Shown here: positions 1-64,000 of the stretch, in pieces | Position numbering within the stretch: the first letter of the stretch is position 1 | Layout of the letters: every line of letters begins with the position of its first letter | Assembly: GCF_016756535.1 (NCBI RefSeq) | Contig: NZ_AP023247.1 | Span: forward strand, 3,534,501 to 3,598,500 | Origin: Mesorhizobium sp. 131-2-1 | GTDB taxonomy: Bacteria; Pseudomonadota; Alphaproteobacteria; Rhizobiales; Rhizobiaceae | DNA length: 64,000 bases | Direction of reading: 5' to 3' | The notes under the pieces: generated by a model | The model's input: the letters and a program-made list of their open reading frames with translations, nothing else | The model's database searches: none | What the model was told of the DNA's origin: nothing | Made by a program: the position numbers and the translations under genes

Positions 1-995
1 TTGAAGGCCGCGTCGGCGACCGCCTTGTCGGCGACCTTGTCCTTGGCGAGCGTGCCCAGCAGCGTGTCGGCCTGGGTCTTGCCCTCAGCGGTGACGAGTT
101 TGTCGAAGGTCGCGCCCGCCTTCAGCGAATCGAACGCGGCCTTGGCCGCATCCGGCGTCGTGAACACCAGCTGCTCGATGGTGCGCATCTCGGGCGTTGT
201 GTAGCGCGCCTTGTTCTTGTTGTAGTCGTCGCTGATCTGCTGATCGGTTACCGCGGTTGGGTCCATGATGTCCTGCGGTTCGAGCCTGACATAGGAGAAC
301 TTGCGGTATTCGGGCGCCGCATAGGCCTTCTTGTTGGCGTCGAAATAGGTCTGGAGCACGCTGTCGGACGGCGCCTCGATCGGCTCGACCAGCGTCTTCG
401 GCAAGGTCAGATAGTCGATGGTGCGGTCCTCGCCGCGGTAGAGCGCGACCGCCTTGAGGAAGGTCTGCGGCGTCTTGAGGCCGTCAGAAACCGCCTCGAC
501 GATCTGCTGGCGCACCGCAACCTGGGCGCGGTTCTTGAGGTAGTCTTCTGGTCGCATGCCGACCTGGCGCAGCAGATATTCGAACGTCCTGCGATCGAAC
601 TGGCCGCTCGGGCCCTTGAAGGCCGGGTCCTCGCGCGTGAGTTCGGCAAGCCGGTCCTTGGACAGGCCGAGCCCGAGCTTGCGGGCCTGCTCGTCGAGCA
701 CCGCGCCCGAAACGAGCTGCGCCAGGACCTGGTTGTCGATGCCGAGCGCCTGCGCCTGCTCGCGCGTGATGCGCTGGCCGAACTGCTGCGACATGACGCT
801 GACCTGGCGGTCGTAGGCGAGGCGGTATTCGTTGATCGAAACCGTCGTGCCGCCGGCCGTGATCACGGAATGATGGCCGCCCAAAGTTCCCGACAGACGC
901 CCCGAAATACCCCAGACGGCAAAGCTGATCACCAGCAGGGACAGCAACGCCTTCGCGACCCAGGTGCCCGCCGCGCTTCTCAAGATACCAAGCAT
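1..995 (-). CDS. PpiD/SurA-type periplasmic peptidyl-prolyl isomerase, C-terminus beyond window
   Basis: The protein starts at 995 and runs off the left edge, so about 331 residues are visible. A short basic N-terminus is followed by one membrane anchor (about residues 13-31), then a helical SurA_N-like chaperone region. The first part of a parvulin domain appears from about residue 260 (RTIEQLVF, then AAKAAFDSLKAGATFDKL). This is the PpiD layout: an inner-membrane-anchored periplasmic chaperone that helps outer-membrane and secreted proteins fold. It is divergent from tpiA across about 145 bases. In rhizobia this kind of gene often neighbours tpiA and secG. The identity of the family is firm; whether it is called PpiD or SurA-like is less so. 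Confidence 0.85.
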   Translation of the reverse strand, partial: MLGILRSAAGTWVAKALLSLLVISFAVWGISGRLSGTLGGHHSVITAGGTTVSINEYRLAYDRQVSVMSQQFGQRITREQAQALGIDNQVLAQLVSGAVLDEQARKLGLGLSKDRLAELTREDPAFKGPSGQFDRRTFEYLLRQVGMRPEDYLKNRAQVAVRQQIVEAVSDGLKTPQTFLKAVALYRGEDRTIDYLTLPKTLVEPIEAPSDSVLQTYFDANKKAYAAPEYRKFSYVRLEPQDIMDPTAVTDQQISDDYNKNKARYTTPEMRTIEQLVFTTPDAAKAAFDSLKAGATFDKLVTAEGKTQADTLLGTLAKDKVADKAVADAAF

Positions 996-1139
996 GCCTA
1001 CTTCCGATTTTTGCGCATTTTGCGTGCGCCTGAGTCTGAAACAAGCGCAATAGCGCCCTTCCGGTCCACTGTCGATTGCTTTGTGGCCTGATTTTGATAG
1101 TGAGTGCGCAAGCCAAATCTCGCCCGGAGAAGCAAAGCC

Positions 1140-1907
1140 ATGACGCCTGGAATCCGCCCACTCGTTGCCGGCAACTGGAAAATGAACGGCACCAGCGCCT
1201 CGCTCAACGAACTGAGGATGATCGGCAACGGCTTCATGAGTGGGCTCGACGCCGAGACCGAGGCGCTTGTCTGCGTGCCGGCGACCCTGCTTGCGCACGC
1301 CGCCGAAATCCTGTCACGCACCCCGGTCCGGGCCGGCGGCGAGGATTGCCATCCCAAGGAGAGCGGCGCCTATACCGGGCGCATTTCGGCCGAGATGTTG
1401 AAGGACGCCGGCGCCAGCCACGTCATCGTCGGCCATTCCGAATGCCGCGCCGACCTCAGCGAAGACGATGCCACCATCCACGCCAAGGCCTCAGCGGCAT
1501 GGCGGGCCGGGCTGGTGGCCATCATCTGCATCGGCGAGACAAGGGCGGAGCGCGAGGCCGGCACGACGCTTGACGTGCTGTCGCGCCAGATCGCGGGTTC
1601 GGTGCCGACGAGCGCCACGGCTGCCAACACGATCATAGCCTACGAACCTGTCTGGGCGATCGGCACCGGCCTGACGCCGACCGCCGACGATGTCGCCGAG
1701 GCGCACGCGCACATCCGTGCAGAGCTGACGGAGCTGCTTGGCGGCGCGGCCGCGAAGATACGCATCCTCTATGGCGGCTCGGTCAAGCCGTCCAACGCTG
1801 TGGAGTTGCTCGGCGTCGCCAATGTCGACGGCGCTCTGGTCGGCGGCGCCAGTCTGAAGGCGGCGGATTTCCTCGGCATCGCCGAGGCCTATCGGAACAT
1901 CTCCTGA
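1140..1907 (+). CDS. tpiA: Triosephosphate isomerase
   Basis: This enzyme interconverts dihydroxyacetone phosphate and glyceraldehyde 3-phosphate in central carbon metabolism. The predicted product is 255 residues, the usual length. The catalytic set is complete: Lys14 in NWKMN, His99 in VGHSE, Glu169 in [10 protein letters not shown], and the C-terminal phosphate loop YGGSV. The ATG at 1140 is preferred over an upstream in-frame start at 1104 because it is preceded by GGAGAAG and begins where the family does. It is divergent from the PpiD-like gene and followed by secG on the same strand, a common rhizobial order. Confidence 0.97.
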
Positions 1908-2068
1908 TCGCGGAGCCAACCGGCCGGCGCGGGCGGAATCGTTGCAAAGGCCGCATTGCTCCCCATATTCCGGCCACGGGCTTGGAAATGCCATCAAAGC
2001 ATTGTAAGGAGCCGCCTCCAAATCAACGGTCGTATCCGCGGCCGCGCAAGGCCTTGCCAGGATAAATC

Positions 2069-2578
2069 ATGGAAACCGTACTGATCGTCGTTCACCTCAT
2101 GGTCGTGCTCGCGCTTGTCGGCGTGGTGCTGCTGCAGCGCTCCGAAGGCGGCGGTCTCGGTATCGGCGGCGGTTCGGGTTTCATGACGGCGCGCGGTGCC
2201 GCCAACGCATTGACGCGGGCGACGGCGATCCTGGCGGCGGCCTTCTTCGCTACCTCTCTCACCCTGTCGCTTGTCGCGCGCTATGGAGAAAAGCCGATCG
2301 ACATCCTCGATCGCGTTCCGGCCTCCTCGAGCAAGGGCGTGCTCGACCAGCTTCCGGGCAACGCGCCAGCGGGCGCCACCACACCCGCTGCTCCGTCCAG
2401 TTCGACGACGCCGGCGGCACCCGCCAGCAGCAGCGCGACGCCGGCCCCGTCGGGCAACGGCGCGGCAACGACGGCTCCCGCGACCGCTCCAGCAGCGCCG
2501 GCACCCGCGAATCCCGCCACCCCGCCGGCGGCCAATGGCGTCACCTTGCCGGTCACCCCGCAAGTCCCGAACCAATAG
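2069..2578 (+). CDS. secG: Preprotein translocase subunit SecG
   Basis: SecG is the small accessory subunit of the SecYEG channel. Residues 4-24 and about 51-71 are two hydrophobic membrane segments joined by a Gly/Ser-rich loop containing GGGLGIGGGSGFMTARG, the typical SecG core. The protein is 169 residues because a Pro/Ala/Thr/Ser-rich low-complexity tail of about 80 residues follows the core; long tails of this kind are common in alphaproteobacterial SecG. It lies 160 bases downstream of tpiA on the same strand. Confidence 0.93.
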   Translation: METVLIVVHLMVVLALVGVVLLQRSEGGGLGIGGGSGFMTARGAANALTRATAILAAAFFATSLTLSLVARYGEKPIDILDRVPASSSKGVLDQLPGNAPAGATTPAAPSSSTTPAAPASSSATPAPSGNGAATTAPATAPAAPAPANPATPPAANGVTLPVTPQVPNQ

Positions 2579-2791
2579 CCCGACAAGCTTGTCCGGCCGC
2601 GATCTGTTGTCGTTTGAACACAGTCGCGGCAAATGCCGCACGTTCACGAAGATTCAACCGGGCGTAGACCGTCGGCGCGCTTGAGGCGTCGTGGCCTGAT
2701 CGATTATACATTGCGCGCGGCACTTTCGGCGTCCTTGGGGGGCGCCGGGCGACGCCGTGGCAACAAAGCATTACACGATCGGATCTTCGCC

Positions 2792-3910
2792 ATGCAGCTT
2801 CGCAGCTTCATTTTCATGGGATTCCTTGCCGTGCTCGGCATGAGTTCCGCAGCCATCGCCGGCACGCCGGCAAACATGGCCGCATCGCCGTCAGTCGAGA
2901 TAACCGGTGCCATCAATGTCGCCATGAAAAGCGACGCTACGCAGCTGAAGCTTCTCAAGAAGAAGAAAAACCCGACGCCGGCCGATCTCGCCCAGATCAG
3001 CAAGCTCGAGGACAAGATCGCGGCCGACAAGGAAACGGCGCGCGCCAAGGCGCTCGAAGCCCGCAAGCTGGCGATGCGCGACGCAGCCAAGGCCAAGGCC
3101 GACGCGGCCCGCCAGGAATGGCTGGCGAAGAAGGGCCAGTCCGCCACCGAGACGAAGGTGGCCGACGCCAATGTCGGCAAGAAGACCGTGAAGATCATCG
3201 AGCCGATCGCGCCGGTCGAACCGATCCCGTCGGCGGAACCGACCCCGGTCGAGGCCATGAACGTCGCCCTGACCGGCAATAATGGCGAGCTGCGCAGCGA
3301 GGCGCCCGGCCAGAAGCCGACCAGCCGCGGCCTGTTCGCAGGTCTGTTCGGCGGGTCGTCGTCGTCATCGATCAGCTATCTGCCCGAGACGCGCGCCCTT
3401 GATTCGGCTCTCGCCAAGAAGGACGCCAGGAAGCCATTCAAGGTGAAGCCGGAATTCGTGCCGCAGGACGTCACCTTCACCGGCTATGAGCCGGGCACGA
3501 TCGTCATCGACACCAGCGCCCGCCGCCTCTACCTGGTCGAGTCGTTTTCGACCGCACGCCGCTATGCCATCGCGGTCGGCCGCGAGGGCCTGCAGTTCAA
3601 GGGCACGGTCGCTGTCGGCGACAAGCAGGAATGGCCGCGCTGGATTCCGACGCTCGACATGCAGAAGCGTGAGCCGAAGCACTACGGCCAGTACAAGGAC
3701 GGCATGCCCGGCGGCGGCGAGAACCCGCTCGGCGCGCGCGCCATCTACCTATACGACGGCAAGAAGGATACGCATCTGCGCATCCACGGGACCATCGCGC
3801 CGCAGTCGATCGGCACCAGCGCTTCCAACGGCTGCTTCCGCATGATCAACGAGCACGTGATGGACCTCTACAGCCGGGTCAAGGTCGGCACCAAGGTCGT
3901 CATTATCTGA
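2792..3910 (+). CDS. Secreted L,D-transpeptidase (YkuD domain) with coiled-coil N-terminal half
   Basis: The 372-residue product begins with a signal peptide (MQLRSFIFMG to AIAG). A charged, Lys/Ala-rich segment at about residues 45-115 is likely coiled coil, and a Pro-rich linker follows. The C-terminal YkuD domain carries His332 and the catalytic Cys348 in SNGCFRM, the signature for enzymes that make 3-3 peptidoglycan cross-links or attach proteins to peptidoglycan. The ATG at 2792 is chosen because it gives a clean signal peptide; an in-frame upstream start at 2633 would bury it. A strong hairpin terminator follows at 3932-3961. A second L,D-transpeptidase is encoded at 31690. Confidence 0.9.
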   Translation: MQLRSFIFMGFLAVLGMSSAAIAGTPANMAASPSVEITGAINVAMKSDATQLKLLKKKKNPTPADLAQISKLEDKIAADKETARAKALEARKLAMRDAAKAKADAARQEWLAKKGQSATETKVADANVGKKTVKIIEPIAPVEPIPSAEPTPVEAMNVALTGNNGELRSEAPGQKPTSRGLFAGLFGGSSSSSISYLPETRALDSALAKKDARKPFKVKPEFVPQDVTFTGYEPGTIVIDTSARRLYLVESFSTARRYAIAVGREGLQFKGTVAVGDKQEWPRWIPTLDMQKREPKHYGQYKDGMPGGGENPLGARAIYLYDGKKDTHLRIHGTIAPQSIGTSASNGCFRMINEHVMDLYSRVKVGTKVVII

Positions 3911-3931
3911 GGCTTTCGCCCATCATGCCGA

Positions 3932-3961
3932 AAGGGCCGGCTCAGCCGGCCCTTTTGTTTT
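3932..3961 (+). terminator. Rho-independent terminator after the L,D-transpeptidase
   Basis: A perfect 10-bp stem AAGGGCCGGC / GCCGGCCCTT with a TCA loop is followed directly by TTGTTTT. It lies 21 bases after the stop codon at 3910. Confidence 0.9.
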
Positions 3962-4059
3962 GACTGAAACTATTCCTTGCCCTTCGGGGCTTCGCGCCTT
4001 CTTGGGAAAAAGCCTTCGCGGCGGTTTTTTCTCTGGCGGAATCAATCCGGCCGCGTTAA

Positions 4060-5700
<1,641 letters not shown>

Positions 5701-5722
5701 ACCATCGGCTGGCGGACCGGCC

Positions 5723-6322
<600 letters not shown>

Positions 6323-6335
6323 TGCCTCCTCATTT

Positions 6336-7793
6336 TCAAGCCTTCGCCGTCCTGGCGCCAGCGCCGAGCGCCATGGTGCGCAGCACGTAGTAGACGGCGC
6401 CGGCGATGGCCACGCCGAAGAACCAGCCATAGACGCCCCACCAGGACGGCAGCCAGTTGGTGAAGTTGGGCAGGATCGAGGAGAAGATCGCGCCGATGCC
6501 GGCGGCGATGAAGGCGTTGACGTGCCAGCCGCCCTGGAAGCGGAACTCGCTGTCTTCGCGGTAGAGCGCCTCGACATCGACCTCACCCTTCCGGATCAGG
6601 TAATAGTCGACCATCATCACCCCGAAGATCGGTCCCATCGTCGCGCCGATGATGCCGACGAAGTGCGCGGCGCTGCCTTCCCAGGGCGCGAAGGGGTAGA
6701 GCACGAGAGCGATCACGGCCGCGATGTAGCCGCCCTTCTTGAAATCGATCTGGCGCGGAAAGACGTTGGAGAAGTCGAAGGCCGGCGAGACGAAATTCGC
6801 CACCACGTTGATGCCGAGCGTCGCCACCGCGAAGGTGAGCGCCGCGAGCGCCGCCAGGAACCAGCTGTCGAACTTGGCCGAGATCTGGTCGGGGTGGAGC
6901 AGCACCTCATGGTAGACATCGTAGGCGGCGATCGTGGTGACGCCGGCGACGAGCGAGAACAGGATCAAATTGACCGGCAGGCCCCAGATATTGCCCTTGC
7001 GCAGCGCGGCCTTGTCCGGCGCGTAGCGGGCGAAGTCGCAGAAGTTGAGATAGAGCGCCGAGAAGTAGGTGACCCAGATCGCCGCGACGCCGAAGAGCGC
7101 GGTCCAGGAGCCGGGATCGCCTGGAATGCCGGCATCGGCAGTCTTTTCGCGCAGCACATCCATCGGGATGTCGCTGGTGAAGGCAAAGGTCCCCGACTTG
7201 ACGCAGAGATAGATCGCCAGGAGCAGCATCATCACCCAGACCGCCGGACCGGCCCAGTCCTGAAAGCGGCGTACCGTTTCCATGCCCTTCTGGATGATCA
7301 GCAACTGCAGCGCCCAGATGACGACGAAGCAGATCACTTCCAGGGTGGAATGGCCGAGGAGGTGCGAGGTCTTGTTGAACTCGTCGAACCATTGCAGTCG
7401 CGTCAGCAGCGCCACGATGGCGCCGGAGGCGGCCGCCGTTTGTGCGCCGTACCAGAAGCAGGCGACGATGGCCCGGACCAGCGCCGGGATGTTGGCGCCC
7501 CAGATGCCGAATGAAGCACGGGCAAGCACGGGGTAGGGCACGCCGGTCTTCACGCCGGCATAGCCGACCATGTTCATCAGCGCGTAGATGATGAGCGAAC
7601 CAAAGCCGATGGCGATGATGAAGTTGACGAAGCCGCCGCAGAAGAGGAACAGGCTCGCCGCCAGGTAGTAACCCCAGAGGCTGTGGACGTCGGACGTCCA
7701 CACGTTGAAGATCGAGAATGGTCCCCAGTTGCGGACCTTGGCCGGAGCCAGATCCTCATTATACAGGTCTGGCGATGCGCCTTGTATGGTCAT
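6336..7793 (-). CDS. NCS1 family nucleobase/hydantoin-type permease
   Basis: The 485-residue protein is very hydrophobic, with about 12 membrane segments, and opens with NEDLAPAKVRNWGPFSIFNVW, typical of the NCS1 (nucleobase:cation symporter-1) family. That family imports purines, pyrimidines, hydantoins, allantoin or thiamine; the substrate cannot be read from sequence. The ATG at 7793 is chosen because AGGGGAGGA lies just upstream; an in-frame extension to 7874 has no such site. No catabolic genes adjoin it. The upstream region 7794-8140 is shared with the divergent DUF982 gene and contains a CCGGCAA/TTGCCGG dyad. Confidence 0.88.
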   Translation of the reverse strand: MTIQGASPDLYNEDLAPAKVRNWGPFSIFNVWTSDVHSLWGYYLAASLFLFCGGFVNFIIAIGFGSLIIYALMNMVGYAGVKTGVPYPVLARASFGIWGANIPALVRAIVACFWYGAQTAAASGAIVALLTRLQWFDEFNKTSHLLGHSTLEVICFVVIWALQLLIIQKGMETVRRFQDWAGPAVWVMMLLLAIYLCVKSGTFAFTSDIPMDVLREKTADAGIPGDPGSWTALFGVAAIWVTYFSALYLNFCDFARYAPDKAALRKGNIWGLPVNLILFSLVAGVTTIAAYDVYHEVLLHPDQISAKFDSWFLAALAALTFAVATLGINVVANFVSPAFDFSNVFPRQIDFKKGGYIAAVIALVLYPFAPWEGSAAHFVGIIGATMGPIFGVMMVDYYLIRKGEVDVEALYREDSEFRFQGGWHVNAFIAAGIGAIFSSILPNFTNWLPSWWGVYGWFFGVAIAGAVYYVLRTMALGAGARTAKA

Positions 7794-8140
7794 TGCGATG
7801 TCCTCCCCTTGTGCGACGCGCCTCCACGCGTTGGCTGCGCAGGTTATGCCTGACCCAAGGGAACCGGCAAGCAACCCATTTGCCGGCTTTGGCCTTAAAG
7901 ATATTCAATGAGAATCACGCTTATCGCAGGCCGGTATTGCGGATTCCTCCTTTTTTCGCGCGAGTCGGCGATCGGATTTTCAACCCTGCTTTGCCGACGT
8001 TCGATCGCACCGACCGGAATCGGCCGGCATTCGTCTGATGCGCCACTTTTTTGCGCGCTCATTTGCTTTTTTGTGGAACCAAATGGCCCGCCGGGTGTTT
8101 AATGTGGTTCTGTGCACCGCGATCGGCCGGGAGGAAAACG
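7794..8140. other. Divergent intergenic region between NCS1 permease and DUF982 gene
   Basis: No coding sequence is supported here. It contains one inverted repeat, CCGGCAA (7864-7870) with TTGCCGG (7880-7886), about 70 bases upstream of the permease start, which could be an operator. The stretch from about 7905 to 8100 is less GC-rich than the genes around it, as expected for a double promoter region, but I could not fix promoter boxes with confidence. Confidence 0.4.
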
Positions 8141-8443
8141 ATGGATCGCTTGCATTTCTTTACGCCCGTGCGGATTCTGCCCGGGCAAGGTCAGGCTGTA
8201 GAAGAAGTGGATAGTGTCGCCGAGGCGATGGTGTTCCTGCGGAAATGGCCGTCGGGGCGGCGCGGACCAGTCTATCAATGCGCCCTGAACTGCTGCTCCG
8301 CCGCGATGGCCGGCAATATGTCGGCCGAGGAAGCGAGAAAGGCCTTTACCGGCTTTGCCCGCATCACCCGTCTGCTCGACGACGACATGGCCATGCCGAT
8401 CGGCGGCGAGGCGATGGACAACGTCTACGCATTGCGGCGGTAG
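8141..8443 (+). CDS. DUF982 domain protein
   Basis: This 100-residue protein has the DUF982 pattern typical of rhizobia: KWPSGRRGPVYQCALNCCSAAM followed by MSAEEARKAFTGFAR. The family is small, abundant in Rhizobiales and without a known function. The ATG at 8141 follows GGGAGGAAAACG, a strong ribosome binding site. The last 45 bases of the gene (GGEAMDNVYALRR plus stop) occur again at 10592-10636, beyond the adjacent adenylate cyclase gene. Confidence 0.8.
   Translation: MDRLHFFTPVRILPGQGQAVEEVDSVAEAMVFLRKWPSGRRGPVYQCALNCCSAAMAGNMSAEEARKAFTGFARITRLLDDDMAMPIGGEAMDNVYALRR
8399..8443 (+). repeat. Direct repeat copy A: 3' end of the DUF982 gene
   Basis: These 45 bases match 10592-10636 at 43 positions in direct orientation. 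Weaker similarity continues about 55 bases past the stop in both copies (for example GGTTCG-GCC and GCGCGGAC-TTGG). Confidence 0.9.
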
Positions 8444-8539
8444 CCGCTCTATCTCGCCAGAACTGGCCGAGGTTCGCGCCATAGGCGCGGACTTTGGCTC
8501 TGCGTCGCCTAGCGAACCCTCATAGTCTGCCGGTGGCGT

Positions 8540-10429
8540 TCATTGGGCTTCGGCAGACGGTCCGTTGTTTGATCGGGGCGCGGTCAGATCCTCGGGCTTC
8601 GCAATGAGACCGGCTTTGCTAGCGCCTTCGGAAAAGGCAGACAGCGCATCGGGAGCTGTTACCGGCCAAGTTCGAACATAGCCTTCGACGGAGAACTCCG
8701 GAAACTCGACGCGGATACGCTCGACTAGCGTGTGTGCCTGCTCAAGATCGCCGAGTCGAGCATGGGCCATCGCACGAACCATCAAGGACTCACCATGAAC
8801 AGGAGCCTTCATCGCGGCTTCGATAGCGGCGCGGTCGTTTCCGGCGACATATTGGGCGATTGCAAGCGCTCCGTAGTACCAAGGGGGAGCGCTTGGATTT
8901 AGGAGCAGAGCGTGATTGACCGTGTCCACCATGCGATTAGCATCACCAATAACGAGCGGCATGTTGTACCCAATCAAAGCCAAGTTATCAGCATCGTTTG
9001 GAGCAACTGCAAGCGCCCGCTCGAAATCCTCCTTCGCACCTTGAATGTCCCCGTCCGCCGCACGCAACGTCGCGCGCTGTCCGAGCGCTATCCAATCATT
9101 TGGGTCCAATTGCAGTGCATGGGTCGTATCTTCCCGGAAGTGCCGCAAGGCGGTATCGACATCGTCAGTGAAGCCTAGAGTACTAGCAACCGAATATGCG
9201 AGGCCCAACTGGCTCCAAGCCGGTGCAAATTCCGGGTCCATTCGCACTGACTTTTCGAGGTACTCGATACCTTTTAGGACTCCCTCCTTGGTGACACTCT
9301 GGGTACTGTCCATCCCAATCAGATAGAGATCGTACGCATCAAGGCTCGCGGGAGGCTTCCGTTTGGCAACCGCCCTGCTGCTCCGTGCGATCTCGCCGTA
9401 GTACGTCGAAGCGATGCTGCCGACCACGCGAGCGGTTATCTCGTCCTGCACCGAGAATAAGTCGTCGGTAGCCTGATCGTACCGTTGCGCCCACAGGTGA
9501 GCTCCCGAGGCCGCGTCAATGAATTGCGCTGTCACTCTCAACTGGTGTCCTTGAGTTTGGACGCTTCCTTCTAGGACATACCGAACGCCGAGCTCTCGGC
9601 CGACTTGCCTTATGTCTGGGCTCTTTCCTTTGTAGGCGAAGCTGGAGTTGCGAGCGATCACGAAGATGTCGGGATGCCGCGCCAAATCAGTTATGATGTC
9701 CTCACTGAGCCCTTCCGCAAGACGTGTCCATCGGACGTCTCCATCCAAATTGTCGAATGGAAGCACCGCTATCGTCCGCGAGACATGAGCATCTTCCACG
9801 GGCCAGAATATCCAGGCGACGCCGATCAGGAGCAATGCGGACAGAGGCGCCAATAGTCTCATGCGAGACAAGTACGGCCGGGCACGTAGCCGCCAAGGGC
9901 GTCCCGTCCCTCGTAGCCGCACTCGATAAGTGCGAACCGGACGGGCGATGTTCTTGACGCGCTGGTCGCCGACAAAATCGATCGGAAACGGCAATTTTCC
10001 TTGCAACTGGTCAAAGGCAGTGCCGGAAATCAATACGCTCCCCGGATCGCAAAGTTGCTCAAGCCTAGCCGCCACGTTGACGCCGTCGCCGAGCAGGTCG
10101 TCCCCCTCGGCTACAACGTCCCCGACGTTGACCCCAACGCGAAGGACGACGCGCTTGTTTTGGGGCGTGTTGATTTGTTGCGCGACAACGCCTTCTTGAA
10201 GGCGGGTCGCAAAGGCAACTGCGTCAACGACGGATACGAACTCGAAGATCGCTCCGTCACCCATAAGCTTGACAGTATGGCCGCTGTGCTGCGCAAGGAG
10301 CGGATCAACAACCACACGGCGCAGCTCTCGTATCGTAGTCAACGTAGCCGACTCGTCGGCTTCTATAAGCCGCGAGTATCCGACAATATCGGAGGCGACT
10401 ATCGCAACGAGGCGCCGATGCGCTTGCAT
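8540..10429 (-). CDS. Class III adenylate/guanylate cyclase with membrane segment and TPR tail
   Basis: The 629-residue protein has an N-terminal class III cyclase domain with the full catalytic set: metal-binding Asp14 (ASDIVGYSRL) and Asp58 (KLMGDG), base-selecting Lys54 and Asp115, and transition-state Asn118 and Arg122 (NVAAR). One membrane segment follows at about 191-210, then a FlgO/TolB-N-like region (IAVLPFDNL) and TPR-like helices to the end. It should make cAMP, given Lys/Asp. The ATG at 10429 is preferred to a GTG two codons earlier. The gene is visibly less GC-rich than its surroundings and is bracketed by copies of the DUF982 tail, which suggests insertion. A paralogue lies at 34847. 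Confidence 0.88.
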   Translation of the reverse strand: MQAHRRLVAIVASDIVGYSRLIEADESATLTTIRELRRVVVDPLLAQHSGHTVKLMGDGAIFEFVSVVDAVAFATRLQEGVVAQQINTPQNKRVVLRVGVNVGDVVAEGDDLLGDGVNVAARLEQLCDPGSVLISGTAFDQLQGKLPFPIDFVGDQRVKNIARPVRTYRVRLRGTGRPWRLRARPYLSRMRLLAPLSALLLIGVAWIFWPVEDAHVSRTIAVLPFDNLDGDVRWTRLAEGLSEDIITDLARHPDIFVIARNSSFAYKGKSPDIRQVGRELGVRYVLEGSVQTQGHQLRVTAQFIDAASGAHLWAQRYDQATDDLFSVQDEITARVVGSIASTYYGEIARSSRAVAKRKPPASLDAYDLYLIGMDSTQSVTKEGVLKGIEYLEKSVRMDPEFAPAWSQLGLAYSVASTLGFTDDVDTALRHFREDTTHALQLDPNDWIALGQRATLRAADGDIQGAKEDFERALAVAPNDADNLALIGYNMPLVIGDANRMVDTVNHALLLNPSAPPWYYGALAIAQYVAGNDRAAIEAAMKAPVHGESLMVRAMAHARLGDLEQAHTLVERIRVEFPEFSVEGYVRTWPVTAPDALSAFSEGASKAGLIAKPEDLTAPRSNNGPSAEAQ

Positions 10430-10925
10430 TGCCACTCAATAGCCAACACAGGCATTTTCCAACATCAGCATATACCCAATATCGGGCGATGGCGAACCAA
10501 AGCTCGAATGCTGGTCCGCCCTAGCGATGCGCCCATACTGGCTGCTGGCGGGGCCCCATCGCGAGCCGCCGGTCCGCCCAATCCGATTCTAATCGGCGGT
10601 GAGGCGATGGACAACGTCTACGCGTTGCGGCGGTAGGCAACGTATCCCGTCTTGGCTTGCCAGGGTTCGTGCCAAAGCGGCGCGGACCTTGGTTTGTTGT
10701 ATGCTGGCATTCTCGGCCTCCATCGCAAGGCGGCACAAGGCTCGGGGTTGACAGAGAGCCCGTTGCTTAGGCGCCAAGACGTCGCGTGCCACTCGGAGGT
10801 CGCAAGCGCTTGCCCGAGGCCGCCTCGATGATGCGGCGATTGAAAAAATCACGAAATAGACTAGATGGTGCGGCGCGCCGGGCATCGTTGCTATCGGGCG
10901 AACGCGGCTCGCGGAAACGAATTGG
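10430..10925. other. Long intergenic region with duplicated DUF982 tail
   Basis: About 500 bases lie between the start of the cyclase and dusA. No complete gene is supported. The readable content is the second copy of the DUF982 3' end (10592-10636) and its weaker downstream similarity to about 10700. The rest, to the dusA start, shows no recognisable coding pattern. Confidence 0.6.
10592..10636 (+). repeat. Direct repeat copy B: orphan DUF982 gene tail
   Basis: 43 of 45 bases match the end of the DUF982 gene at 8399-8443, including the stop codon, and still encode GGEAMDNVYALRR. No upstream part of a DUF982 gene is present, so this is a fragment. Confidence 0.88.
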
Positions 10926-11921
10926 ATGAGCAAAGTGATCAACCGGCTGGCGATCGCGCCGATGATGGACTGGACGGACCGGCATTGCCGGTTCTTCCAC
11001 CGTCAATTGACGCGCCGGGCGCTGCTCTACACCGAGATGGTGGTAGCCGACGCTGTCATCCAGGGCGCGCGCGAGCGGCTGCTCGGCTTCGACGAGGCGG
11101 AGCATCCGGTGGCGCTGCAGCTTGGCGGTTCCGATCCTGCAAAGCTTGCCGAGGCGGCGGCAATCGGCGAGGCCTTCGGCTATGACGAGATCAACCTCAA
11201 TGTCGGCTGTCCGTCCGACCGCGTCCAGTCGGGCACGTTCGGCGCCTGCCTTATGAAGACGCCCGTGCTTGTCGCCGGCTGCGTCGCGGCGATGAAGGCC
11301 AGGGTGAAAATCCCCGTCACCGTCAAGTGCCGCATCGGCGTCGACGAGCAGGACCCGGAGCCTGCGCTCGACGCCCTGGCCGACGGCGTGTTCGCGGCCG
11401 GCGCCGACGCCTTGTGGGTGCATGCCCGCAAGGCCTGGCTGGAGGGTCTGAGCCCGAAGGAAAACCGCGATATCCCGCCGCTCGACTATGGCAGGGTCTA
11501 TCGGCTGAAAGCCAGAAAGCCGAATGAATTCATCGGCATCAATGGCGGCATTCAATCGCTGGACGCGGCGCTCGAACATCTCGGCCATGTCGATGGCGCC
11601 ATGCTCGGCCGCGCCGCCTACCATACGCCGGGCATCCTCGCCGGCGCCGGTGCCATGTTCTACGGCGACGCGCCTGCCGCGTTCGACTACGCCGCGCTGA
11701 TCGACGCCATGGCCGCCTACGCCGCGCGCCATATTGAGAAAGGCGGGCGGCTCGGCCATGTCACGCGCCACATGGTCGGCCTGTTCCACGGGCTGGCAGG
11801 CGCGCGCCGCTACCGGCAGATCCTGTCGACCGATGCGACGAGGCCGGGAGCCGGACCGGATGTCTTGAAGACGGCCTTCGCGGCGGTCGACTTCAGCAGG
11901 GCGGCCGCCGAAGCGGCTTGA
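10926..11921 (+). CDS. dusA: tRNA-dihydrouridine(20/20a) synthase
   Basis: DusA reduces uridine in the tRNA D-loop with FMN and NADPH. The 331-residue protein has the TIM-barrel FMN entry (APMMDWTDRHCRFFHR), the catalytic Cys95 in NVGCPSDR, the KCRIG strand and the DusA-type HARKAWLEGLSPKENR segment that separates it from DusB and DusC. It stands alone between the cyclase region and a convergent protease gene whose stop lies 7 bases away. Confidence 0.95.
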   Translation: MSKVINRLAIAPMMDWTDRHCRFFHRQLTRRALLYTEMVVADAVIQGARERLLGFDEAEHPVALQLGGSDPAKLAEAAAIGEAFGYDEINLNVGCPSDRVQSGTFGACLMKTPVLVAGCVAAMKARVKIPVTVKCRIGVDEQDPEPALDALADGVFAAGADALWVHARKAWLEGLSPKENRDIPPLDYGRVYRLKARKPNEFIGINGGIQSLDAALEHLGHVDGAMLGRAAYHTPGILAGAGAMFYGDAPAAFDYAALIDAMAAYAARHIEKGGRLGHVTRHMVGLFHGLAGARRYRQILSTDATRPGAGPDVLKTAFAAVDFSRAAAEAA

Positions 11922-11927
11922 GTCCGA

Positions 11928-12632
11928 TCAGTCCCGCAGCACCATGCGGTCGCCGCGCACGTCGAACCCCGACAGCGAGCCGATGAAGTTCATGCCGAGC
12001 AGGCTCTGGCTGAGCATGCCGGGCGCGGCGATCATGACGGGCATGCCCTTGCGCACGATGCCGCCGATCGCCACCTCTTCGGTCTTCACGGCGGCGGCGC
12101 GCGCCATGCCGTTGGCTGTCGAAACCGGTATGGTGAAGTTGAGCGCGGCCGGATTGAAGCCGGCCGCCTGGGCATCCTCCGCGGTCAGCACGATGCTGGT
12201 GGCGCCGGTGTCGACGACGGCGCGCACTGCCGCACCGTTGACCAGGATGCGCGCTTCGAAATGGCCGTTGTCGGCCTTGTCCAGCGTCACCGTGGCGTGG
12301 CCGTCCTCCACGCCCAGCGCCAACGGGCTGCCGGGGATAAGGCCCGCCGTCACCCGGCTGGCGATATCCTGCAGCTCGTAGCGGTATTGATAGCCTGCGA
12401 TCAGCGCCAGCACGATCACGGCCCAGGTGCCGAGATTGCGGGCCATGTCGCCAAGCGGCCTGCCGGAGCGCAGCAGGCCGGCGCCGATCAGCGTGCCGAA
12501 CGCGCCGAACCAGATCAGCCGGCTGAAATCGTAGTTCTCGACGCCAAACGTGCTGCCGGCCGAATCGTTGAGCATCAGGAGCAGCACGCCGGCGCCGATC
12601 ACCACTATCAGGATCCAGAACAGGCGGTTCAT
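11928..12632 (-). CDS. Retropepsin-like aspartic protease, TIGR02281 type, membrane-anchored
   Basis: The 234-residue protein has membrane segments at about 5-20, 38-58 and 72-88, then a soluble clan AA aspartic protease domain with Asp141 in VVDTGATS, the single active-site motif of retroviral-type proteases that act as dimers. Members of this family are conserved in alphaproteobacteria and face the periplasm; their substrates are not generally known. It lies 13 bases downstream of the DUF1289 gene and is likely cotranscribed with it. Confidence 0.85.
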   Translation of the reverse strand: MNRLFWILIVVIGAGVLLLMLNDSAGSTFGVENYDFSRLIWFGAFGTLIGAGLLRSGRPLGDMARNLGTWAVIVLALIAGYQYRYELQDIASRVTAGLIPGSPLALGVEDGHATVTLDKADNGHFEARILVNGAAVRAVVDTGATSIVLTAEDAQAAGFNPAALNFTIPVSTANGMARAAAVKTEEVAIGGIVRKGMPVMIAAPGMLSQSLLGMNFIGSLSGFDVRGDRMVLRD

Positions 12633-12645
12633 CGGCGTGGTCCGT

Positions 12646-12879
12646 TCACGACAGCGCGTCGCGCTCGCGCGCCATGCGGGTGCGGCGGGTTTCCCGCCGC
12701 GGCCTGCGCTCCACCGTTTCCAACCGGGCCGGCAGTTCGGCCATGACGGCGCGGCGGACCTCCGGGGTCATCCCGATCCAGGCGGCGATTTCGTCGCGCG
12801 TGCGGCCGCAGCCGAAGCAGAAGCCGGTTTTCATGTCGATCGAACAAACCAGGATGCACGGGGATTCGATGGCCGTCAT
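12646..12879 (-). CDS. DUF1289 family small cysteine-rich protein
   Basis: The 77-residue protein matches DUF1289: SPCILVCSIDMKTGFCFGC carries four cysteines in a CxxxC...CxxC-like arrangement, probably a metal or Fe-S site, followed by the family's WIGMTPEVRRAVMAELPARL. The ATG at 12879 is chosen because AAGAGAA precedes it and the family starts here; an upstream in-frame start at 12924 is less likely. It is divergent from cobT and upstream of the aspartic protease. Confidence 0.85.
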   Translation of the reverse strand: MTAIESPCILVCSIDMKTGFCFGCGRTRDEIAAWIGMTPEVRRAVMAELPARLETVERRPRRETRRTRMARERDALS

Positions 12880-13040
12880 GATGTTCTCTTGCGCTACTTC
12901 CACATGGTGCAACGCCAGGGCCAATGCAAGCCCCGGGGAATACGGCGCGCTCTGGTGTTTTCGCGGCAGTGACCGAAAGGTTGTGCCGGCGGGACAAGAC
13001 GTCTATGCCGCTCTACACCTTCAGCAACGATGTAGTCCGC

Positions 13041-14039
13041 ATGACCAGCGCATCGCCCTTCGACGATTTCCGCAACCTTCTGGCAAACCTGCCGCCGCCC
13101 GATCTGGCGGCCGAGGCGCTCGTGCGCGCGCTGTTCGCCAAGGCCGACAAACCCGGGGCCTCGCTTGGCCGCGTCGAGGACATCGCCGCTTGGCTCGCCG
13201 CCTGGAGCGGGCAGGCGCCGCCGGCGGTCAGGCGGCCGCAGGTGGCGATCTTCGCCGGCAACCATGGCGTCACCCGTCACGCCATCTCACCGCGGCCGGT
13301 GGCGGCCACCGCCAATGCGGTGGAGCTGTGCGCGGCCGGCGGAGCCGCGATCAACCAGGTCTGTATCGCCAACGACCTCGGCCTCAAGGTCTTCGACCTG
13401 GCGTTGGATGTTGCGACCGGAGACATCACCGAGGAGGCGGCGCTCGACGAACGTGGCTGCGCCGCCACCATGGCCTTCGGCATGGAGGCGGTCGCCGGCG
13501 GCGCCGATCTCATCTGCCTTGGCGATCTCGGTGTCGGCAATTCCACCATCGCCGCTGCCCTGTGCGCGGCGCTGTTGGGCGGCGCGGGCGCCGACTGGGT
13601 CGGGCCTGGATCGGGCGCCGACGCGGCGATGATGGCGCGCAAGGCCGAAGCGGTCGATCGGGCGCTCGCCTTGCACGGCGACAGCCTCGATGATCCGCTC
13701 GAAGCCTTGCGCCGTGTCGGCGGCCGTGAGTTCGCCGCGATTGCCGGCGCCATCCTGGCTGCCCGCATGCAGAAGATCCCGGTGCTGCTCGACGGGTTTG
13801 CGGCGACCGCGACGGCCGCTGTGCTGCAGGCGGTTAGCTCCGCCGCGCTCGACCATTGCCTGCTTGCCAGTCTGTCGCCGGAACCAGGGCAGGCCAGGGC
13901 GGCGGAACGGCTTGGGCTGCGGCCGCTGCTCGATCTCGGCGTCAGTCATGGCGAAGGGGTGGGGGCGGCACTCGCCGCCGGCCTCGTCAAGGCGGCGGCG
14001 CTTACCAGTTCCGGCATGGCGGCGGCGGTCAGAACCTGA
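13041..14039 (+). CDS. cobT: Nicotinate-nucleotide--dimethylbenzimidazole phosphoribosyltransferase
   Basis: CobT makes alpha-ribazole phosphate for the lower ligand of cobalamin. The 332-residue protein has the family's FAGNHGVTRH, LGDLGVGNST and the C-terminal SHGEGVGAAL that carries the catalytic-base Glu. The start at 13041 (MTSASPFDDFRNLL) matches the family; in-frame starts at 12924 and 13005 would add an unusual extension. No strong ribosome binding site is visible. The usual cobS partner is not next to it, and I see no cobalamin riboswitch box in the leader. Confidence 0.93.
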   Translation: MTSASPFDDFRNLLANLPPPDLAAEALVRALFAKADKPGASLGRVEDIAAWLAAWSGQAPPAVRRPQVAIFAGNHGVTRHAISPRPVAATANAVELCAAGGAAINQVCIANDLGLKVFDLALDVATGDITEEAALDERGCAATMAFGMEAVAGGADLICLGDLGVGNSTIAAALCAALLGGAGADWVGPGSGADAAMMARKAEAVDRALALHGDSLDDPLEALRRVGGREFAAIAGAILAARMQKIPVLLDGFAATATAAVLQAVSSAALDHCLLASLSPEPGQARAAERLGLRPLLDLGVSHGEGVGAALAAGLVKAAALTSSGMAAAVRT

Positions 14040-14040
14040 C

Positions 14041-15561
14041 CTATCGCTTGCGGGACGCCACCGCCTTGGTCGGCAGCGCCGGCAGTTCCTCCATCACCCG
14101 GCTGAGCGGGAAGATGGCGATCGCCTCGGTGCCTTCGCGCAGCTTGGAGTGAAGCTCGAATTCGCCGCCATGCATGGCAAGCAGGCCCTGCACGATCGGC
14201 AGGCCGAGACCGGTGCCTTGCTCTGCGCTCTTGATGGCAATCGACCCCTGGCCGAAGGCCGAAAGCACCACCGGGATCTCTTCTTCCGGAATGCCCGGCC
14301 CATTGTCCTTGATCGAAATGTATTGCCCGCCGCCGGCGGTCCAGCCGACGCGCACGCGAACCTCGCCACCGGACGGCGTGAACTTGATGGCGTTGGACAG
14401 AAGGTTGAGCGCGATCTGCCGCACCGCGCGCTCGTCGGCGAACAGGCGCGGCAGGGTGGTCTCAAAATCCTGGACGACGCGGATATCCTTGTTGCGCGCC
14501 TTCAGCTCCATCATGTGGCAGCAGTCCTCGACGATGTTGAGCAGCATCACCGGCTCCTCGTTGAGCTGGTAGCGGCCCGCCTCGATGCGCGACAGGTCGA
14601 GGATTTCGTTGATCAGGTCGAGCAGGTGCTGGCCGGACTCGTGCACGTCATGGGCATAGTCGCGATAGGTTGGATTGTTCATCGGCCCGAGCACTTCGTT
14701 GGCCATCACTTCGGAAAAGCCGAGGATGGCGTTGAGCGGGGTCCTCAACTCGTGGCTCATCGACGCGAGGAAGCGCGACTTGGCCAGATTGGCATCCTCG
14801 GCCCGACGCCGTGCTTCGTCCGACATCGATTTCGCCGTCTCCACCTCGGCGATCAGCGCGTCCTTTTCGGAGCGGAACGACAAAAGCATCAGCGAGGCCT
14901 GGTTGAGATTGCGCGCGACATAGCCAAAGAACGGCAGGGCGGAGACCAGCAGCGCGACCATGACCGCCTCGATCGGCAGCCACAGCCGCGCCCCGGCATA
15001 GGCGTAGACGGCGACGGGGATGGCGAAGGTCGCCAGCAGCGCGCCGCCCAGCGAGGACGCCATCACCGCGGTTGCCGCCATGGCGACCAGAAGCACCATC
15101 GCCTTGATCACCTGGAACTGATCGACCTGGCAGGTGTCGCAGCCGAACCAGGCGAACCAGGCCCAGCCCAGACCGCACAGGAAATGGCCGATCAGGAAGT
15201 CGCGCCGCGTCTGCGAGGGATCGAGCTGGGATGCCTCCGTCCGTTCCACGCGCCGGGCCATGAAGGCAACGATCGCGTAGCAAAGCAGCGTGAACAGCGC
15301 CCAGATGCCGATCTTCTTGTCGAGGCCGGCCAGCAGGCCGGTCGCGGCGATCGCCAGCACCAGGATCGGCATGGCCGTCGCGCTGACCACCATGGTGCGG
15401 GCGTGCAGTTTCAGCAGCTCGCGGTCGAAGTCGAGATTGCCGGCCTGTTGCGAAAGACGGTCGCGCGTCCTGCGCACCGCGCGCGCCACATCGCTGTTGC
15501 GATGCGGTTTCCTGCGGTCCACAATGAATTTGTCCGCTGTGTTCGAGCGTAGCAAAGGCAT
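14041..15561 (-). CDS. Membrane sensor histidine kinase, PleC/DivJ/PdhS-like
   Basis: The 506-residue protein has about six membrane segments between residues 57 and 215, a short coiled coil, then a HisKA domain with His270 in ASMSHELRTPLNAILGFSEV and a HATPase_c domain (LLSNAIKFTP, DNGPGIP, GTGLGLPIVQGL). This H-box is like that of alphaproteobacterial cell-cycle kinases PleC, DivJ and PdhS. There is no periplasmic sensor domain of size. The ATG at 15561 is preferred to a TTG at 15594. No response regulator adjoins it. It is divergent from the nuclease gene, and its stop abuts that of cobT. Confidence 0.88.
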   Translation of the reverse strand: MPLLRSNTADKFIVDRRKPHRNSDVARAVRRTRDRLSQQAGNLDFDRELLKLHARTMVVSATAMPILVLAIAATGLLAGLDKKIGIWALFTLLCYAIVAFMARRVERTEASQLDPSQTRRDFLIGHFLCGLGWAWFAWFGCDTCQVDQFQVIKAMVLLVAMAATAVMASSLGGALLATFAIPVAVYAYAGARLWLPIEAVMVALLVSALPFFGYVARNLNQASLMLLSFRSEKDALIAEVETAKSMSDEARRRAEDANLAKSRFLASMSHELRTPLNAILGFSEVMANEVLGPMNNPTYRDYAHDVHESGQHLLDLINEILDLSRIEAGRYQLNEEPVMLLNIVEDCCHMMELKARNKDIRVVQDFETTLPRLFADERAVRQIALNLLSNAIKFTPSGGEVRVRVGWTAGGGQYISIKDNGPGIPEEEIPVVLSAFGQGSIAIKSAEQGTGLGLPIVQGLLAMHGGEFELHSKLREGTEAIAIFPLSRVMEELPALPTKAVASRKR

Positions 15562-15636
15562 GCAAACTTCAATTTCTGCGCGCAGCGATTTCAATTCGTT
15601 AAGCTACGTTCGAATGATTAAGAGACTGTTTGCCAT

Positions 15637-16260
15637 ATGAGCCGTTCCTGGTCGCCAAGGCCGCGCCGGCGATACGCTCCGCAGCCGCCGCGCAGCTTGT
15701 GGCGCCGGCTTTTCGACTACGGGCTGACCATTGCGCTGCTTGGGCTGCTGATCCTGCTGGCGGCCCGCCTGGACCGCTTCGAAACGCGCAAGACCGAGGG
15801 CGCGGCCGTCGTCAATGACGGCGATTCGATCACGCTTGGCGCCGAGCGCATCCGCATGCGCGGCATCGATGCGCCGGAATATGCGCAGAGCTGCCGAAAG
15901 GATGGCGCCGACTATCCGTGCGGCAGGCTCGCGCGGCAATCGCTGGTCAAGCTGATCGCCGACCGGCCCGTCTCCTGCAGCGGCTGGCAGCGCGACCGCT
16001 ATGGCCGGCTGCTTGGCTACTGCAAAGCGGGTGGCATCGACCTCAACCGCGCCCAGGTCGAGGCCGGCTGGGCGGTGGCCTATGGTGATTTCGAGGCCGA
16101 GGAGGCCGGCGCCCGCGCCGGCAAGGCTGGCATCTGGGCCGGCACGTTCGACGAACCGCAGGACTGGCGCGATACGCATGGCCACGGACTGGTCGAAAGG
16201 AAGCATGGCTCGCTAGCGTCGATCGGCGATGCCTTGCGTGCGTTTTTCAGCTTTCGGTAA
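15637..16260 (+). CDS. Membrane-anchored thermonuclease (SNase) family protein
   Basis: The 207-residue protein has a basic N-terminus, one membrane segment (about residues 28-45) and a staphylococcal-nuclease-like domain: VVNDGDSITLG, RMRGIDAPEY, then DRYGRLLGYC and LNRAQVEAGWAVAY. The Arg and Asp residues of the family's metal and phosphate sites are present. It probably acts on nucleic acid at the cell surface. It is divergent from the histidine kinase with a 75-base gap. Confidence 0.87.
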   Translation: MSRSWSPRPRRRYAPQPPRSLWRRLFDYGLTIALLGLLILLAARLDRFETRKTEGAAVVNDGDSITLGAERIRMRGIDAPEYAQSCRKDGADYPCGRLARQSLVKLIADRPVSCSGWQRDRYGRLLGYCKAGGIDLNRAQVEAGWAVAYGDFEAEEAGARAGKAGIWAGTFDEPQDWRDTHGHGLVERKHGSLASIGDALRAFFSFR

Positions 16261-16298
16261 GGAAGTGCCATGATCGAGGTCGGATCAGGAGGAAGAGA

Positions 16299-16910
16299 AT
16301 GAAGCTGTTCGACGGTGGCCGCGCGCCCAATCCGCGCAGGGTGCGGGTTTTCCTCGCCGAGAAAGGGATCGTGGTGCCGCTGGTGCCTGTCGACATGGGC
16401 GCGCTGGAGCACAAGAAGCAGGCGGTCAGTTCGCGCAACCCGCTGCAGCGCCTGCCGGTGCTCGAGCTCGACGACGGCACCATCATCACAGAATCCGTCG
16501 CCATCTGCCGCTATTTCGAGGAACTGCACCCGGAGCCGCCTATGTTCGGGCAAGGCGCGCTCGGCAGGGCGAAAGTCGAGATGTGGCAAAGGCGCATGGA
16601 GTTCAACCTGCTCAGTTGCGTCGCGCAGGCTTTTCGCCACATCCACCCGGCGATGAAGGAATGGGAAATCCCGCAAATCCCCGAATGGGGCGAGGCCAAC
16701 AAGCCCAAGGCGGTCGAATTCCTGAAGCTGCTCGACGGCGAATTGGCAGGGCGGGAGTTCGCCGCCGGCGATACCTACTCGATCGCCGACATCACCGGGC
16801 TGATCGCCATCGATTTCATGAAGCCTGCGCGCATCAGGGTGCCGGAGGAATGCACCAATGTGCTGCGCTGGCACGCGGCGATCTCCAGCCGGCCGAGTGC
16901 GACCGCCTGA
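16299..16910 (+). CDS. Glutathione S-transferase family protein
   Basis: The 203-residue protein has a thioredoxin-fold N-terminal domain (KLFDGGRAPNPRRVRVFLAE, then RLPVLELDDGTIITESVAIC) with the cis-Pro and ESxAI glutathione-binding pattern, and an all-helical C-terminal domain. AGGAGGAAGAG is a strong ribosome binding site. It is followed after 7 bases by the uracil-DNA glycosylase gene and is likely in the same transcript. Confidence 0.92.
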   Translation: MKLFDGGRAPNPRRVRVFLAEKGIVVPLVPVDMGALEHKKQAVSSRNPLQRLPVLELDDGTIITESVAICRYFEELHPEPPMFGQGALGRAKVEMWQRRMEFNLLSCVAQAFRHIHPAMKEWEIPQIPEWGEANKPKAVEFLKLLDGELAGREFAAGDTYSIADITGLIAIDFMKPARIRVPEECTNVLRWHAAISSRPSATA

Positions 16911-16917
16911 GGCTGGG

Positions 16918-17535
16918 ATGAGCGAAGCGCTGGAGAGACTGACGGCCAGGGTCCGCGCCTGCCGCATCTGCGTCGAGGCGCCGCTCGGCCGGCCATTGCC
17001 GCACGAGCCGCGCCCGGTGCTGCGGCCGTCATCGACGGCGCGTATCCTGCTTGCCAGCCAGGCGCCGGGCACCAAGGTCCATCTGTCCGGCATGCCGTTT
17101 ACGGACGCCTCCGGCGACCGGCTGCGCAGCTGGCTCGGGGTCAGCAGCGCGGAATTCTACGACATCGAAAAATTCGCCATCGTGCCGATGGGTTTTTGCT
17201 TCCCCGGCCAGGATGCCAAGGGCGCCGACCTGCCGCCGCGCCGCGAATGCGCGCCGGCCTGGCGCGCCGAACTGATGGCGCTGATGCCGCAGATCGATCT
17301 GGTACTGACGATCGGCATCTACGCCCAGTCCTGGCACATAGGCCCCGCGCGCCGTGCCTCGCTCACCGAAACGGTCAGCAACTGGCGCGCCATATGGGAA
17401 GCGACCACCGGCCCGAAAGTGCTGCCACTGCCGCATCCGTCATGGCGCAACACCGGCTGGCTGAAGAAGAATCCATGGTTTGAAATGGATTTGCTGCCCT
17501 TCCTGAGGTCGGAAATCCGCTATCGCCTCGGTTAG
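16918..17535 (+). CDS. Uracil-DNA glycosylase family protein, probably with Fe-S cluster
   Basis: The 205-residue protein has the glycosylase motif 1 region (LLASQAPGTKVHLSG) and motif 2 (PHPSWRN). Four cysteines, Cys15 and Cys18 (RACRIC), Cys94 and Cys111, are spaced like those that bind a 4Fe-4S cluster in family 4/5 enzymes. It would remove uracil or similar bases from DNA. The ATG at 16918 lies 7 bases after the GST stop; an in-frame start at 16858 would overlap that gene. Confidence 0.85.
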   Translation: MSEALERLTARVRACRICVEAPLGRPLPHEPRPVLRPSSTARILLASQAPGTKVHLSGMPFTDASGDRLRSWLGVSSAEFYDIEKFAIVPMGFCFPGQDAKGADLPPRRECAPAWRAELMALMPQIDLVLTIGIYAQSWHIGPARRASLTETVSNWRAIWEATTGPKVLPLPHPSWRNTGWLKKNPWFEMDLLPFLRSEIRYRLG

Positions 17536-17680
17536 GCAAACAGCAAGAAATCACCCGCTTTTCGCGTGCCTGGCAGAATTTCTTTCTTGTGAAAGGCCAA
17601 AATAAAAGGGATCATAGCCAAATCATTCCTCAAAGCGCACGCCACACAAATTTGGGCGACATGCACTAACGGAGCATCCG

Positions 17681-18172
17681 ATGGACCGCCTCGACCGAAA
17701 AATTCTCCGCCTCCTGCAGGAGGACGCGACATTGGCGGTTGCCGATGTCGCCAAGAAAGTCGGCCTGTCGACCACGCCGTGCTGGCGGCGCATCCAGAAG
17801 CTGGAGGAGGAGGGCGTCATCAAGCGGCGCGTCGCCATCCTCGACCATGAGAAGGTCAATGTGCGCGTCACCGTCTTCGTCTCGATCCGCACCAATTCGC
17901 ACAGCCATGAATGGCTGCGTCGCTTCTCGGAAGTGATCCAGGAATTTCCGGAAGTGGTCGAATTCTACCGCATGAGCGGCGACGTCGACTATCTGTTGCG
18001 CGTCGTGGTGCCAGACATCGCCGCCTACGACGCGTTCTATAAGCGGCTGATCGCCAAGATCGAGATCCGCGACGTCTCGTCGTCCTTCGCCATGGAGCAG
18101 ATCAAGTACACGACCGAGATTCCGCTCGACTACATGGTGCTGGACAAGGAGTCGGGCGCGAACGCTGCCTGA
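17681..18172 (+). CDS. Lrp/AsnC family transcriptional regulator
   Basis: The 163-residue protein has an N-terminal AsnC helix-turn-helix (DRKILRLLQEDATLAVADVA, STTPCWRRIQKLEEEGVI) and a C-terminal RAM/AsnC ligand domain (MSGDVDYLLRVVVPD). These proteins respond to amino acids and control nearby or distant amino-acid genes. It stands alone and is convergent with the DUF3299 gene across a hairpin. The target is not evident from the window. Confidence 0.93.
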   Translation: MDRLDRKILRLLQEDATLAVADVAKKVGLSTTPCWRRIQKLEEEGVIKRRVAILDHEKVNVRVTVFVSIRTNSHSHEWLRRFSEVIQEFPEVVEFYRMSGDVDYLLRVVVPDIAAYDAFYKRLIAKIEIRDVSSSFAMEQIKYTTEIPLDYMVLDKESGANAA

Positions 18173-18184
18173 GCATCAAGTATC

Positions 18185-18212
18185 GCGTGGCCTTTCGCGG
18201 GAAAGGTCACGC
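18185..18212. terminator. Hairpin between convergent Lrp and DUF3299 genes
   Basis: GCGTGgCCTTT pairs with AAAGGtCACGC around a CGCGGG loop, with one mismatch. It lies 13 bases after the Lrp stop and 13 bases before the DUF3299 stop. There is no T-run of note, so the terminator role is inferred from position. Confidence 0.5.
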
Positions 18213-18224
18213 AAGCCGGTTTGC

Positions 18225-18794
18225 CTAGTTCTTCTTTTTGTTGAGGAAACTCCACGGCGAGTTGACCGGCAAGGTGACCGCGTCCGGCACCGTGTCGACG
18301 CTTGCCACCTCGGCCTTGCGCACCGTGTAGCCCGACTGGATGACCGAGACGCCGTCGAGGATGAAGAGCTGGCTCTTTTCCATGCCCGGCTTCAGCACGC
18401 CAGTGACGGACACGGGTTCATAGGCCTCCGACATCTTGTAGGGCCGGGCAGGGGTGACCAGAACGATCTGGTTGGGCGGCGGCGTCGGCATGTGACTGCA
18501 AGCGCCGGTCCACGGCACCAGCAGGAACTGGTAGACGAGGTCGCCGTCGCGATCTGTCGGCAAGGCATAGCCGGCTAATTGAATGGTCTTGTCCTGGAGA
18601 TTTAGCGACAGCGTCTCGCCGTGGTCCGGCAATTTTGCCGCGATCATCGGCAGGTTCGCGTCCTCGGCGACCGCCTGCGCCGCCGGCCGCAGGTCCTTCC
18701 AGAAGATGTGCGCGGTCTGGGCCGAGGCATCGGCGGCAATGGACACAAGCAAAGCAGCCGCTAGCGCGATGGTTGATTTCAGATGCTTGCTCAT
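18225..18794 (-). CDS. Secreted DUF3299 family protein
   Basis: The 189-residue protein has a signal peptide (KHLKSTIALAAALLVSIAADASAQ) and a domain with the DUF3299 pattern: QLAGYALPTDRDGDLVYQFLLVPWTGACSHMPTPPPNQIV. The family is periplasmic and often lies near ABC or lipoprotein genes; its function is not known to me. The ATG at 18794 follows AAAGGAAG; an upstream in-frame start at 18836 would add residues before the signal peptide. It is the last gene of a long minus-strand run. Confidence 0.8.
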   Translation of the reverse strand: MSKHLKSTIALAAALLVSIAADASAQTAHIFWKDLRPAAQAVAEDANLPMIAAKLPDHGETLSLNLQDKTIQLAGYALPTDRDGDLVYQFLLVPWTGACSHMPTPPPNQIVLVTPARPYKMSEAYEPVSVTGVLKPGMEKSQLFILDGVSVIQSGYTVRKAEVASVDTVPDAVTLPVNSPWSFLNKKKN

Positions 18795-18840
18795 TGGCCG
18801 CTTCCTTTGCACCCGAGTAAAGACGCCGCTCCCCATGGCG

Positions 18841-19419
18841 TCAACGTTCGAGCCGCATCACATGTCTGCGAGAGCCTGCTGTGCCGGTCTCGTGGAAACC
18901 GCGGGCGGCGAACATGTCGCGAAAGCCCATGAAGCGGTAGCTCGGCGCAGCCTGATCGACGGGGTAGGCCTCGACCACGCGGGCGCCCTTGGCGAAGGCG
19001 TGGTCGATGGCGGCGTCGAGTAGGGCAGGGGCGAGCCCGCCGCCGCGCAAGGCTCTCGGCACGTAGAAGCAGACAATCGACCAGACGCCCTTTTCGCTGT
19101 CGTCCTGCTGCTTTGACAGCCTGCGATAGGTCTCGCGCGGCGCGACTGAGCACCAGCCGACCGCCTTGCCGTCGACTTCGGCGATGATGCCGACGGGCGT
19201 CCCGGCCTCGATCAGCGCCATCATCATGCGCTTCTTCTCGTCGTTCTGGATGTGGTCGCGGCTGGAATGGCGCCAGGCCATGCACCAGCAATATTTCGGT
19301 GCGCCCGGCTGCCCGAAAAGCTCCTCGAAGTCCGCGCGTGTCGAGCGCGTCACCGCCGTGAAGCGGATTTCGGCGCCGTCAGCCTTTCCTGGCAGCGATC
19401 CGCTCGAGGATCTTGGCAT
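18841..19419 (-). CDS. GNAT family N-acetyltransferase
   Basis: The 192-residue protein has a GNAT fold: VGIIAEVDGKAVGWCSVAPRE, then VCFYVPRALRGGGLAPALLDAAIDHA, where RGGGLAPAL is the acetyl-CoA-binding turn (R/QxxGxG/A type). Its start overlaps the end of the AlkD-like gene by 41 bases, so the two are translated from one message. The substrate is unknown. The overlap is unusually long, and a shorter start cannot be excluded. Confidence 0.82.
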   Translation of the reverse strand: MPRSSSGSLPGKADGAEIRFTAVTRSTRADFEELFGQPGAPKYCWCMAWRHSSRDHIQNDEKKRMMMALIEAGTPVGIIAEVDGKAVGWCSVAPRETYRRLSKQQDDSEKGVWSIVCFYVPRALRGGGLAPALLDAAIDHAFAKGARVVEAYPVDQAAPSYRFMGFRDMFAARGFHETGTAGSRRHVMRLER

Positions 19420-20083
19420 TGGTCAGTTCCCTCACTGCGTCCTTGCCGATCCAGCGCGCCGTCTTGTCGGTCGACTGCGCCAGTCGTTCGGCGACAGCAA
19501 GGGCAGCCCCATGCATCTCCATCGATCGCTTGCCGATCGAACGAAGAGCCCAGTTCACGGCCTTCTTCACGAAGTTACGGCCGTCGGTAGCATGGGCTTC
19601 AATGACCGGCAGGAAGTCGAGGAAGGTCGCCGCTGGCTCTTTCTTCCGGTGGACGACCGACCAGGCCATCATGGCAAAGGCCGTGCGTCGAACGAACTCC
19701 CGTTCGTCGGCCGCGAACTCGATGATCAGTTCCCGCCAGGACTCGGTGTCGACGAAGAGATCGGAGACACCGTCAACAATGTCCCACGAATCGAAAGACG
19801 CCGCCCATTGCCTCGCATCCGCGGCCGAGAACCGCTTCGGGTCGGCCGTGACGGAAGCTATGAACTGCGCTTCCATGATACCGGTTTGCCAGAGTTCGAA
19901 GGCACGTTCATGGTTGCGCTTGATTTTCTTGGCAATCTGCCGCTGCACGCCATGCGGAATGCCGAGCGCACGTTCGATCTTGATGCCGTAGCGCAGCATG
20001 CCACGGCGATTTTCCTCCGACCCGATCGAGCGTAGATGCGCGACGATTTCGTCGGCACTGGACTGGGGCGAAAGCTCGGCCAC
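19379..20083 (-). CDS. DNA alkylation repair protein (AlkD-like HEAT repeat)
   Basis: The 234-residue protein is all-helical, with HEAT-like repeats and the AlkD-family pattern SWDIVDGVSDLF, AFAMMAWSVVHRKK and KKAVNWALRSIGKRS. AlkD proteins excise bulky cationic alkyl bases without base flipping. It starts 9 bases after the upstream dehydrogenase stop (minus strand) and overlaps the GNAT gene, so it sits inside an operon-like run. Confidence 0.85.
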   Translation of the reverse strand: MAELSPQSSADEIVAHLRSIGSEENRRGMLRYGIKIERALGIPHGVQRQIAKKIKRNHERAFELWQTGIMEAQFIASVTADPKRFSAADARQWAASFDSWDIVDGVSDLFVDTESWRELIIEFAADEREFVRRTAFAMMAWSVVHRKKEPAATFLDFLPVIEAHATDGRNFVKKAVNWALRSIGKRSMEMHGAALAVAERLAQSTDKTARWIGKDAVRELTNAKILERIAARKG

Positions 20084-20092
20084 CGCGATCCC

Positions 20093-20962
20093 CTATTTCT
20101 CCAGGCGGGCGAGCAGCGAGGACGTGTCCCAGCGCCGGCCGCCCATCGCCTGCACATCCTTGTAGAACTGGTCGACGAGCGCCGTCACCGGCAGCTTGGC
20201 GCCGTTGCGATCGGCCTCCGCCAGGCAGATGCCGAGATCCTTGCGCATCCAGTCGACGGCGAAGCCGAAATCATATTTGCCGGCATTCATCGTCTTGTGC
20301 CGGTTTTCCATCTGCCAGGAGCCGGCCGCACCCTTGGAGATCACCTCGATCACCTTCTCGATGTCGAGCCCGGCCTTCTTGCCGAAATGGATACCCTCGG
20401 CCAGTCCCTGGACGAGGCCGGCAATGGTGATCTGGTTGATCATCTTGGTGAGCTGGCCGGCGCCCGCCGGCCCCATCAGCCCGACCATGCGGGCAAAAGC
20501 CTCGATGACGGGTTTCGCCTTGTCGAAAGCTGCCTGCTCGCCGCCCACCATGACCGTCAGCACGCCGTTCTCGGCGCCAGCCTGACCGCCTGAGACCGGC
20601 GCGTCGAGGAAGGAGAAGCCGGCCTTCCGGGCGGCTTCATCCAGGTCGCGTGCGACCTCGGCCGATGCGGTGGTGTTGTCGATGAAGACGGAGCCTTTCT
20701 TCATCGAGGCGAATGCGCCCTTGGCACCTGTCGTGACCGAGCGCAGGTCGTCGTCATTGCCGACGCAGGAGAAAACAAAATCCTTGCCGTCGGCCGCTTC
20801 GGCCGGCGTCAGCGCCAGCCTGCCGCCATGCTGAGCGACCCACTGCTCGGCCTTTGCCGTGGTGCGGTTGTAGACAGTGACGTCGTGGCCGCCCTTGTTG
20901 CTGAGGTGCCCGGCCATCGGATAGCCCATGACGCCAAGACCGAGAAATGCCACCGATGCCAT
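20093..20962 (-). CDS. NAD(P)-dependent beta-hydroxyacid dehydrogenase (3-hydroxyisobutyrate dehydrogenase-like)
   Basis: The 289-residue protein has the Rossmann entry VAFLGLGVMGYPMAGHL, the substrate loop DAPVSGGQAGAENG and a conserved catalytic Lys in GAGQLTKMINQ. These are hallmarks of the 3-hydroxyisobutyrate, tartronate-semialdehyde and glyoxylate reductase group; the substrate is open. The ATG at 20962 follows GGAAGG and the motif begins at once; the in-frame start at 21004 is not needed. It follows the amino-acid ABC permease genes on the same strand. Confidence 0.9.
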   Translation of the reverse strand: MASVAFLGLGVMGYPMAGHLSNKGGHDVTVYNRTTAKAEQWVAQHGGRLALTPAEAADGKDFVFSCVGNDDDLRSVTTGAKGAFASMKKGSVFIDNTTASAEVARDLDEAARKAGFSFLDAPVSGGQAGAENGVLTVMVGGEQAAFDKAKPVIEAFARMVGLMGPAGAGQLTKMINQITIAGLVQGLAEGIHFGKKAGLDIEKVIEVISKGAAGSWQMENRHKTMNAGKYDFGFAVDWMRKDLGICLAEADRNGAKLPVTALVDQFYKDVQAMGGRRWDTSSLLARLEK

Positions 20963-21075
20963 AAGCTTGCCTTCCAAAACGGGAACCAGATTTTGCTGGC
21001 GCAAGCTCTAGGACATGCGACGAATTCGTCAAGACGGGGGATGCTCCATCGACTGGTGCAGAAAGGCGGTTTCGA

Positions 21076-21906
21076 TCAGCGCTTAAGGTGAATGGTGATC
21101 CGGCGTTCGATCCATTCGATCGCGTGACGCAGCACCTCGACCATGACCAGATACACGACGGCGACCCAGATATAGGCCTGAATATCGAAGGTGCGGGAGT
21201 AGGTGAGTTTTGCCATGCCCATCAGGTCGTACACGGTGATGATGGCGACGATCGCGGACGCCTTGATCATCAGAATAAGCTCGTTGCCATAGGGCCGCAG
21301 TGCAACGACCAATGCTTGCGGCAGGATGATCTTCCACAACGTCTGCAACTTGTGCAGGCCGAGCGAGGCAGCACCCTCCCACTGGCCCTTCGGCACGCTT
21401 TCAATGGCGCCGCGCAGGATTTCGGCCTGATAGGCAGCCGTGTTGAGGGCAAAGGCAAAGACGCCGCAGTTGAACGCCTCGCGGAAAAAGCCCCAGAGAC
21501 CAACCACCTCAAGTTGCGGCTTGAACGAGCCGACCCCATAATAGACCAGGAAGGTTTGGACGAGCAGCGGCGTACCGCGGAAAAAATAGACGTAACAATA
21601 GGCAAGACCGGACAGGATGCGGTTCTTCGACATGCGCGCATAGGCGACCGGAAGTGACAGTATGGCGCCAAGGACAATCGAAATGCCTACCAGCGAAAGC
21701 GTGACACCGAGCCCTTCCAGGTAGCTGGGGCCGTACTTGGCAATGAGTTCGCTGTTCCAGGCGAAAGCCAGGTAGGCGGCAATGCCGCCGCCAGCGGCAA
21801 TCCAGACGCCTATCAGCAGGTAGCCGACAATGCGGGAACGAGGCCAGCCACGTGCTCGCGGGGGAGGCCGTTCCACAACGCTCTTGGCATCGGTGGCAAC
21901 GCTCAT
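21076..21906 (-). CDS. Polar amino-acid ABC transporter permease (HisM-like)
   Basis: The 276-residue inner-membrane protein has about five to six membrane segments and the amino-acid permease signature (YVYFFRGTPLLVQTFLVYYG, then EILRGAIESVPKGQWEGAASLGL, the EAA loop). Its ATG overlaps the stop of the upstream permease (ATGA, 21903-21906), so the two are translationally coupled. It pairs with the gene at 21903 to form the channel. No ATP-binding subunit gene is adjacent. Confidence 0.93.
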   Translation of the reverse strand: MSVATDAKSVVERPPPRARGWPRSRIVGYLLIGVWIAAGGGIAAYLAFAWNSELIAKYGPSYLEGLGVTLSLVGISIVLGAILSLPVAYARMSKNRILSGLAYCYVYFFRGTPLLVQTFLVYYGVGSFKPQLEVVGLWGFFREAFNCGVFAFALNTAAYQAEILRGAIESVPKGQWEGAASLGLHKLQTLWKIILPQALVVALRPYGNELILMIKASAIVAIITVYDLMGMAKLTYSRTFDIQAYIWVAVVYLVMVEVLRHAIEWIERRITIHLKR

Positions 21907-22616
21907 CGCCGTGCCTCACGCTGGGCAAGCGAGCGCTGTATGGCGCCGGTGGCGAAGGATGAAATGACCGCCAAAACAAGAAATACCACTGCGGCCACAC
22001 TGAAGAACAGGAATGTGTGTTTGGTGACGCGTGCGGCCACGCCGGCTTGACGGAGCGTTTCAGCCAAACCGACCACCGACACCAGCGACGTGTCCTTGAG
22101 CAGGCTCAGCCAGCAATTCTCCAGGCCCGGAAAGGCGATGCGAACCAATTGCGGCAAAATCACTTTGCGCATCGTTTGCCCGTATGAAAGGCCAACTGCG
22201 TAGCCGCCCTCATACTGGCCCTTTGGGATGGCCCGGAAGGCTGAAAGGAATACCTCGCTGGCATAGGCCGAAAAGATGATGGCAAGCACAATCATGCCGG
22301 CGACGAAGGCGTTGACGTCGATGGTCGCCTCGGGTCTTACCAGTCTGATGAGATATTGCAGAATCAGCGGGCCGCCGAAAAAAAACAGAAACAGCGTCAC
22401 CAGTTCGGGCAATCCACGGAAGATCGTCGTGTAGATATTGGCGGCGATGCGTAGCGAGGGTTCCTCGGATTGTTTTCCCAGAGCTACAAAAAAACCAATC
22501 GTCAAACCGATTGGTAGGGTTGCGAGAGCCAGAAGAACGGTGACAGCAGCCCCTGAGACGATGTCGTCAAGCCAGCCATCGGGTCCCCAACTGAGAAGCG
22601 TCCATACGCTCAGCAT
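21903..22616 (-). CDS. Polar amino-acid ABC transporter permease (HisQ-like)
   Basis: The 237-residue membrane protein carries the same family marks (TIFRGLPELVTLFLFFFGGP; SAFRAIPKGQYEGGYAVGLS as the EAA loop). The ATG at 22616 is preferred to 22667 because it precedes the first membrane segment directly. It lies downstream of the substrate-binding protein gene, separated by a strong intercistronic hairpin, and is coupled to the next permease. Confidence 0.92.
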   Translation of the reverse strand: MLSVWTLLSWGPDGWLDDIVSGAAVTVLLALATLPIGLTIGFFVALGKQSEEPSLRIAANIYTTIFRGLPELVTLFLFFFGGPLILQYLIRLVRPEATIDVNAFVAGMIVLAIIFSAYASEVFLSAFRAIPKGQYEGGYAVGLSYGQTMRKVILPQLVRIAFPGLENCWLSLLKDTSLVSVVGLAETLRQAGVAARVTKHTFLFFSVAAVVFLVLAVISSFATGAIQRSLAQREARR

Positions 22617-22693
22617 CCGCTCGCCTATTCTCCCACATTCGCTCTTTTGAGAGCCACGTCGCGGCACCCCTCGTGCCCGACCCGTTCTTGCGA

Positions 22694-22718
22694 GAACGGC
22701 GGGAAAATCCCGCCGTTC
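22694..22718 (-). promoter_or_regulatory. Intercistronic hairpin between binding-protein and permease genes
   Basis: A perfect 11-bp stem (GAACGGCGGGA / TCCCGCCGTTC) with a three-base loop sits between the binding-protein stop and the permease start. There is no T-run after it on the minus strand. Hairpins in this position often stabilise the binding-protein message and lower expression of the permeases. Confidence 0.7.
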
Positions 22719-22738
22719 CTGTCGTCAACCCTGGCGGA

Positions 22739-23521
22739 TCAGGAATCGCCGCCGTAGACGTCGAACTTGAAGTACTTGTCGTTGATTTCCTTGTATTTTC
22801 CGTTGGCGCGAATGGCGTCGATCGCGGCATTGAACTGGTTGACCAAGTCGGTCTCGCCCTTGCGCACGGCAATGCCAGCGCCCGGACCATGGATCTCGAC
22901 GACCGGCTTGATCGCCCCGACCAGCTTGCAGCAGGCGCCGTCGGGCGAATCCAGCCACTGCTGCAGCACGACGATGTCGTCATTGGCGGCATCGAGGCGG
23001 CCATTGGCGAGGTCGAGCTGGTATTCCTGCGCGGTCGGATAGGGCTTGACCGTGCTGTCGGTGTAAGTCTTGGTCGCGTAGTTGAAGTGCGTGGTCGAGG
23101 CCTGCACGCCGATCGTCTTGCCGGCCAGGTCTTCCTTGGTCACGCCCTTGATGTCGCTGTCCTTCGGCGCGACGATCGCCGGCGGCGTGTTGTAGTATTT
23201 GTGGGTGAAATCGACCTTTTCGGCGCGCTCGGGCGTGATCGACATCGAGGCGATGATGGCGTCGAATTTGCCGGCCTGCAGTGCTGGGATGATGCCGTCC
23301 CAATCCTGGGCGACAAAGGTGCACTTGACCTTCATCTCGTCGCAGAGCGCCTTGGCGATATCGACGTCGAAACCAACGAGCTGGCCGTCGGCGGTCAAGT
23401 TGTTGAAGGGCGGATATGCGCCTTCGGTACCGATTCGCAGGGTCTTTTCCTGAGCCTGGGCAACGCCAAGCGTCAGCAGCGCGGCCGAAGCGGCGAGCGC
23501 AATACGCAGTGCAATACGCAT
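22739..23521 (-). CDS. Periplasmic polar amino-acid-binding protein of ABC transporter
   Basis: The 260-residue protein has a signal peptide (RIALRIALAASAALLTLGVAQAQ) and a bilobed SBP_bac_3 domain: LRIGTEGAYPPFNNLTADGQ, GFDVDIAKALCDEMKV, FDAIIASMSITPERAEKVDFT. This is the lysine/arginine/ornithine/histidine-binding group; exact ligand unknown. The ATG at 23521 follows GAGAGGA; an open frame upstream to 23668 would hide the signal peptide. It heads a minus-strand operon with two permeases. Confidence 0.93.
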   Translation of the reverse strand: MRIALRIALAASAALLTLGVAQAQEKTLRIGTEGAYPPFNNLTADGQLVGFDVDIAKALCDEMKVKCTFVAQDWDGIIPALQAGKFDAIIASMSITPERAEKVDFTHKYYNTPPAIVAPKDSDIKGVTKEDLAGKTIGVQASTTHFNYATKTYTDSTVKPYPTAQEYQLDLANGRLDAANDDIVVLQQWLDSPDGACCKLVGAIKPVVEIHGPGAGIAVRKGETDLVNQFNAAIDAIRANGKYKEINDKYFKFDVYGGDS

Positions 23522-23734
23522 GATAATCCTCTCATAGTATCCCGGCCGCTGTTCCGTGCGGCTCTGTGAGCGGTGCTTTTGACCGCCCGCTGGCGGCGAT
23601 ACTCCCACTCTTTCCCCGAAAAAAGCAACTGCAAAACAATGGCTCTGCGGATTTGCGCCACCGGCCAAACATGACGCAAGGTTAGAGGCCGGGAAGAAGA
23701 TTAGCGGCGGCCGAAAGTCATTTCGCCGGCGCGC

Positions 23735-24244
23735 TCAGCGCCTCAAGCCCGAGACGCTTTCGACGAAGTCGGCTATCGATTTGACGTCGTCGAGATCGAA
23801 GACCGGCAGGCTCCCGCCTTCGGCCGCGAAGTCCGCGGCGATGGCGACGATGTTGGGATCATTGACGGACAGCGGCGTCCTGTCCTTGGCCTCGAGGCGG
23901 CGTGTCTCGATCTTCTTGTGCGCCTCGCGCTTGTAGCCTTCGACCAGTACGATGTCGGATGGCGCCAACCGCGCCAGGATCGCCTCCAGCGTCGGCTCGT
24001 CCTCATTGCGCAGTTCGTGCATCAGCGCCCAGCGCCGGCCCGACACGACCGCGACCTCGGTGGCGCCTGCCTCGCGGTGGCGAAAGCTATCCGCGCCAGG
24101 CTTGTCGATGTCGAAATCATGATGGGCGTGCTTGACCGTCGAGACTGTCCAGCCGCGCCGCACCAGCTCGGCGACCAGCTTCTCGGTCAGTGTCGTCTTG
24201 CCGGAATTCTTCCAGCCGGTGATGCCAAAAACGCGTCTGTTCAT
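23735..24244 (-). CDS. mobB: Molybdopterin-guanine dinucleotide biosynthesis adaptor protein MobB
   Basis: The 169-residue protein is a P-loop GTP-binding adaptor (GWKNSGKTTL, residues 10-18) with VKHAHHDFDIDKPGADSFRHREAGA, the classic MobB pattern. It helps MobA attach GMP to molybdopterin. Its ATG overlaps the mobA stop (ATGA at 24241-24244), so the pair is coupled. The true start is 24244; the frame is open to 24610 only because it reads through mobA. Confidence 0.94.
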   Translation of the reverse strand: MNRRVFGITGWKNSGKTTLTEKLVAELVRRGWTVSTVKHAHHDFDIDKPGADSFRHREAGATEVAVVSGRRWALMHELRNEDEPTLEAILARLAPSDIVLVEGYKREAHKKIETRRLEAKDRTPLSVNDPNIVAIAADFAAEGGSLPVFDLDDVKSIADFVESVSGLRR

Positions 24245-24867
24245 CCTTCGATGCTCTGCAACAGTCGCTCGGCGATCGCAAGGTCGTCCGGCGTGTTGAT
24301 GTTGAAGAACGGATCGATCTGCTGCCCGCCCGACGCCAGCATTGGAAACTCTACCTCGACGACGTCGTGCCGGTCGATGAATGTGGAGACCCGACGATTG
24401 TCCTCGTCGACCAGGAACCGGCGCAATGCGTCGTGCAAGCCGAGCGGCCAGAGCGCGAAGGTCGGATGCCGCCTGCCGCCGGAGCTGGCGACAGCGATCG
24501 CCCCGCGCTTTGTGGCGGCGGCCGCAGCCAGCCGCTCGACCATACTCTTTGGGAAAAAAGGCGTGTCGCCGGCGACGGTGACGACGGCGTCGCAGGCGAT
24601 CGACGCCCACTCCATGCCGGTCAGGATCCCGGCAAGCGGCCCGGCGTAGCCTTCGACCGTATCGGCAAGCACCGGCAGCCCGAACCCGGCGAAGCGCGCG
24701 GGATCGCCGTTGGCGCTCAGCGCCAGCGGCCCGACCTGTGGAACGAGGCGCTTAACTACGTGGTCGAGCAGGCTGCGGCCGCCTAGCGCAAGCAGGGTCT
24801 TGTCGCCGCCGCCCATGCGCCGTGACTGGCCGCCGGCCAGGATGATGCCCGCTATGTTCTGGTCCAT
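24241..24867 (-). CDS. mobA: Molybdenum cofactor guanylyltransferase MobA
   Basis: MobA transfers GMP from GTP to molybdopterin to make the MGD cofactor used by the DMSO-reductase family. The 208-residue protein has the nucleotidyltransferase entry IAGIILAGGQSRRMGGGDK and the VTVAGDTPF metal-binding Asp. It is upstream of and coupled to mobB. moaA lies 3 kb away on the same strand. Confidence 0.95.
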   Translation of the reverse strand: MDQNIAGIILAGGQSRRMGGGDKTLLALGGRSLLDHVVKRLVPQVGPLALSANGDPARFAGFGLPVLADTVEGYAGPLAGILTGMEWASIACDAVVTVAGDTPFFPKSMVERLAAAAATKRGAIAVASSGGRRHPTFALWPLGLHDALRRFLVDEDNRRVSTFIDRHDVVEVEFPMLASGGQQIDPFFNINTPDDLAIAERLLQSIEG

Positions 24868-24924
24868 GGTGCGCTGTCTTCTCGCTCCCCGGATCGCAAG
24901 ATCTCGGCGATCCTTGGGGCTGGC

Positions 24925-25854
24925 CTATATGCCGTCCGGCGCCATGTCAGGTCCAGCGCTTTCGGCGGCGGTCTGCCGCCGGCCGACAATGCGCTCGCGG
25001 TAGAGCGCGTAAAGGCCGGAGCCGACGATGATGGTGGCGCCGACGATCATCGGCAGGTCGGGGACATCGGAGAAGATGACAAGGCCGAGCAGGATCGACC
25101 AGAGCAGGGCGGTGTAGCGGAACGGCGCGATGAAGGAGATGTCGCCGGAGCGCATCGCCATGATGATGAACTGGTAGCCGATCAGCACCAGCACCGCGGC
25201 CAGTGCGAGGAGCGCCGTGGCCTTGCCGCTCATCGGCGTCCAGCCGCCCATCGGCGCAAGCAGCGCCGCGCCCAGCACCGTCATGGCCAGCGCCGTGGCG
25301 GTCGACACCAACAGCGTCGGGATCTCTTGCGGGATGCGCCTGGTGGAGAGATCGCGCACCGCGCAGCAGGCGACGCTTGCCAGCGCCAGCAGCGAATAGA
25401 CGCTGAAGCCTTCAAAGCCGGGGCGCACGATGATGAGCACCCCGGCAAAACCGACGGCGATCGCCAGCCAGCGCCGCCAGCCGACGCCTTCGTTGAAGAA
25501 CAGCGCCGCGCCCATCGTCACCGCCAGCGGCAGCGCCTGCAGCACGGCCGAGACATTGGCGATCGGCAGATGCGCCAGCGCGACCAGGAAGGAGACCGTT
25601 GCGCCGGCTTCGCCGGCCACTCGCATCGCCACCATCGGCTGCAGCATCGAGCGTGGCGTGGCCAGCGCTCCGCGCTGCCAGGCAAGCAAGCCGACGAACA
25701 GCGAGGCGAAGGCGCCCCGGATCAGCATGACCTGCGCCATGTTCATCGATTCTGAGGAGAATTTGGTGATCGCGTCGTTGAGGGTGAAGCCGACCATGGC
25801 CACCATCATGAACAGCGCGCCGCGCAGGTTTGGCGAAAGGGGCAAGGGCGTCAC
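24925..25854 (-). CDS. EamA/DMT family transporter
   Basis: The 309-residue protein has ten predicted membrane segments in two EamA halves (MMVAMVGFTLNDAITKF at the start of the first; ALAAVLVLIGYQFIIMAMR in the second). These carriers export amino acids or other metabolites. The substrate cannot be assigned. It is upstream of mobA by 57 bases on the same strand. Confidence 0.87.
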   Translation of the reverse strand: MTPLPLSPNLRGALFMMVAMVGFTLNDAITKFSSESMNMAQVMLIRGAFASLFVGLLAWQRGALATPRSMLQPMVAMRVAGEAGATVSFLVALAHLPIANVSAVLQALPLAVTMGAALFFNEGVGWRRWLAIAVGFAGVLIIVRPGFEGFSVYSLLALASVACCAVRDLSTRRIPQEIPTLLVSTATALAMTVLGAALLAPMGGWTPMSGKATALLALAAVLVLIGYQFIIMAMRSGDISFIAPFRYTALLWSILLGLVIFSDVPDLPMIVGATIIVGSGLYALYRERIVGRRQTAAESAGPDMAPDGI

Positions 25855-25965
25855 CGGTTTGCTTTGGATCAGCCTCTATCAGCCGGCAGCAAAACAGCAA
25901 CGTCAAAGGACTGGGCCACGGCTCGCCGCCGAGGTCCCTAATCCTGCGTCGGTGATGGGCTGACC

Positions 25966-26322
25966 TTACTTCGGCGTCAGCACCTCGGTGCCGCTGCCGT
26001 CCTTGCCGGCGATGGTCCACAGCCCGTGCAATGAGCCGTCTTTCTCCACCTTGTAGACCACCAGGCCGATCTCCTGGCCCATCACATAGCCGGCGGAGAA
26101 GGCATTGTCGTTGCGCATGCAGATGCCGTCGGATGACGAGCCGCCCGTTTCCCAGTGGATGGTGCAGGTCGTCTCGCTGGTCAGCGTGATGGTCGCCTCG
26201 CCGCCATAGGCGGAGCCGTCAAAATTTGTGCCGGCGACCGTGTATTTGCCGCCGATCGACTGTGCCGCCGCCGGCGCCGCCGCGAGGCCGAGCATTGCGA
26301 GAGAAAGGATGAATTTGCGCAT
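25966..26322 (-). CDS. Secreted small protein of unknown function
   Basis: The 118-residue product has a signal peptide (MRKFILSLAMLGLAAAPAAAQ) followed by about 97 residues rich in beta-forming and Gly residues (GGKYTVAGTNFDGSAYGGEATITL), with two cysteines that could form one disulphide (TTCTIHW and GICMRND). It looks periplasmic. I do not recognise the family. It lies between the EamA transporter and another small secreted protein on the same strand. Confidence 0.75.
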   Translation of the reverse strand: MRKFILSLAMLGLAAAPAAAQSIGGKYTVAGTNFDGSAYGGEATITLTSETTCTIHWETGGSSSDGICMRNDNAFSAGYVMGQEIGLVVYKVEKDGSLHGLWTIAGKDGSGTEVLTPK

Positions 26323-26438
26323 GTTGTATTCCCCCCTTCGAGCAAAAATCGCTGCCGGCAGAAGCTAGGCCGGAACCTATTGCCGGTAAATCGGGCCGCG
26401 ACTTACAGACAGGATAATTTTGCAGTCCGGCCGGATCT

Positions 26439-26912
26439 TCACGGGCCCTTCAGGCTGCCGGCGATGGCGCCGACGAGCGGATCGTATTTCGATTTCAGCG
26501 CCGGCGGATATTCGATCCAGACCGTGCGGACCACACCGTCCCTCCCGAACAGGCGACGCTCGTAGAAGATGGTATCGCCCTTGAAGCCCGACAGCACGGC
26601 CCAGTCCTTGCCGGCCTTGCCGTAGGTGACCTTGAAGCCCGGTTCGGTGCTGGCTTTTTCGGCGGCGACGAAGCTTTTCGGCGTGTCGTCATCGATGTTG
26701 AGGATGCCCGAGCAGGTCAGGCTGGCGCCGTCGGGCGCGCTCCATTGCTGCCCGTCGCCATTTTCCGGCTCGGGCTCGCGGATGCTGAAGATGTCGTCCG
26801 GAAAGGTGCAGACGGTGCCGAAGCGCTGATTGGTGTAGGTGAATTGCCCGGCGCCGGCCGAAGTTGCCGCGCTCACGGCCGCGAGCGCCAGGATCGGGAA
26901 AAGACGCTTCAT
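26439..26912 (-). CDS. Secreted protein of unknown function
   Basis: The 157-residue product has a signal peptide (MKRLFPILALAAVSAATSAGAG), two cysteines (GTVCTFPDD, LTCSGILN) and a tail reading LVGAIAGSLKGP. The pattern of a short periplasmic domain with FERRLFGRDGVVRTVWIEYP-like strands resembles small conserved rhizobial exported proteins, but I cannot name the family. It is 54 bases downstream of moaA on the same strand. Confidence 0.75.
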   Translation of the reverse strand: MKRLFPILALAAVSAATSAGAGQFTYTNQRFGTVCTFPDDIFSIREPEPENGDGQQWSAPDGASLTCSGILNIDDDTPKSFVAAEKASTEPGFKVTYGKAGKDWAVLSGFKGDTIFYERRLFGRDGVVRTVWIEYPPALKSKYDPLVGAIAGSLKGP

Positions 26913-26966
26913 GCAAGCCTCCAGCCAATGACGGGAGGCGATCCTTGCACGAAACCGGCGAGAAAA

Positions 26967-27962
26967 TCAGCCGCCGGTGACGCTCATATGCCGGGACACC
27001 GAAGGCCGGCTTGTGCGGCGATCGATGATGAAGTCATGCCCCTTGGGCTTGCGCCCGATCGCCTCGTCGATTGCCGCCGAGACCAGTTCGTTGCCTTCGG
27101 ACGCACGCAACGGCGCCCGGAGGTCGGCGGCGTCTTCCTGGCCCAGGCACATGTAGAGCGTGCCGGTGCAGGTCAGCCTGACGCGGTTGCAGCTTTCGCA
27201 GAAATTATGCGTCATCGGGGTGATGAAGCCGAGCCTGCCACCGGTTTCGGCGACATGGACATAGCGTGCAGGCCCGCCGGTCTTGTAGGGGATGTCGGTC
27301 AGCGTGAACTGGCGTTCAAGCTGAGCCCGAAGCAGCGACAAAGGCAGATACTGGTCGGTGCGGTCGGCGTCGATCTCACCCATCGGCATGGTCTCGATGA
27401 CGGTGAGGTCCATGCCGCGGCCATGCGCCCAGCGCAGCATTTCCGGCAGCTCCAGATCGTTGAAGTCCTTCAGCGCCACGGCGTTGAGCTTGACCTTCAG
27501 CCCTGCCGCCTGCGCGGCGTCGATGCCTTCCATGACCTTTCCGAGATGGCCCCAGCGAGTGATCTGGTGGAATTTGTCGGCGTCGAGCGTGTCCAGCGAG
27601 ACGTTGATGCGCCTGACCCCGCAATCGGCGAGTTCGGCGGCAAAGCGCGACAGCTGCGAGCCGTTTGTGGTCAGCGTCAGCTCTTCCAGCGCGCCGCTCT
27701 TCAGATGGCGCGACAGCTGGTGCACCAGATGCATGATGTTCTTTCGCACCAGCGGCTCGCCGCCGGTGAGACGCAACTTCCGCACACCCTTTTCGATGAA
27801 GACGGTGCAGAGCCGGTCGAGCTCCTCCAGTGACAGGAGGTCCTTCTTGGGCAGGAAGGTCATGTCCTCGGCCATGCAATAGGTGCAGCGGAAATCGCAG
27901 CGGTCGGTGACCGACACCCTGAGATAGCTGATCGTGCGACCGAAAGGATCGATCATGTCCAT
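26967..27962 (-). CDS. moaA: GTP 3',8-cyclase MoaA
   Basis: MoaA is the radical-SAM enzyme that starts molybdenum cofactor synthesis from GTP. The 331-residue protein has the SAM cluster cysteines Cys22, Cys26 and Cys29 (CDFRCTYC), a second C-terminal cluster ([14 protein letters not shown]) and the required terminal Gly-Gly. The ATG at 27962 follows GGAAG; an in-frame GTG at 27986 is less likely. It is divergent from the DUF971 gene. Confidence 0.96.
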
Positions 27963-28172
27963 GTTGCAAGCACTTCCCGTGGCCACGAGCAGCGGCGCTG
28001 CAGGCGTTATATATGGCTATGTGATACGATCCGCTGCTTCATTCAAGATAGCCGCTCTCGATCTTTGGTAACATTCCCTGGCCGACATTGCATGTCGGCT
28101 GCGCTCCAATGGCCTTTTCGCCTGGGGCGAAGCAGCGTAGGGAAGGTTGGAAATGACGCAGGAACCATCCGC

Positions 28173-28526
28173 ATGACCGCGCCGAAGGAACTCCGGGTCT
28201 CGAAGGACCGGAAGCTGCTTACCGTCACCTTTGCGGACCACCAGCCGTTCGAATTGCCGGCCGAGCTGCTGCGCGTGCTGTCGCCTTCGGCAGAGGTGCA
28301 GGGACATTCGCCGGAGCAGCGCGTGACCGTTCCCGGCAAGCGCAGTGTCGCCATCCTCAAGATCGAGCCGGTCGGCAACTATGCGGTGCGCATCACCTTC
28401 GACGATTTCCACGACACCGGGATATTCACGTGGAATTACCTGCACGTGCTGGGTCATGAGAAGGAAGCGCGCTGGAATGCCTATCTGGCGGAGCTGGCGG
28501 AAAAGGGCCTCAGCCGCGAGCGCTAG
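28173..28526 (+). CDS. DUF971 family protein
   Basis: The 117-residue protein matches DUF971 (gamma-butyrobetaine-hydroxylase-like N-terminal domain): LPAELLRVLSPSAEVQGH and YAVRITFDDFHDTGIFTWNY. Stand-alone members are common beside molybdenum cofactor and Fe-S genes. The function is not established; the position opposite moaA, near mobA/mobB, supports a role in cofactor or metal-centre work. The ATG at 28173 is chosen by family start; upstream in-frame ATG codons lack a fitting site. Confidence 0.85.
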   Translation: MTAPKELRVSKDRKLLTVTFADHQPFELPAELLRVLSPSAEVQGHSPEQRVTVPGKRSVAILKIEPVGNYAVRITFDDFHDTGIFTWNYLHVLGHEKEARWNAYLAELAEKGLSRER

Positions 28527-28576
28527 TGCGGTTCATCGTTTCATGGAAACGCTGAGCCGCCCTTTCCCTTCGTTTT

Positions 28577-28625
28577 GACGCAATTCCGGACGGAAAACCG
28601 TTTCACACTTTTCTTGGAATTGCTC
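28577..28625. repeat. Rhizobiales intergenic palindromic repeat
   Basis: An imperfect palindrome with ends GCAATTCC and GGAATTGC surrounds ACGGAAAACCGTTTCACACTT. I recognise this as a repeat element widespread between genes in Rhizobium, Mesorhizobium and Brucella. It can fold into a hairpin and lies between DUF971 and the next gene. Confidence 0.7.
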
Positions 28626-28701
28626 TAGGCCGAGCCATCCGCGCTGTCGTCAAGGCGTCATGGATGTGGAGTAGCGCCGGCAAAGGTTTGGAGACGGGAA
28701 T

Positions 28702-29313
28702 ATGTCGGTCATCACAACGGTCGAACAACTCGAGGCGCTTTACGGGGTTCCAGGCGAAGCCTCGATCGTCAAGGAACTCGACCACATCATCCCCGAATAC
28801 GCCGCCTTCATCGAGGCCTCGCCCTTCGCGGCGCTGGCGACCGCCGGGCCGGAAGGGCTTGATTGCTCGCCGCGCGGCGATCTCGCCGGCTTCGTGCGCA
28901 TCCATGATCCGAGGACGCTGATGATGCCGGACCGCCGCGGCAACAACCGCGCCGATTCGTTGAAGAACATCATCAGGGATCCGCGCGTCGGCCTGCTGTT
29001 CCTGGTGCCGGGCTCGGGCACCACGCTGCGCGTCAACGGCCATGCCCACATCACCACTGATGCCGAGCTCTGTGCCTCCTTCAGCGTCGACGACAAACCG
29101 GCGCGCTCGGTCACCGTCATTGCGGTCGATTCGGTCTATTTCCAGTGCGCCCGCGCCATCGTCCGTTCGGAACTGTGGAACCCGGCGAAACATGTTGATC
29201 CGAAAGCGTTGCCGACGCCTGGCCAAATACTGGAAATCACCAGCCGGAAAAACATCGACGGCGAAACCTACGACAGGGAATGGCCCGAGCGGGCGAAGAA
29301 GACGATGTGGTAG
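28702..29313 (+). CDS. Pyridoxamine 5'-phosphate oxidase-like FMN-binding protein
   Basis: The 203-residue protein has the split-barrel flavin fold: FAALATAGPEGLDCSPRGD, then TLMMPDRRGNNRADSLKNI and VGLLFLVPGSGTTLRVNG. This fits the MSMEG_1061/DR2398-type subgroup of putative FMN enzymes rather than true PNP oxidase. The reaction is unknown. It stands alone after the palindromic repeat. Confidence 0.85.
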   Translation: MSVITTVEQLEALYGVPGEASIVKELDHIIPEYAAFIEASPFAALATAGPEGLDCSPRGDLAGFVRIHDPRTLMMPDRRGNNRADSLKNIIRDPRVGLLFLVPGSGTTLRVNGHAHITTDAELCASFSVDDKPARSVTVIAVDSVYFQCARAIVRSELWNPAKHVDPKALPTPGQILEITSRKNIDGETYDREWPERAKKTMW

Positions 29314-29339
29314 ATTCAGGTGAGGCTGGCCTGCAAATG

Positions 29340-29400
29340 GCGGCCCCCTGCGCTTCCGGTGCTCACGTACGCTAAGTATGCTCCGCTCCGGTTCTCGGAA
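29340..29400. repeat. Possible dispersed intergenic repeat
   Basis: The segment CTTCCGGTGCTCACGTACG followed by TATGCTCCGCTCCGGTTCTC has GCTTCCG/CGGAAGC at its ends and looks like a dispersed intergenic element I have seen in other proteobacterial genomes. This recognition is from memory and has not been checked by search. Confidence 0.35.
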
Positions 29401-29475
29401 GCCACCCAGTTTGGTTGCTTCGCGCCCGTCTTCGACTCCGGCGCATCCTGACCTGAATCTCGGAGCCTCGGGCGC

Positions 29476-29928
29476 TCAGGCTTCCTTCAGCACGTCGGCG
29501 ATCTTGCGCATCTGCTCGCCGATCATGTCGCACTGCTCCGCCGTCGACTGGCTCATCGCCTTCTCGATCAGCGCCATGTGAACCTTCAGCGCCTGCATCA
29601 GCAGGGCTTCGCCTTCCCCGGTCAGGCTGAGCCTCAGCACGCGCTTGTCCTTCTCGTCGCCCTCGCGGCGCAAAAGGCCGCGCGTCTCCAGTTGCGGCAG
29701 CAGCATGGTGATGTTGGAGCGGCCGACCAGGAGCTTGCGGGCAAGGTCATGCTGCGACATGCCGGGATGGCGGTAGAGGTTCATCAGCACGTCGAGCTGC
29801 GCCGGCTTGAGATCCAGGGGCGCCAGCTTCACCGCCAGCGCGCGCTCCACCGCATGGCAGGCGCGCGCCACCGCGACCCAGTTGCGAAAGCGCGGGGTAT
29901 CCCAGGGCAGGTCTTGTTTAATGTTCAT
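29476..29928 (-). CDS. MarR family transcriptional regulator
   Basis: The 150-residue protein has the MarR winged helix: LDVLMNLYRHPGMSQHDLARK, VGRSNITMLLPQLETRGLLRR and the DKRVLRLSLTGEGEAL wing. It is divergent from an alpha/beta hydrolase gene, and two perfect palindromes (GTTCAnnnnTGAAC) fill the 47-base gap, one overlapping its own start codon. Autoregulation and control of the hydrolase are the natural reading. No ribosome binding site is visible before the ATG, so the message may be leaderless or nearly so. Confidence 0.92.
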   Translation of the reverse strand: MNIKQDLPWDTPRFRNWVAVARACHAVERALAVKLAPLDLKPAQLDVLMNLYRHPGMSQHDLARKLLVGRSNITMLLPQLETRGLLRREGDEKDKRVLRLSLTGEGEALLMQALKVHMALIEKAMSQSTAEQCDMIGEQMRKIADVLKEA

Positions 29929-29942
29929 GTTTGAACTATTAT
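29914..29942 (+). promoter_or_regulatory. Promoter for the hydrolase gene
   Basis: A -35 box TTGTTT (29914-29919) and a -10 box TATTAT (29937-29942) are separated by 17 bases. The first MarR operator occupies the spacer, so repressor binding would block polymerase. Confidence 0.65.
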
Positions 29943-29956
29943 GTTCATGCTTGAAC
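29923..29956. promoter_or_regulatory. Double MarR-type operator
   Basis: Two 14-bp palindromes, GTTCATGTTTGAAC (29923-29936) and GTTCATGCTTGAAC (29943-29956), each have perfect GTTCA/TGAAC arms. Their centres are 20 bp apart, two helical turns, so two dimers would bind the same face of the DNA. They lie in the MarR/hydrolase divergent gap. Confidence 0.85.
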
Positions 29957-29975
29957 GAATGGATGGATCGCCACT

Positions 29976-30887
29976 ATGGCATCATTTGGTCTGAAGGTCA
30001 TCCGGGGCGTGTTCGGCGCGGCCGAGCATGTGGCGCCTCGTCTCAGCGGCCGCGCCGCGTTCGAACTGTTCTGCCGCACGCCGAACGTCAAGGCGCTGAG
30101 CGATGGCGAGCGCCGCGCCGTCGACCGGGCCGCGGCCTTCATGACCGAGGCACGCCATCATCGGCTGAAGTCGAAGAAGGGCTGCGTCATGGTGCATGAA
30201 TTCCGGCCCGAGCCGGGCAGGGCGCCGGCCGGGACCGTGCTAGTCATCCATGGCTGGCGCTCGCGCACCGAATATATGCGCCCGCTGATCGAAGGATATC
30301 GCCGCGCCGGCTACAAGGTCGTTTCGCTCGACCTTCCGGGCCACGGCCAGTCGCAGGGCCGCCGCCTGAACTTGGTCAACGCGGTCGAGGCGGCAAGGGT
30401 CGCCGGCGAATGGTTCGGTCCGTTCAAGGCGATCGTCGGCCATTCCTTCGGCGGCGCCGTTGCCGCCAATGCCCTTGCCGGTTCCGTCAGGGGCATCCAG
30501 CCTATCACGGCCGAAAGCCTGGTGCTGATCGCGGCGCCGAGCTCGCTGCCGGCGATCTTCGCCGACTTCAGCCGCATGCTCAATGTCGGCCCGCGCTCGC
30601 AGCTCGCCATGGCCGATCGCGTCGAAAAGCTCGCCGGCCGGCCGCTCGGCGAATTCACTGGCGACCGCCAGCTCGCAGAGGCGTTGGTGCCGACACTGGT
30701 CATCCATGCGCCCGACGATCGCGAGGTCTCGGCCGATCATGCCACGCGCTATGCCGGCGCCGGCGATCATGTCAGCCTGCATTGGGTCGATGGCCTCGGC
30801 CATCGCCGCATCCTCGCCGACAAGGGCGTGGTCGAACGCGCCGTCCGCTTCGCGACCGAGCGCCGCGAATCGACGTCGATGCATTGA
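29976..30887 (+). CDS. Alpha/beta hydrolase
   Basis: The 303-residue protein has an alpha/beta-hydrolase fold with nucleophile Ser in VGHSFGGAV, an acid in HAPDDREVS and the His in GLGHRRIL, and an oxyanion strand at VLVIHGWRSRTEY. The natural ester or other substrate is unknown. It is divergent from marR and almost certainly controlled by it through the double operator. Confidence 0.9.
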   Translation: MASFGLKVIRGVFGAAEHVAPRLSGRAAFELFCRTPNVKALSDGERRAVDRAAAFMTEARHHRLKSKKGCVMVHEFRPEPGRAPAGTVLVIHGWRSRTEYMRPLIEGYRRAGYKVVSLDLPGHGQSQGRRLNLVNAVEAARVAGEWFGPFKAIVGHSFGGAVAANALAGSVRGIQPITAESLVLIAAPSSLPAIFADFSRMLNVGPRSQLAMADRVEKLAGRPLGEFTGDRQLAEALVPTLVIHAPDDREVSADHATRYAGAGDHVSLHWVDGLGHRRILADKGVVERAVRFATERRESTSMH

Positions 30888-30894
30888 AGTTCTA

Positions 30895-31296
30895 TCAGTC
30901 GGCCTTCTTCTTCTGCCCGGGCTCGACCGGCAGTCCGGCCGCCTTCCAGGCGGTATAGCCGCCAAGGATGTGCTTGACGGGCGAAAGGCCCATGTCCTGC
31001 GCCGTCTTGGTGGCCAGTGCCGAGCGCCAGCCGCCGGCGCAGAAGAAGACAAAGCTCTTGCCCGAGGCGAAGAACGGCTTGTGGTAGGGGCTTTCAGGGT
31101 CGATCCAGAATTCCAGCATGCCGCGTGTGACATGCCTAGCGCCGGGGATCTTGCCGTCGCGCTCGACTTCGCGCGGATCGCGCAGGTCGACGAAGATCGT
31201 GTTCTCGTCCTCGAGCAGCCCCGCCGCTTCCTCCGGCGACACCACTTCGATCTCGGCGTTCGCCTCGTCGAGCAACTCGCGATAGCCTTTTTTCAC
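30895..31296 (-). CDS. Single-domain rhodanese-like protein
   Basis: The 133-residue protein has the rhodanese pattern FVDLRDPREVERDGKIPGA and active-site Cys86 in FFCAGGWRSA. Such proteins move sulphur or sense thiols. The GTG start at 31296 is chosen because GGGAGGA lies 8 bases before it and the family starts with KKGY; an in-frame ATG at 31350 lacks a site. It is convergent with the hydrolase gene, with a 7-base gap. Confidence 0.87.
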   Translation of the reverse strand: MKKGYRELLDEANAEIEVVSPEEAAGLLEDENTIFVDLRDPREVERDGKIPGARHVTRGMLEFWIDPESPYHKPFFASGKSFVFFCAGGWRSALATKTAQDMGLSPVKHILGGYTAWKAAGLPVEPGQKKKAD

Positions 31297-31422
31297 CGGC
31301 GCATTCCTCCCAACCGTGGCTGGCCGAATTTCCAGCACAGGGGCTGGCATTTGTCACGTCGCGTTGGTGCCAGCCTGTTTTTTCACGCCACCTTGGCGCC
31401 AGCCGCCGCGGCGATTCGGCCG

Positions 31423-31488
31423 GCAGGGCAGGAAGGCCGATTCGTCACCGGCGCCGCGCTGACCTTCGACCGCGGCGCCATCGCCTGA
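31423..31488 (+). pseudogene. Remnant of a short-chain dehydrogenase C-terminus
   Basis: In one frame these bases read GRFVTGAALTFDRGAIA followed by a stop. That is the C-terminal pattern of SDR enzymes (usually fVTGaxlxVDGG). No upstream SDR body is in frame or nearby, so it looks like a leftover of a deleted gene. The match is short and rests on pattern recognition. Confidence 0.45.
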
Positions 31489-31578
31489 TGCAACCGGCAC
31501 CGGCCGAAGCCGCTTCGCCAAGACCGTCACCAACTTGTGAAACTGTTCTGCAACAGCGGCTTCGAAATTTATGGAAGC

Positions 31579-31607
31579 TTAACGAAATCGGTATGAATCA
31601 GTATAAT
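31579..31607 (+). promoter_or_regulatory. Promoter for the second L,D-transpeptidase gene
   Basis: A perfect -10 box TATAAT (31602-31607) lies 17 bases after TTAACG (31579-31584). It leaves an untranslated leader of about 75 bases before the ATG at 31690. Confidence 0.6.
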
Positions 31608-31689
31608 CGCGCCTTACATCCGCTATGCGGTGGGCGTGACCGTCAAGCGGCGCGGAACGGGAGCCGGTTCACAACCGGAGCGGGTGATC

Positions 31690-33564
31690 ATGAGAATTTT
31701 CGGAAACAAAGCCACCGTGATGCCGCTTGCGGTCGCCGCGGCGCTGGCGCTCGGCGCGCCGCAGGCGAGCGCGCAAGGCCTCTTCGACATGCTGTTCGGC
31801 GGCGGCATCCGGCATGACCCGCAAGGCGAATTCCCGCCGCCGCCCAAGCAGAGACCCAGCAAGGTGCCGGCCGGCGGTGGCGGCTCCAAGATCAGCAGCC
31901 CGTCTTACTACACCTACAAGGCCGACCGTCTCGTGCGCGTCGATTTTTCAGCGTTGGTGCCGGCGCCGGCGACTGTTGCGGCGCAGGATGCCGCCTTCGT
32001 GCCGTCGGTCACCAGCAATGCCTTCCGCGAAGCGATCGCCGGGCTGGGCGACTACGAGCTTTATGCCGAACCCGACATCGCCAAGGCGCTGATTGCCTAT
32101 TACTCGGCCAATCCGGATTTCATCTGGGTGACCGGAACCGCCCCCAACAGCCGTGCGCAGGATGCGGTGCGGGTGCTCGGCGAGGCGGCGAGCTACGGCT
32201 TGACGCCTGCCGCCTATACGGTCGACGTGCCGGCCGCATCATCTGCGGCCAGTGTGGACGAGCGTCAGAAGGAACTGGTCCGCTTCGAGATGGCGCTGAC
32301 GGCGCGCGTGCTGCGCTACGCCCATGATGCCCAGAGCGGCCGTGTCGATCCCAACCGGATGACCGGCTACTATGATTTCCCGGCCAAGCCGCTCGACATG
32401 GACGGCGTGCTGAAGACGCTGGCGCACACGCAGGAGGTTCGCACCTATCTGGAATCGCGCCATCCGCAGAACGCGGAGTACCAGGCGCTGCGCGTCGAGC
32501 TGGAAGCGCTGCAGGCGAGCGAGGAAAACGAGATCGTCGTCGACCCCAAGCTGTTGCTGAAGCCCGGCGAGAGCAGCCCCGAACTGCCCAAGCTCCTGAC
32601 GCTGATCGCGCGCAACCTCGACGACGAGATGGGCGGCGACTATGGCGAGGTCCTCGCCAGGCTTGGCAAGAGCGAGCTCTACGATCCCGAGCTGGTGCCG
32701 GTCATCAAGGCGGTGCAGAAGCGGGCCGGCATGAAGGGTGACGGCGTCATCGGGCCGCGCACGGTGGCGACGCTGGCCGGAACCTCCAAGGCCGACAAGG
32801 TCACCAAGGTCAAGGTCGCGCTGGAGGAATTGCGCTGGCTGCCTTCCGACCTCGGCAGCCCGCGTGTCTTCATCAACCAGCCGGCCTTCACCGCCTCCTA
32901 TATCGACAATGGTGAGGAGAAGCTGAAAACCCGCGTGGTGGTCGGCAAGGTCACCAACCAAACGGCTTTCTTCTACGACCAGATCGAGCAGGTCGATTTC
33001 CATCCCTATTGGGGCGTGCCGCAATCGATCATCGTCAACGAGATGCTGCCCAGGCTGCGCAACGATCCGGGCTATCTCGACCGCGCCGGCTATGAGGTGA
33101 CGGATTCGAGCGGGCGGCGCGTGCCGTCATCGGCGGTCAATTGGGGTGCCTACGGCGCCAACATCCCCTACAGCGTGCGCCAACAGCCGAGCGAGGCCAA
33201 TGCGTTGGGCGAGCTGAAGATCCTGTTCCCCAACAAGCACGCCATCTACATGCATGACACGCCGCAGAAATCCTTCTTCGAGCGCGACATGCGGGCGCTC
33301 AGCCATGGCTGCGTGCGCCTGCAGGATCCGCGCGGCATGGCGGCGGCGGTGCTCGGCACCTCGGTCGACTACATCGCCGAGAAGCTGAAGCACGGGCATT
33401 CGACCGAAAAGGTGACCCGCACCATCCCGGTCTATGTCGCCTACTTTACCGCCTGGCCCGACATGTCCGGCAATGTTGAATACTTCAACGACGTCTACGA
33501 CCGCGACACGAGGCTGATGCAGGCACTGGACGCGACCGAAGCGGTGCGCTCTCCGGCGAGCTAG
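31690..33564 (+). CDS. Large L,D-transpeptidase with peptidoglycan-binding domain (YcbB/LdtD-like)
   Basis: The 624-residue protein has a signal peptide (MRIFGNKATVMPLAVAAALA to ASAQ), a scaffold domain, a PG_binding_1-like segment near residues 325-365 (VPVIKAVQKRAGMKGDGVIG), and a C-terminal YkuD domain with His522 in MHDTPQKSFF and Cys541 in SHGCVRLQDP. This is the YcbB/LdtD layout, which makes 3-3 cross-links in peptidoglycan, a type of bond used heavily by Rhizobiales. The ATG at 31690 gives the signal peptide. The stop abuts that of the next, convergent gene. Confidence 0.92.
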   Translation: MRIFGNKATVMPLAVAAALALGAPQASAQGLFDMLFGGGIRHDPQGEFPPPPKQRPSKVPAGGGGSKISSPSYYTYKADRLVRVDFSALVPAPATVAAQDAAFVPSVTSNAFREAIAGLGDYELYAEPDIAKALIAYYSANPDFIWVTGTAPNSRAQDAVRVLGEAASYGLTPAAYTVDVPAASSAASVDERQKELVRFEMALTARVLRYAHDAQSGRVDPNRMTGYYDFPAKPLDMDGVLKTLAHTQEVRTYLESRHPQNAEYQALRVELEALQASEENEIVVDPKLLLKPGESSPELPKLLTLIARNLDDEMGGDYGEVLARLGKSELYDPELVPVIKAVQKRAGMKGDGVIGPRTVATLAGTSKADKVTKVKVALEELRWLPSDLGSPRVFINQPAFTASYIDNGEEKLKTRVVVGKVTNQTAFFYDQIEQVDFHPYWGVPQSIIVNEMLPRLRNDPGYLDRAGYEVTDSSGRRVPSSAVNWGAYGANIPYSVRQQPSEANALGELKILFPNKHAIYMHDTPQKSFFERDMRALSHGCVRLQDPRGMAAAVLGTSVDYIAEKLKHGHSTEKVTRTIPVYVAYFTAWPDMSGNVEYFNDVYDRDTRLMQALDATEAVRSPAS

Positions 33565-33565
33565 C

Positions 33566-34033
33566 TCAGGCGCGCTCGAACAGCGGGCGCCTGAAGCCGG
33601 CGTCGCGCCCGGCGATCAGCCAGTAGGTCAGGCCGGCCACCAGTCCGGCGGCCGCGATGATACTCGTGTCGGCCCAGCGCTCGGAATTCTCCGGAGCGTC
33701 CGGCCAGATCAGCGCGAAACCCGCGACCGCCGCGATGGCGCCGAAGACCATGTGCAGCACGAAGCTGCGCAACGAGAAAAACTCCGCGATCAGCGCGAAG
33801 ACGAGAGTCTGCATCCACGTCAGGATGATCGTCAGGAAGTAGACGAACATGCCGAGCGGCGGCACCAGCAGCACCGCGATCGGGCTGACGCCCATAAGGT
33901 CGAAATAAGCCGGCGCGTTGGGGAGGGAACTGAGTATCCCATAGATCGCCGCCACCGAGATCAGCCCGATAAATACCGCGACCAGATAGCCGGCAAGCAT
34001 CATCAGGACGCGCTTCAATACGTGCTTTACCAC
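33566..34033 (-). CDS. Small integral membrane protein of unknown function
   Basis: The product, about 155 residues, has four clear membrane segments (LAGYLVAVFIGLISVAAIYGI; a PPLGMFVYFLTIILTW segment; VLHMVFGAIAAVAGFALIW; IIAAAGLVAGLTYWLIAG). I do not recognise the family. The start is uncertain: a GTG at 34033 gives a short basic N-terminus before the first helix; an ATG at 34003 and a TTG at 34057 are alternatives. It is convergent with the L,D-transpeptidase. Confidence 0.65.
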   Translation of the reverse strand: MVKHVLKRVLMMLAGYLVAVFIGLISVAAIYGILSSLPNAPAYFDLMGVSPIAVLLVPPLGMFVYFLTIILTWMQTLVFALIAEFFSLRSFVLHMVFGAIAAVAGFALIWPDAPENSERWADTSIIAAAGLVAGLTYWLIAGRDAGFRRPLFERA

Positions 34034-34167
34034 TGCCCTGCACCCCCGTGCCCGCAATCGTGCGGCAGCAGTCAGCCATCAAAGATGCTCTGATGCAAGG
34101 GGAGGCGGACAAAGGCGACCCTGAGCCAGCACCCACGCCTGTCACGCTACCAAACAGGAGCGAGACA

Positions 34168-34425
34168 CTACCTAGGCTCAGCGGTCACCGGATCGTAGGA
34201 GATTTCGACCTTCGCCTTGTCGTTCGTGTAGTAGGTGACGGTGTAGACGCCGCTGTCCCAGTCCACCTCCTTCACATAACGGAAGTCGGGGCGTTGCTCG
34301 ACCTTGGCGATGATTTCCGACAGCTTCTTGGCGTTCGATGGCGGCAGCGGCTTTTCATCGGCCGCGAAGGCGGGCCAGCCGAGGAAAAGAACCGCAAGGC
34401 CGGTCGCCAAAACAACAGTGCGCAT
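34168..34425 (-). CDS. Small secreted PepSY-like protein
   Basis: The 85-residue product has a signal peptide (RTVVLATGLAVLFLGWPAFAA) and a short domain (LSEIIAKVEQRPDFRYVKEVDW, then GVYTVTYYTNDKAKVEISYDP) like PepSY or YpeB-type domains that bind or inhibit partner proteins in the periplasm. The match is to overall pattern only. Confidence 0.7.
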   Translation of the reverse strand: MRTVVLATGLAVLFLGWPAFAADEKPLPPSNAKKLSEIIAKVEQRPDFRYVKEVDWDSGVYTVTYYTNDKAKVEISYDPVTAEPR

Positions 34426-34618
34426 GATTGCCCCTCATCTCGTGCTGGCATCGATGCCGTAAAGAACTCGCCTGCGTCCCTGTTGGTTCCGTCGGTGGAG
34501 TACAACGCCGGTTCCAGGGGCGGTCTGGCGACTTGTGGGCGACGACAGAACCATGTGCATTCGCCCTAGCTGAAATAAAGAAAAATAAGGGATTCCAATA
34601 CGCAAGGGCGAGGTAGCA

Positions 34619-34729
34619 ATGCAGGACCTGAGTAATGAACGGCTAACCATGCAGGCGGTGGCGCGCTGCGTTCAATTAGCGGATCGTGGTAGAGCTTTTG
34701 CCAAGACCCTGTTAGACTTGCTGCCATAA
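34619..34729 (+). CDS. Possible small protein (36 residues) upstream of cyclase
   Basis: An ATG at 34619 follows CGAGGTAGCA and opens a 36-codon frame. The peptide begins MQDLSNERLTMQAVARCV and ends FAKTLLDLLP; it would form one or two amphipathic helices with a single Cys. The stop falls inside the right arm of the 34706-34735 dyad. Nothing overlaps it on either strand. It could instead be chance; conservation in other Mesorhizobium genomes would decide. Confidence 0.35.
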   Translation: MQDLSNERLTMQAVARCVQLADRGRAFAKTLLDLLP

Positions 34730-34735
34730 CAGGGT
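34706..34735 (+). repeat. Inverted repeat in cyclase leader (first)
   Basis: Perfect 9-base arms ACCCTGTTA (34706-34714) and TAACAGGGT (34727-34735) with a 12-base loop. No T-run follows. Confidence 0.7.
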
Positions 34736-34754
34736 GGCAACGGCGCGCCGAGCC

Positions 34755-34776
34755 TGCCGACGATCTTTCGTCGGCA
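34755..34776 (+). repeat. Inverted repeat in cyclase leader (second)
   Basis: Perfect 9-base arms TGCCGACGA (34755-34763) and TCGTCGGCA (34768-34776) with a TCTT loop, 70 bases before the start codon. It may be an RNA hairpin or a protein-binding dyad. Confidence 0.7.
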
Positions 34777-34846
34777 AACGGTGAAGTGTTCAACAAAGCG
34801 GAAGTCGCCTGTGCTGGACCGCAAGCAGGGACCGGGGGCTTCAACC

Positions 34847-36622
34847 ATGGCTGAACGGAACTACACCCGTCAGCTGGCGACCATCATTTCTATCGACGCC
34901 GTCGGCTTCTCGCGGCTGATGGGCATCGACGACGAGTTGGCCGTTGCCGCTTTCGAGGAGCGCCGCGACATCATCGCCGACAGCTGCGTGGCGTTTGGCG
35001 GCCGGACTTTCGGTGACGCCGGCGACAGCATCATGGCCGAGTTCGGCAATCCGATCGAAGCCTTGCGCGCCGCCTTCGATTTCCAGGGCAGGATCGTCGC
35101 GCTCAACGCGTCCGTCGCCGAGGACATGCGTATGCCGTTTCGCGCCGGCATCAACACCGGCGACGTCATCGTGCGCGAGGGCCGTCTCTATGGCGACGAC
35201 GTTAACATCGCCGCCCGGCTGCAGGAGTTCGCGCCGCATGACGGCCTCGCCATTTCGGAGACGACATGGCACCACGTGAAGGACAAGACCGCGGCCGAAT
35301 TCACCGATCTCGGCGAATTCATGCTGAAGAACATCGCGCTGCCGGTGCGAGTGATGATCGCGGGCCGCGCCGGCAAGGGCGCGTCGCCGGCGGCGTCGTT
35401 CGCCGCAATTTCTCCCAGCCAGCAAAAGCTGCCGCCCAAAGGCCCGCCGGCGATCGCCGTGCTGCCTTTCGCGGGCGTTGGCGGTGAGCGCGACGTCGGC
35501 TACATGGCCGACGGCATCGCCGAGGACATCATCTACGGCCTGTCCAACACGAGATGGCTTTCGGTGATCGCCAAGAGCTCCAGCTTCCAGTTTCGGGACG
35601 ATAGCCTGGGCACGCGGGTGATCGGCAACGCGCTTGGCGCCCGCTACATCGTCAGCGGCACGCTGACGCGCAATGGCAGCCAGATCCGCCTCAACACCTC
35701 GCTCGCCGACACCTCGAACGGGCGGCTGGTCTGGTCGCAGCGCTTCGACCGCGACCTCGTCGACATCTTCAAGCTGCGCGACCAGATCGGCAGCGAGATC
35801 GTTGCGATACTCGACAAGGAGGTCGATCGGGCCGAGCAGGTGCGCACCTTCCAGGTGCCGTGGGAAAGCCTGGAGACCTGGCAGCTGGTGCGACGCGGCC
35901 GCTGGCACATGAACCGGCGCACCCGCGGCGACACCGAAATCGCCTTGGATTTCTTCGAAAAGGCCTACCGGGAGGACGCCAATTCCAGCGCCGTGCTGAA
36001 CGAGCTGGCATGGTGGTATTTCTGGCGGGCGTGGCTGCGCTTCGGCGACAGCGACGACCTCGACAAGGTCGAGCAATATGCGCGCAAGGCCCTGCTGATG
36101 GACAGCCTCGACGCACGTCCACACGCCCATCTCGGCGTCATCGATATCATGCGGGGGCAGCCGCGGGCGGCGATCGAGCATCTTGAGGAGGCGCTGCGCA
36201 TCAATCCGAGCTTTGCCTTCGCGCGGTCGGCCATGGGCAGCGCCAAGCTTCTGCTCGGCGATGCCGCCGACGCCATACCGTTCTTCCTCGACACCGAGCG
36301 GCTGAGCCCTTTCGATCTCTACCGGTTCCACAATCTGGGGGAACTGGCGGTCGCCTACAGTTTCGTCGAGGACTGGCCGGCTGTGATCGCCACTGCCGAT
36401 CGTTCGCTCAACCTGTCGCCCGGCTATTTCTACGCCAGGTACCTGAAGATCGGCGCTTTGATGCGCAGCGACCGCGTCGACGAAGCCAAACGCGAACTGG
36501 CGATTTTCACGACCAGGCATCCGGATTTCTCGGAGCAGCGGGTGCGTTGGATACCTTTCGCCGACAAGGCCGCGAATGAATTCCTCATCGCCAATTTCGA
36601 ACAGGCCAGATCGGTGACGTGA
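34847..36622 (+). CDS. Class III cyclase with FlgO-like and TPR regions, cytosolic
   Basis: The 591-residue protein has a class III cyclase domain (metal-binding Asp17 in SIDAVGFSRL and Asp60 in GDAGDSIMAEF; Asp117, Asn120 and Arg124 in GDDVNIAAR), a FlgO-like domain (IAVLPFAGVGGERDVGYMADGIAEDI) and TPR-like repeats. The Lys that selects adenine in class III enzymes is Gly56 here, so substrate choice or activity may differ from the paralogue at 8540. It has no membrane segment, unlike that paralogue. The ATG at 34847 is preferred. It lies 129 bases upstream of the P450-DyP fusion on the same strand. Confidence 0.88.
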   Translation: MAERNYTRQLATIISIDAVGFSRLMGIDDELAVAAFEERRDIIADSCVAFGGRTFGDAGDSIMAEFGNPIEALRAAFDFQGRIVALNASVAEDMRMPFRAGINTGDVIVREGRLYGDDVNIAARLQEFAPHDGLAISETTWHHVKDKTAAEFTDLGEFMLKNIALPVRVMIAGRAGKGASPAASFAAISPSQQKLPPKGPPAIAVLPFAGVGGERDVGYMADGIAEDIIYGLSNTRWLSVIAKSSSFQFRDDSLGTRVIGNALGARYIVSGTLTRNGSQIRLNTSLADTSNGRLVWSQRFDRDLVDIFKLRDQIGSEIVAILDKEVDRAEQVRTFQVPWESLETWQLVRRGRWHMNRRTRGDTEIALDFFEKAYREDANSSAVLNELAWWYFWRAWLRFGDSDDLDKVEQYARKALLMDSLDARPHAHLGVIDIMRGQPRAAIEHLEEALRINPSFAFARSAMGSAKLLLGDAADAIPFFLDTERLSPFDLYRFHNLGELAVAYSFVEDWPAVIATADRSLNLSPGYFYARYLKIGALMRSDRVDEAKRELAIFTTRHPDFSEQRVRWIPFADKAANEFLIANFEQARSVT

Positions 36623-36656
36623 TTTCACGGGGGCCGTGGGGCTGGACACACATGAT

Positions 36657-36672
36657 TGTGAAAAGATTCACA
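36657..36672. promoter_or_regulatory. Perfect Crp-type binding site upstream of the P450-DyP gene
   Basis: TGTGA-AAAGAT-TCACA matches the Crp consensus TGTGA-N6-TCACA at all ten fixed bases. It lies between the cyclase stop and the fusion start, centred about 87 bases before the chosen ATG. A weak -10-like CATAGG at 36692-36697 places the site near -40, as in Crp-activated class II promoters. Confidence 0.8.
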
Positions 36673-36751
36673 TACGCGGCGCAGATGCAACCATAGGCCA
36701 AGAGACGGCCGGCATTGCAATTACGTGGACAGCCGGGGGGCTTTGACGCGC

Positions 36752-39700
36752 ATGATCAAACTAAAATATTTCGCTGGCGTCCGGGCGGCCCAGAAGACCC
36801 AGCGGCCACTGTCGGAAATGCCGCCTTTCGACATTGAACGGTTGCGCGCCAACGGCCTGGCGTCCCGCATCGTGAACTTCTTCTTCGGCGATCCGCGCTG
36901 GGCCCTCGCGCTATTGCGCCGCTTCAAGCCGAACCTCGGCTTCGGCAATTTCCTGCTCGTCACCAGGAATGCCGACGTTCGCGACATACTGGAGCGAGGC
37001 GACGAGTTCGAGACGCCCTACGGGCCGGAAATGGCCGAGCTGGCACGCGGCTCGAATTTCATTCTCGGCATGCAGGACGGCGCCACCTACCGGCAGATGA
37101 AATCGTCGGTGCTGAGCGCCTTTCCGCCGGCCGAGGTCGAGGCCAAGGTCAGGCCGATCGCCGCGCGTCATTCAAGGGATATCATGGCGGCCGCCAGCCC
37201 CGGCTTCGACGCCATCGCCGGGCTGATGAAGATCGTGCCGGTGCATATCTGCCGCGACTATTTCGGGCTGGAGATCGACGACGAATCCGAATTCGCCGAT
37301 TGGGCGATCGCCTTGAGTGCATTGTTCTTTTCCGATCCGACGGCGAAACCGGCCACGCGCGAGCTCGCCGTCGTCGGCGGCGACCGGCTGATCAAGCTCA
37401 TCGACCGCTCCATTGACGCGATCAGGGAAAAAGGAGCGAAGGACCAGCAGCCGCTGGCGCGTCTCGTTGCCATGCTCGACCAGGGCCGCCTGTCGCGGCC
37501 GGACATCCATTCCATCATGCTTGGCATGATCGCTGGCTTCGTGCCGACCAACGTGCTGGCCGGCAGCAATTGCCTGGACGTGATCCTGTCCAGGCCAGAC
37601 GCGCGGCAGGCGATCGATGCGGCGCTCGCCGAAAGCGACACGGGGAAGCTGGACCGGGCCATCATGGAAGCCATGCGCTTCAAGCCGATCTGGGTCGGTC
37701 CGTGGCGCTACACCTCGCGCGACACGGTGATCGCCAAAGGCACGCCCCGCGAGCGCCTGGTGAAGGCGGGAACGGTGGTGATGCCAGCCACGCTGTCGGC
37801 GATGTTCGACCCCGATGCCGTGCAGAATCCCAACGATTTCGACACTACGCGTCCGTATCGCGATTATCTGGTCTTCGGTCACGGCATCCATCTTTGCATC
37901 GGCGCCGAGATCGCCAGGATCCAGATTGGCGAATGCGTGCGCGCGCTGTTCGGCAAGGAGAAACTGCGCCGCGCGCCGGGCAAGGCCGGGCGGCTGATCA
38001 ACATCGGCGCCTATCCGGAGAGCCTCAAGGTCGACTTCGATCAGCCGGCGCTTTGCCGCACCGTCGACCAGTCGATGGTGACCGTGGTCTGCCCGGTCAT
38101 CCGGGCCGTGCCGCTGGACGCCATACGCGACAAGGTCGCCACGCTCGGCAATCCGGCGAGCGAGGAGATCAGCGCCGCGCTTGATATTGCCGGCACCATC
38201 CATTTCACCAGCCTCGCCGTCGCCGGCACCGGCGAAATCGATGAGGCTTCCGGTCTCGAGAAGGGCGCGCTCGTGCTGGAAATCTCCGGTGACGGCAACG
38301 CCGGCGAGGTCATCGACGCCGTCTCCCAGGCCATCGGCCATCGGCTTCGGCCGATCTTCAAGGACGTCTGCGGCCTGCCCGAGGGCGGCGCGCTGGGCGA
38401 CTTCCTGTGCAGGCACAATATCGAGATATCGCCGTCCTTCGGCAGCAATGCCGGATTGGTGTTTTCCGGCACGCCGGGGCATTCGGTCCGCCGCATCCTG
38501 GCTGAAGCCGAGCTTGCCGAAACCGTGCGCGGCATTGCCGAGCGGCCGCGCGCCGGCAATGCCGATGCCGCCACGGTGCTTGCCGAGGCGCGCCGGCATG
38601 TCCGTTCGCTGGGCCGGTTCGACTGGGCTTTCCAGCCCGCCGAAAGCCTGCTCGAAAACCCGCCCGGCAAGTGGTGGCAGGCCATTACCACCACGCTGCT
38701 GGCGCCGCCCATGCTCGTCGCTGTCGCGGTCGTCGTGCTCGTCTGCTGGAAGCTGACCTACAAGCTGGTGTTCGCCGATCCGAGCGGGTTCAGCTTCACC
38801 ACCGTCGCCATTGCCGCCACGGCGCTTCTCCTGGCCGTGCTCGGCCTCATCGCAATGGCTGTGGTGGCGCTTGGCGTCTGCTTCATCGCCTTGCGGCGGC
38901 TCGAAGACATTGACCGTCCGCACAACACGCCGGTCGACCTCCAGGCGCTGGACAAGATCATCGTGCATGAGGATCGCGCCGCGCAGAACCATATGACGGC
39001 GATCTCGACGATGAAGGCCGGAACCTTGCGGCGGCTGGCGCTCCGGCTGTCTTTCTACCTGATCTCGATCACGGCGCGGAAAGTGTTCAAGCCGGGCTTC
39101 CTCGCCACCATCAACACCATCCATTTCGCCCGCTGGGTGCTTTTGCCGAGCACCAACAGGCTGATGTTCTTCTCCAACTATGGCGGCAGCTGGGAAAGCT
39201 ATCTCGAGGATTTCATCGCCAAGGCCGCGTCCGGGCTCACCGGCGTGTGGAGCAACACCGAAGGCTATCCGCGCACGCGCTGGCTGTTCCTCGATGGCGC
39301 TCGCGACGGCGACCGGTTCAAACGCTGGGCACGGCGGCAGCAGGTGCCGACCCTGTTCTGGTATTCGGCCTACCGCGAACTCAACACAGCGGGCATCCGG
39401 ATCAATTCCCGGATCAGGCACGGCATTGCTTCCGCTACCGACAACGAAGCGCGCGACTGGCTGAGCCTGTTCGGTTCGCTGCCGCGGCTGGTGACCGAAA
39501 GAACCACCGTTCAGAAAACCACTTCGCTGCTGGCCAATATCAGCTCGGCCTTCCCGCCGCCTCTTGAGCAGCAGCTGGAAACCGGTGAGATCCAGTCCAT
39601 CTTCTTCGGTCCGTTCGGGTCGCTGGCGCACGGGCATATGATGGCGATCGCCATACCGGAGACCCTGTCCAGGGCAAGCCGCAAGGCCTGGCTAGAGTTC

Positions 39701-41005
39701 GTCGTTGCCCGCGCGAGTTTTGGCGATGGCGTGCCGCGCGAGCGCGCGATGACGCTGGCATTCGGTCCTGACGGGCTTCGCCGCCTCGGACTGGACGGCG
39801 GCGTCGAGGGCGATCCACTCGGCACGTTCCCCGTCGCCTTTCGCCACGGCATGGGCAATCCCGAACGCGGCCGCATCCTGGACGATCTCGGCGACAGCGT
39901 TCCCGACAAATGGCAATGGGGTTCACTGCAGAAGCCGGCGGACGCCGTCGTCGTCTGCTATGCTGAAAGCCCCGAGATCCTGAAGACCGAGCTTGCCGCG
40001 CTGAAGAAAAAGACATCGGGCGCGGGCATCGTGCTGGTTTCGGAACTGCCGCTGGCAGTGAAGCGGGACGGCAAGCGCGCGGTCGAGCATTTCGGCTTCG
40101 TCGACGGGGTTTCGCAGCCGATCGTGCGCGGCACGGCGCGCGCCAATGCGGGTGTTGCACCCATGCATCTGGTTGCGCCCGGCGAATTCCTGTTCGGCTA
40201 TCGCGACGAGCACGGCTTCTATCCGGCTTCGCCTTCCGTCCCCGCCGCGCAGGACCGCTCCGGCATCCTGTCGGCGGTGCGCCGCAACCGGCAGATCGCC
40301 GGATTGCCACCGCCGCCGCACGATTTCGGCCGCAATGGCTCCTTTCTCGTCATGCGCCAGTTCGAGCAGCACGTCGAGCGCTTCGACGACTATTGCAAGG
40401 CGGCAGCCGCGCAGGTGGCGGGCGAGACCGGCAATCCGGCGATCACGCCGCGCTGGGTGGCCGCCAAGATGCTCGGCCGCTGGCCGGACGGCAGCTCGCT
40501 GGTGCGCAATCCAGATGGCCGCCCCGGACGCGGCGTCGACAATGATTTCACCCTTGGCGTCGAGGACCCGCAGGGGCATCGCTGCCCGCTTGGCGCCCAC
40601 ATACGCCGCTCCAATCCGCGCGACTCGCTTGGCGAGGACCGCGAGACGCAGATCCAGATCGGCAAGCGCCACCGCATCATCCGCGTCGGCCGCTCCTACC
40701 AGAAGCAGGAGCGGAAGGGCGGAAAGGTCGAGAAGGGCCTGCTCTTCATGTGCCTCAACGCCGACATCGAGCGCCAGTATGAGTTCATGCAGCAGACCTG
40801 GGTCTCATCGACCTCGTTCCAGGGGCTGGTCGGTGAAAAGGATCCGACGATCGGCTCGCGCACCGGTGACGGCAGGTTCACCATCCCGTCGTGGGAGGGC
40901 GTCACCGTGCTGAAGGGAATGCCGCAATTCGTCACCACAAGGGGTGGCGGCTATTTCTTCATGCCGAGCAAATCCTCGCTGCGCTACCTGATCTCGCGGC
41001 TCTGA
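36752..41005 (+). CDS. Cytochrome P450 / membrane hairpin / DyP-type peroxidase fusion protein
   Basis: The 1417-residue protein has two heme enzymes in one chain. Residues 1-430 are a P450: Glu306-x-x-Arg309 (EAMR) and the heme loop FGHGIHLCIG with Cys382; the I-helix reads AGFVPT (261-266) and lacks the usual acid and first Thr. Residues 483-600 and 790-905 are two similar domains, both opening with IHF, on either side of two membrane segments (about 650-665 and 683-714). Residues 945-1417 are a DyP peroxidase with GFVDG (Asp1118) and proximal His1283 in CPLGAHIRRSNPR. With a membrane hairpin both heme domains would face the cytosol. The ATG at 36752 (GGGGGG 11 bases before) is preferred to a GTG at 36725. 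Substrate unknown. Confidence 0.88.
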   Translation: MIKLKYFAGVRAAQKTQRPLSEMPPFDIERLRANGLASRIVNFFFGDPRWALALLRRFKPNLGFGNFLLVTRNADVRDILERGDEFETPYGPEMAELARGSNFILGMQDGATYRQMKSSVLSAFPPAEVEAKVRPIAARHSRDIMAAASPGFDAIAGLMKIVPVHICRDYFGLEIDDESEFADWAIALSALFFSDPTAKPATRELAVVGGDRLIKLIDRSIDAIREKGAKDQQPLARLVAMLDQGRLSRPDIHSIMLGMIAGFVPTNVLAGSNCLDVILSRPDARQAIDAALAESDTGKLDRAIMEAMRFKPIWVGPWRYTSRDTVIAKGTPRERLVKAGTVVMPATLSAMFDPDAVQNPNDFDTTRPYRDYLVFGHGIHLCIGAEIARIQIGECVRALFGKEKLRRAPGKAGRLINIGAYPESLKVDFDQPALCRTVDQSMVTVVCPVIRAVPLDAIRDKVATLGNPASEEISAALDIAGTIHFTSLAVAGTGEIDEASGLEKGALVLEISGDGNAGEVIDAVSQAIGHRLRPIFKDVCGLPEGGALGDFLCRHNIEISPSFGSNAGLVFSGTPGHSVRRILAEAELAETVRGIAERPRAGNADAATVLAEARRHVRSLGRFDWAFQPAESLLENPPGKWWQAITTTLLAPPMLVAVAVVVLVCWKLTYKLVFADPSGFSFTTVAIAATALLLAVLGLIAMAVVALGVCFIALRRLEDIDRPHNTPVDLQALDKIIVHEDRAAQNHMTAISTMKAGTLRRLALRLSFYLISITARKVFKPGFLATINTIHFARWVLLPSTNRLMFFSNYGGSWESYLEDFIAKAASGLTGVWSNTEGYPRTRWLFLDGARDGDRFKRWARRQQVPTLFWYSAYRELNTAGIRINSRIRHGIASATDNEARDWLSLFGSLPRLVTERTTVQKTTSLLANISSAFPPPLEQQLETGEIQSIFFGPFGSLAHGHMMAIAIPETLSRASRKAWLEFVVARASFGDGVPRERAMTLAFGPDGLRRLGLDGGVEGDPLGTFPVAFRHGMGNPERGRILDDLGDSVPDKWQWGSLQKPADAVVVCYAESPEILKTELAALKKKTSGAGIVLVSELPLAVKRDGKRAVEHFGFVDGVSQPIVRGTARANAGVAPMHLVAPGEFLFGYRDEHGFYPASPSVPAAQDRSGILSAVRRNRQIAGLPPPPHDFGRNGSFLVMRQFEQHVERFDDYCKAAAAQVAGETGNPAITPRWVAAKMLGRWPDGSSLVRNPDGRPGRGVDNDFTLGVEDPQGHRCPLGAHIRRSNPRDSLGEDRETQIQIGKRHRIIRVGRSYQKQERKGGKVEKGLLFMCLNADIERQYEFMQQTWVSSTSFQGLVGEKDPTIGSRTGDGRFTIPSWEGVTVLKGMPQFVTTRGGGYFFMPSKSSLRYLISRL

Positions 41006-41034
41006 TTCGGGTGCCGCATCGCGGAAATGCGCTT

Positions 41035-41721
41035 TCAGTCGTCGTCCTGCGATTCGGCGATGGTGCCCAGCGCCCTGGCGTCGGTTATGCGCAGGCCGCC
41101 GCGCTTGATGTCGATGATCCGGCGGCCGCGCCAGTCGTTCAGGGTCTTGTTGACCGACTCGCGCGTCGCGCCGAGGAACTCGCCCAGCTCCGACTGCGAG
41201 ATCGGTATCCAGCCGTCACTGTCGGCCATGACGCCGGCCAGGAACACCAGTCGTTTTGCCAGCCTGGCTTCGATGCCGAAGAAGGCTTGGTCGCCGAGCT
41301 CTCCGCTGACCCAGCGCAGCCGGGCGCACAGCAAATCGATCATGGCGCGCGCCAGCGATGGGTTTTTCTCAATGCGATCAAAGAGTTGCGCTCGGCTAAG
41401 CGAGACCAGCTCGCATGCTGTGAGGCAGATGGCGGTTGCCGTGCGCGGGCGCCCGTCGAGCGCGCCGATCTCGCCGACCAGGCTGCGCGACAATTCGATA
41501 TTGGCCACCAGCTTCTGGCCGCCCGGCGAGTAGATCGAGATTTCCACCGAGCCGCTGATCACGCCGTAGATGCGGTCGGCGGCGTCCTCCTGGACGAACA
41601 GATGCTGGCCGGCCGCATAGCGCTCGACCTTGCAGCCGCTGAACAGCAGATCGAATTGATGCGGATCGATCCGCGCAAGGCGCGGCAGGTCGTTCCTGTC
41701 GTTCGCGCTGGCGAAAGCCAT
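41035..41721 (-). CDS. Crp/Fnr family regulator with cAMP-type binding cassette
   Basis: The 228-residue protein has a cyclic-nucleotide-binding domain with GEIGALDGRPRTATA (about residues 83-97), the phosphate-binding cassette of cAMP-binding Crp proteins, and a C-terminal HTH (ISQSELGEFLGATRESVNKTL) whose recognition helix keeps the Arg187-Glu188 pair that reads TGTGA in Crp. No Fnr-type N-terminal cysteines are present. The ATG at 41721 is preferred to a TTG at 41793. It is convergent with the P450-DyP gene, 29 bases away. Confidence 0.9.
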   Translation of the reverse strand: MAFASANDRNDLPRLARIDPHQFDLLFSGCKVERYAAGQHLFVQEDAADRIYGVISGSVEISIYSPGGQKLVANIELSRSLVGEIGALDGRPRTATAICLTACELVSLSRAQLFDRIEKNPSLARAMIDLLCARLRWVSGELGDQAFFGIEARLAKRLVFLAGVMADSDGWIPISQSELGEFLGATRESVNKTLNDWRGRRIIDIKRGGLRITDARALGTIAESQDDD

Positions 41722-41883
41722 GTTGATGTCCCGATTGCCGCCCTCGCTGAAGTTTACGGCAACAGGAGACGGCGGCAAAGCCCCGGCGTTCAACCATGTG
41801 ACGACGGGTGCGAGGCTTCATCAATTTGAGAGGGAAGGGATCCTGCCGGATCATGCGCATCGCAATGCGAGGTGGCAGGGGAA

Positions 41884-41958
41884 TGGTGGGCGATGCAGGG
41901 ATTGAACCTGCGACCCCACCCGTGTGAAGGGTGTGCTCTCCCGCTGAGCTAATCGCCC
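41884..41958 (-). tRNA. tRNA-Val (CAC)
   Basis: On the minus strand, GGGCGAT (acceptor) starts at 41958 and ATCGCCC-A-CCA ends at 41884, with the CCA encoded. The anticodon loop TTCACAC between CACCC and GGGTG gives anticodon CAC (valine, GTG codons). The T-loop TTCAATC and D-arm GCTC/GAGC are present. No integrase or att-like duplication adjoins it. Confidence 0.96.
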
Positions 41959-42087
41959 GCTCGTTGCCCGAAGGCCAAGCGAGCCGCGATATAAGGGAGG
42001 CATGCCGCCGAAGTCAAGGCGATGTGCCATTCATCCTGCAAGGATCGTGTTTGCGGTATCTGGGAGGCGATACGGCCTTGTTTTTGC

Positions 42088-42768
42088 TCAACGCGCGGCG
42101 GCAATCAGGCACTCCGCGAGGCCAAGGGTGAGCGCATCGAAATGCGAGATCACCGCCGACGGTTCGAATTCCCTGACATGGCGATCGGTATAGCCGAAAT
42201 CGACCGCCACCACCGGAATGCCGGCGGCCTTGGCGGTATCGATGTCGGTCTGCGAATCGCCGACCATCAGCGCGCGGTCCGGATCGCCGCCGGCCAGCCT
42301 GATGGTTTCGGTGAGATGGCGCGGGTCGGGCTTGCGGAAGGCGAACGTGTCCTGGCCGGCGATCGCGGCGAAATACCGCGCCAGGCCGAGCGCGCCGATC
42401 AGCGCCACCGAGTTCGCCTCGTATTTGTTGGTGCAGACCGCGAGCAGGTAGCCGGCGTCCTTGAAGCGGTCGAGCGCCTCGACGACGCCGGGGTAGGGGC
42501 GCGACTTGCCGGGTATGTTGAGCGTGTAGTGGTCGAGGAACAGTTTCAGCAGCCGGTCGTGCTCCTCCGCCGCCAGCGACCGCTGCTGCGCGGCATGCGC
42601 CCGCTCGATCATCACCCGACCGCCATGGCCGACGAAGCGCCTGAAGCCGGCCTCGTCGACCGCCGCGAGTTCGCTGGCGGCGAGGCTGTGGTTCAGGCTG
42701 TCGAGCAGATCCGGCGCCGTGTCGACCAGCGTCCCGTCGAGGTCGAACACGATGATCGGTCTGGTCAT
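42088..42768 (-). CDS. gph: Phosphoglycolate phosphatase (HAD family)
   Basis: The 226-residue protein has all HAD motifs: [18 protein letters not shown] (nucleophile Asp10, general acid Asp12), the Ser/Thr motif VCTNK, the Lys in FRKPDP and the metal-binding [14 protein letters not shown]. The cap and the TAPDLL start fit Gph, which clears 2-phosphoglycolate from DNA repair or photorespiration-like oxygenase activity. It is divergent from rpiA, a common pairing in alphaproteobacteria. Confidence 0.92.
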
Positions 42769-42938
42769 GGGCAGTCCTGTGCGGTTGCGTCGCCCGAGGC
42801 GATACCGCCTGTGTCCCGATCAGGCAAGCCGGCTCGACCAATCCACAGGCTTTGAGCACAAGCGGAGCGCGGCCTTTGACCGGGCGGGCAAAAATGCTAG
42901 GAGCGCCCAAACCAGCGTTTGCAGGACGACGAACAAGC

Positions 42939-43670
42939 ATGGATGCGAGGCAACTGAAGGTCGAGGCCGCGCGGGCCGCTCTTGGCCATGTCACCGACGG
43001 GATGCGGCTTGGCATCGGCACCGGCTCGACGGCCGAGGAGTTCGTGCGCCTGCTCGCCGAGAAGGTCGCTACCGGGCTGAGCGTCATCGGCGTGCCGACC
43101 TCGGAACGCACCGCTGCACTTTGCCGCGAGCTCGGCGTGCCGCTCTCGACGCTCGAAGAGACACCGCAGCTCGACCTCACCGTCGACGGCGCCGACGAGG
43201 TCGACCCGGCGCTCACCCTGATCAAGGGTGGCGGCGGCGCGTTGCTGCGCGAAAAGATCGTCGCGGCGGCCTCCGGGCGCATGATCGTCATCGCCGACCA
43301 GTCCAAGATGGTCGAGACGCTCGGCCGCTTTCCGCTGCCGATCGAAGTCAACAAGTTCGGCCTGCGCGCCACCGAGATCGCGATCGGCGCGGCCGCCGCA
43401 GGCCTCGGCCTGTCCGGGCCGGTGACATTGAGGATGACGGCAGGCCAGCCATTTGTTACAGACGGCGGCCATTTTATCCTCGATGCATCTTTTGGCCGCA
43501 TTCCGGATACAAGAGCGCTTTCGAATGCTCTCCATGCCATTCCAGGCGTTGTCGAGCATGGTCTTTTCATCGGGCTGGCGTCAGCGGCCATCATCGCCGG
43601 CGGCGACGGCATCCAAACCGTCCATGCCGCCCGAAAACCAGGGAGTTCTATCGACCATGATGTTGCATAA
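42939..43670 (+). CDS. rpiA: Ribose-5-phosphate isomerase A
   Basis: RpiA interconverts ribose 5-phosphate and ribulose 5-phosphate. The 243-residue protein has [44 protein letters not shown] (only short parts cited: DGADEVD and [11 protein letters not shown]) and the conserved Asp and Glu catalytic residues. The ATG at 42939 fits the family; an upstream in-frame ATG at 42852 would add an odd N-terminus. The stop overlaps the start of the next gene. Confidence 0.95.
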
Positions 43671-44277
43671 CCGGGTTCGCCGCTTCTCGGCCGCTCTGGC
43701 GGCTTCGGCTGTCCTTGCGCTGTCCTCGCCGGCGTTTGCCCAGGACGTCTCCGAATCGCACCTGAAGGCCGCGCGCGCGGCCGTCGCCGCGATCCATGCC
43801 ACCGATCCGTTCGACAACATCCTGCCGCAGGCGGCGGTGGCGCTTGAGAATCAGCTCATCCAGAAGAACCCCGACATGCAGGAGCTGATCGGCAAGACCG
43901 TCACCGAGAAGGCCATGCTGCTGGCGGCGCGCCGCTCCGATCTCGAGAAGGAGGCGGCGCTCGCCTATGCCAAGGTGTTCTCCGAGAAGGAGCTCAACGA
44001 TATCGCGACCTTCTACAGCTCCGATTCGGGCAAGAAGCTGCTCGACAGTGGTCCTGCGGTGACGCGCGATCTCGTCAAGGCAGCCGACATTTGGCAGAAC
44101 GGCGTCGCCCGCGACCTCGCCCAGCAGGTCGGCGAAACGCTGGCCGCCGCGGCGAAGGCCGCCGCTCCGGCCGCGCCTGCTCCTGCCGATGCGACCGCTC
44201 CCGCGGATGGTGCCGCGCCGGCCGATGGCTCGGCTCCGGCTGACGGCGATGCGCCGGCCGACAACACGCAGAACTGA
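43657..44277 (+). CDS. DUF2059 family secreted protein
   Basis: The 206-residue protein has a signal peptide ([20 protein letters not shown]) and the DUF2059 pattern ([28 protein letters not shown]). The tail is an Ala/Pro/Asp repeat (APAD type). The start ATG overlaps the last codons of rpiA by 14 bases and follows GGGAG, so the two are probably one transcript. The role is unknown; the family is thought to be periplasmic. Confidence 0.87.
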
Positions 44278-44316
44278 TTTGCCTTGCCACGCGGCCTGAC
44301 GGCCGCTGGACCAGAA

Positions 44317-44345
44317 AGCCCGGCTTTGTCCGGGCTTTTCTTTTG
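44317..44345 (+). terminator. Rho-independent terminator after DUF2059 gene
   Basis: AGCCCGG (44317-44323) pairs with CCGGGCT (44330-44336) and is followed by TTTCTTTT, 40 bases past the stop. Confidence 0.88.
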
Positions 44346-44396
44346 GTGCCCGGCAGCCTACCTGTGCCTCGGCCTTTTCTCTCCAGGAGTTCCGTG

Positions 44397-45785
44397 ATGA
44401 CCGCCTACGACTATGATCTCTTCGTCATCGGCGGTGGCTCCGGAGGGGTGAGGGCGGCCCGCGTAGCGGCAGCGCTCGGCAAGCGCGTCGGCATCGCCGA
44501 GGAATACCGCTATGGCGGCACCTGCGTCATCCGCGGCTGCGTGCCGAAGAAGCTCTACGTCTATGCCTCGCAATTTCCCGAGCATTTTGCTGACGCCGCC
44601 GGCTACGGCTGGACGGTGCCCGAGGCCAGTTTCGACTGGCCGACGCTGGTCGCCAACAAGGACAAGGAGATTGCCCGGCTGGAAGCTATCTACGAGAAAA
44701 ACGTGAAAGGTGCCGGCGGCGAGACCTTCCATTCGCGCGCCATGCTGGTCGATCCGCATGTGGTGCATCTGCTCGGCGAGGACCGGACCGTCACCGCCGA
44801 CCAGATACTCATCGCCACCGGCGGCCGGCCGGCGCCGCATCCGGCCCTCGTCGGCCATGAGCATTGCATCTTCTCCAACGAAGCCTTCGATCTCAAGAAA
44901 TTGCCGAAGGCGATCATGATCGAGGGCGGCGGCTACATCGCCGTCGAATTCGCCAACATCTTCCATGGGCTCGGCGTCGACACCACGCTGGTCTATCGCG
45001 GCAAGGAGATCCTGTCCCGCTTCGACATGGATCTCAGGCGCACGCTGCACGAGACCATGGAGAAGAAGGGCATCAAGATCCTATGCCATGCGGTGTCGGA
45101 ATGGGTGCGCAAGCGGCCGGACGGGCGTCTCGACGCGCTCGTCACCGGCGGCAAGGTGCTGACCGTCGACCAGGTGATGCTCGCCATCGGTCGCATCCCA
45201 AACACCGAGAACATGGGCCTGGAAGGCGTCGGCATCGAGCTCACCAGGACCGGCGCCATCAATGTCGACAAGTACTCGCGCACCAACCTCGACAACATCT
45301 GGGCGATCGGCGACGTCACCAACCGCGTGCAATTGACGCCGGTGGCGATCCACGAGGCGATGTGCTTCATCGAGACCGCCTTCAAGGACAACCCGACCGC
45401 GCCCGACCACGACACCATCCCGACGGCGGTGTTTTCGCAGCCGGAGATCGGCACCGTCGGCCTGTCTGAGGACGAGGCGGTCAAGCGCTTTCCCGACATC
45501 GAGGTTTATCGCGCCAGCTTCCGCCCGATGCGCCATACCCTGTCCGGCCGCGACGAGAAGATGCTGATGAAGCTGGTGGTCGACGGTGCCTCGCGCAGAG
45601 TGCTCGGCGCCCATATCCTTGGGCCGGACGCCGGCGAGATGGCGCAGCTTCTCGGCATCCCGCTGAAAGCCGGACTGACCAAGGAAGATTTCGACCGCAC
45701 CATGGCCGTGCATCCGACGGCGGCCGAAGAACTGGTCACCATGTACAAGCCGACCTATCGGGTGAAGAACGGCGAGCGCATCTGA
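44397..45785 (+). CDS. gor: Glutathione-disulfide reductase
   Basis: This FAD flavoenzyme reduces glutathione disulphide with NADPH. The 462-residue protein has the FAD-binding start DLFVIGGGSGGVRAA, the redox pair in GGTCVIRGCVPKK, the second NAD(P) dinucleotide fold and the C-terminal active-site His in VHPTAAEEL. CCAGGAG precedes the ATG at 44397. It is convergent with mgtE across a 13-bp hairpin. Confidence 0.95.
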   Translation: MTAYDYDLFVIGGGSGGVRAARVAAALGKRVGIAEEYRYGGTCVIRGCVPKKLYVYASQFPEHFADAAGYGWTVPEASFDWPTLVANKDKEIARLEAIYEKNVKGAGGETFHSRAMLVDPHVVHLLGEDRTVTADQILIATGGRPAPHPALVGHEHCIFSNEAFDLKKLPKAIMIEGGGYIAVEFANIFHGLGVDTTLVYRGKEILSRFDMDLRRTLHETMEKKGIKILCHAVSEWVRKRPDGRLDALVTGGKVLTVDQVMLAIGRIPNTENMGLEGVGIELTRTGAINVDKYSRTNLDNIWAIGDVTNRVQLTPVAIHEAMCFIETAFKDNPTAPDHDTIPTAVFSQPEIGTVGLSEDEAVKRFPDIEVYRASFRPMRHTLSGRDEKMLMKLVVDGASRRVLGAHILGPDAGEMAQLLGIPLKAGLTKEDFDRTMAVHPTAAEELVTMYKPTYRVKNGERI

Positions 45786-45790
45786 CGATA

Positions 45791-45818
45791 CCCACCGCCG
45801 GCTACAGCCGGCGGTGGG
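45791..45818. terminator. Strong hairpin between convergent gor and mgtE
   Basis: Perfect 13-bp stem CCCACCGCCGGCT / AGCCGGCGGTGGG with a two-base centre. It lies between the stops of gor (45785) and mgtE (45829). There is no T-run, so termination may be Rho-assisted or the hairpin may block antisense reading. Confidence 0.7.
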
Positions 45819-45828
45819 ATGTTCAAGC

Positions 45829-47193
45829 CTACAGCAGCGTGCCGCGCAGGATCACCAGCGCCACCGAGAAATAGATCACCAGGCCGGTGACATCGACCAG
45901 CGTGGCAACGAACGGCGCAGAGGCGCTCGCCGGATCGAAGCCGATGCGCTTCAGGGCGAAGGGCAGCATCGATCCCGACAGCGAACCGAAGGTGACGATG
46001 CCGATCAGCGCTGCCCCCACCGTCGCCGCGATCAGCATCCAGTGCGGGCCGTAGTCGTAGAAGCCGAAATACTGCCAGAGCGTAATGCGGCAGACGCCGA
46101 CGATGCCGAGGATCGATCCGAGCACGAGGCCGGTCGGCAGCTCGCGCAGCGCCACCCGCCACCAGTCGCCGAGCCCGATCTCGCGCAGCGCCAGCGCCCG
46201 GATGACCAGCGAGGTCGCCTGCGAGCCCGAGTTGCCGCCGGAGCTCATGATCAGCGGGATGAACAGCGTCAGCACGATCGCCTTCTCCAGCTCGCCTTCA
46301 TAGCTTTGCATAGCGTTGGCAGTCAGCATCTCGCTGAGGAACAGCACGCAGAGCCAGCCGGCGCGCTTTTGGATCATCGCAAGGAAGCCCATCTTCATAT
46401 AGGGCTCGTCGAGCGCCTCCATGCCGCCGAAACGATGCACGTCCTCGGTCGTTTCCTCGACCATCGTGTCGATGATGTCGTCGATGGTGACGATACCGAG
46501 GATCTTGCCGTGGTCGACCACCGGCACGGCGAGCAGGTCGTATTTGGAGATCGTCTGCGCCAAGGTTTCACGATCGGTCAGCGGCGTGACCGTCACCGGC
46601 GCACGATCCGGCGCCACCGACAGGATCGGATCGTCGGGCTCGCCGGTGATCAGACGGCGCAGCCCGGTCGAACGCACCAGGAGGTGCGTTTCCGGATCGA
46701 CGATGTAGATCGCGTAGACGGTCTCGCGGGTGCGCTCGACCTTGCGGATGTAGTCGAGCGTGCGGCCGACGGTCCAGTCCGAAGGCACGCTGACGAACTC
46801 CGTCGTCATGATGGAGGCGGCACTGCCCTCGGGATAGCCGAGAATGGAAAGCAGCGTCGCGCGCAGCGATGGTGCGAGCGCGCCGAGCAGTTCGGAGCGG
46901 GCAGGCTCGTCGAGCTCGCGCAGGATGTCGGCCGCACGGTCGACGGACATGGCGGTCAGGAGCTTGCTCGCCTTGGCGCGAGGCAGGGCTTCGACGAGCT
47001 CCGGGGCGCTTTCGAGCTCCGGCTGGTCGAAGATCTCGACCAGCCGCTCGAAAGGCACGGCGCAAAGCAGCTCGATGGCTGTCTCGCGTGGTTCGTGGTT
47101 CAGCGCCTCGACGACGTCGGCGACGTGGTCGTTGGCAAGCACACGGGCGACGGCGATGGCTTCGTCGTCCAATACGGGTGCGAATTCATTCAT
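45829..47193 (-). CDS. mgtE: Magnesium transporter MgtE
   Basis: The 454-residue protein has the N-terminal superhelical domain (about 1-130), a CBS pair (about 130-255) that senses Mg2+, and a five-helix membrane channel containing SGGNSGSQAT and the pore Asp in FVATLVDVTGLVIY. It is a Mg2+-gated Mg2+ channel or transporter. The ATG at 47193 is preceded by AAGGAG, which lies in the descending arm of a hairpin that directly abuts the start codon (see 47194-47240). Confidence 0.95.
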   Translation of the reverse strand: MNEFAPVLDDEAIAVARVLANDHVADVVEALNHEPRETAIELLCAVPFERLVEIFDQPELESAPELVEALPRAKASKLLTAMSVDRAADILRELDEPARSELLGALAPSLRATLLSILGYPEGSAASIMTTEFVSVPSDWTVGRTLDYIRKVERTRETVYAIYIVDPETHLLVRSTGLRRLITGEPDDPILSVAPDRAPVTVTPLTDRETLAQTISKYDLLAVPVVDHGKILGIVTIDDIIDTMVEETTEDVHRFGGMEALDEPYMKMGFLAMIQKRAGWLCVLFLSEMLTANAMQSYEGELEKAIVLTLFIPLIMSSGGNSGSQATSLVIRALALREIGLGDWWRVALRELPTGLVLGSILGIVGVCRITLWQYFGFYDYGPHWMLIAATVGAALIGIVTFGSLSGSMLPFALKRIGFDPASASAPFVATLVDVTGLVIYFSVALVILRGTLL

Positions 47194-47240
47194 GGCTCAC
47201 TCCTTGCCGTCCGGCAGGACGTGAGCCGTCAGGTCACGTC
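47194..47240 (-). promoter_or_regulatory. mgtE leader with two mutually exclusive hairpins, one hiding the ribosome binding site
   Basis: In the mRNA, GGCUCAC (47227-47221) pairs with GUGAGCC (47200-47194), right before the AUG, and the stem takes in the AAGGAG site. The upstream arm also belongs to a second hairpin, GACGUGA (47240-47234) with UCACGUC (47224-47218). The two stems share four bases, so only one can form. This is the pattern of a translation switch. Confidence 0.65.
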
Positions 47241-47480
47241 AAGGCGGACGGCGGTTGCGTTCGACTGTGACTGTCGCCAGGCATGGCGGGTTGACCTTTC
47301 TGCTCGCGGGTTCGGGTTGGAATTCTGCGAGCCGCCGCAACATAGGAGCGGTTCTGGCCGAGTCAATCGGAAGGGCGCGGGAAAACAGCGGCTTATGAGC
47401 AAGATCGCGAGAGTGTGATCAACACAAAGCTCGGCGTCGATCGCAGGTGCCGGCGGCAAGGTCGAACCGGATGCTCGCGG

Positions 47481-49370
47481 CTATTTCTGCTTCAGCCGGC
47501 GCGAGAAGCGTATCCATTTGTCCTCGGGCGGCCTTGTCGGCTGCACGAGGATGGTGGTGAGCTCGCGCGGCAGGCTCGGCGCAAGCGGCTTCTTGGTGGC
47601 GACGCCGTCGCTGATCGCGACCACGCTGTGGTAGAACTCGGCGCCCGTGAGCGAGCGCGGCGGCACGGCCTCGTGCATGACGCTGATGACCGTGACCTCG
47701 GGGCAATTGTCCTTGATGGCCTGGTGGAAGGCGATCTTGCCGTCAGGATCGAGCGCGCCGGTCGCCTCGTCGAGGAACAGAAGGCCGGGCTGCTGCAGCA
47801 CGATACGGGCAACCACCAGCTTCTGCTTCTGGCCGCCCGACAGCAACTGGTCCCAGTTCGTCCCGTCGCGGCTCTCATCGGCCATGTGCTCGATAAAGTC
47901 GCCAAGGCCCGCCTTGTGCAAGGCCGACGCGACCTGCGCATCGGTGTGGTCGCGCTCGGAGCCTGGCAGGCAGACCAGCTGCTTCAGCGACACCTGCTGC
48001 AGCTTCACTTCCTGCGCAGCGTAGAAGCTCTTGACGCCTTCCGGGAAAACGACGGTGCCCCGCCCATAGGGCCAGAGGCCGTTGATCGCCTTGATCAGCG
48101 AGGTCTTGCCGCAACCGGACTCACCCTTGAGGAAGGTCCACTCGCCGCGCCGGAAGCGCAGGTTCGCGGCGCTGAGGAAGGGTGTCGCGTCCTCGCCCTG
48201 ATGCGCCAGCTCCAGCTTCTGGATGGTCAGGCCGAAGACCGGATTCTGGCCAGCGTAGCTGAAGTCGGAGCGGCCGGTCTGGCGGTAGAATTCCTGTGGC
48301 TGCTGGACGTTCTCGATGGCGTTGGCGAGCTCGGTGACGCGTTGGCTGTTGGCCCGCAGCGTGGCGATCGCCGGCATCACATGGATGAACCAGGAGCACT
48401 GGCCAATCAGCGCGTTGACCATTTCGGAGCCGGTAATGTAGCCCTTGAGATCGAAGCCGTTGTGGATGAAGGGCACAAGGCCCGGCCCATAGGCGACGAT
48501 GCGGGCACCGATGAAATTGTAGATCAGCTCGAACGAATTGTAGCCGGTGTTGACGATGTTCAGCCGCGCCCAATTGCGGTCGATGTCGGCGTAGAGCCGG
48601 GTGTGCATCGTCTTCTGCACATTTTCGCCCTGCGAAGCCGCGACATGGAAACTGCGGCGCAGGAAGGTGGTCAGCTCGCCGCGATAACTGCCTTCGGACT
48701 GCTGCATCCTGACATTGAGGCGTTCCAGCAGCCTGCCCAGCTTGACCGCGATCCAGGTATTGAGCGGCACGTAGACGGCGACCGCCAGGAAAGCCAGGAC
48801 CGCGCTGCCGTAACTGCCGAGGAATTCCAGACCTTTCACTTCGACCGAGGTCTCCAGCAGCTTCTCGCCGACAAAGTAGAGCGATGTGGCGACGGCGAGC
48901 ACGCCCATGGCGAGGCCGATGGCGCCGCCGGTCATGTCCTTGATCGATTCCTGGACGCGTTGGTCGATATTGTCGGGAGCCACGCTATCGGACGAACCGT
49001 GCTGGGCGTGGAAATGTGTGTGATTGGGGTCAAGGAGCGCTTCGTTGAAGCGGCCGTCCAGCCAGCCGCGCCATTTGCGGTGCAGCGTCGCCGAAACGAG
49101 GCTGCGTATGCCGGTGAAGCCCGCATCCTTGAGTACGACGATAAGGATGAGGATGCCGGCGTTGGTCAGCAGTGTCCGGAGAGGGGTGGTGTTTGCGGCA
49201 TCGTGGAAGAAGGCGATCGAATTGACCAGCTCACCTGATGCTTCGGCGAACCACACGCCGGACTTGCTGGACAGCGCCGTCAGCAGCGCGATGACGAGGG
49301 TGAGGGTCCAGGCTTCCTTCCAGCGATCCGAGAACCAGTAGGCTCGCATCAGTCCCCAGAAGGTCCGCAT
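47481..49370 (-). CDS. SbmA/BacA-like ABC transporter with fused ATPase (BclA-like)
   Basis: The predicted product, 629 residues from 49370, has an SbmA/BacA-type membrane domain with about six to eight helices and a C-terminal ABC ATPase with Walker A (GESGCGKTSL), signature (LLSGGQKQK) and Walker B (LLFLDEATGALD). BacA/BclA-type carriers import peptides and are needed by many rhizobia for symbiosis with legumes that make NCR peptides. The start is uncertain: ATG 49370 begins the family-like RTFWGLMRAYWFSDRW, but in-frame TTG 49472 and GTG 49460 are possible and no strong site is visible for any. It is transcribed toward the mgtE gene. Confidence 0.87.
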   Translation of the reverse strand: MRTFWGLMRAYWFSDRWKEAWTLTLVIALLTALSSKSGVWFAEASGELVNSIAFFHDAANTTPLRTLLTNAGILILIVVLKDAGFTGIRSLVSATLHRKWRGWLDGRFNEALLDPNHTHFHAQHGSSDSVAPDNIDQRVQESIKDMTGGAIGLAMGVLAVATSLYFVGEKLLETSVEVKGLEFLGSYGSAVLAFLAVAVYVPLNTWIAVKLGRLLERLNVRMQQSEGSYRGELTTFLRRSFHVAASQGENVQKTMHTRLYADIDRNWARLNIVNTGYNSFELIYNFIGARIVAYGPGLVPFIHNGFDLKGYITGSEMVNALIGQCSWFIHVMPAIATLRANSQRVTELANAIENVQQPQEFYRQTGRSDFSYAGQNPVFGLTIQKLELAHQGEDATPFLSAANLRFRRGEWTFLKGESGCGKTSLIKAINGLWPYGRGTVVFPEGVKSFYAAQEVKLQQVSLKQLVCLPGSERDHTDAQVASALHKAGLGDFIEHMADESRDGTNWDQLLSGGQKQKLVVARIVLQQPGLLFLDEATGALDPDGKIAFHQAIKDNCPEVTVISVMHEAVPPRSLTGAEFYHSVVAISDGVATKKPLAPSLPRELTTILVQPTRPPEDKWIRFSRRLKQK

Positions 49371-49965
49371 CGATGACACCGGGGTCAGGGGCGGCTGCCT
49401 TCTGGCGTCGCTAGAACTTTTCTCCGATATTGAACGTCTCGGTCTGCCGACCCGAATCACGATCCCGCCCAAACCTTTTTTAGTTTTGTTACGGATAGTA
49501 ACACCAATTGATCATTTTCTATTAATTTTCTCCCGAGGAATGTGAACCGGCGCACAAGCCGTTGCCCATACGCAACAGATCTGGTGGCGATGCGGCTGTC
49601 TCCAATGCGTGGAAGTCCTTTTAATTTCAGATGATTAGAGCAGTCGCGGAGGTGACCGAAAGACCTTCCCTTAGGGAAGCTAAAAACACGGTTTTGTGAC
49701 CCGCATAGCCCTGCGAAGCAGCCGAATTTCCTACCGCGAACGAACCGGAGAGGTCGAAAAGCTGCCCCCGCTTGTCTTTCAGGATCGTCTTTCGTGATGT
49801 TCCCAGGGCGGCCGAAGCACGTTGGGAAGGCGACGGCCGAGGGGCGCACGGCATCGTCTCGATACATCCATCGGCCAATGCTTTTTCAGGCACGCGCCAA
49901 ATGTATTTGACGAGCCGGCCGTTCACTTTCGAGCGTGCACCGGCCCCGGAGCGGAGGGAATTTTG
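49371..49965. other. Long intergenic region upstream of the BclA-like gene
   Basis: Almost 600 bases separate the transporter start from the next gene. It holds the operator-like dyad at 49487-49503, AT-rich sequence at about 49475-49530, and a small CTTCCC/GGGAAG palindrome (49665-49679). No coding frame is convincing on either strand. Confidence 0.55.
49487..49503. promoter_or_regulatory. Inverted repeat upstream of BclA-like gene
   Basis: TGTTAC-GGATA-GTAACA has perfect 6-base arms and lies in an AT-rich stretch just upstream of the transporter gene. The form (two 6-base arms, 5-base centre) is like many TetR-family operators. No regulator gene adjoins it. Confidence 0.5.
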
Positions 49966-50400
49966 ATGTTTGTACGGACATTGTCGGCTGCGATGGTCGC
50001 GGCACTCGTGTGGCTGCCTCAGGCCTATGCCGGCAGCCAGACCATTCCGGCAAATGCCGAGGGGCAGGTCGAGTTCAACACGCCGTCAGGCAATATCGGC
50101 TGCATCTACACGCCGAAGGGCGGTACAAGTACTTACCAGCCGCAGGATGGTGGCCCGGAACTGAGCTGCTCGCGCGTCGAGCCGAGCTATATCACCGTCA
50201 TCCTGGGGCCGAAGGGACCCGCGACGCAGATCAAGAATCCCGGCGAGCAAGGCTGCTGCGGCGATGTCGCAAAGCTCGCCTACGGCAACAGCTGGAGCAA
50301 GGGGCCGTTTTCCTGCCAGTCGTCGAAGAAGGGGCTGACCTGCGCTGGAGGCAGCGGCCACGGCTTCTTCGTCAGCAAGGCCAAGGTGACGGTGAAATAG
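49966..50400 (+). CDS. Secreted cysteine-rich protein of unknown function
   Basis: The 144-residue product has a signal peptide (FVRTLSAAMVAALVWLPQAYAG) and six or more cysteines (GCIYTP, LSCSR, QGCCGD, FSCQSS, LTCAGG) that could make three disulphides. GGAGGGAATTTTG precedes the ATG. It opens like small exported proteins that share an FNTPSGNIGCIY entry. The function is unknown to me. It is convergent with the DsbA-type gene. Confidence 0.75.
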   Translation: MFVRTLSAAMVAALVWLPQAYAGSQTIPANAEGQVEFNTPSGNIGCIYTPKGGTSTYQPQDGGPELSCSRVEPSYITVILGPKGPATQIKNPGEQGCCGDVAKLAYGNSWSKGPFSCQSSKKGLTCAGGSGHGFFVSKAKVTVK

Positions 50401-50404
50401 GGCC

Positions 50405-51088
50405 TCAACCGGCCGCCGTTTCCAGTTCGCCCCGCGCCTTGGCCGCGGCGACCTGGCGGATGGCGTCGGCGAGCGTGTCGGCGTCCTGCGCGCCCATGAC
50501 CGCGTATTTGCCTTCGAGCAGGAAGCAGGGAACGCCGGTTATGCCCATGCGCGAGGCCGTGGCTATCTCGGTGCGCACCTGATCGACATCGGCATCGGTC
50601 GGCAGCAGCGTCTCGACCACGGAGGCGTCCATGCCGGCCTCGCGGGCGGCTGCGGTCAGCACGGCGTGATCGCCTAAATTGGCGCCTTCCTCGAAATTGA
50701 GCTGGAACAGCCGGCGCACCAGCCGGTTCTGCACCGCCTCGCCGGCGGCGCCCGCCCAGCGGATGACACGGTGCGCGTCGAGTGTATTGGCCGCCACCTT
50801 GATGGCGCCGAAGGCGAAGTGGATGCCTTCGGCTTCGCCCAGCGGTTCGATCCGGGCATGGATCTGGCGGATGCGCTCCTCGCTGCCGAACTTGGCGATC
50901 ATGTATTCGCGACGATCCATGCCTCCGGCCGGGATGGTCGGGTCGAGCTGGAACGGCCGCCAGCGCACCTGCGCCTCGATGTCGCCAGCCATGGCGATCG
51001 CCTTGTCGAGCCGTTTCTGGCCGATGAAGCACCAGGGACAGACGACATCGGACACAACATCCACCGTGAGGGAATTTCCACCGCTCAT
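50405..51088 (-). CDS. DsbA family oxidoreductase, FrnE-like
   Basis: The 227-residue protein has the thioredoxin-fold active site CPWC (residues 18-21, VVCPWCFIGQKRL) and the FrnE/HCCA-type helical insert. No signal peptide is present, so it should be cytosolic, unlike DsbA. FrnE-type proteins are linked to stress-related thiol chemistry. CAGGAGAAG precedes the ATG at 51088. It lies 20 bases after the stop of the YejA-like gene on the same strand and is probably cotranscribed. Confidence 0.9.
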   Translation of the reverse strand: MSGGNSLTVDVVSDVVCPWCFIGQKRLDKAIAMAGDIEAQVRWRPFQLDPTIPAGGMDRREYMIAKFGSEERIRQIHARIEPLGEAEGIHFAFGAIKVAANTLDAHRVIRWAGAAGEAVQNRLVRRLFQLNFEEGANLGDHAVLTAAAREAGMDASVVETLLPTDADVDQVRTEIATASRMGITGVPCFLLEGKYAVMGAQDADTLADAIRQVAAAKARGELETAAG

Positions 51089-51108
51089 CGTCTTCTCCTG
51101 TGCAGATG

Positions 51109-52929
51109 TCAGTTCGGCTTGCGCCACCAGGTCGGCAGTTGATAGCCGAATATGGGTGTCTTTTGCGGATGTTCCAGATAATTCCAGTACGCGATCCATT
51201 GCTGGGCGTTGTATTGCATCGGCACCATGTAACTGCCTGAGATCAGCAACCGGTCGAGGGCGCGAACGGCGGCGACATAGTCTTCCTTGGAACGGGCCCT
51301 CAGCATGGCATCGATCGCCGCGTCCACCGCCGGGTCGGCGACGCCGGCAAGATTGAATGATCCTTCGGCCTTGGCGGCGGAAGAGCCCCAGCGGCCGATC
51401 TGCTCGATGCCCGGCGAAAGCGAGTTGTTGAAGCCGCTCGAGCCGACCAGCACCTCGAAATCGAAACGCTGCTTGCGCGACTGGATCTGGTCGCCGTCGA
51501 GGCTGCGGATGCTCACCTCGATACCGATCTTCTCCAGCGTGCGCTGGTAGATGGCGGCGAGCCGCTCCTCGTCCTGCGAGGCGGTCAGGATCTCGAAGCC
51601 AAAGGGATTGCCCTGCGGGTCGAGCATCACGCCGTCCTTGACCGCATAGCCCTCGCTCTTCAACAGCTCGAAAGCCGCTTTGAGCACCCTGCGGTCCTGG
51701 CCGGAGCCGTCGGTGACCGGCGGCCGCCAGCTGCCGTCCATGACATCGGCGGGGACGCGGCCGGGGTAGGGCGCCAGCAGCGCCTTTTCCCTGTCGTCCG
51801 CAGGATGGCCGAGCGCGGAAAGCTCCGAATTCTGCCAATAGCTCATGGTGCGGCTATATTTGCCGCCGAACAGGTTCTTGTTGGCCCATTCGAAGTCATA
51901 GAGCATGCCGAGTGCGCGCCGGACGGCGGGGTTGGCAAACTTCTGCAGTCTGGTGTTGAACAGGAACCCGGTGACGACGGGCGGAATGCCGGTATCGAAG
52001 GTCTCAGCGACCACGTCGCCCTTGTGAAAGGCCGGAAAGTCAAGATCGCGCTCGCGCTTGACCGGATCGGTTTCGTCATCGATGGCGCAAATGCCTTTCT
52101 TGAACGCTTCGGTCTTGGCGTTGGCGTTGAGGAAATACTCGATGGTGATCTGGTCGAAATTGTCGAAGCCGCGCTTCGCCGGGACGTCCTTGCCCCAATA
52201 GTCGGGATTGCGCTTGAACACGATGCGCTGGCCAGGCACCACTTGCGCCACCGTGTAGGGGCCGCTGCCGGTCACGGGCTTCAGCGTCGTCTTGTCGAAG
52301 GTTTCCTTGTCGAAGGCGTGCTGCGGGATGATCGGCGTCAGCGCGATGATCAGCGGAAATTCGCGATCGGCCTTGTCGTTGAAGGTGAAGCGCACGCTGT
52401 GGTCGCCGGTCTTCTCCAGCTTGGCGATCTTGGCCATGCGGTCGCTGTAGGGCGGGCGGCCCTTGGCGGTGAAGACATCGTAGGTGAACAGCACGTCCTC
52501 CGGCGTCACCGGCTGGCCGTCCGACCACTTTGCCCTGGGATCGAGATGGAATTCGATGCTCTTGCGCTCTGCGTCCATGTCGGCGCTGTCGGCAAGCAGG
52601 CCGTAGAGGCTGAATGGCTCGTCATAGTTGCGCTGCATCAGCGGCTCGAAGACGAGATTGCCGTAGATCGTGTCCATCATGCCGCGCGCCGTAGTGCGCA
52701 GGCTTTTGAGGATGAACGGGTTGAGGTTGTCGAAACTGCCGACGACGCAATAGGTGATGCTGCCGCCCTTCGGCGCATCGGGATTGGCGTAGTTGAAATG
52801 CGTATAGCCGGCAGGCAGCGCCGGCTCGCCCTGCATGGCGATGGCGTGCTTTGGCTCCGACTGCACCGGTCCAGGCGAAAGGGTGAGAAACGAGGTCGCG
52901 GCGATCAGCCAAACGAGAACGCGGCCCAT
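51109..52929 (-). CDS. Extracellular peptide-binding protein, YejA-like (SBP family 5)
   Basis: The 606-residue protein has a signal peptide (RVLVWLIAATSFLTLSPGPVQS) and the SBP_bac_5 fold: FNYANPDAPKGGSITY, AKWSDGQPVTPEDVLFTYD, TGSGPYTVAQVVPGQRIVFK. The opening resembles YejA of the microcin C/peptide importer. Permease and ATPase genes are not in the neighbourhood, so it works with a transporter encoded elsewhere. A 19-bp palindrome lies upstream (52986-53004). Confidence 0.9.
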   Translation of the reverse strand: MGRVLVWLIAATSFLTLSPGPVQSEPKHAIAMQGEPALPAGYTHFNYANPDAPKGGSITYCVVGSFDNLNPFILKSLRTTARGMMDTIYGNLVFEPLMQRNYDEPFSLYGLLADSADMDAERKSIEFHLDPRAKWSDGQPVTPEDVLFTYDVFTAKGRPPYSDRMAKIAKLEKTGDHSVRFTFNDKADREFPLIIALTPIIPQHAFDKETFDKTTLKPVTGSGPYTVAQVVPGQRIVFKRNPDYWGKDVPAKRGFDNFDQITIEYFLNANAKTEAFKKGICAIDDETDPVKRERDLDFPAFHKGDVVAETFDTGIPPVVTGFLFNTRLQKFANPAVRRALGMLYDFEWANKNLFGGKYSRTMSYWQNSELSALGHPADDREKALLAPYPGRVPADVMDGSWRPPVTDGSGQDRRVLKAAFELLKSEGYAVKDGVMLDPQGNPFGFEILTASQDEERLAAIYQRTLEKIGIEVSIRSLDGDQIQSRKQRFDFEVLVGSSGFNNSLSPGIEQIGRWGSSAAKAEGSFNLAGVADPAVDAAIDAMLRARSKEDYVAAVRALDRLLISGSYMVPMQYNAQQWIAYWNYLEHPQKTPIFGYQLPTWWRKPN

Positions 52930-52985
52930 GACCGACTCCTTGCCAGGCGGCTTGATGATTCGGAATGCACCCTAGAGCATTTCAC

Positions 52986-53004
52986 GCGGCGATTGAATCG
53001 CCGC
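52986..53004. promoter_or_regulatory. 19-bp palindrome upstream of the YejA-like gene
   Basis: GCGGCGATT-G-AATCGCCGC has perfect 9-base arms around one base, 57 bases before the start of the binding-protein gene. The dyad could be an operator or part of a dispersed repeat that begins CCTAGAGCATTTC. Confidence 0.45.
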
Positions 53005-53208
53005 GGCGGCGGGAATTCGAACGAAGCTCTGGCGAGCTTCGGTGCCGGCAGGCTGCGCCAAGAATTGCAGCCGACGGGCTGGATTCGCCATCGCTGGCAG
53101 TGTAACACGCGCTCCGAAGTCATGCTGTTGCCTCATTTCGGCAACAGGTAGCTGGACCACGCGGCGCGAAGAAGCCGGTCCCGGGATCATTGAGAGGAAG
53201 TACACCAT

Positions 53209-53838
53209 ATGAAGAGCCTGAACAGCAACGCGTACCGCCTTTCGGTCCTGGCCGCAGGCGTGATCGGCTTTCTGGGCGCTGAGCTTCCGGCTGCCTCCGC
53301 GCAGCAGCAACCGCAGATTCCGCAGGGCTGGTTCAAGGCCTGCACCAAGCAGGAAGACGTCGACATCTGCAATGTCCAGAACATCGTCACCGCCGGCAAT
53401 GGCCAACTCGTCACCGGCATCAGCCTGATCGAGCTGAAGGGCAAGGTGAACCGCAAGGTGTTCCAGGTGACGGTGCCGACCGGCCGTCTGGTCCCTCCCG
53501 GGATCGGCCTGCAGATCGACACCGGCAAGGCGCAGAAGCTCGACTATGTCATCTGCTTCCCCGACCGCTGCGTGGCCGAAGTGCCGCTGACCGACCAGCT
53601 CGTCGCTTCCTTCAAGAAGGGCCAGGCGATCACGCTTACCTCGGTCAACTTCCAGAACCAGCCGAACCCGATCAAGGTCGCGCTGACCGGTTTCAGCGGC
53701 GCCTATGACGGCCCGCCGCTGCAGCAGTCGGACATCGAGGACCGGCAGAAGAAGCTGCAGGACTTCGTGGCCAAGAACAACCAGGACTTCGCCAAGAAGC
53801 TCAAGGAAGAGCAGGACAAGGCGAAGACCGCCAACTGA
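53209..53838 (+). CDS. Invasion-associated locus B (IalB) family protein
   Basis: The 209-residue protein has a signal peptide (to ASAQ) and the IalB domain (GWFKACTKQEDVDICNVQNI, FPDRCVAEVPLTDQLVAS), with two disulphide-prone Cys pairs. IalB was named for erythrocyte entry in Bartonella; homologues in rhizobia are ordinary periplasmic proteins. A short charged coiled-coil tail (EDRQKKLQDFVAKNNQ) ends it. GAGAGGAAG precedes the ATG. A strong bidirectional terminator follows. Confidence 0.9.
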   Translation: MKSLNSNAYRLSVLAAGVIGFLGAELPAASAQQQPQIPQGWFKACTKQEDVDICNVQNIVTAGNGQLVTGISLIELKGKVNRKVFQVTVPTGRLVPPGIGLQIDTGKAQKLDYVICFPDRCVAEVPLTDQLVASFKKGQAITLTSVNFQNQPNPIKVALTGFSGAYDGPPLQQSDIEDRQKKLQDFVAKNNQDFAKKLKEEQDKAKTAN

Positions 53839-53874
53839 TTGCCCGGGCTCCTGCTGGAGCTTCCTGGCGTCGAC

Positions 53875-53902
53875 AAAAAAGCGGGGCATGCCCCGCTTTT
53901 TT
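53875..53902. terminator. Bidirectional terminator between ialB-type gene and hspQ
   Basis: Perfect 14-bp dyad: A-run, GCGGGGCATGCCCCGC, then T-run. The run of A on one side and T on the other makes it work for both convergent genes. Confidence 0.92.
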
Positions 53903-53907
53903 GTACC

Positions 53908-54231
53908 TCAGTGCCGAGACTGTCGTTTCGGCTCGTAGCGGCCGTCCGGCCGCTTGTCGAACATCTCGCGGATTTGCGGATGCCGGACCGGCTCGCCCGA
54001 CTTGTCCTCGAGCAGGTTCTGCTCGGAGACATAAGCGATGTATTCCGTCTCCGAGTTCTCGGCGAGAAGATGGTAGAAGGGCTGGTCCTTGCGCGGCCGC
54101 ACGTCGGCCGGTATCGCCTCGTACCATTCCTCGGTGTTGGCGAATTGCGGATCGACATCAAAAATAACGCCGCGGAACGGAAACAGCCGATGGCGAACCA
54201 CCTGTCCGATCGAGAATTTGGCCGTTTTCAT
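53908..54231 (-). CDS. hspQ: Heat shock protein HspQ
   Basis: The 107-residue protein matches HspQ (hemimethylated DNA-binding/YccV family): KFSIGQVVRHRLFPFRGVIFDVDP, then WYEAIPADVRPRKDQPFYHLL and AYVSEQNLLED. In enterobacteria HspQ aids Lon-dependent proteolysis. The ATG at 54231 fits the family start; a GTG at 54243 is possible. It shares a terminator with the IalB-type gene. Confidence 0.93.
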   Translation of the reverse strand: MKTAKFSIGQVVRHRLFPFRGVIFDVDPQFANTEEWYEAIPADVRPRKDQPFYHLLAENSETEYIAYVSEQNLLEDKSGEPVRHPQIREMFDKRPDGRYEPKRQSRH

Positions 54232-54449
54232 CGCATTCACCACTGAGCGCCCTGCATCACGGCAAGCGCCCCTAAGAGCTTGAATTCTAACATCGCGCCG
54301 CCAAAAATCGACCCCGACTTTTGGGTTGGTGCCTATTTGGCGCGGCCGTCAAGTCAATTCAATCCCGAAGCGCCCATATCCGCTCAAGCAACGAGCCGGC
54401 GGGTCCGGTTGTTTCGGGACGGAGCAAAAATCCCTGGCACGTGACCTTT

Positions 54450-55661
54450 TCAGCGCCGGACCTGTTTGCGAAGCCCACCGGCGAGGGCCTGGAGGCCGCT
54501 GCCGGGCCGCAGCCCCTCGCGCATGAAAAACGCACGCAGCGGCGCGAAGCTGCCGAGCACGCCGAGGCCGGCGCTGCGTGCCAGCTGTGCCGGCAGCATG
54601 TCGGAGAGCAGCGACCTGTTGAGCAGATTGACCGCGCTGCTGCGCGCCAGGATGTCGGGCCGACGTCTGGTATCATAGGCCGTAAGGCACTTCTCCGACC
54701 CTGGATCGGAACGGCTTTCGCTGGCGATTCCAATCAGATCGTCGATATCCCTGATGCCGAGGTTGAGGCCTTGCGCGCCGATCGGCGGGAAGACGTGCGC
54801 GGCTTCGCCGACCAGCGCCACGCGGTTCCGCGCGAAGCGCCCGGGCGAGGCGGCCGACAGCGGATAGACCTGCCTGCCAGGCTCGACGGTGACCCGCCCC
54901 AGCATCGATTGCATCTGCTCTTCGACGCGCCGCGAAAGCGTGGCGTCGTCGAGCGCCGCCAGTTCCTTCGCCGTCTCCGGCCTCACCACCCAGACAAGGC
55001 TGGAGCGGTTGCCGGGCAGGGGGACCTGGGTGAACGGGCCGGTCTCGGTGTGGAACTCTGTCGAGGTGAAGGCGTGGCCGTTGCGATGGCTGAAATTCAG
55101 CACCAGCGCCGCCTGCGGATAGGAGCGCACCGAAGCGGCGATGCCAGCTGCCTCGCGCGCCGGCGACAGGCGCCCGTCGGCGGCGACCGCAAGCGAGGCG
55201 GAAATCTCGCTGCCATCGGCAAGCACGGCATGGGCATGGGTGGCGTCGAGCCGCCAGCTCTCCACCATCGATTTGCGCCATTCGATGCCGGCATGCGCGG
55301 CAACCGCCCTTGCGAGGGCCGGGACAAGCACATTGTTGGGCAGGTTCAGGCCGAACTGCTCCTCGCCGATTTCCGTGGCGCGGAAGGTGACTGTCGGGCT
55401 GCGGATCAACCGCCTGGTCGCATCGACGATACGCATCACCTTCAGCGGCGCAGCCTTGGATCTGAGTTCAGCGAGGACACCCAGCCGCTCCAGAACTTTC
55501 AGGGCAGGGTTCATCAGCGCCGTGGTGCGGCCGTCCTGGCCGTTGGCCTCCGGGCCGGCCAGCGTCACCGGAAAGCCCGCCTCGGCAAAACCGAGCGCGG
55601 CGATCAGCCCGGCCGGCCCGCTGCCGGCGACCAGTATCCGCGCTGTCTTCTGAGGGTCCAA
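54450..55661 (-). CDS. UbiH/UbiF/VisC family FAD monooxygenase
   Basis: The 403-residue protein has the FAD fold at its start (RILVAGSGPAGLIAALGFAEAG) and the second FAD loop VGEAAHVFPPIGAQGLNLGI, where Asp of the GDxxH loop is Glu. This is the ubiquinone hydroxylase family (rings C-5, C-6 or C-1). Which step it makes is open. The start appears to be a TTG at 55661, with GGAAG 8 bases upstream and no ATG or GTG close to the FAD strand. Confidence 0.87.
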   Translation of the reverse strand: MDPQKTARILVAGSGPAGLIAALGFAEAGFPVTLAGPEANGQDGRTTALMNPALKVLERLGVLAELRSKAAPLKVMRIVDATRRLIRSPTVTFRATEIGEEQFGLNLPNNVLVPALARAVAAHAGIEWRKSMVESWRLDATHAHAVLADGSEISASLAVAADGRLSPAREAAGIAASVRSYPQAALVLNFSHRNGHAFTSTEFHTETGPFTQVPLPGNRSSLVWVVRPETAKELAALDDATLSRRVEEQMQSMLGRVTVEPGRQVYPLSAASPGRFARNRVALVGEAAHVFPPIGAQGLNLGIRDIDDLIGIASESRSDPGSEKCLTAYDTRRRPDILARSSAVNLLNRSLLSDMLPAQLARSAGLGVLGSFAPLRAFFMREGLRPGSGLQALAGGLRKQVRR

Positions 55662-55764
55662 TTCCGGCTTCCAGATCGCGATGCAGGCCCAACTGGCCCG
55701 CCAATGCGGTATAGGCCGGAGTGCACGGCTTGATCAACGCGGCGATTCAGCCCATTTCGGGTCC

Positions 55765-56661
55765 ATGACCGGCCAGGACCACGACTTCCACCATCTCGAC
55801 CTGGCCGGCCGCGCCGCCGCGAGCGTCGCGCGCAATCCCCGGCTGGCGGTGACCATTGTGGTGGGAGCGGCGGTCGTCCTTGCTTGGCTGACACTTGGCG
55901 TCATGGCGATCCGCGGCGCCGAAGGCCGGGTTGCGGGCGCGTCGGCCCCCGGCGATTTCATGTTGAGATACCTTCCGCCGCTGCCGCTGCCGGATTTCCT
56001 CGACCGGCTTTTCGCGCTTTGCCTGGCGCCGGCGCCGCTTGCTGGAGCAATCGGGGCCCAGGCGCCGGCACTTGTCCTGATGTGGTTCCTGATGGCCGTG
56101 GCGGCGATGCTGCCATCCGCCGCGCCGATGATCCGCACTTACTGCGAGATCGCCGACACCGCCCGCATCAAGGGCGAGCCGGTCGTCCACCCGCTGATCC
56201 TGATCGCTGGCTATCTCTGCATATGGCTGGCCGCCTCGGCGCTGTTCGCGGCGCTGACGCTCGGCGTCCACGCCTTCGCCTCGTCCGGGCAAGTCCTCGA
56301 TCCGGTCGTCGGCGTAGCCGGAGCACTGGCCTTGCTGATCGCCGGCCTCTACCAGTTCAGCGGCCTGAAGGAAGCCTGCCTGACGAAATGCCGGAACCCG
56401 TTCGCGATCCTGTTCGCAAACTGGAGCGCTAAAGCCGGACGCATCTTCCAGCTCGGCCTCGAACAGGGCCTGTGGTGCCTCGGTTGCTGCTGGGCGCTGA
56501 TGCTGGTGATGTTCGCCGTGGGCGCGATGAACATCTTCTGGATGGCGTTGATCGGCCTGTTCACCCTCATCGAAAAACAGACCACTGGCAGGATGGCAAG
56601 CCGGATCGCTGGTGCGATACTGCTTGTCTGGGGTGCCGCCCTGCTATTAGTTTCGGCGTAA
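55765..56661 (+). CDS. DUF2182 integral membrane protein
   Basis: The 298-residue protein has six to eight membrane segments and DUF2182-like marks (MLPSAAPMIRTYCEIADTAR, FSGLKEACLTKCRNPFAIL). The two Cys around LTKC and a Met/Cys-rich membrane core suggest a metal or redox site, but the role is unknown. It is followed after 14 bases by the DUF1326 gene, its frequent partner. Confidence 0.82.
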   Translation: MTGQDHDFHHLDLAGRAAASVARNPRLAVTIVVGAAVVLAWLTLGVMAIRGAEGRVAGASAPGDFMLRYLPPLPLPDFLDRLFALCLAPAPLAGAIGAQAPALVLMWFLMAVAAMLPSAAPMIRTYCEIADTARIKGEPVVHPLILIAGYLCIWLAASALFAALTLGVHAFASSGQVLDPVVGVAGALALLIAGLYQFSGLKEACLTKCRNPFAILFANWSAKAGRIFQLGLEQGLWCLGCCWALMLVMFAVGAMNIFWMALIGLFTLIEKQTTGRMASRIAGAILLVWGAALLLVSA

Positions 56662-56675
56662 GGGGAGAGAATTCG

Positions 56676-57290
56676 ATGGTGGATCGAGGCTGGGCAATGA
56701 AGGGGGAGCTCGTACTCTCCTGCAATTGCACGGTCTTTTGCCCTTGCGTGCTGTCGCTCGGCAGCCATCCGCCGACCGAGGGCTATTGCCAGACCTGGGC
56801 CGGTTTCCGCATCGATGCCGGCCATTCCGGCGACGTGGACCTCTCCGGCCTCAATATCGGCCTGGTGATGGAAATCCCCGGCTATATGAGCCGCGGCAAC
56901 TGGAGCGCCGGTCTGTTCATTGACAAGCGCGCCTCCGTCTACGCAGCAAAGGCGCTCACAAAAATCTTTACCGGCAAGGCAGGCGGCACCACCTCGCTGC
57001 TGTCCATCCTGGTTGGAAAATTCCTCGGCGTCGAACAGGTGCCGATCATCTATGAGACGCGTGACAAGACGCGTATCTTCCAGATACCGAAGATCATCGA
57101 CGGGGCGGTGACGCCGATCCCCGGCAAGGACCGCGAGAAGGATACGGTGATCAGCAACTCCGAATACTGGATCGCACCGGAAATCATCGTGGCGAAGTCC
57201 GACAAGAGCAAGATGCGCGCCTTCGGCCGCAACTGGAATTTTGCCGGTCGCTCGGCCGAAATCTGCAAGCTGGACTGGCGGGGCCCGTGA
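56676..57290 (+). CDS. DUF1326 family protein with Cys metal-binding motif
   Basis: The 204-residue protein has the DUF1326 N-terminal Cys cluster CNCTVFCPCVLSLGSHPPTEG and GYCQTWAGFRIDAG. The four close cysteines would bind a metal. GGGGAG precedes the ATG at 56676. It overlaps the next gene, pcs, by four bases (GTGA), and follows its DUF2182 partner, so the three are translated from one message. Confidence 0.85.
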   Translation: MVDRGWAMKGELVLSCNCTVFCPCVLSLGSHPPTEGYCQTWAGFRIDAGHSGDVDLSGLNIGLVMEIPGYMSRGNWSAGLFIDKRASVYAAKALTKIFTGKAGGTTSLLSILVGKFLGVEQVPIIYETRDKTRIFQIPKIIDGAVTPIPGKDREKDTVISNSEYWIAPEIIVAKSDKSKMRAFGRNWNFAGRSAEICKLDWRGP

Positions 57291-58117
57291 GCAAGAGCAC
57301 AACGGCCAGGAAAGCCGCCAAGAAAATCGCCGACCGGATTCCGCGGCCGAAGAAGAAGGTCACCTGGCCGCAGGCGCGCGCGTTCTCGGTTCATCTTCTG
57401 ACGGCTTCGGGCTCGTTCCTGGCCTTCCTGTCGCTGGTGGCGGCGAGCGAGCAGCGCTGGACGGCGATGTTCTGGTGGCTGGGGCTGGCGCTGTTCGTCG
57501 ACGGCATCGATGGCCCGATCGCCAGGAAGCTCGAGGTCAAGGAGATCCTGCCGACATGGTCGGGCGAGCTCCTCGACAACATCATCGACTACGTGACCTA
57601 CGTGCTCATCCCGGCCTTCGCGCTGTACCAGCGCGGCTTCATGGGCGAGAGGCTGTCGTTCCTGTCGGCGGCGATCATCGTCGTCTCCAGCGCCATCTAC
57701 TATGCCGACACCGGCATGAAGACGAAGGAGAACTTCTTCAAGGGCTTCCCGGTCGTCTGGAACATGGTGGTGTTCACGCTCTTCGTCATCGAGCCGGGGC
57801 AGTGGGTTTCCTTCGCCGTGGTGGTGGTTGCCGGCATCCTCACCTTCGTGCCGATCAACTTCATCCATCCGGTGCGCGTGGTGCGGCTGAGGCCGATCAA
57901 CCTTGGCATGACGCTTCTGTGGTGCGCCTTTGGCGCGCTGGCACTGGCGCAGGCGGCGCTCGCCGCCTTCTACGACCAGATCGGCGTGCTGGGCGAACAG
58001 GTCAGCGTCTTCACCAAGGTCGGCATCACGGTGACCGGACTTTACCTCGCCTGCATCGGCGGTATCATGCAATTCTTTCCAAAGCTCGGCGCCAGGCCGG
58101 GCGCCGGCAAAGATTGA
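57287..58117 (+). CDS. pcs: Phosphatidylcholine synthase
   Basis: Pcs condenses choline directly with CDP-diacylglycerol to make phosphatidylcholine, a membrane lipid of rhizobia and other host-associated bacteria. The 276-residue membrane protein has the Pcs form of the CDP-alcohol motif, DG(x2)AR(x12)G(x3)D(x3)D: Asp72, Asp75, Arg80, Gly93, Asp97 and Asp101. Eight membrane segments are likely. The GTG at 57287 overlaps the DUF1326 stop. The quinone oxidoreductase gene follows after 52 bases. Confidence 0.94.
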   Translation: MSKSTTARKAAKKIADRIPRPKKKVTWPQARAFSVHLLTASGSFLAFLSLVAASEQRWTAMFWWLGLALFVDGIDGPIARKLEVKEILPTWSGELLDNIIDYVTYVLIPAFALYQRGFMGERLSFLSAAIIVVSSAIYYADTGMKTKENFFKGFPVVWNMVVFTLFVIEPGQWVSFAVVVVAGILTFVPINFIHPVRVVRLRPINLGMTLLWCAFGALALAQAALAAFYDQIGVLGEQVSVFTKVGITVTGLYLACIGGIMQFFPKLGARPGAGKD

Positions 58118-58169
58118 TCCCCGCGAAAGCCGGTTCCCAAGACGGCTTGATCCCAAGAAAGACTGCCCA

Positions 58170-59147
58170 ATGCCCAAAGCGATCCGCATCCACGCCCATG
58201 GCGGCTCGGAAGTCCTGACCTATGAGGATGCCGATCCGGGCCAGCCCGGGGCCGGGCAGATCCTGATCAGGCACACCGCGATCGGACTCAACTTCATCGA
58301 TGTCTACCATCGCTCGGGCCTCTATCCGCCGCCCGGCGGCTTTCCGCTGATCCCCGGCGGCGAGGCGGCCGGCGTGGTGCTGGCGGTCGGTGCCGACGTC
58401 GACTGGCTGAAGGCCGGCGACCGCATCGCCTATGCCGTCAATGTGGGCGCCTATGCCGAGCAGCGGGTCATCGCCGCGGACCGCGTGGTGAAGGTGCCCG
58501 ACGGCATCAGCGACGAGCAGGCGGCGGGGATGATGCTGAAAGGCATGACGGCGGAGTATCTTTTGCGCCGCACCTTCAAGGTAAAGGCGGGCGACACCAT
58601 CCTGTTCCATGCGGCGGCCGGCGGTGTCGGCCTGATCCTCGGACAGTGGGCCAAGCATCTCGGCGCCACCGTAATCGGTACGGCAAGCTCCGCGGACAAG
58701 GTCGAGCTCGCCAAGGCGCATGGCTTCGACCATGTCATCAACTACAAGGAGCAGGATTTCGTCGCCGGCGTCGCCGCCATAACCGGCGGCAGGAAGTGCG
58801 ATGTCGTCTACGATTCCGTCGGCAACGATACGTTTCCCGCCTCGCTCGACTGCCTGAAGCCGCTCGGCATGTTCGTCAGCTTCGGCCAGTCCTCCGGGCC
58901 GATCCCGCCCTTCTCCATGTCGCTGCTGGCGCAGAAGGGCTCGCTATACGCCACAAGGCCGACCCTGTTCGTCTACAACGCCAGGCGCGAGGACCTCGTG
59001 GCGTCAGCCGAGGCCCTGTTCGATGTCGTGCAGAGCGGTGCTGTCGAGATCAAGATCAACCAGCGCTACCAGCTGAAGGACGCCGGCAAGGCACACTCCG
59101 ATCTCGAAGGAAGGCGCACGACGGGCACCACCGTTCTCATCCCCTGA
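58170..59147 (+). CDS. NADPH:quinone oxidoreductase (zeta-crystallin type)
   Basis: The 325-residue protein is a medium-chain dehydrogenase of the quinone-oxidoreductase group: IGLNFIDVYHRSGLYP near the start and the NADPH fold FHAAAGGVGLILGQWAKHLGA. No zinc ligands are seen, as in this subgroup. It reduces quinones or alkenals. It lies downstream of pcs on the same strand. Confidence 0.93.
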   Translation: MPKAIRIHAHGGSEVLTYEDADPGQPGAGQILIRHTAIGLNFIDVYHRSGLYPPPGGFPLIPGGEAAGVVLAVGADVDWLKAGDRIAYAVNVGAYAEQRVIAADRVVKVPDGISDEQAAGMMLKGMTAEYLLRRTFKVKAGDTILFHAAAGGVGLILGQWAKHLGATVIGTASSADKVELAKAHGFDHVINYKEQDFVAGVAAITGGRKCDVVYDSVGNDTFPASLDCLKPLGMFVSFGQSSGPIPPFSMSLLAQKGSLYATRPTLFVYNARREDLVASAEALFDVVQSGAVEIKINQRYQLKDAGKAHSDLEGRRTTGTTVLIP

Positions 59148-59265
59148 TGCCGTCGTTCTTGGCGGCCTGCCGCAGCGGCAAAGCATTGATTGTTCGCAAA
59201 GCCGGCCAACCACTTTGACCGGTTTTGCGGGGTACTTTTTTACCGCTTGAGTTTCCGCTGAAATT

Positions 59266-59282
59266 CTTGAAGCTCTTTCAAG
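59266..59282. promoter_or_regulatory. Inverted repeat upstream of nucleoside ABC operon
   Basis: CTTGAA-GCTCT-TTCAAG has perfect 6-base arms and lies 89 bases before the GTG start of the ABC ATPase gene. It could be an operator; a TTGACC element lies upstream at 59215-59220. Confidence 0.4.
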
Positions 59283-59370
59283 TCGCGTGCCGCTTTCCGA
59301 CAACAGCCGGCAGCGCATACCATGCTTTCGGGAACACAGAACATATCTGGCAAACCAGATGGGAGGCACT

Positions 59371-60936
59371 GTGAGTGCAAATCACGACAGCGCGAACCTG
59401 CTTGAAGTTCGTGGGCTGACCAAGATCTTCGGCACGTTGACGGCGTGCAACCATATCGACCTCAACATCGCGAAGGGCGAGATCCACGCCCTGCTCGGCG
59501 AGAACGGCGCCGGCAAGTCGACGCTGGTCAAGATGCTGTTCGGTTCGCTGGAGCCGAATTCGGGCGAGATCTTCTGGGACGGCCAACCCGTCCGGATCAC
59601 CAATCCCGGTGCCGCCAAGAAGCTCGGCATCGGCATGGTGTTCCAGCATTTCTCGCTGTTCGAGGCGCTGACGGCGGCGGAGAACATCGCGTTGTCGCTG
59701 GATGACGGGTCGCCGATCAGCAGCATCGCCGCAAAGGCGAGGGCGCTCTCCTACAGCTACGGCCTGCCGCTCGATCCTGAATCGCTGGTCGGCGACCTCT
59801 CTGTCGGCGAACGCCAGCGCATCGAGATCATCCGCTGCCTGCTGCAGACGCCGCAACTGATCATCCTCGACGAGCCGACATCGGTTCTGACGCCGCAGGA
59901 AGCCGATAAGCTGTTCGAGACTCTGGAGAGGCTGCGCTCGGAAGGCAAGTCGATCCTCTACATTTCGCACCGGCTGGAAGAGGTCAAACGCATCTGCGAC
60001 CGCGCCACGGTGCTGCGCCACGGCAAGGTGGTCGGTCATTGCAATCCCCGCCAGGAGACCGCCGCCTCGCTCGCCCGCATGATGGTCGGCAACGAGGTGA
60101 AGGCGGTGGTGCGCGCGCCGGCCGAAGGCATCGAGACGGCACCGGCGCTGCTCGAGATCCGCGCGCTGATCCGCAAGCCGGCCACGCCCTTCTCGATCCC
60201 GCTCAAAAACATCAACCTCGCGGTGCGCGCCGGCGAGGTGATCGGCATCGCCGGCGTCGCCGGCAACGGCCAGGGCGAATTCTTCGAATCCGTCTCCGGC
60301 GAGGTGCTGCAGCCGGAGGCCGGCTCGGTGCGCATCCGCGGCAAGGACGCTGGCGGCCTCACCATCACCGGCAGGCGGCTGATGGGTGCGGCCTTCGTGC
60401 CGGAGGAGCGGCTGGGCCATGGCGCCGCGCCGCGCATGAAGCTCTCGGAAAACCTGCTGTTGTCGCGCCATGCCACTGACGGCAAGGCCTTCGTCAGCTC
60501 CGGCGGAATGGTCAAGAGCGCGGCCATCTATGCCGCGTCCCAGCGCATCATCGAGGTCATGGACGTGCGCAAGAGCGCGCCCGATCCGGAAGCCGCGGCA
60601 CTGTCCGGCGGCAACCTGCAGAAATTCATCGTCGGCCGCGAGCTCGACCGCAAGCCGAGCGTCATGGTGGTCAACCAGCCGACCTGGGGCGTCGATGCCG
60701 GCGCCGCGGCGCACATCCGCCAGGCGCTGATCGAACTGGCGCGCAGCGGCTCTGCGGTGCTGGTCATCAGCCAGGACCTCGATGAGCTGTTCGAGATCTC
60801 GGATGCGATCGCGGTGATGCATAATGGCGAATTGTCGAAACCGCTGCCGATCGCCGAAGCGACCTTCGAGAAGATCGGCCTCTTGATGGGCGGCGCCGAG
60901 CCCGGCCACGCCGAACACACGCTGGAGACGGCATGA
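59371..60936 (+). CDS. BMP-type nucleoside ABC transporter, double ATPase
   Basis: The 521-residue protein has two ABC domains in one chain. The first is complete (Walker A GENGAGKST at residues 43-51; signature LSVGERQRI; Walker B LIILDEPTSVL). The second lacks a full Walker A but keeps LSGGNLQKFIVGREL and VMVVNQPTWGVDAGA, as in the RbsA/YufO type. GTG 59371 is chosen because GGGAGG lies 5 bases before it; an ATG at 59359 has no such site. Its stop overlaps the first permease start. Confidence 0.92.
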   Translation: MSANHDSANLLEVRGLTKIFGTLTACNHIDLNIAKGEIHALLGENGAGKSTLVKMLFGSLEPNSGEIFWDGQPVRITNPGAAKKLGIGMVFQHFSLFEALTAAENIALSLDDGSPISSIAAKARALSYSYGLPLDPESLVGDLSVGERQRIEIIRCLLQTPQLIILDEPTSVLTPQEADKLFETLERLRSEGKSILYISHRLEEVKRICDRATVLRHGKVVGHCNPRQETAASLARMMVGNEVKAVVRAPAEGIETAPALLEIRALIRKPATPFSIPLKNINLAVRAGEVIGIAGVAGNGQGEFFESVSGEVLQPEAGSVRIRGKDAGGLTITGRRLMGAAFVPEERLGHGAAPRMKLSENLLLSRHATDGKAFVSSGGMVKSAAIYAASQRIIEVMDVRKSAPDPEAAALSGGNLQKFIVGRELDRKPSVMVVNQPTWGVDAGAAAHIRQALIELARSGSAVLVISQDLDELFEISDAIAVMHNGELSKPLPIAEATFEKIGLLMGGAEPGHAEHTLETA

Positions 60937-62045
60937 TGCGCCTCGAACTCGTCAAACGCCCGCAGCGCTCGGCGCTGTTTTCGGTGCTGTCGCCCTTCAT
61001 CGCCTTCGCGCTGACGATGATCGCCGGCGCCATCATGTTCGCGCTGCTCGGCGTCAATCCGCTCAATGCGTTCAAGATCTATTTCATCGAGCCGATCAGC
61101 CAGGTCTGGCAGTTGCACGAGCTGGCGATCAAGGCGGCGCCACTGATCCTGATCGCGGTCGGCCTGTCGGTCTGCTACAGGGCCAATATCTGGAACATCG
61201 GCGCCGAAGGGCAGCTCATCTTCGGCGCCATTTTCGGCTCGATCATCCCGGTGCTGTTCCCCGGCTTCGAGGGGCCGCTCGTGCTGCCGCTGATGCTCAT
61301 CCTCGGCATGTTCGGCGGTGCCGCCTATGCCGCCATCCCGGCGCTGTTGAAGACGCGCTTCAGCACCAACGAGATCCTGACCAGCCTGATGCTGGTCTAT
61401 GTCGCGCAGCTCTTCCTCGACTGGCTGGTGCGCGGCCCCTGGCGCGATCCGCAGGGCCATGGCTTCCCGCAGACCATCCAGTTCGGCGACTCCGCAATCC
61501 TGCCCGAGCTGATGCCTGACGCCGGGCGCGCCAATTGGGGCTTCGTCTTCGCGCTGGTCGCCGCGGTGCTGATCTGGCTGCTGATGAGCCGCATGCTGAA
61601 AGGCTTCGAGGTCCGCGTGCTGGGATCGAGCCCGAGGGCAGGGCGCTTCGCCGGCTTCGGCTTCAGCCGCATGGTGTTCTTCACCTTCCTCCTGTCGGGG
61701 GCGCTCGCCGGCCTCGCCGGGATCTCGGAAGTCTCCGGCGCGATCAACCAGCTGCAGCCCGTGATCTCGCCCGGCTATGGCTTCACCGCCATCATCGTCG
61801 CCTTCCTTGGCCGGCTCAATCCGCTCGGCATCATCGCCGCGGGCCTGGTTCTGGCGCTGACCTATCTCGGCGGCGAGGCCGTGCAGAGCGCGCTCGGTAT
61901 CTCCGACAAGGTGGCGCGCGTCTTCCAGGGCATGCTTCTGTTCTTCGTGCTCGGCTGCGACACGCTCATCCACTACCGCATTCGTCTGATCGGCTTTGCC
62001 GCGCCAAAACTCGAGGCCGCGCCCAAGCTGGAGGAGGCACGCTGA
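60933..62045 (+). CDS. BMP-type nucleoside ABC transporter permease (first)
   Basis: The 370-residue membrane protein belongs to the BPD_transp_2 group (INIGAEGQLIFGAIFG is the family's GAEGQ motif). It pairs with the next permease. Its ATG overlaps the ATPase stop (ATGA), and its stop overlaps the next start by one base, so the three are tightly coupled. Confidence 0.93.
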   Translation: MMRLELVKRPQRSALFSVLSPFIAFALTMIAGAIMFALLGVNPLNAFKIYFIEPISQVWQLHELAIKAAPLILIAVGLSVCYRANIWNIGAEGQLIFGAIFGSIIPVLFPGFEGPLVLPLMLILGMFGGAAYAAIPALLKTRFSTNEILTSLMLVYVAQLFLDWLVRGPWRDPQGHGFPQTIQFGDSAILPELMPDAGRANWGFVFALVAAVLIWLLMSRMLKGFEVRVLGSSPRAGRFAGFGFSRMVFFTFLLSGALAGLAGISEVSGAINQLQPVISPGYGFTAIIVAFLGRLNPLGIIAAGLVLALTYLGGEAVQSALGISDKVARVFQGMLLFFVLGCDTLIHYRIRLIGFAAPKLEAAPKLEEAR

Positions 62046-62965
62046 TGGACATCACCGTCAACATCCTTTTGACCATCGCCACGGCGGCGACGCCGCTGCT
62101 CATCGCGGCAATAGGCGAACTGGTGGTCGAGCGCTCGGGCGTGCTCAATCTCGGCGTCGAGGGCATGATGATCATGGGCGCCGTCGGCGGCTTCGGCGCC
62201 GGCTATCTCACCGGCTCGCCCTGGATCGGCCTGCTCGCCGCGGTTGCGGTGGGAGCGCTGTTCTCGCTGTTGTTTGCCGTCATGACGCTGTCGCTCGCCA
62301 CCAACCAGGTGGCGACCGGCCTGTCATTGACGCTGCTTGGCCTCGGTCTCTCCGGCATGATGGGAACGAGCTTCGTCGGCCAGCCCGGCCAGCGCCTGCC
62401 CAATCTCGACATCCCCGGCCTGAGCTCGATCCCGGTCGTCGGCAAACTTATCTTCGGCCAGGACCCGGTCTTCTACATCTCGATCGCGCTGACCGCCGCA
62501 GTCATGTGGTTCCTGTTCAAGACCCGCACGGGACTGACGCTGCGCTCGATCGGCGACAGCCACTCTTCGGCGCATGCGCTGGGCATCCACGTCATCCGCT
62601 ACCGCTACCTGGCGGTGATCTTCGGCGGCGCCTGCGCCGGTCTCGCCGGCGGACACCTGTCGCTGGTCTACACGCCGCAATGGGTGGAGAACATGAGCGC
62701 CGGGCGCGGCTGGATCGCGCTGGCGCTGGTGGTGTTCGCCTCATGGCGGCCGTGGCGGGTGCTGGCTGGCGCCTATATCTTCGGCGCGGTGTGGATCGGC
62801 CAGCTTCATGCACAGGCTTTTGGCATTCCGATACCTTCGCAGATGCTTTCTTCACTGCCCTATCTGGCAACCATCGTGGTTCTCGTTCTAATCTCGCGCA
62901 ACAAGCGTCTGACGATGATGAACACGCCGGCTTCGTTGGGGCAGCCATTCGTTCCGGATCGTTGA
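62045..62965 (+). CDS. BMP-type nucleoside ABC transporter permease (second)
   Basis: The 306-residue membrane protein has the same family motif ([18 protein letters not shown]). With the first permease and the ATPase it makes a purine/pyrimidine nucleoside importer of the BmpA/NupABC type, judging from the binding protein that follows. The ATG at 62045 uses the last base of the previous stop. Confidence 0.93.
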
Positions 62966-63016
62966 CAACAACAAAAAGACGGGAAGCTCCAAGGCTTAAC
63001 TCAGAGAGGTAACACG

Positions 63017-64000
63017 ATGAAAAAACTGCTTATTGCCCTGATGACCACGACTGCGGCCATTTCGCTCGCGGCAACGGCCGAAGCCGCCGACAAGCTGAAG
63101 GCGTGCTGGGTCTATACGGGTCCGATCGGCGACTTCGGCTATTCCTACCAGCACGACCAAGGCCGCCTCGAGGTGGAGAAGGCGCTCGGCGACAAGGTCG
63201 AGACCGCCTATCTCGAAAACGTCTCGGAAGGCCCCGACGCCGACCGCGCTTTCGAGCGTCTGGCGCGTGAAGGCTGCAAGCTGATCTTCGGCACCTCCTT
63301 CGGCTTCATGGACGCCGAAGTGAAAGTGGCCAAGAAATTCCCGAAGGTGATGTTCGAGCACGCGACCGGCTACAAGACCGGCGACAATCTCGGCATCTAC
63401 AACGCGCGCTTCTATGAAGGCCGCTATGTGCTCGGCCAGATCGCCGCCAAGGAATCGAAGGCCGGCGTCGCCGGCTACATCGTCTCCTTCCCGATCCCCG
63501 AAGTGGTGATGGGCATCAATTCCTTCATGCTCGGCGCGCAGTCGATCAACCCGAACTTCAAGGCCAAGATCGTCTGGGTGAACTCGTGGTTCGACCCGGG
63601 CAAGGAAGCCGACGCCGCCAAGGCGCTGTTCGACCAGGGCGCCGACATCGTCGTCCAGCACACCGATTCCACCGCCGCGCTGCAGGTGGCGGAGGAGCGC
63701 AAGCTGCACGGCTTCGGCCAGTCCTCCGACATGATCAAGTTCGCGCCGAATGCGGCCTTGACCTCCCTCACCGACGAATGGGGCCCATACTACATCAGCC
63801 GCGTCCAGGCCGCTATCGACGGCACCTGGAAGCCAGACAATGTCTGGCTCGGCATCAAGGACGGAGCGGTCAAGCTCGCGCCGTTCACCAACATGCCCGA
63901 CGACGTCAAGGCGATGGCAGAGGCGACCGCCAAGAAGATCGCCGATGGCTGGAACCCCTTCACCGGGCCGATCGCCAAGCAGGACGGCTCGCCGTGGCTG
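63017..64000 (+). CDS. BMP family nucleoside-binding protein, C-terminus beyond window
   Basis: At least 328 residues are visible and no stop occurs before the window end. A signal peptide (KKLLIALMTTTAAISLAATAEA) leads a Bmp/PnrA-type fold (KACWVYTGPIGDFGYSYQHDQG, GTSFGFMDAEVKVAKKFP, QHTDSTAALQVAEE). AGAGAGG precedes the ATG. This is the binding protein for the permeases upstream; the BMP family carries purine nucleosides in the cases known. Confidence 0.93.
   Translation, partial: MKKLLIALMTTTAAISLAATAEAADKLKACWVYTGPIGDFGYSYQHDQGRLEVEKALGDKVETAYLENVSEGPDADRAFERLAREGCKLIFGTSFGFMDAEVKVAKKFPKVMFEHATGYKTGDNLGIYNARFYEGRYVLGQIAAKESKAGVAGYIVSFPIPEVVMGINSFMLGAQSINPNFKAKIVWVNSWFDPGKEADAAKALFDQGADIVVQHTDSTAALQVAEERKLHGFGQSSDMIKFAPNAALTSLTDEWGPYYISRVQAAIDGTWKPDNVWLGIKDGAVKLAPFTNMPDDVKAMAEATAKKIADGWNPFTGPIAKQDGSPWL

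Follow-up and report, generated by a model that had tools for sequence, protein, structure and literature searches.

Fungal DOX-CYP fusions (linoleate diol synthases) combine a P450 with a second heme domain, a cyclooxygenase-like heme peroxidase (PF03098), in a single chain. As stated in the passages cited here, these enzymes first make and then convert a fatty-acid hydroperoxide (PMC11719350), the first domain being a cyclooxygenase-like heme dioxygenase (PMC9579011). P450s joined to a peroxidase/dioxygenase also occur in the CYP5619 fusions, which are described as oomycete-only (PMC5919972), and corals possess catalase-like allene oxide synthase-lipoxygenase fusions (PMC5617202, PMC3925239). 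Catalase-related proteins and atypical P450s both appear among the known hydroperoxide-transforming heme enzymes in the parts of the literature cited (PMC5617202, PMC8124189, PMC11719350). For DyP-type peroxidases, the natural substrates are the open question on which the abstract on Deinococcus radiodurans DyP (DrDyP) closes; DrDyP, the closest DyP structure to that considered here, is described there as inactive with H2O2 at physiological pH (PMC10820274).

Here, we analyzed a 64,000-nt stretch of DNA (the window) from the soil bacterium Mesorhizobium sp. 131-2-1 (NZ_AP023247.1, positions 3,534,501-3,598,500), in which positions 36752-41002 encode a single intact protein with the order P450 - FD1 - two-helix membrane hairpin - FD2 - DyP (Table 1). 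FD is a label coined here for an unnamed ferredoxin-like domain. An earlier note on this DNA had stated that no characterized bacterial enzyme with this layout was known; consistent with this, no description of the fusion was found among the best-ranked papers of searches over open-access PMC full texts. The words "fusion", "fused" and "peroxidase" were likewise absent from the main texts of two alphaproteobacterial/proteobacterial P450 surveys.

Anatomy and conservation of the fusion gene

Table 1. Features of the fusion locus (coordinates are those of the window).
Feature	Position	Strand	Basis
Fusion gene, 1417 aa	36752..41005 (including stop)	+	Open frame; full-length relatives
Cytochrome P450 domain, residues 1-425; ExxR 306-309, heme Cys382	36752..38026	+	Pfam p450 39.5 bits; model and Foldseek match to P450 structures; residues invariant
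I-helix motif G262-F-V-P265-T266	37535..37549	+	Thr kept and Pro at the usual acid's place, as judged against the GxxETT of DyP-less relatives
FD1, ferredoxin-like domain, residues 430-640	38039..38671	+	Beta-alpha-beta-beta-alpha-beta order in both models; second match of the FD alignment (which already contained one FD1 row) in its own genome
Membrane hairpin, helices about 652-673 and 682-720	38705..38911	+	Model; hydrophobic stretch in translation
FD2, ferredoxin-like domain, residues 736-930; motifs TIHFARW and GGSWESYLEDF	38957..39541	+	Alignments, model; elsewhere a single gene beside DyP
DyP-type peroxidase domain, residues 941-1417; GxxDG 1115-1119, proximal His1283, Arg1308/Arg1311	39572..41002	+	
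Upstream partner: class III adenylate/guanylate cyclase domain, TolB-like part (by eye), TPR	34847..36622	+	Pfam Guanylate_cyc 25.6 bits (cut-off 21.9), TPRs; start ATG by eye
Crp box TGTGA-AAAGAT-TCACA, about 80 bp upstream of the ATG	36657..36672	+	Exact match to TGTGA-N6-TCACA; predicted site
Downstream convergent partner: Crp/Fnr regulator	41035..41721	-	Pfam cNMP_binding and HTH_Crp_2; start by eye

The earlier note had described one frame holding two heme enzymes with a two-helix membrane segment between them. Both points were borne out, in that the residues of the P450 and DyP heme sites are conserved in the alignment of relatives, and the hairpin is seen in the structure model and as a hydrophobic stretch. 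Moreover, both catalytic sites are under purifying selection. The database search that the note had proposed returned relatives spanning the whole query in 113 of the 120 best relatives listed, and the fusion frame was intact in 78 of 80 named records, L105 and L128 included, the remaining two (L100 and L130) being cut by contig ends. The fusion is therefore no artefact. These data rule out an assembly error or one-off join, and with it the case, named by the note as fatal to its claim, of a broken frame or of relatives existing only as separate genes, although separate and reversed forms also exist. As to the adjoining genes, which the note had suggested following, the cyclase gene is present in 76 and the Crp gene in 77 of the 80 relatives.

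The FD domains, of which the note made no mention, resemble the DyP half only in the order of strands and helices in the models; profile comparison did not detect FD as a distant copy of that half (probability 0.5%). FD is thus far a DyP partner without a Pfam model, and it also adjoins the crystallized Deinococcus DyP.

The C-terminal domain exhibits the GxxDG motif, proximal His, conserved Arg and fold of the DyP superfamily, and scored 97.4 bits against NCBIfam TIGR01413, just below the cut-off of 100.5. DrDyP has Met at the fifth place of GxxDG, according to the passage available (PMC10820274), whereas the DyP of the window has Gly there. Database names such as "deferrochelatase/peroxidase EfeB/cytochrome P450" would suit an EfeB-like role in iron or heme handling, in which the DyP part frees or manages heme iron and the P450 serves as a sensor or heme store. 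The domain scored 25.7 bits against a cut-off of 428 bits for the EfeB deferrochelatase model (TIGR01412). We consider such a role highly improbable.

The P450 domain and its exchange for a catalase-family protein

The N-terminal domain has the ExxR motif, the heme-thiolate loop (FxxGxxxCxG) and the fold of the P450 superfamily. The heme loop is canonical (FGHGIHLCIG in the window, FGHGxHxCxG overall) and so separates the domain from the CYP74 hydroperoxide enzymes, in which this loop is altered and extended. Nor does it belong to the CYP152 peroxygenases, which are peroxide-driven, lack the I-helix acid-alcohol pair and carry Arg-Pro at that position, as opposed to Val-Pro-Thr here; in the alignment of fusion relatives, the I-helix reads G262-F-x-P265-T266 in 65 of 65 rows (GFVPT in the window), with G262, F263, P265 and T266 invariant. 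A reading based on the alignment with EryK, in which proline replaces the catalytic Thr, was ruled out by closer relatives with GxxETT. Because these relatives read GxxETT at this place, Pro stands for the acid and Thr is kept.

Proline in place of the O2-activating acid is found in most DyP-linked P450s. Amongst 21 split-gene P450s adjoining DyP, 17 have Pro (one of them, L175, uncertainly aligned), three have Asp (L240, L246, L285) and one has Ala. Nine P450 relatives without DyP in the stretches examined have Glu (seven) or Pro (two), the contigs of the latter two ending 1.3-2.5 kb from the gene. Reversed-fusion P450s are variable at the acid position (Pro in L040, Ala in L039, Gly in L243, Thr in L182; L242 not aligned) and mostly align poorly, with 57 of 123 unaligned there. 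On the tree, which was drawn open, the Pro change amounts to essentially one event (a clade of 27 rows with support 88/98), and the correlation between motif and partner therefore does not represent many independent cases.

The retained Thr266, the canonical heme loop and the Asp of the three DyP-linked relatives would all suit an ordinary O2-dependent P450 whose ferredoxin and reductase are encoded elsewhere, with the fused DyP attacking the same compound, aromatic or terpenoid, during its catabolism. In the phmmer alignment, the acid is missing (AGHITTT) from EryK (CYP113A1) too, which is deposited as a C-12 hydroxylase; given this and the presence of Thr266 here, an absent acid is no proof that O2 chemistry has been lost. 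However, the proline in every row argues against this explanation, as does the lack of any redox-partner-like gene among the larger recurring neighbours compared, and we regard it as unlikely.

P450, FD and DyP were also found as adjacent genes and as a reversed DyP-P450 fusion, forms which the earlier note had not covered. Distances between P450s and those between DyPs correlate (Mantel r 0.67, 0 of 5000 permutations, 30 loci). By profile, the partner in 56 DyP loci was a P450 in 35, a catalase-family protein in 12, both in none and neither in nine, a 35:12 ratio that is biased because nearly all loci were fetched with queries that carried a P450 or FD, and near-duplicates occur among them. 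The 14 loci from the FD search comprised five with a P450, six with a catalase-family protein and none with both. In D. radiodurans, the DyP gene (8RE2/8RE3) is separate, and the gene behind it belongs to the catalase family rather than encoding a P450. Amongst the loci scored as having neither partner, L184 and L241 show a P450-like tail by eye, L234 is adjoined by a RoxA-like cytochrome, and L224 and L298 have a phosphatase-family gene and an endonuclease/exonuclease/phosphatase gene, respectively; no second heme partner or similar was present among the few neighbours scanned at L233, L244, L248 and L301. Lipid-related genes lie nearby in some loci, i.e., a 3-hydroxyacyl-CoA dehydrogenase close to FD-DyP-catalase in Deinococcus, Acinetobacter and L041, and acyl-CoA dehydrogenase and MaoC genes preceding the regulator in Novosphingobium. 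A 1587-aa relative gave a GDSL lipase match below the cut-off (27 vs 32.9 bits).

The exchange of P450 for a catalase-family protein, like the acid-free I-helix, is compatible with peroxide management, whereby the P450 would be an H2O2-driven peroxygenase with a DyP next to it that removes or meters peroxide, or destroys lipid hydroperoxides; the purpose would be to cope with stress and not to form a product. In the portions of the sources cited, Deinococcus DRA0145 and DRA0146 are listed as raised under UVC/vacuum (PMC5731708), and the DRA0146 transcript is 2-fold lower in the crp-family mutant dr0997 (PMC4868304). Nevertheless, Asn replaces the distal His in four of the 12 catalase-family partners (L181, L183, L227, L228), which is ill-suited to a catalase that destroys peroxide. 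For detoxification, a P450 that binds substrates would be an unusual choice, and the membrane hairpin and lipid-gene neighbours are left unexplained. Peroxide management appears to us unlikely.

The cyclase-Crp module

The fusion gene sits between the cyclase and Crp genes in the window and in most close relatives, an arrangement that is, like the Crp box, additional to the earlier note. The catalytic domain of the upstream protein, scoring above the Pfam cut-off, is predicted to be an active class III nucleotide cyclase, with 3mr7 as the closest structure. The downstream protein combines a cNMP-binding domain with a Crp helix-turn-helix whose helix, GATRESVNKTL, resembles GASRETVNKAL of its nearest solved relatives, and it is predicted to bind the TGTGA-N6-TCACA box near the gene. 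In 74 of 76 relatives the best upstream site reached a score of at least 9 out of 10, and the 7.1-Mb genome holds eight perfect sites. Sites of at least 9 were absent at L042, L176, L284 (where only the stretch before the fusion was covered), L295 and L296, and the Deinococcus row has no Crp box (best site 7/10).

The expectation that a SARP-like (DNA-binding) start replacing the cyclase would go with loss of the box failed, L049 scoring 10/10 and L050 9/10; of these seven loci, L049 and L176 show such a start by eye and L295 has it annotated, L042, L284 and L296 lying outside this check. An anti-phage defence system was rejected as well, because no PADLOC model matched FD, the cyclase or the fusion in either domain order. 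The cNMP-binding part of Crp alone matched TIR effector models in PADLOC (best E 2.3e-9).

Proposed function and comparison with known systems

We tentatively propose that the fusion is a membrane-anchored two-heme enzyme performing linked peroxide/hydroperoxide chemistry, its gene being switched by the neighbouring cyclase and Crp. The substrate oxidized by the FD-DyP part would be unsaturated and membrane-soluble, with a fatty acyl chain as the likeliest candidate and an isoprenoid as another. A hydroperoxide would be formed or consumed in this step, and the P450 part, requiring no NAD(P)H plus O2, would rearrange, cleave or reduce the (hydro)peroxide. The cyclase would make a cyclic nucleotide, and Crp, on the box upstream, would switch the fusion gene. 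We infer heme loading, activity, substrate, order of steps and activation rather than repression. Counted for this proposal are the conserved, purifying-selected catalytic sites, the linkage in fused, reversed and adjacent forms, the Mantel correlation, the I-helix Pro, the P450/catalase-family exchange, the lipid-gene neighbours and the conservation of cyclase, Crp and box. Counted against it are the inactivity of DrDyP with H2O2, the 33 cyclase matches in the genome, the Asp in three loci and the variable reversed-fusion P450s. DRA0146, moreover, is called a catalase in the passage cited (PMC7143949), which favours plain detoxification.

DyP peroxidases are widespread, and the fusion, its reversal and the P450/catalase exchange indicate which enzyme acts with DyP. 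Since these point to hydroperoxides, the DyP substrate question becomes testable with one protein. DyP research also gains FD as a partner, a P450 able to work with peroxide in place of redox partners, as this one may be, would be of practical use, and cyclase, Crp and box form a compact circuit with an obvious target gene.

The earlier note had suggested that peroxide is handed over between the domains, or that the two work successively on a single substrate near the membrane. This suggestion fits the changed I-helix motif, the P450/catalase-family exchange and the fungal dioxygenase-P450 fusions as presented in the cited part of PMC11719350. With DyP oxidation followed by an acid-free P450 converting the (hydro)peroxide, the protein would work like the fungal fusions and the coral catalase-like/lipoxygenase fusions, although the first enzyme of neither is homologous to that found here. 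Compared with DOX-CYP, the present protein, known from its sequence, is P450-first, carries FD domains and a membrane hairpin, and has DyP, of another superfamily, as its peroxidase; no cyclooxygenase-like peroxidase Pfam match was obtained up to E 1. The coral fusions share a catalase-kind heme partner with the FD-DyP-catalase rows, but their first enzyme is a lipoxygenase, without DyP or FD, and CYP5619 is likened from its published description. The best reading is of oxylipin-like hydroperoxide chemistry at the membrane under cAMP-Crp control, by a reaction that we infer. A further-reaching version is possible but doubtful: FD-DyP would be a new class of heme-dependent lipid/isoprenoid oxygenase, passing its hydroperoxide product on to one of two interchangeable heme enzymes (a catalase-related protein or a P450 released from O2 activation). 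In rhizobia the parts would be fused via the membrane hairpin and switched by cyclase, cAMP and Crp, and the whole would be a bacterial oxylipin system with an origin separate from those of fungi and corals. Overall, the protein has the look of a bacterial version of the two-part enzymes with which fungi and corals produce oxidized-lipid signals.

Conservation and modular forms of the fusion

The fusion is conserved among relatives. The earlier note had called for a database search to establish how widely the full protein is kept, and end-to-end coverage of the query was found in 113 of the best 120 of 505 relatives. In a drawn subset of 199 genomes of the family, 31 matched at 1e-30 or better, and the match table gave the full forward fusion, i.e., with the P450 first, in 26 of these. 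A fusion at 36% identity was present in the sampled genomes G019 and G121 (one further genus) and as a second copy in G032. The latter genome carries two forward fusions (loci L025 and L042, with 55% and 36% identity to that of the window), the second having its own TPR regulator directly upstream. Matches to a 12-row alignment, which take in P450-only matches, occurred in 27 of 297 genomes drawn from the order and 21 of 337 from the class. Hosts named among the best 80 of 379 relatives were Mesorhizobium, Nitratireductor, Chelativorans, Aquamicrobium, Pseudaminobacter, Zhengella, Aquibium and Rhizobium sp. Root483D2; the gene was plasmid-borne in Pararhizobium, Novosphingobium aromaticivorans and Sulfitobacter. 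Across five pairs, dN/dS was 0.10-0.24 for the P450 and DyP parts and 0.17-0.52 for the hairpin part.

P450, DyP and FD (our label for a predicted ferredoxin-like domain) make up a modular system that takes split and reversed forms besides the forward fusion. With the reversed fusion of Hoeflea prorocentri as query, 254 relatives were retrieved at E 1e-3 or better, and the 120 of these listed were mostly of 1150-1460 aa, with the P450 half checked in some. When 52 P450 rows were placed on a tree, the partners from forward, split and reversed forms clustered as a single DyP-linked group (drawn open, support 83/79), the sister of which comprised seven P450s without DyP in the examined stretches (98/88). 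P450 distances tracked DyP distances over 30 loci (Mantel r 0.67, reached by 0 of 5000 permutations). A phylum-wide draw of 349 genomes yielded FD in 23, and DyP adjoined it in all 14 loci newly fetched from that search.

Four of the seven sister-group P450s (normal GxxETT motif; L179, L180, L287, L288) are adjoined by RoxA-like cytochrome c genes (PF21419), and one FD-DyP locus (L234) likewise has a RoxA-like neighbour. Pairing of this P450 clade with another heme oxidase seems to recur. A 1587-aa protein at L184 combines FD, DyP and a P450-like stretch (GFIPT and HACPG by eye), with a GDSL lipase match under Pfam's cut-off.

Gene arrangements and features at the loci of relatives (L numbers) and in the window
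Feature	Locus	Position
Split form: cyclase, P450 and [FD1-FD2-DyP] as separate neighbouring genes	L167, L177, L283	
Split form: FD, DyP and P450 as neighbouring genes	e.g. L168, L170, L172-L174, L225, L226, L229, L230, L239	
Reversed fusion DyP-P450 with separate FD gene	L039, L040, L182	
FD gene, DrDyP gene, catalase-family gene (Deinococcus radiodurans)	L294	5950-9183
FD, DyP and P450-like protein	L184	392-5155
Endonuclease/exonuclease/phosphatase-family gene after FD-DyP	L224	9060-10499
Endonuclease/exonuclease/phosphatase-family gene after FD-DyP	L298	10286-11383
Crp box TGTGAAAAGATTCACA	window	between cyclase gene and fusion gene

Neighbouring regulators and the Crp box

As to which genes adjoin the fusion, also raised in the earlier note, the cyclase gene was found in 76 of 80 relatives and the Crp gene in 77. 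Four misses lay at or near contig ends (cyclase, L098 and L130; Crp, L100 and L127), and true absences in full stretches were seen for the cyclase in L115 and L116 and for Crp in L105. Outer neighbours were present in at least 47 (L,D-transpeptidase), 44 and 30 of the 80, these being lower bounds because the stretches reach 8 kb only. Since the genome has 33 cyclase matches, a cyclase neighbour alone means little; it is its conservation that carries weight.

Among the 76 relatives with enough upstream sequence (four of 80 dropped), the best Crp site scored 10/10 in 58 and 9/10 in 16, the low scores being 7/10 in L130 (start cut off) and 6/10 in L112. A score of 9 was reached by 0.4% of letter shuffles and 0.2% of stretches inside the gene. 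The box arms were constant and the spacer letters variable across relatives, and the genome held eight perfect sites versus two for the reversed pattern. We took the closest regulators to the Crp protein to be of the actinobacterial GlxR/Rv3676 type. Sites described for such regulators share this TGTGA-N6-TCACA form (PMC4868304).

Some distant forms keep the TPR half of the upstream cyclase gene, with the cyclase part swapped for a SARP/winged-helix-like DNA-binding N-terminus (seen in L049, L176 and L295). The box, predicted to be absent at such loci, was found in two of seven loci tested.

The P450 I-helix and the second heme partner

Judged from its sequence, the P450 of the fusion is atypical. 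Its I-helix reads G-F-V-P-T, with P265 and T266 invariant in 65 rows, and the proline aligns with the acid of relatives reading GAIETT or similar. Split-gene partners of DyP had Pro in 17 of 21 cases (L175 uncertain), Asp in three and Ala in one; relatives without DyP in the examined stretches had Glu in seven of nine and Pro in two (L282, L289), whose contigs end close to the gene. Reversed-fusion P450s were varied or unaligned at this place. On the P450 tree, Pro amounts to about one change, retained since. In P450s, protons for activating O2 travel by a path that includes this I-helix acid. Where the acid is lost, peroxide or hydroperoxide is suggested as the oxidant, which falls short of proof, as EryK also lacks the acid.

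Over 56 DyP loci, with L043-L138 (mostly Mesorhizobium-type fusions) left out and near-duplicates (e.g., L230/L237, L049/L050) counted separately, the partner was a P450 in 35, a catalase-family protein in 12, both in none and neither in nine. Because these loci came from P450- or FD-bearing queries, we also give the 14 loci of the FD search, some of them likewise matched by the fusion alignment: P450 in five, catalase-family protein in six, both in none and neither in three. The FD-DyP-catalase order of Deinococcus radiodurans recurs on an Acinetobacter plasmid. In D. radiodurans, a 3-hydroxyacyl-CoA dehydrogenase gene precedes this row, which offers a lead toward the substrate of DrDyP, the crystallized enzyme. 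RxxxY, presumably the proximal-side motif, was kept in all 12 catalase-family partners, and what we take to be the distal His was Asn in four (L181, L183, L227, L228). The last GxxDG position was Ser or Met in three aligned DyPs of catalase-linked loci and Gly in five P450-linked ones; its alteration is an oddity described for DrDyP (PMC10820274). Two loci with neither partner have an endonuclease/exonuclease/phosphatase-family gene after FD-DyP (table).

A proposed lipid-hydroperoxide scheme

As the acid-less P450 and the catalase-family protein interchange beside FD-DyP, similar chemistry is expected of them; elsewhere, atypical P450s and catalase-related proteins are described as sharing lipid hydroperoxide conversion (PMC5617202, PMC8124189). 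Lipid-metabolism genes neighbour some FD-DyP loci, and a lipid substrate would be compatible with these neighbours, the sub-cut-off lipase match in one relative and the predicted membrane hairpin. On the strength of the partner exchange, the shared hydroperoxide chemistry and these three features, we propose that the DyP side may form or use a lipid hydroperoxide and that the P450 side would convert it, a scheme that fixes neither the order of the two sides nor the choice between H2O2 and O2. Its main rival is peroxide management by the P450 and DyP, followed by a conventional P450 that relies on external redox partners. The proposed lipid-hydroperoxide scheme resembles the fungal dioxygenase-P450 enzymes, for which a hydroperoxide is described as being made and then converted (PMC11719350).
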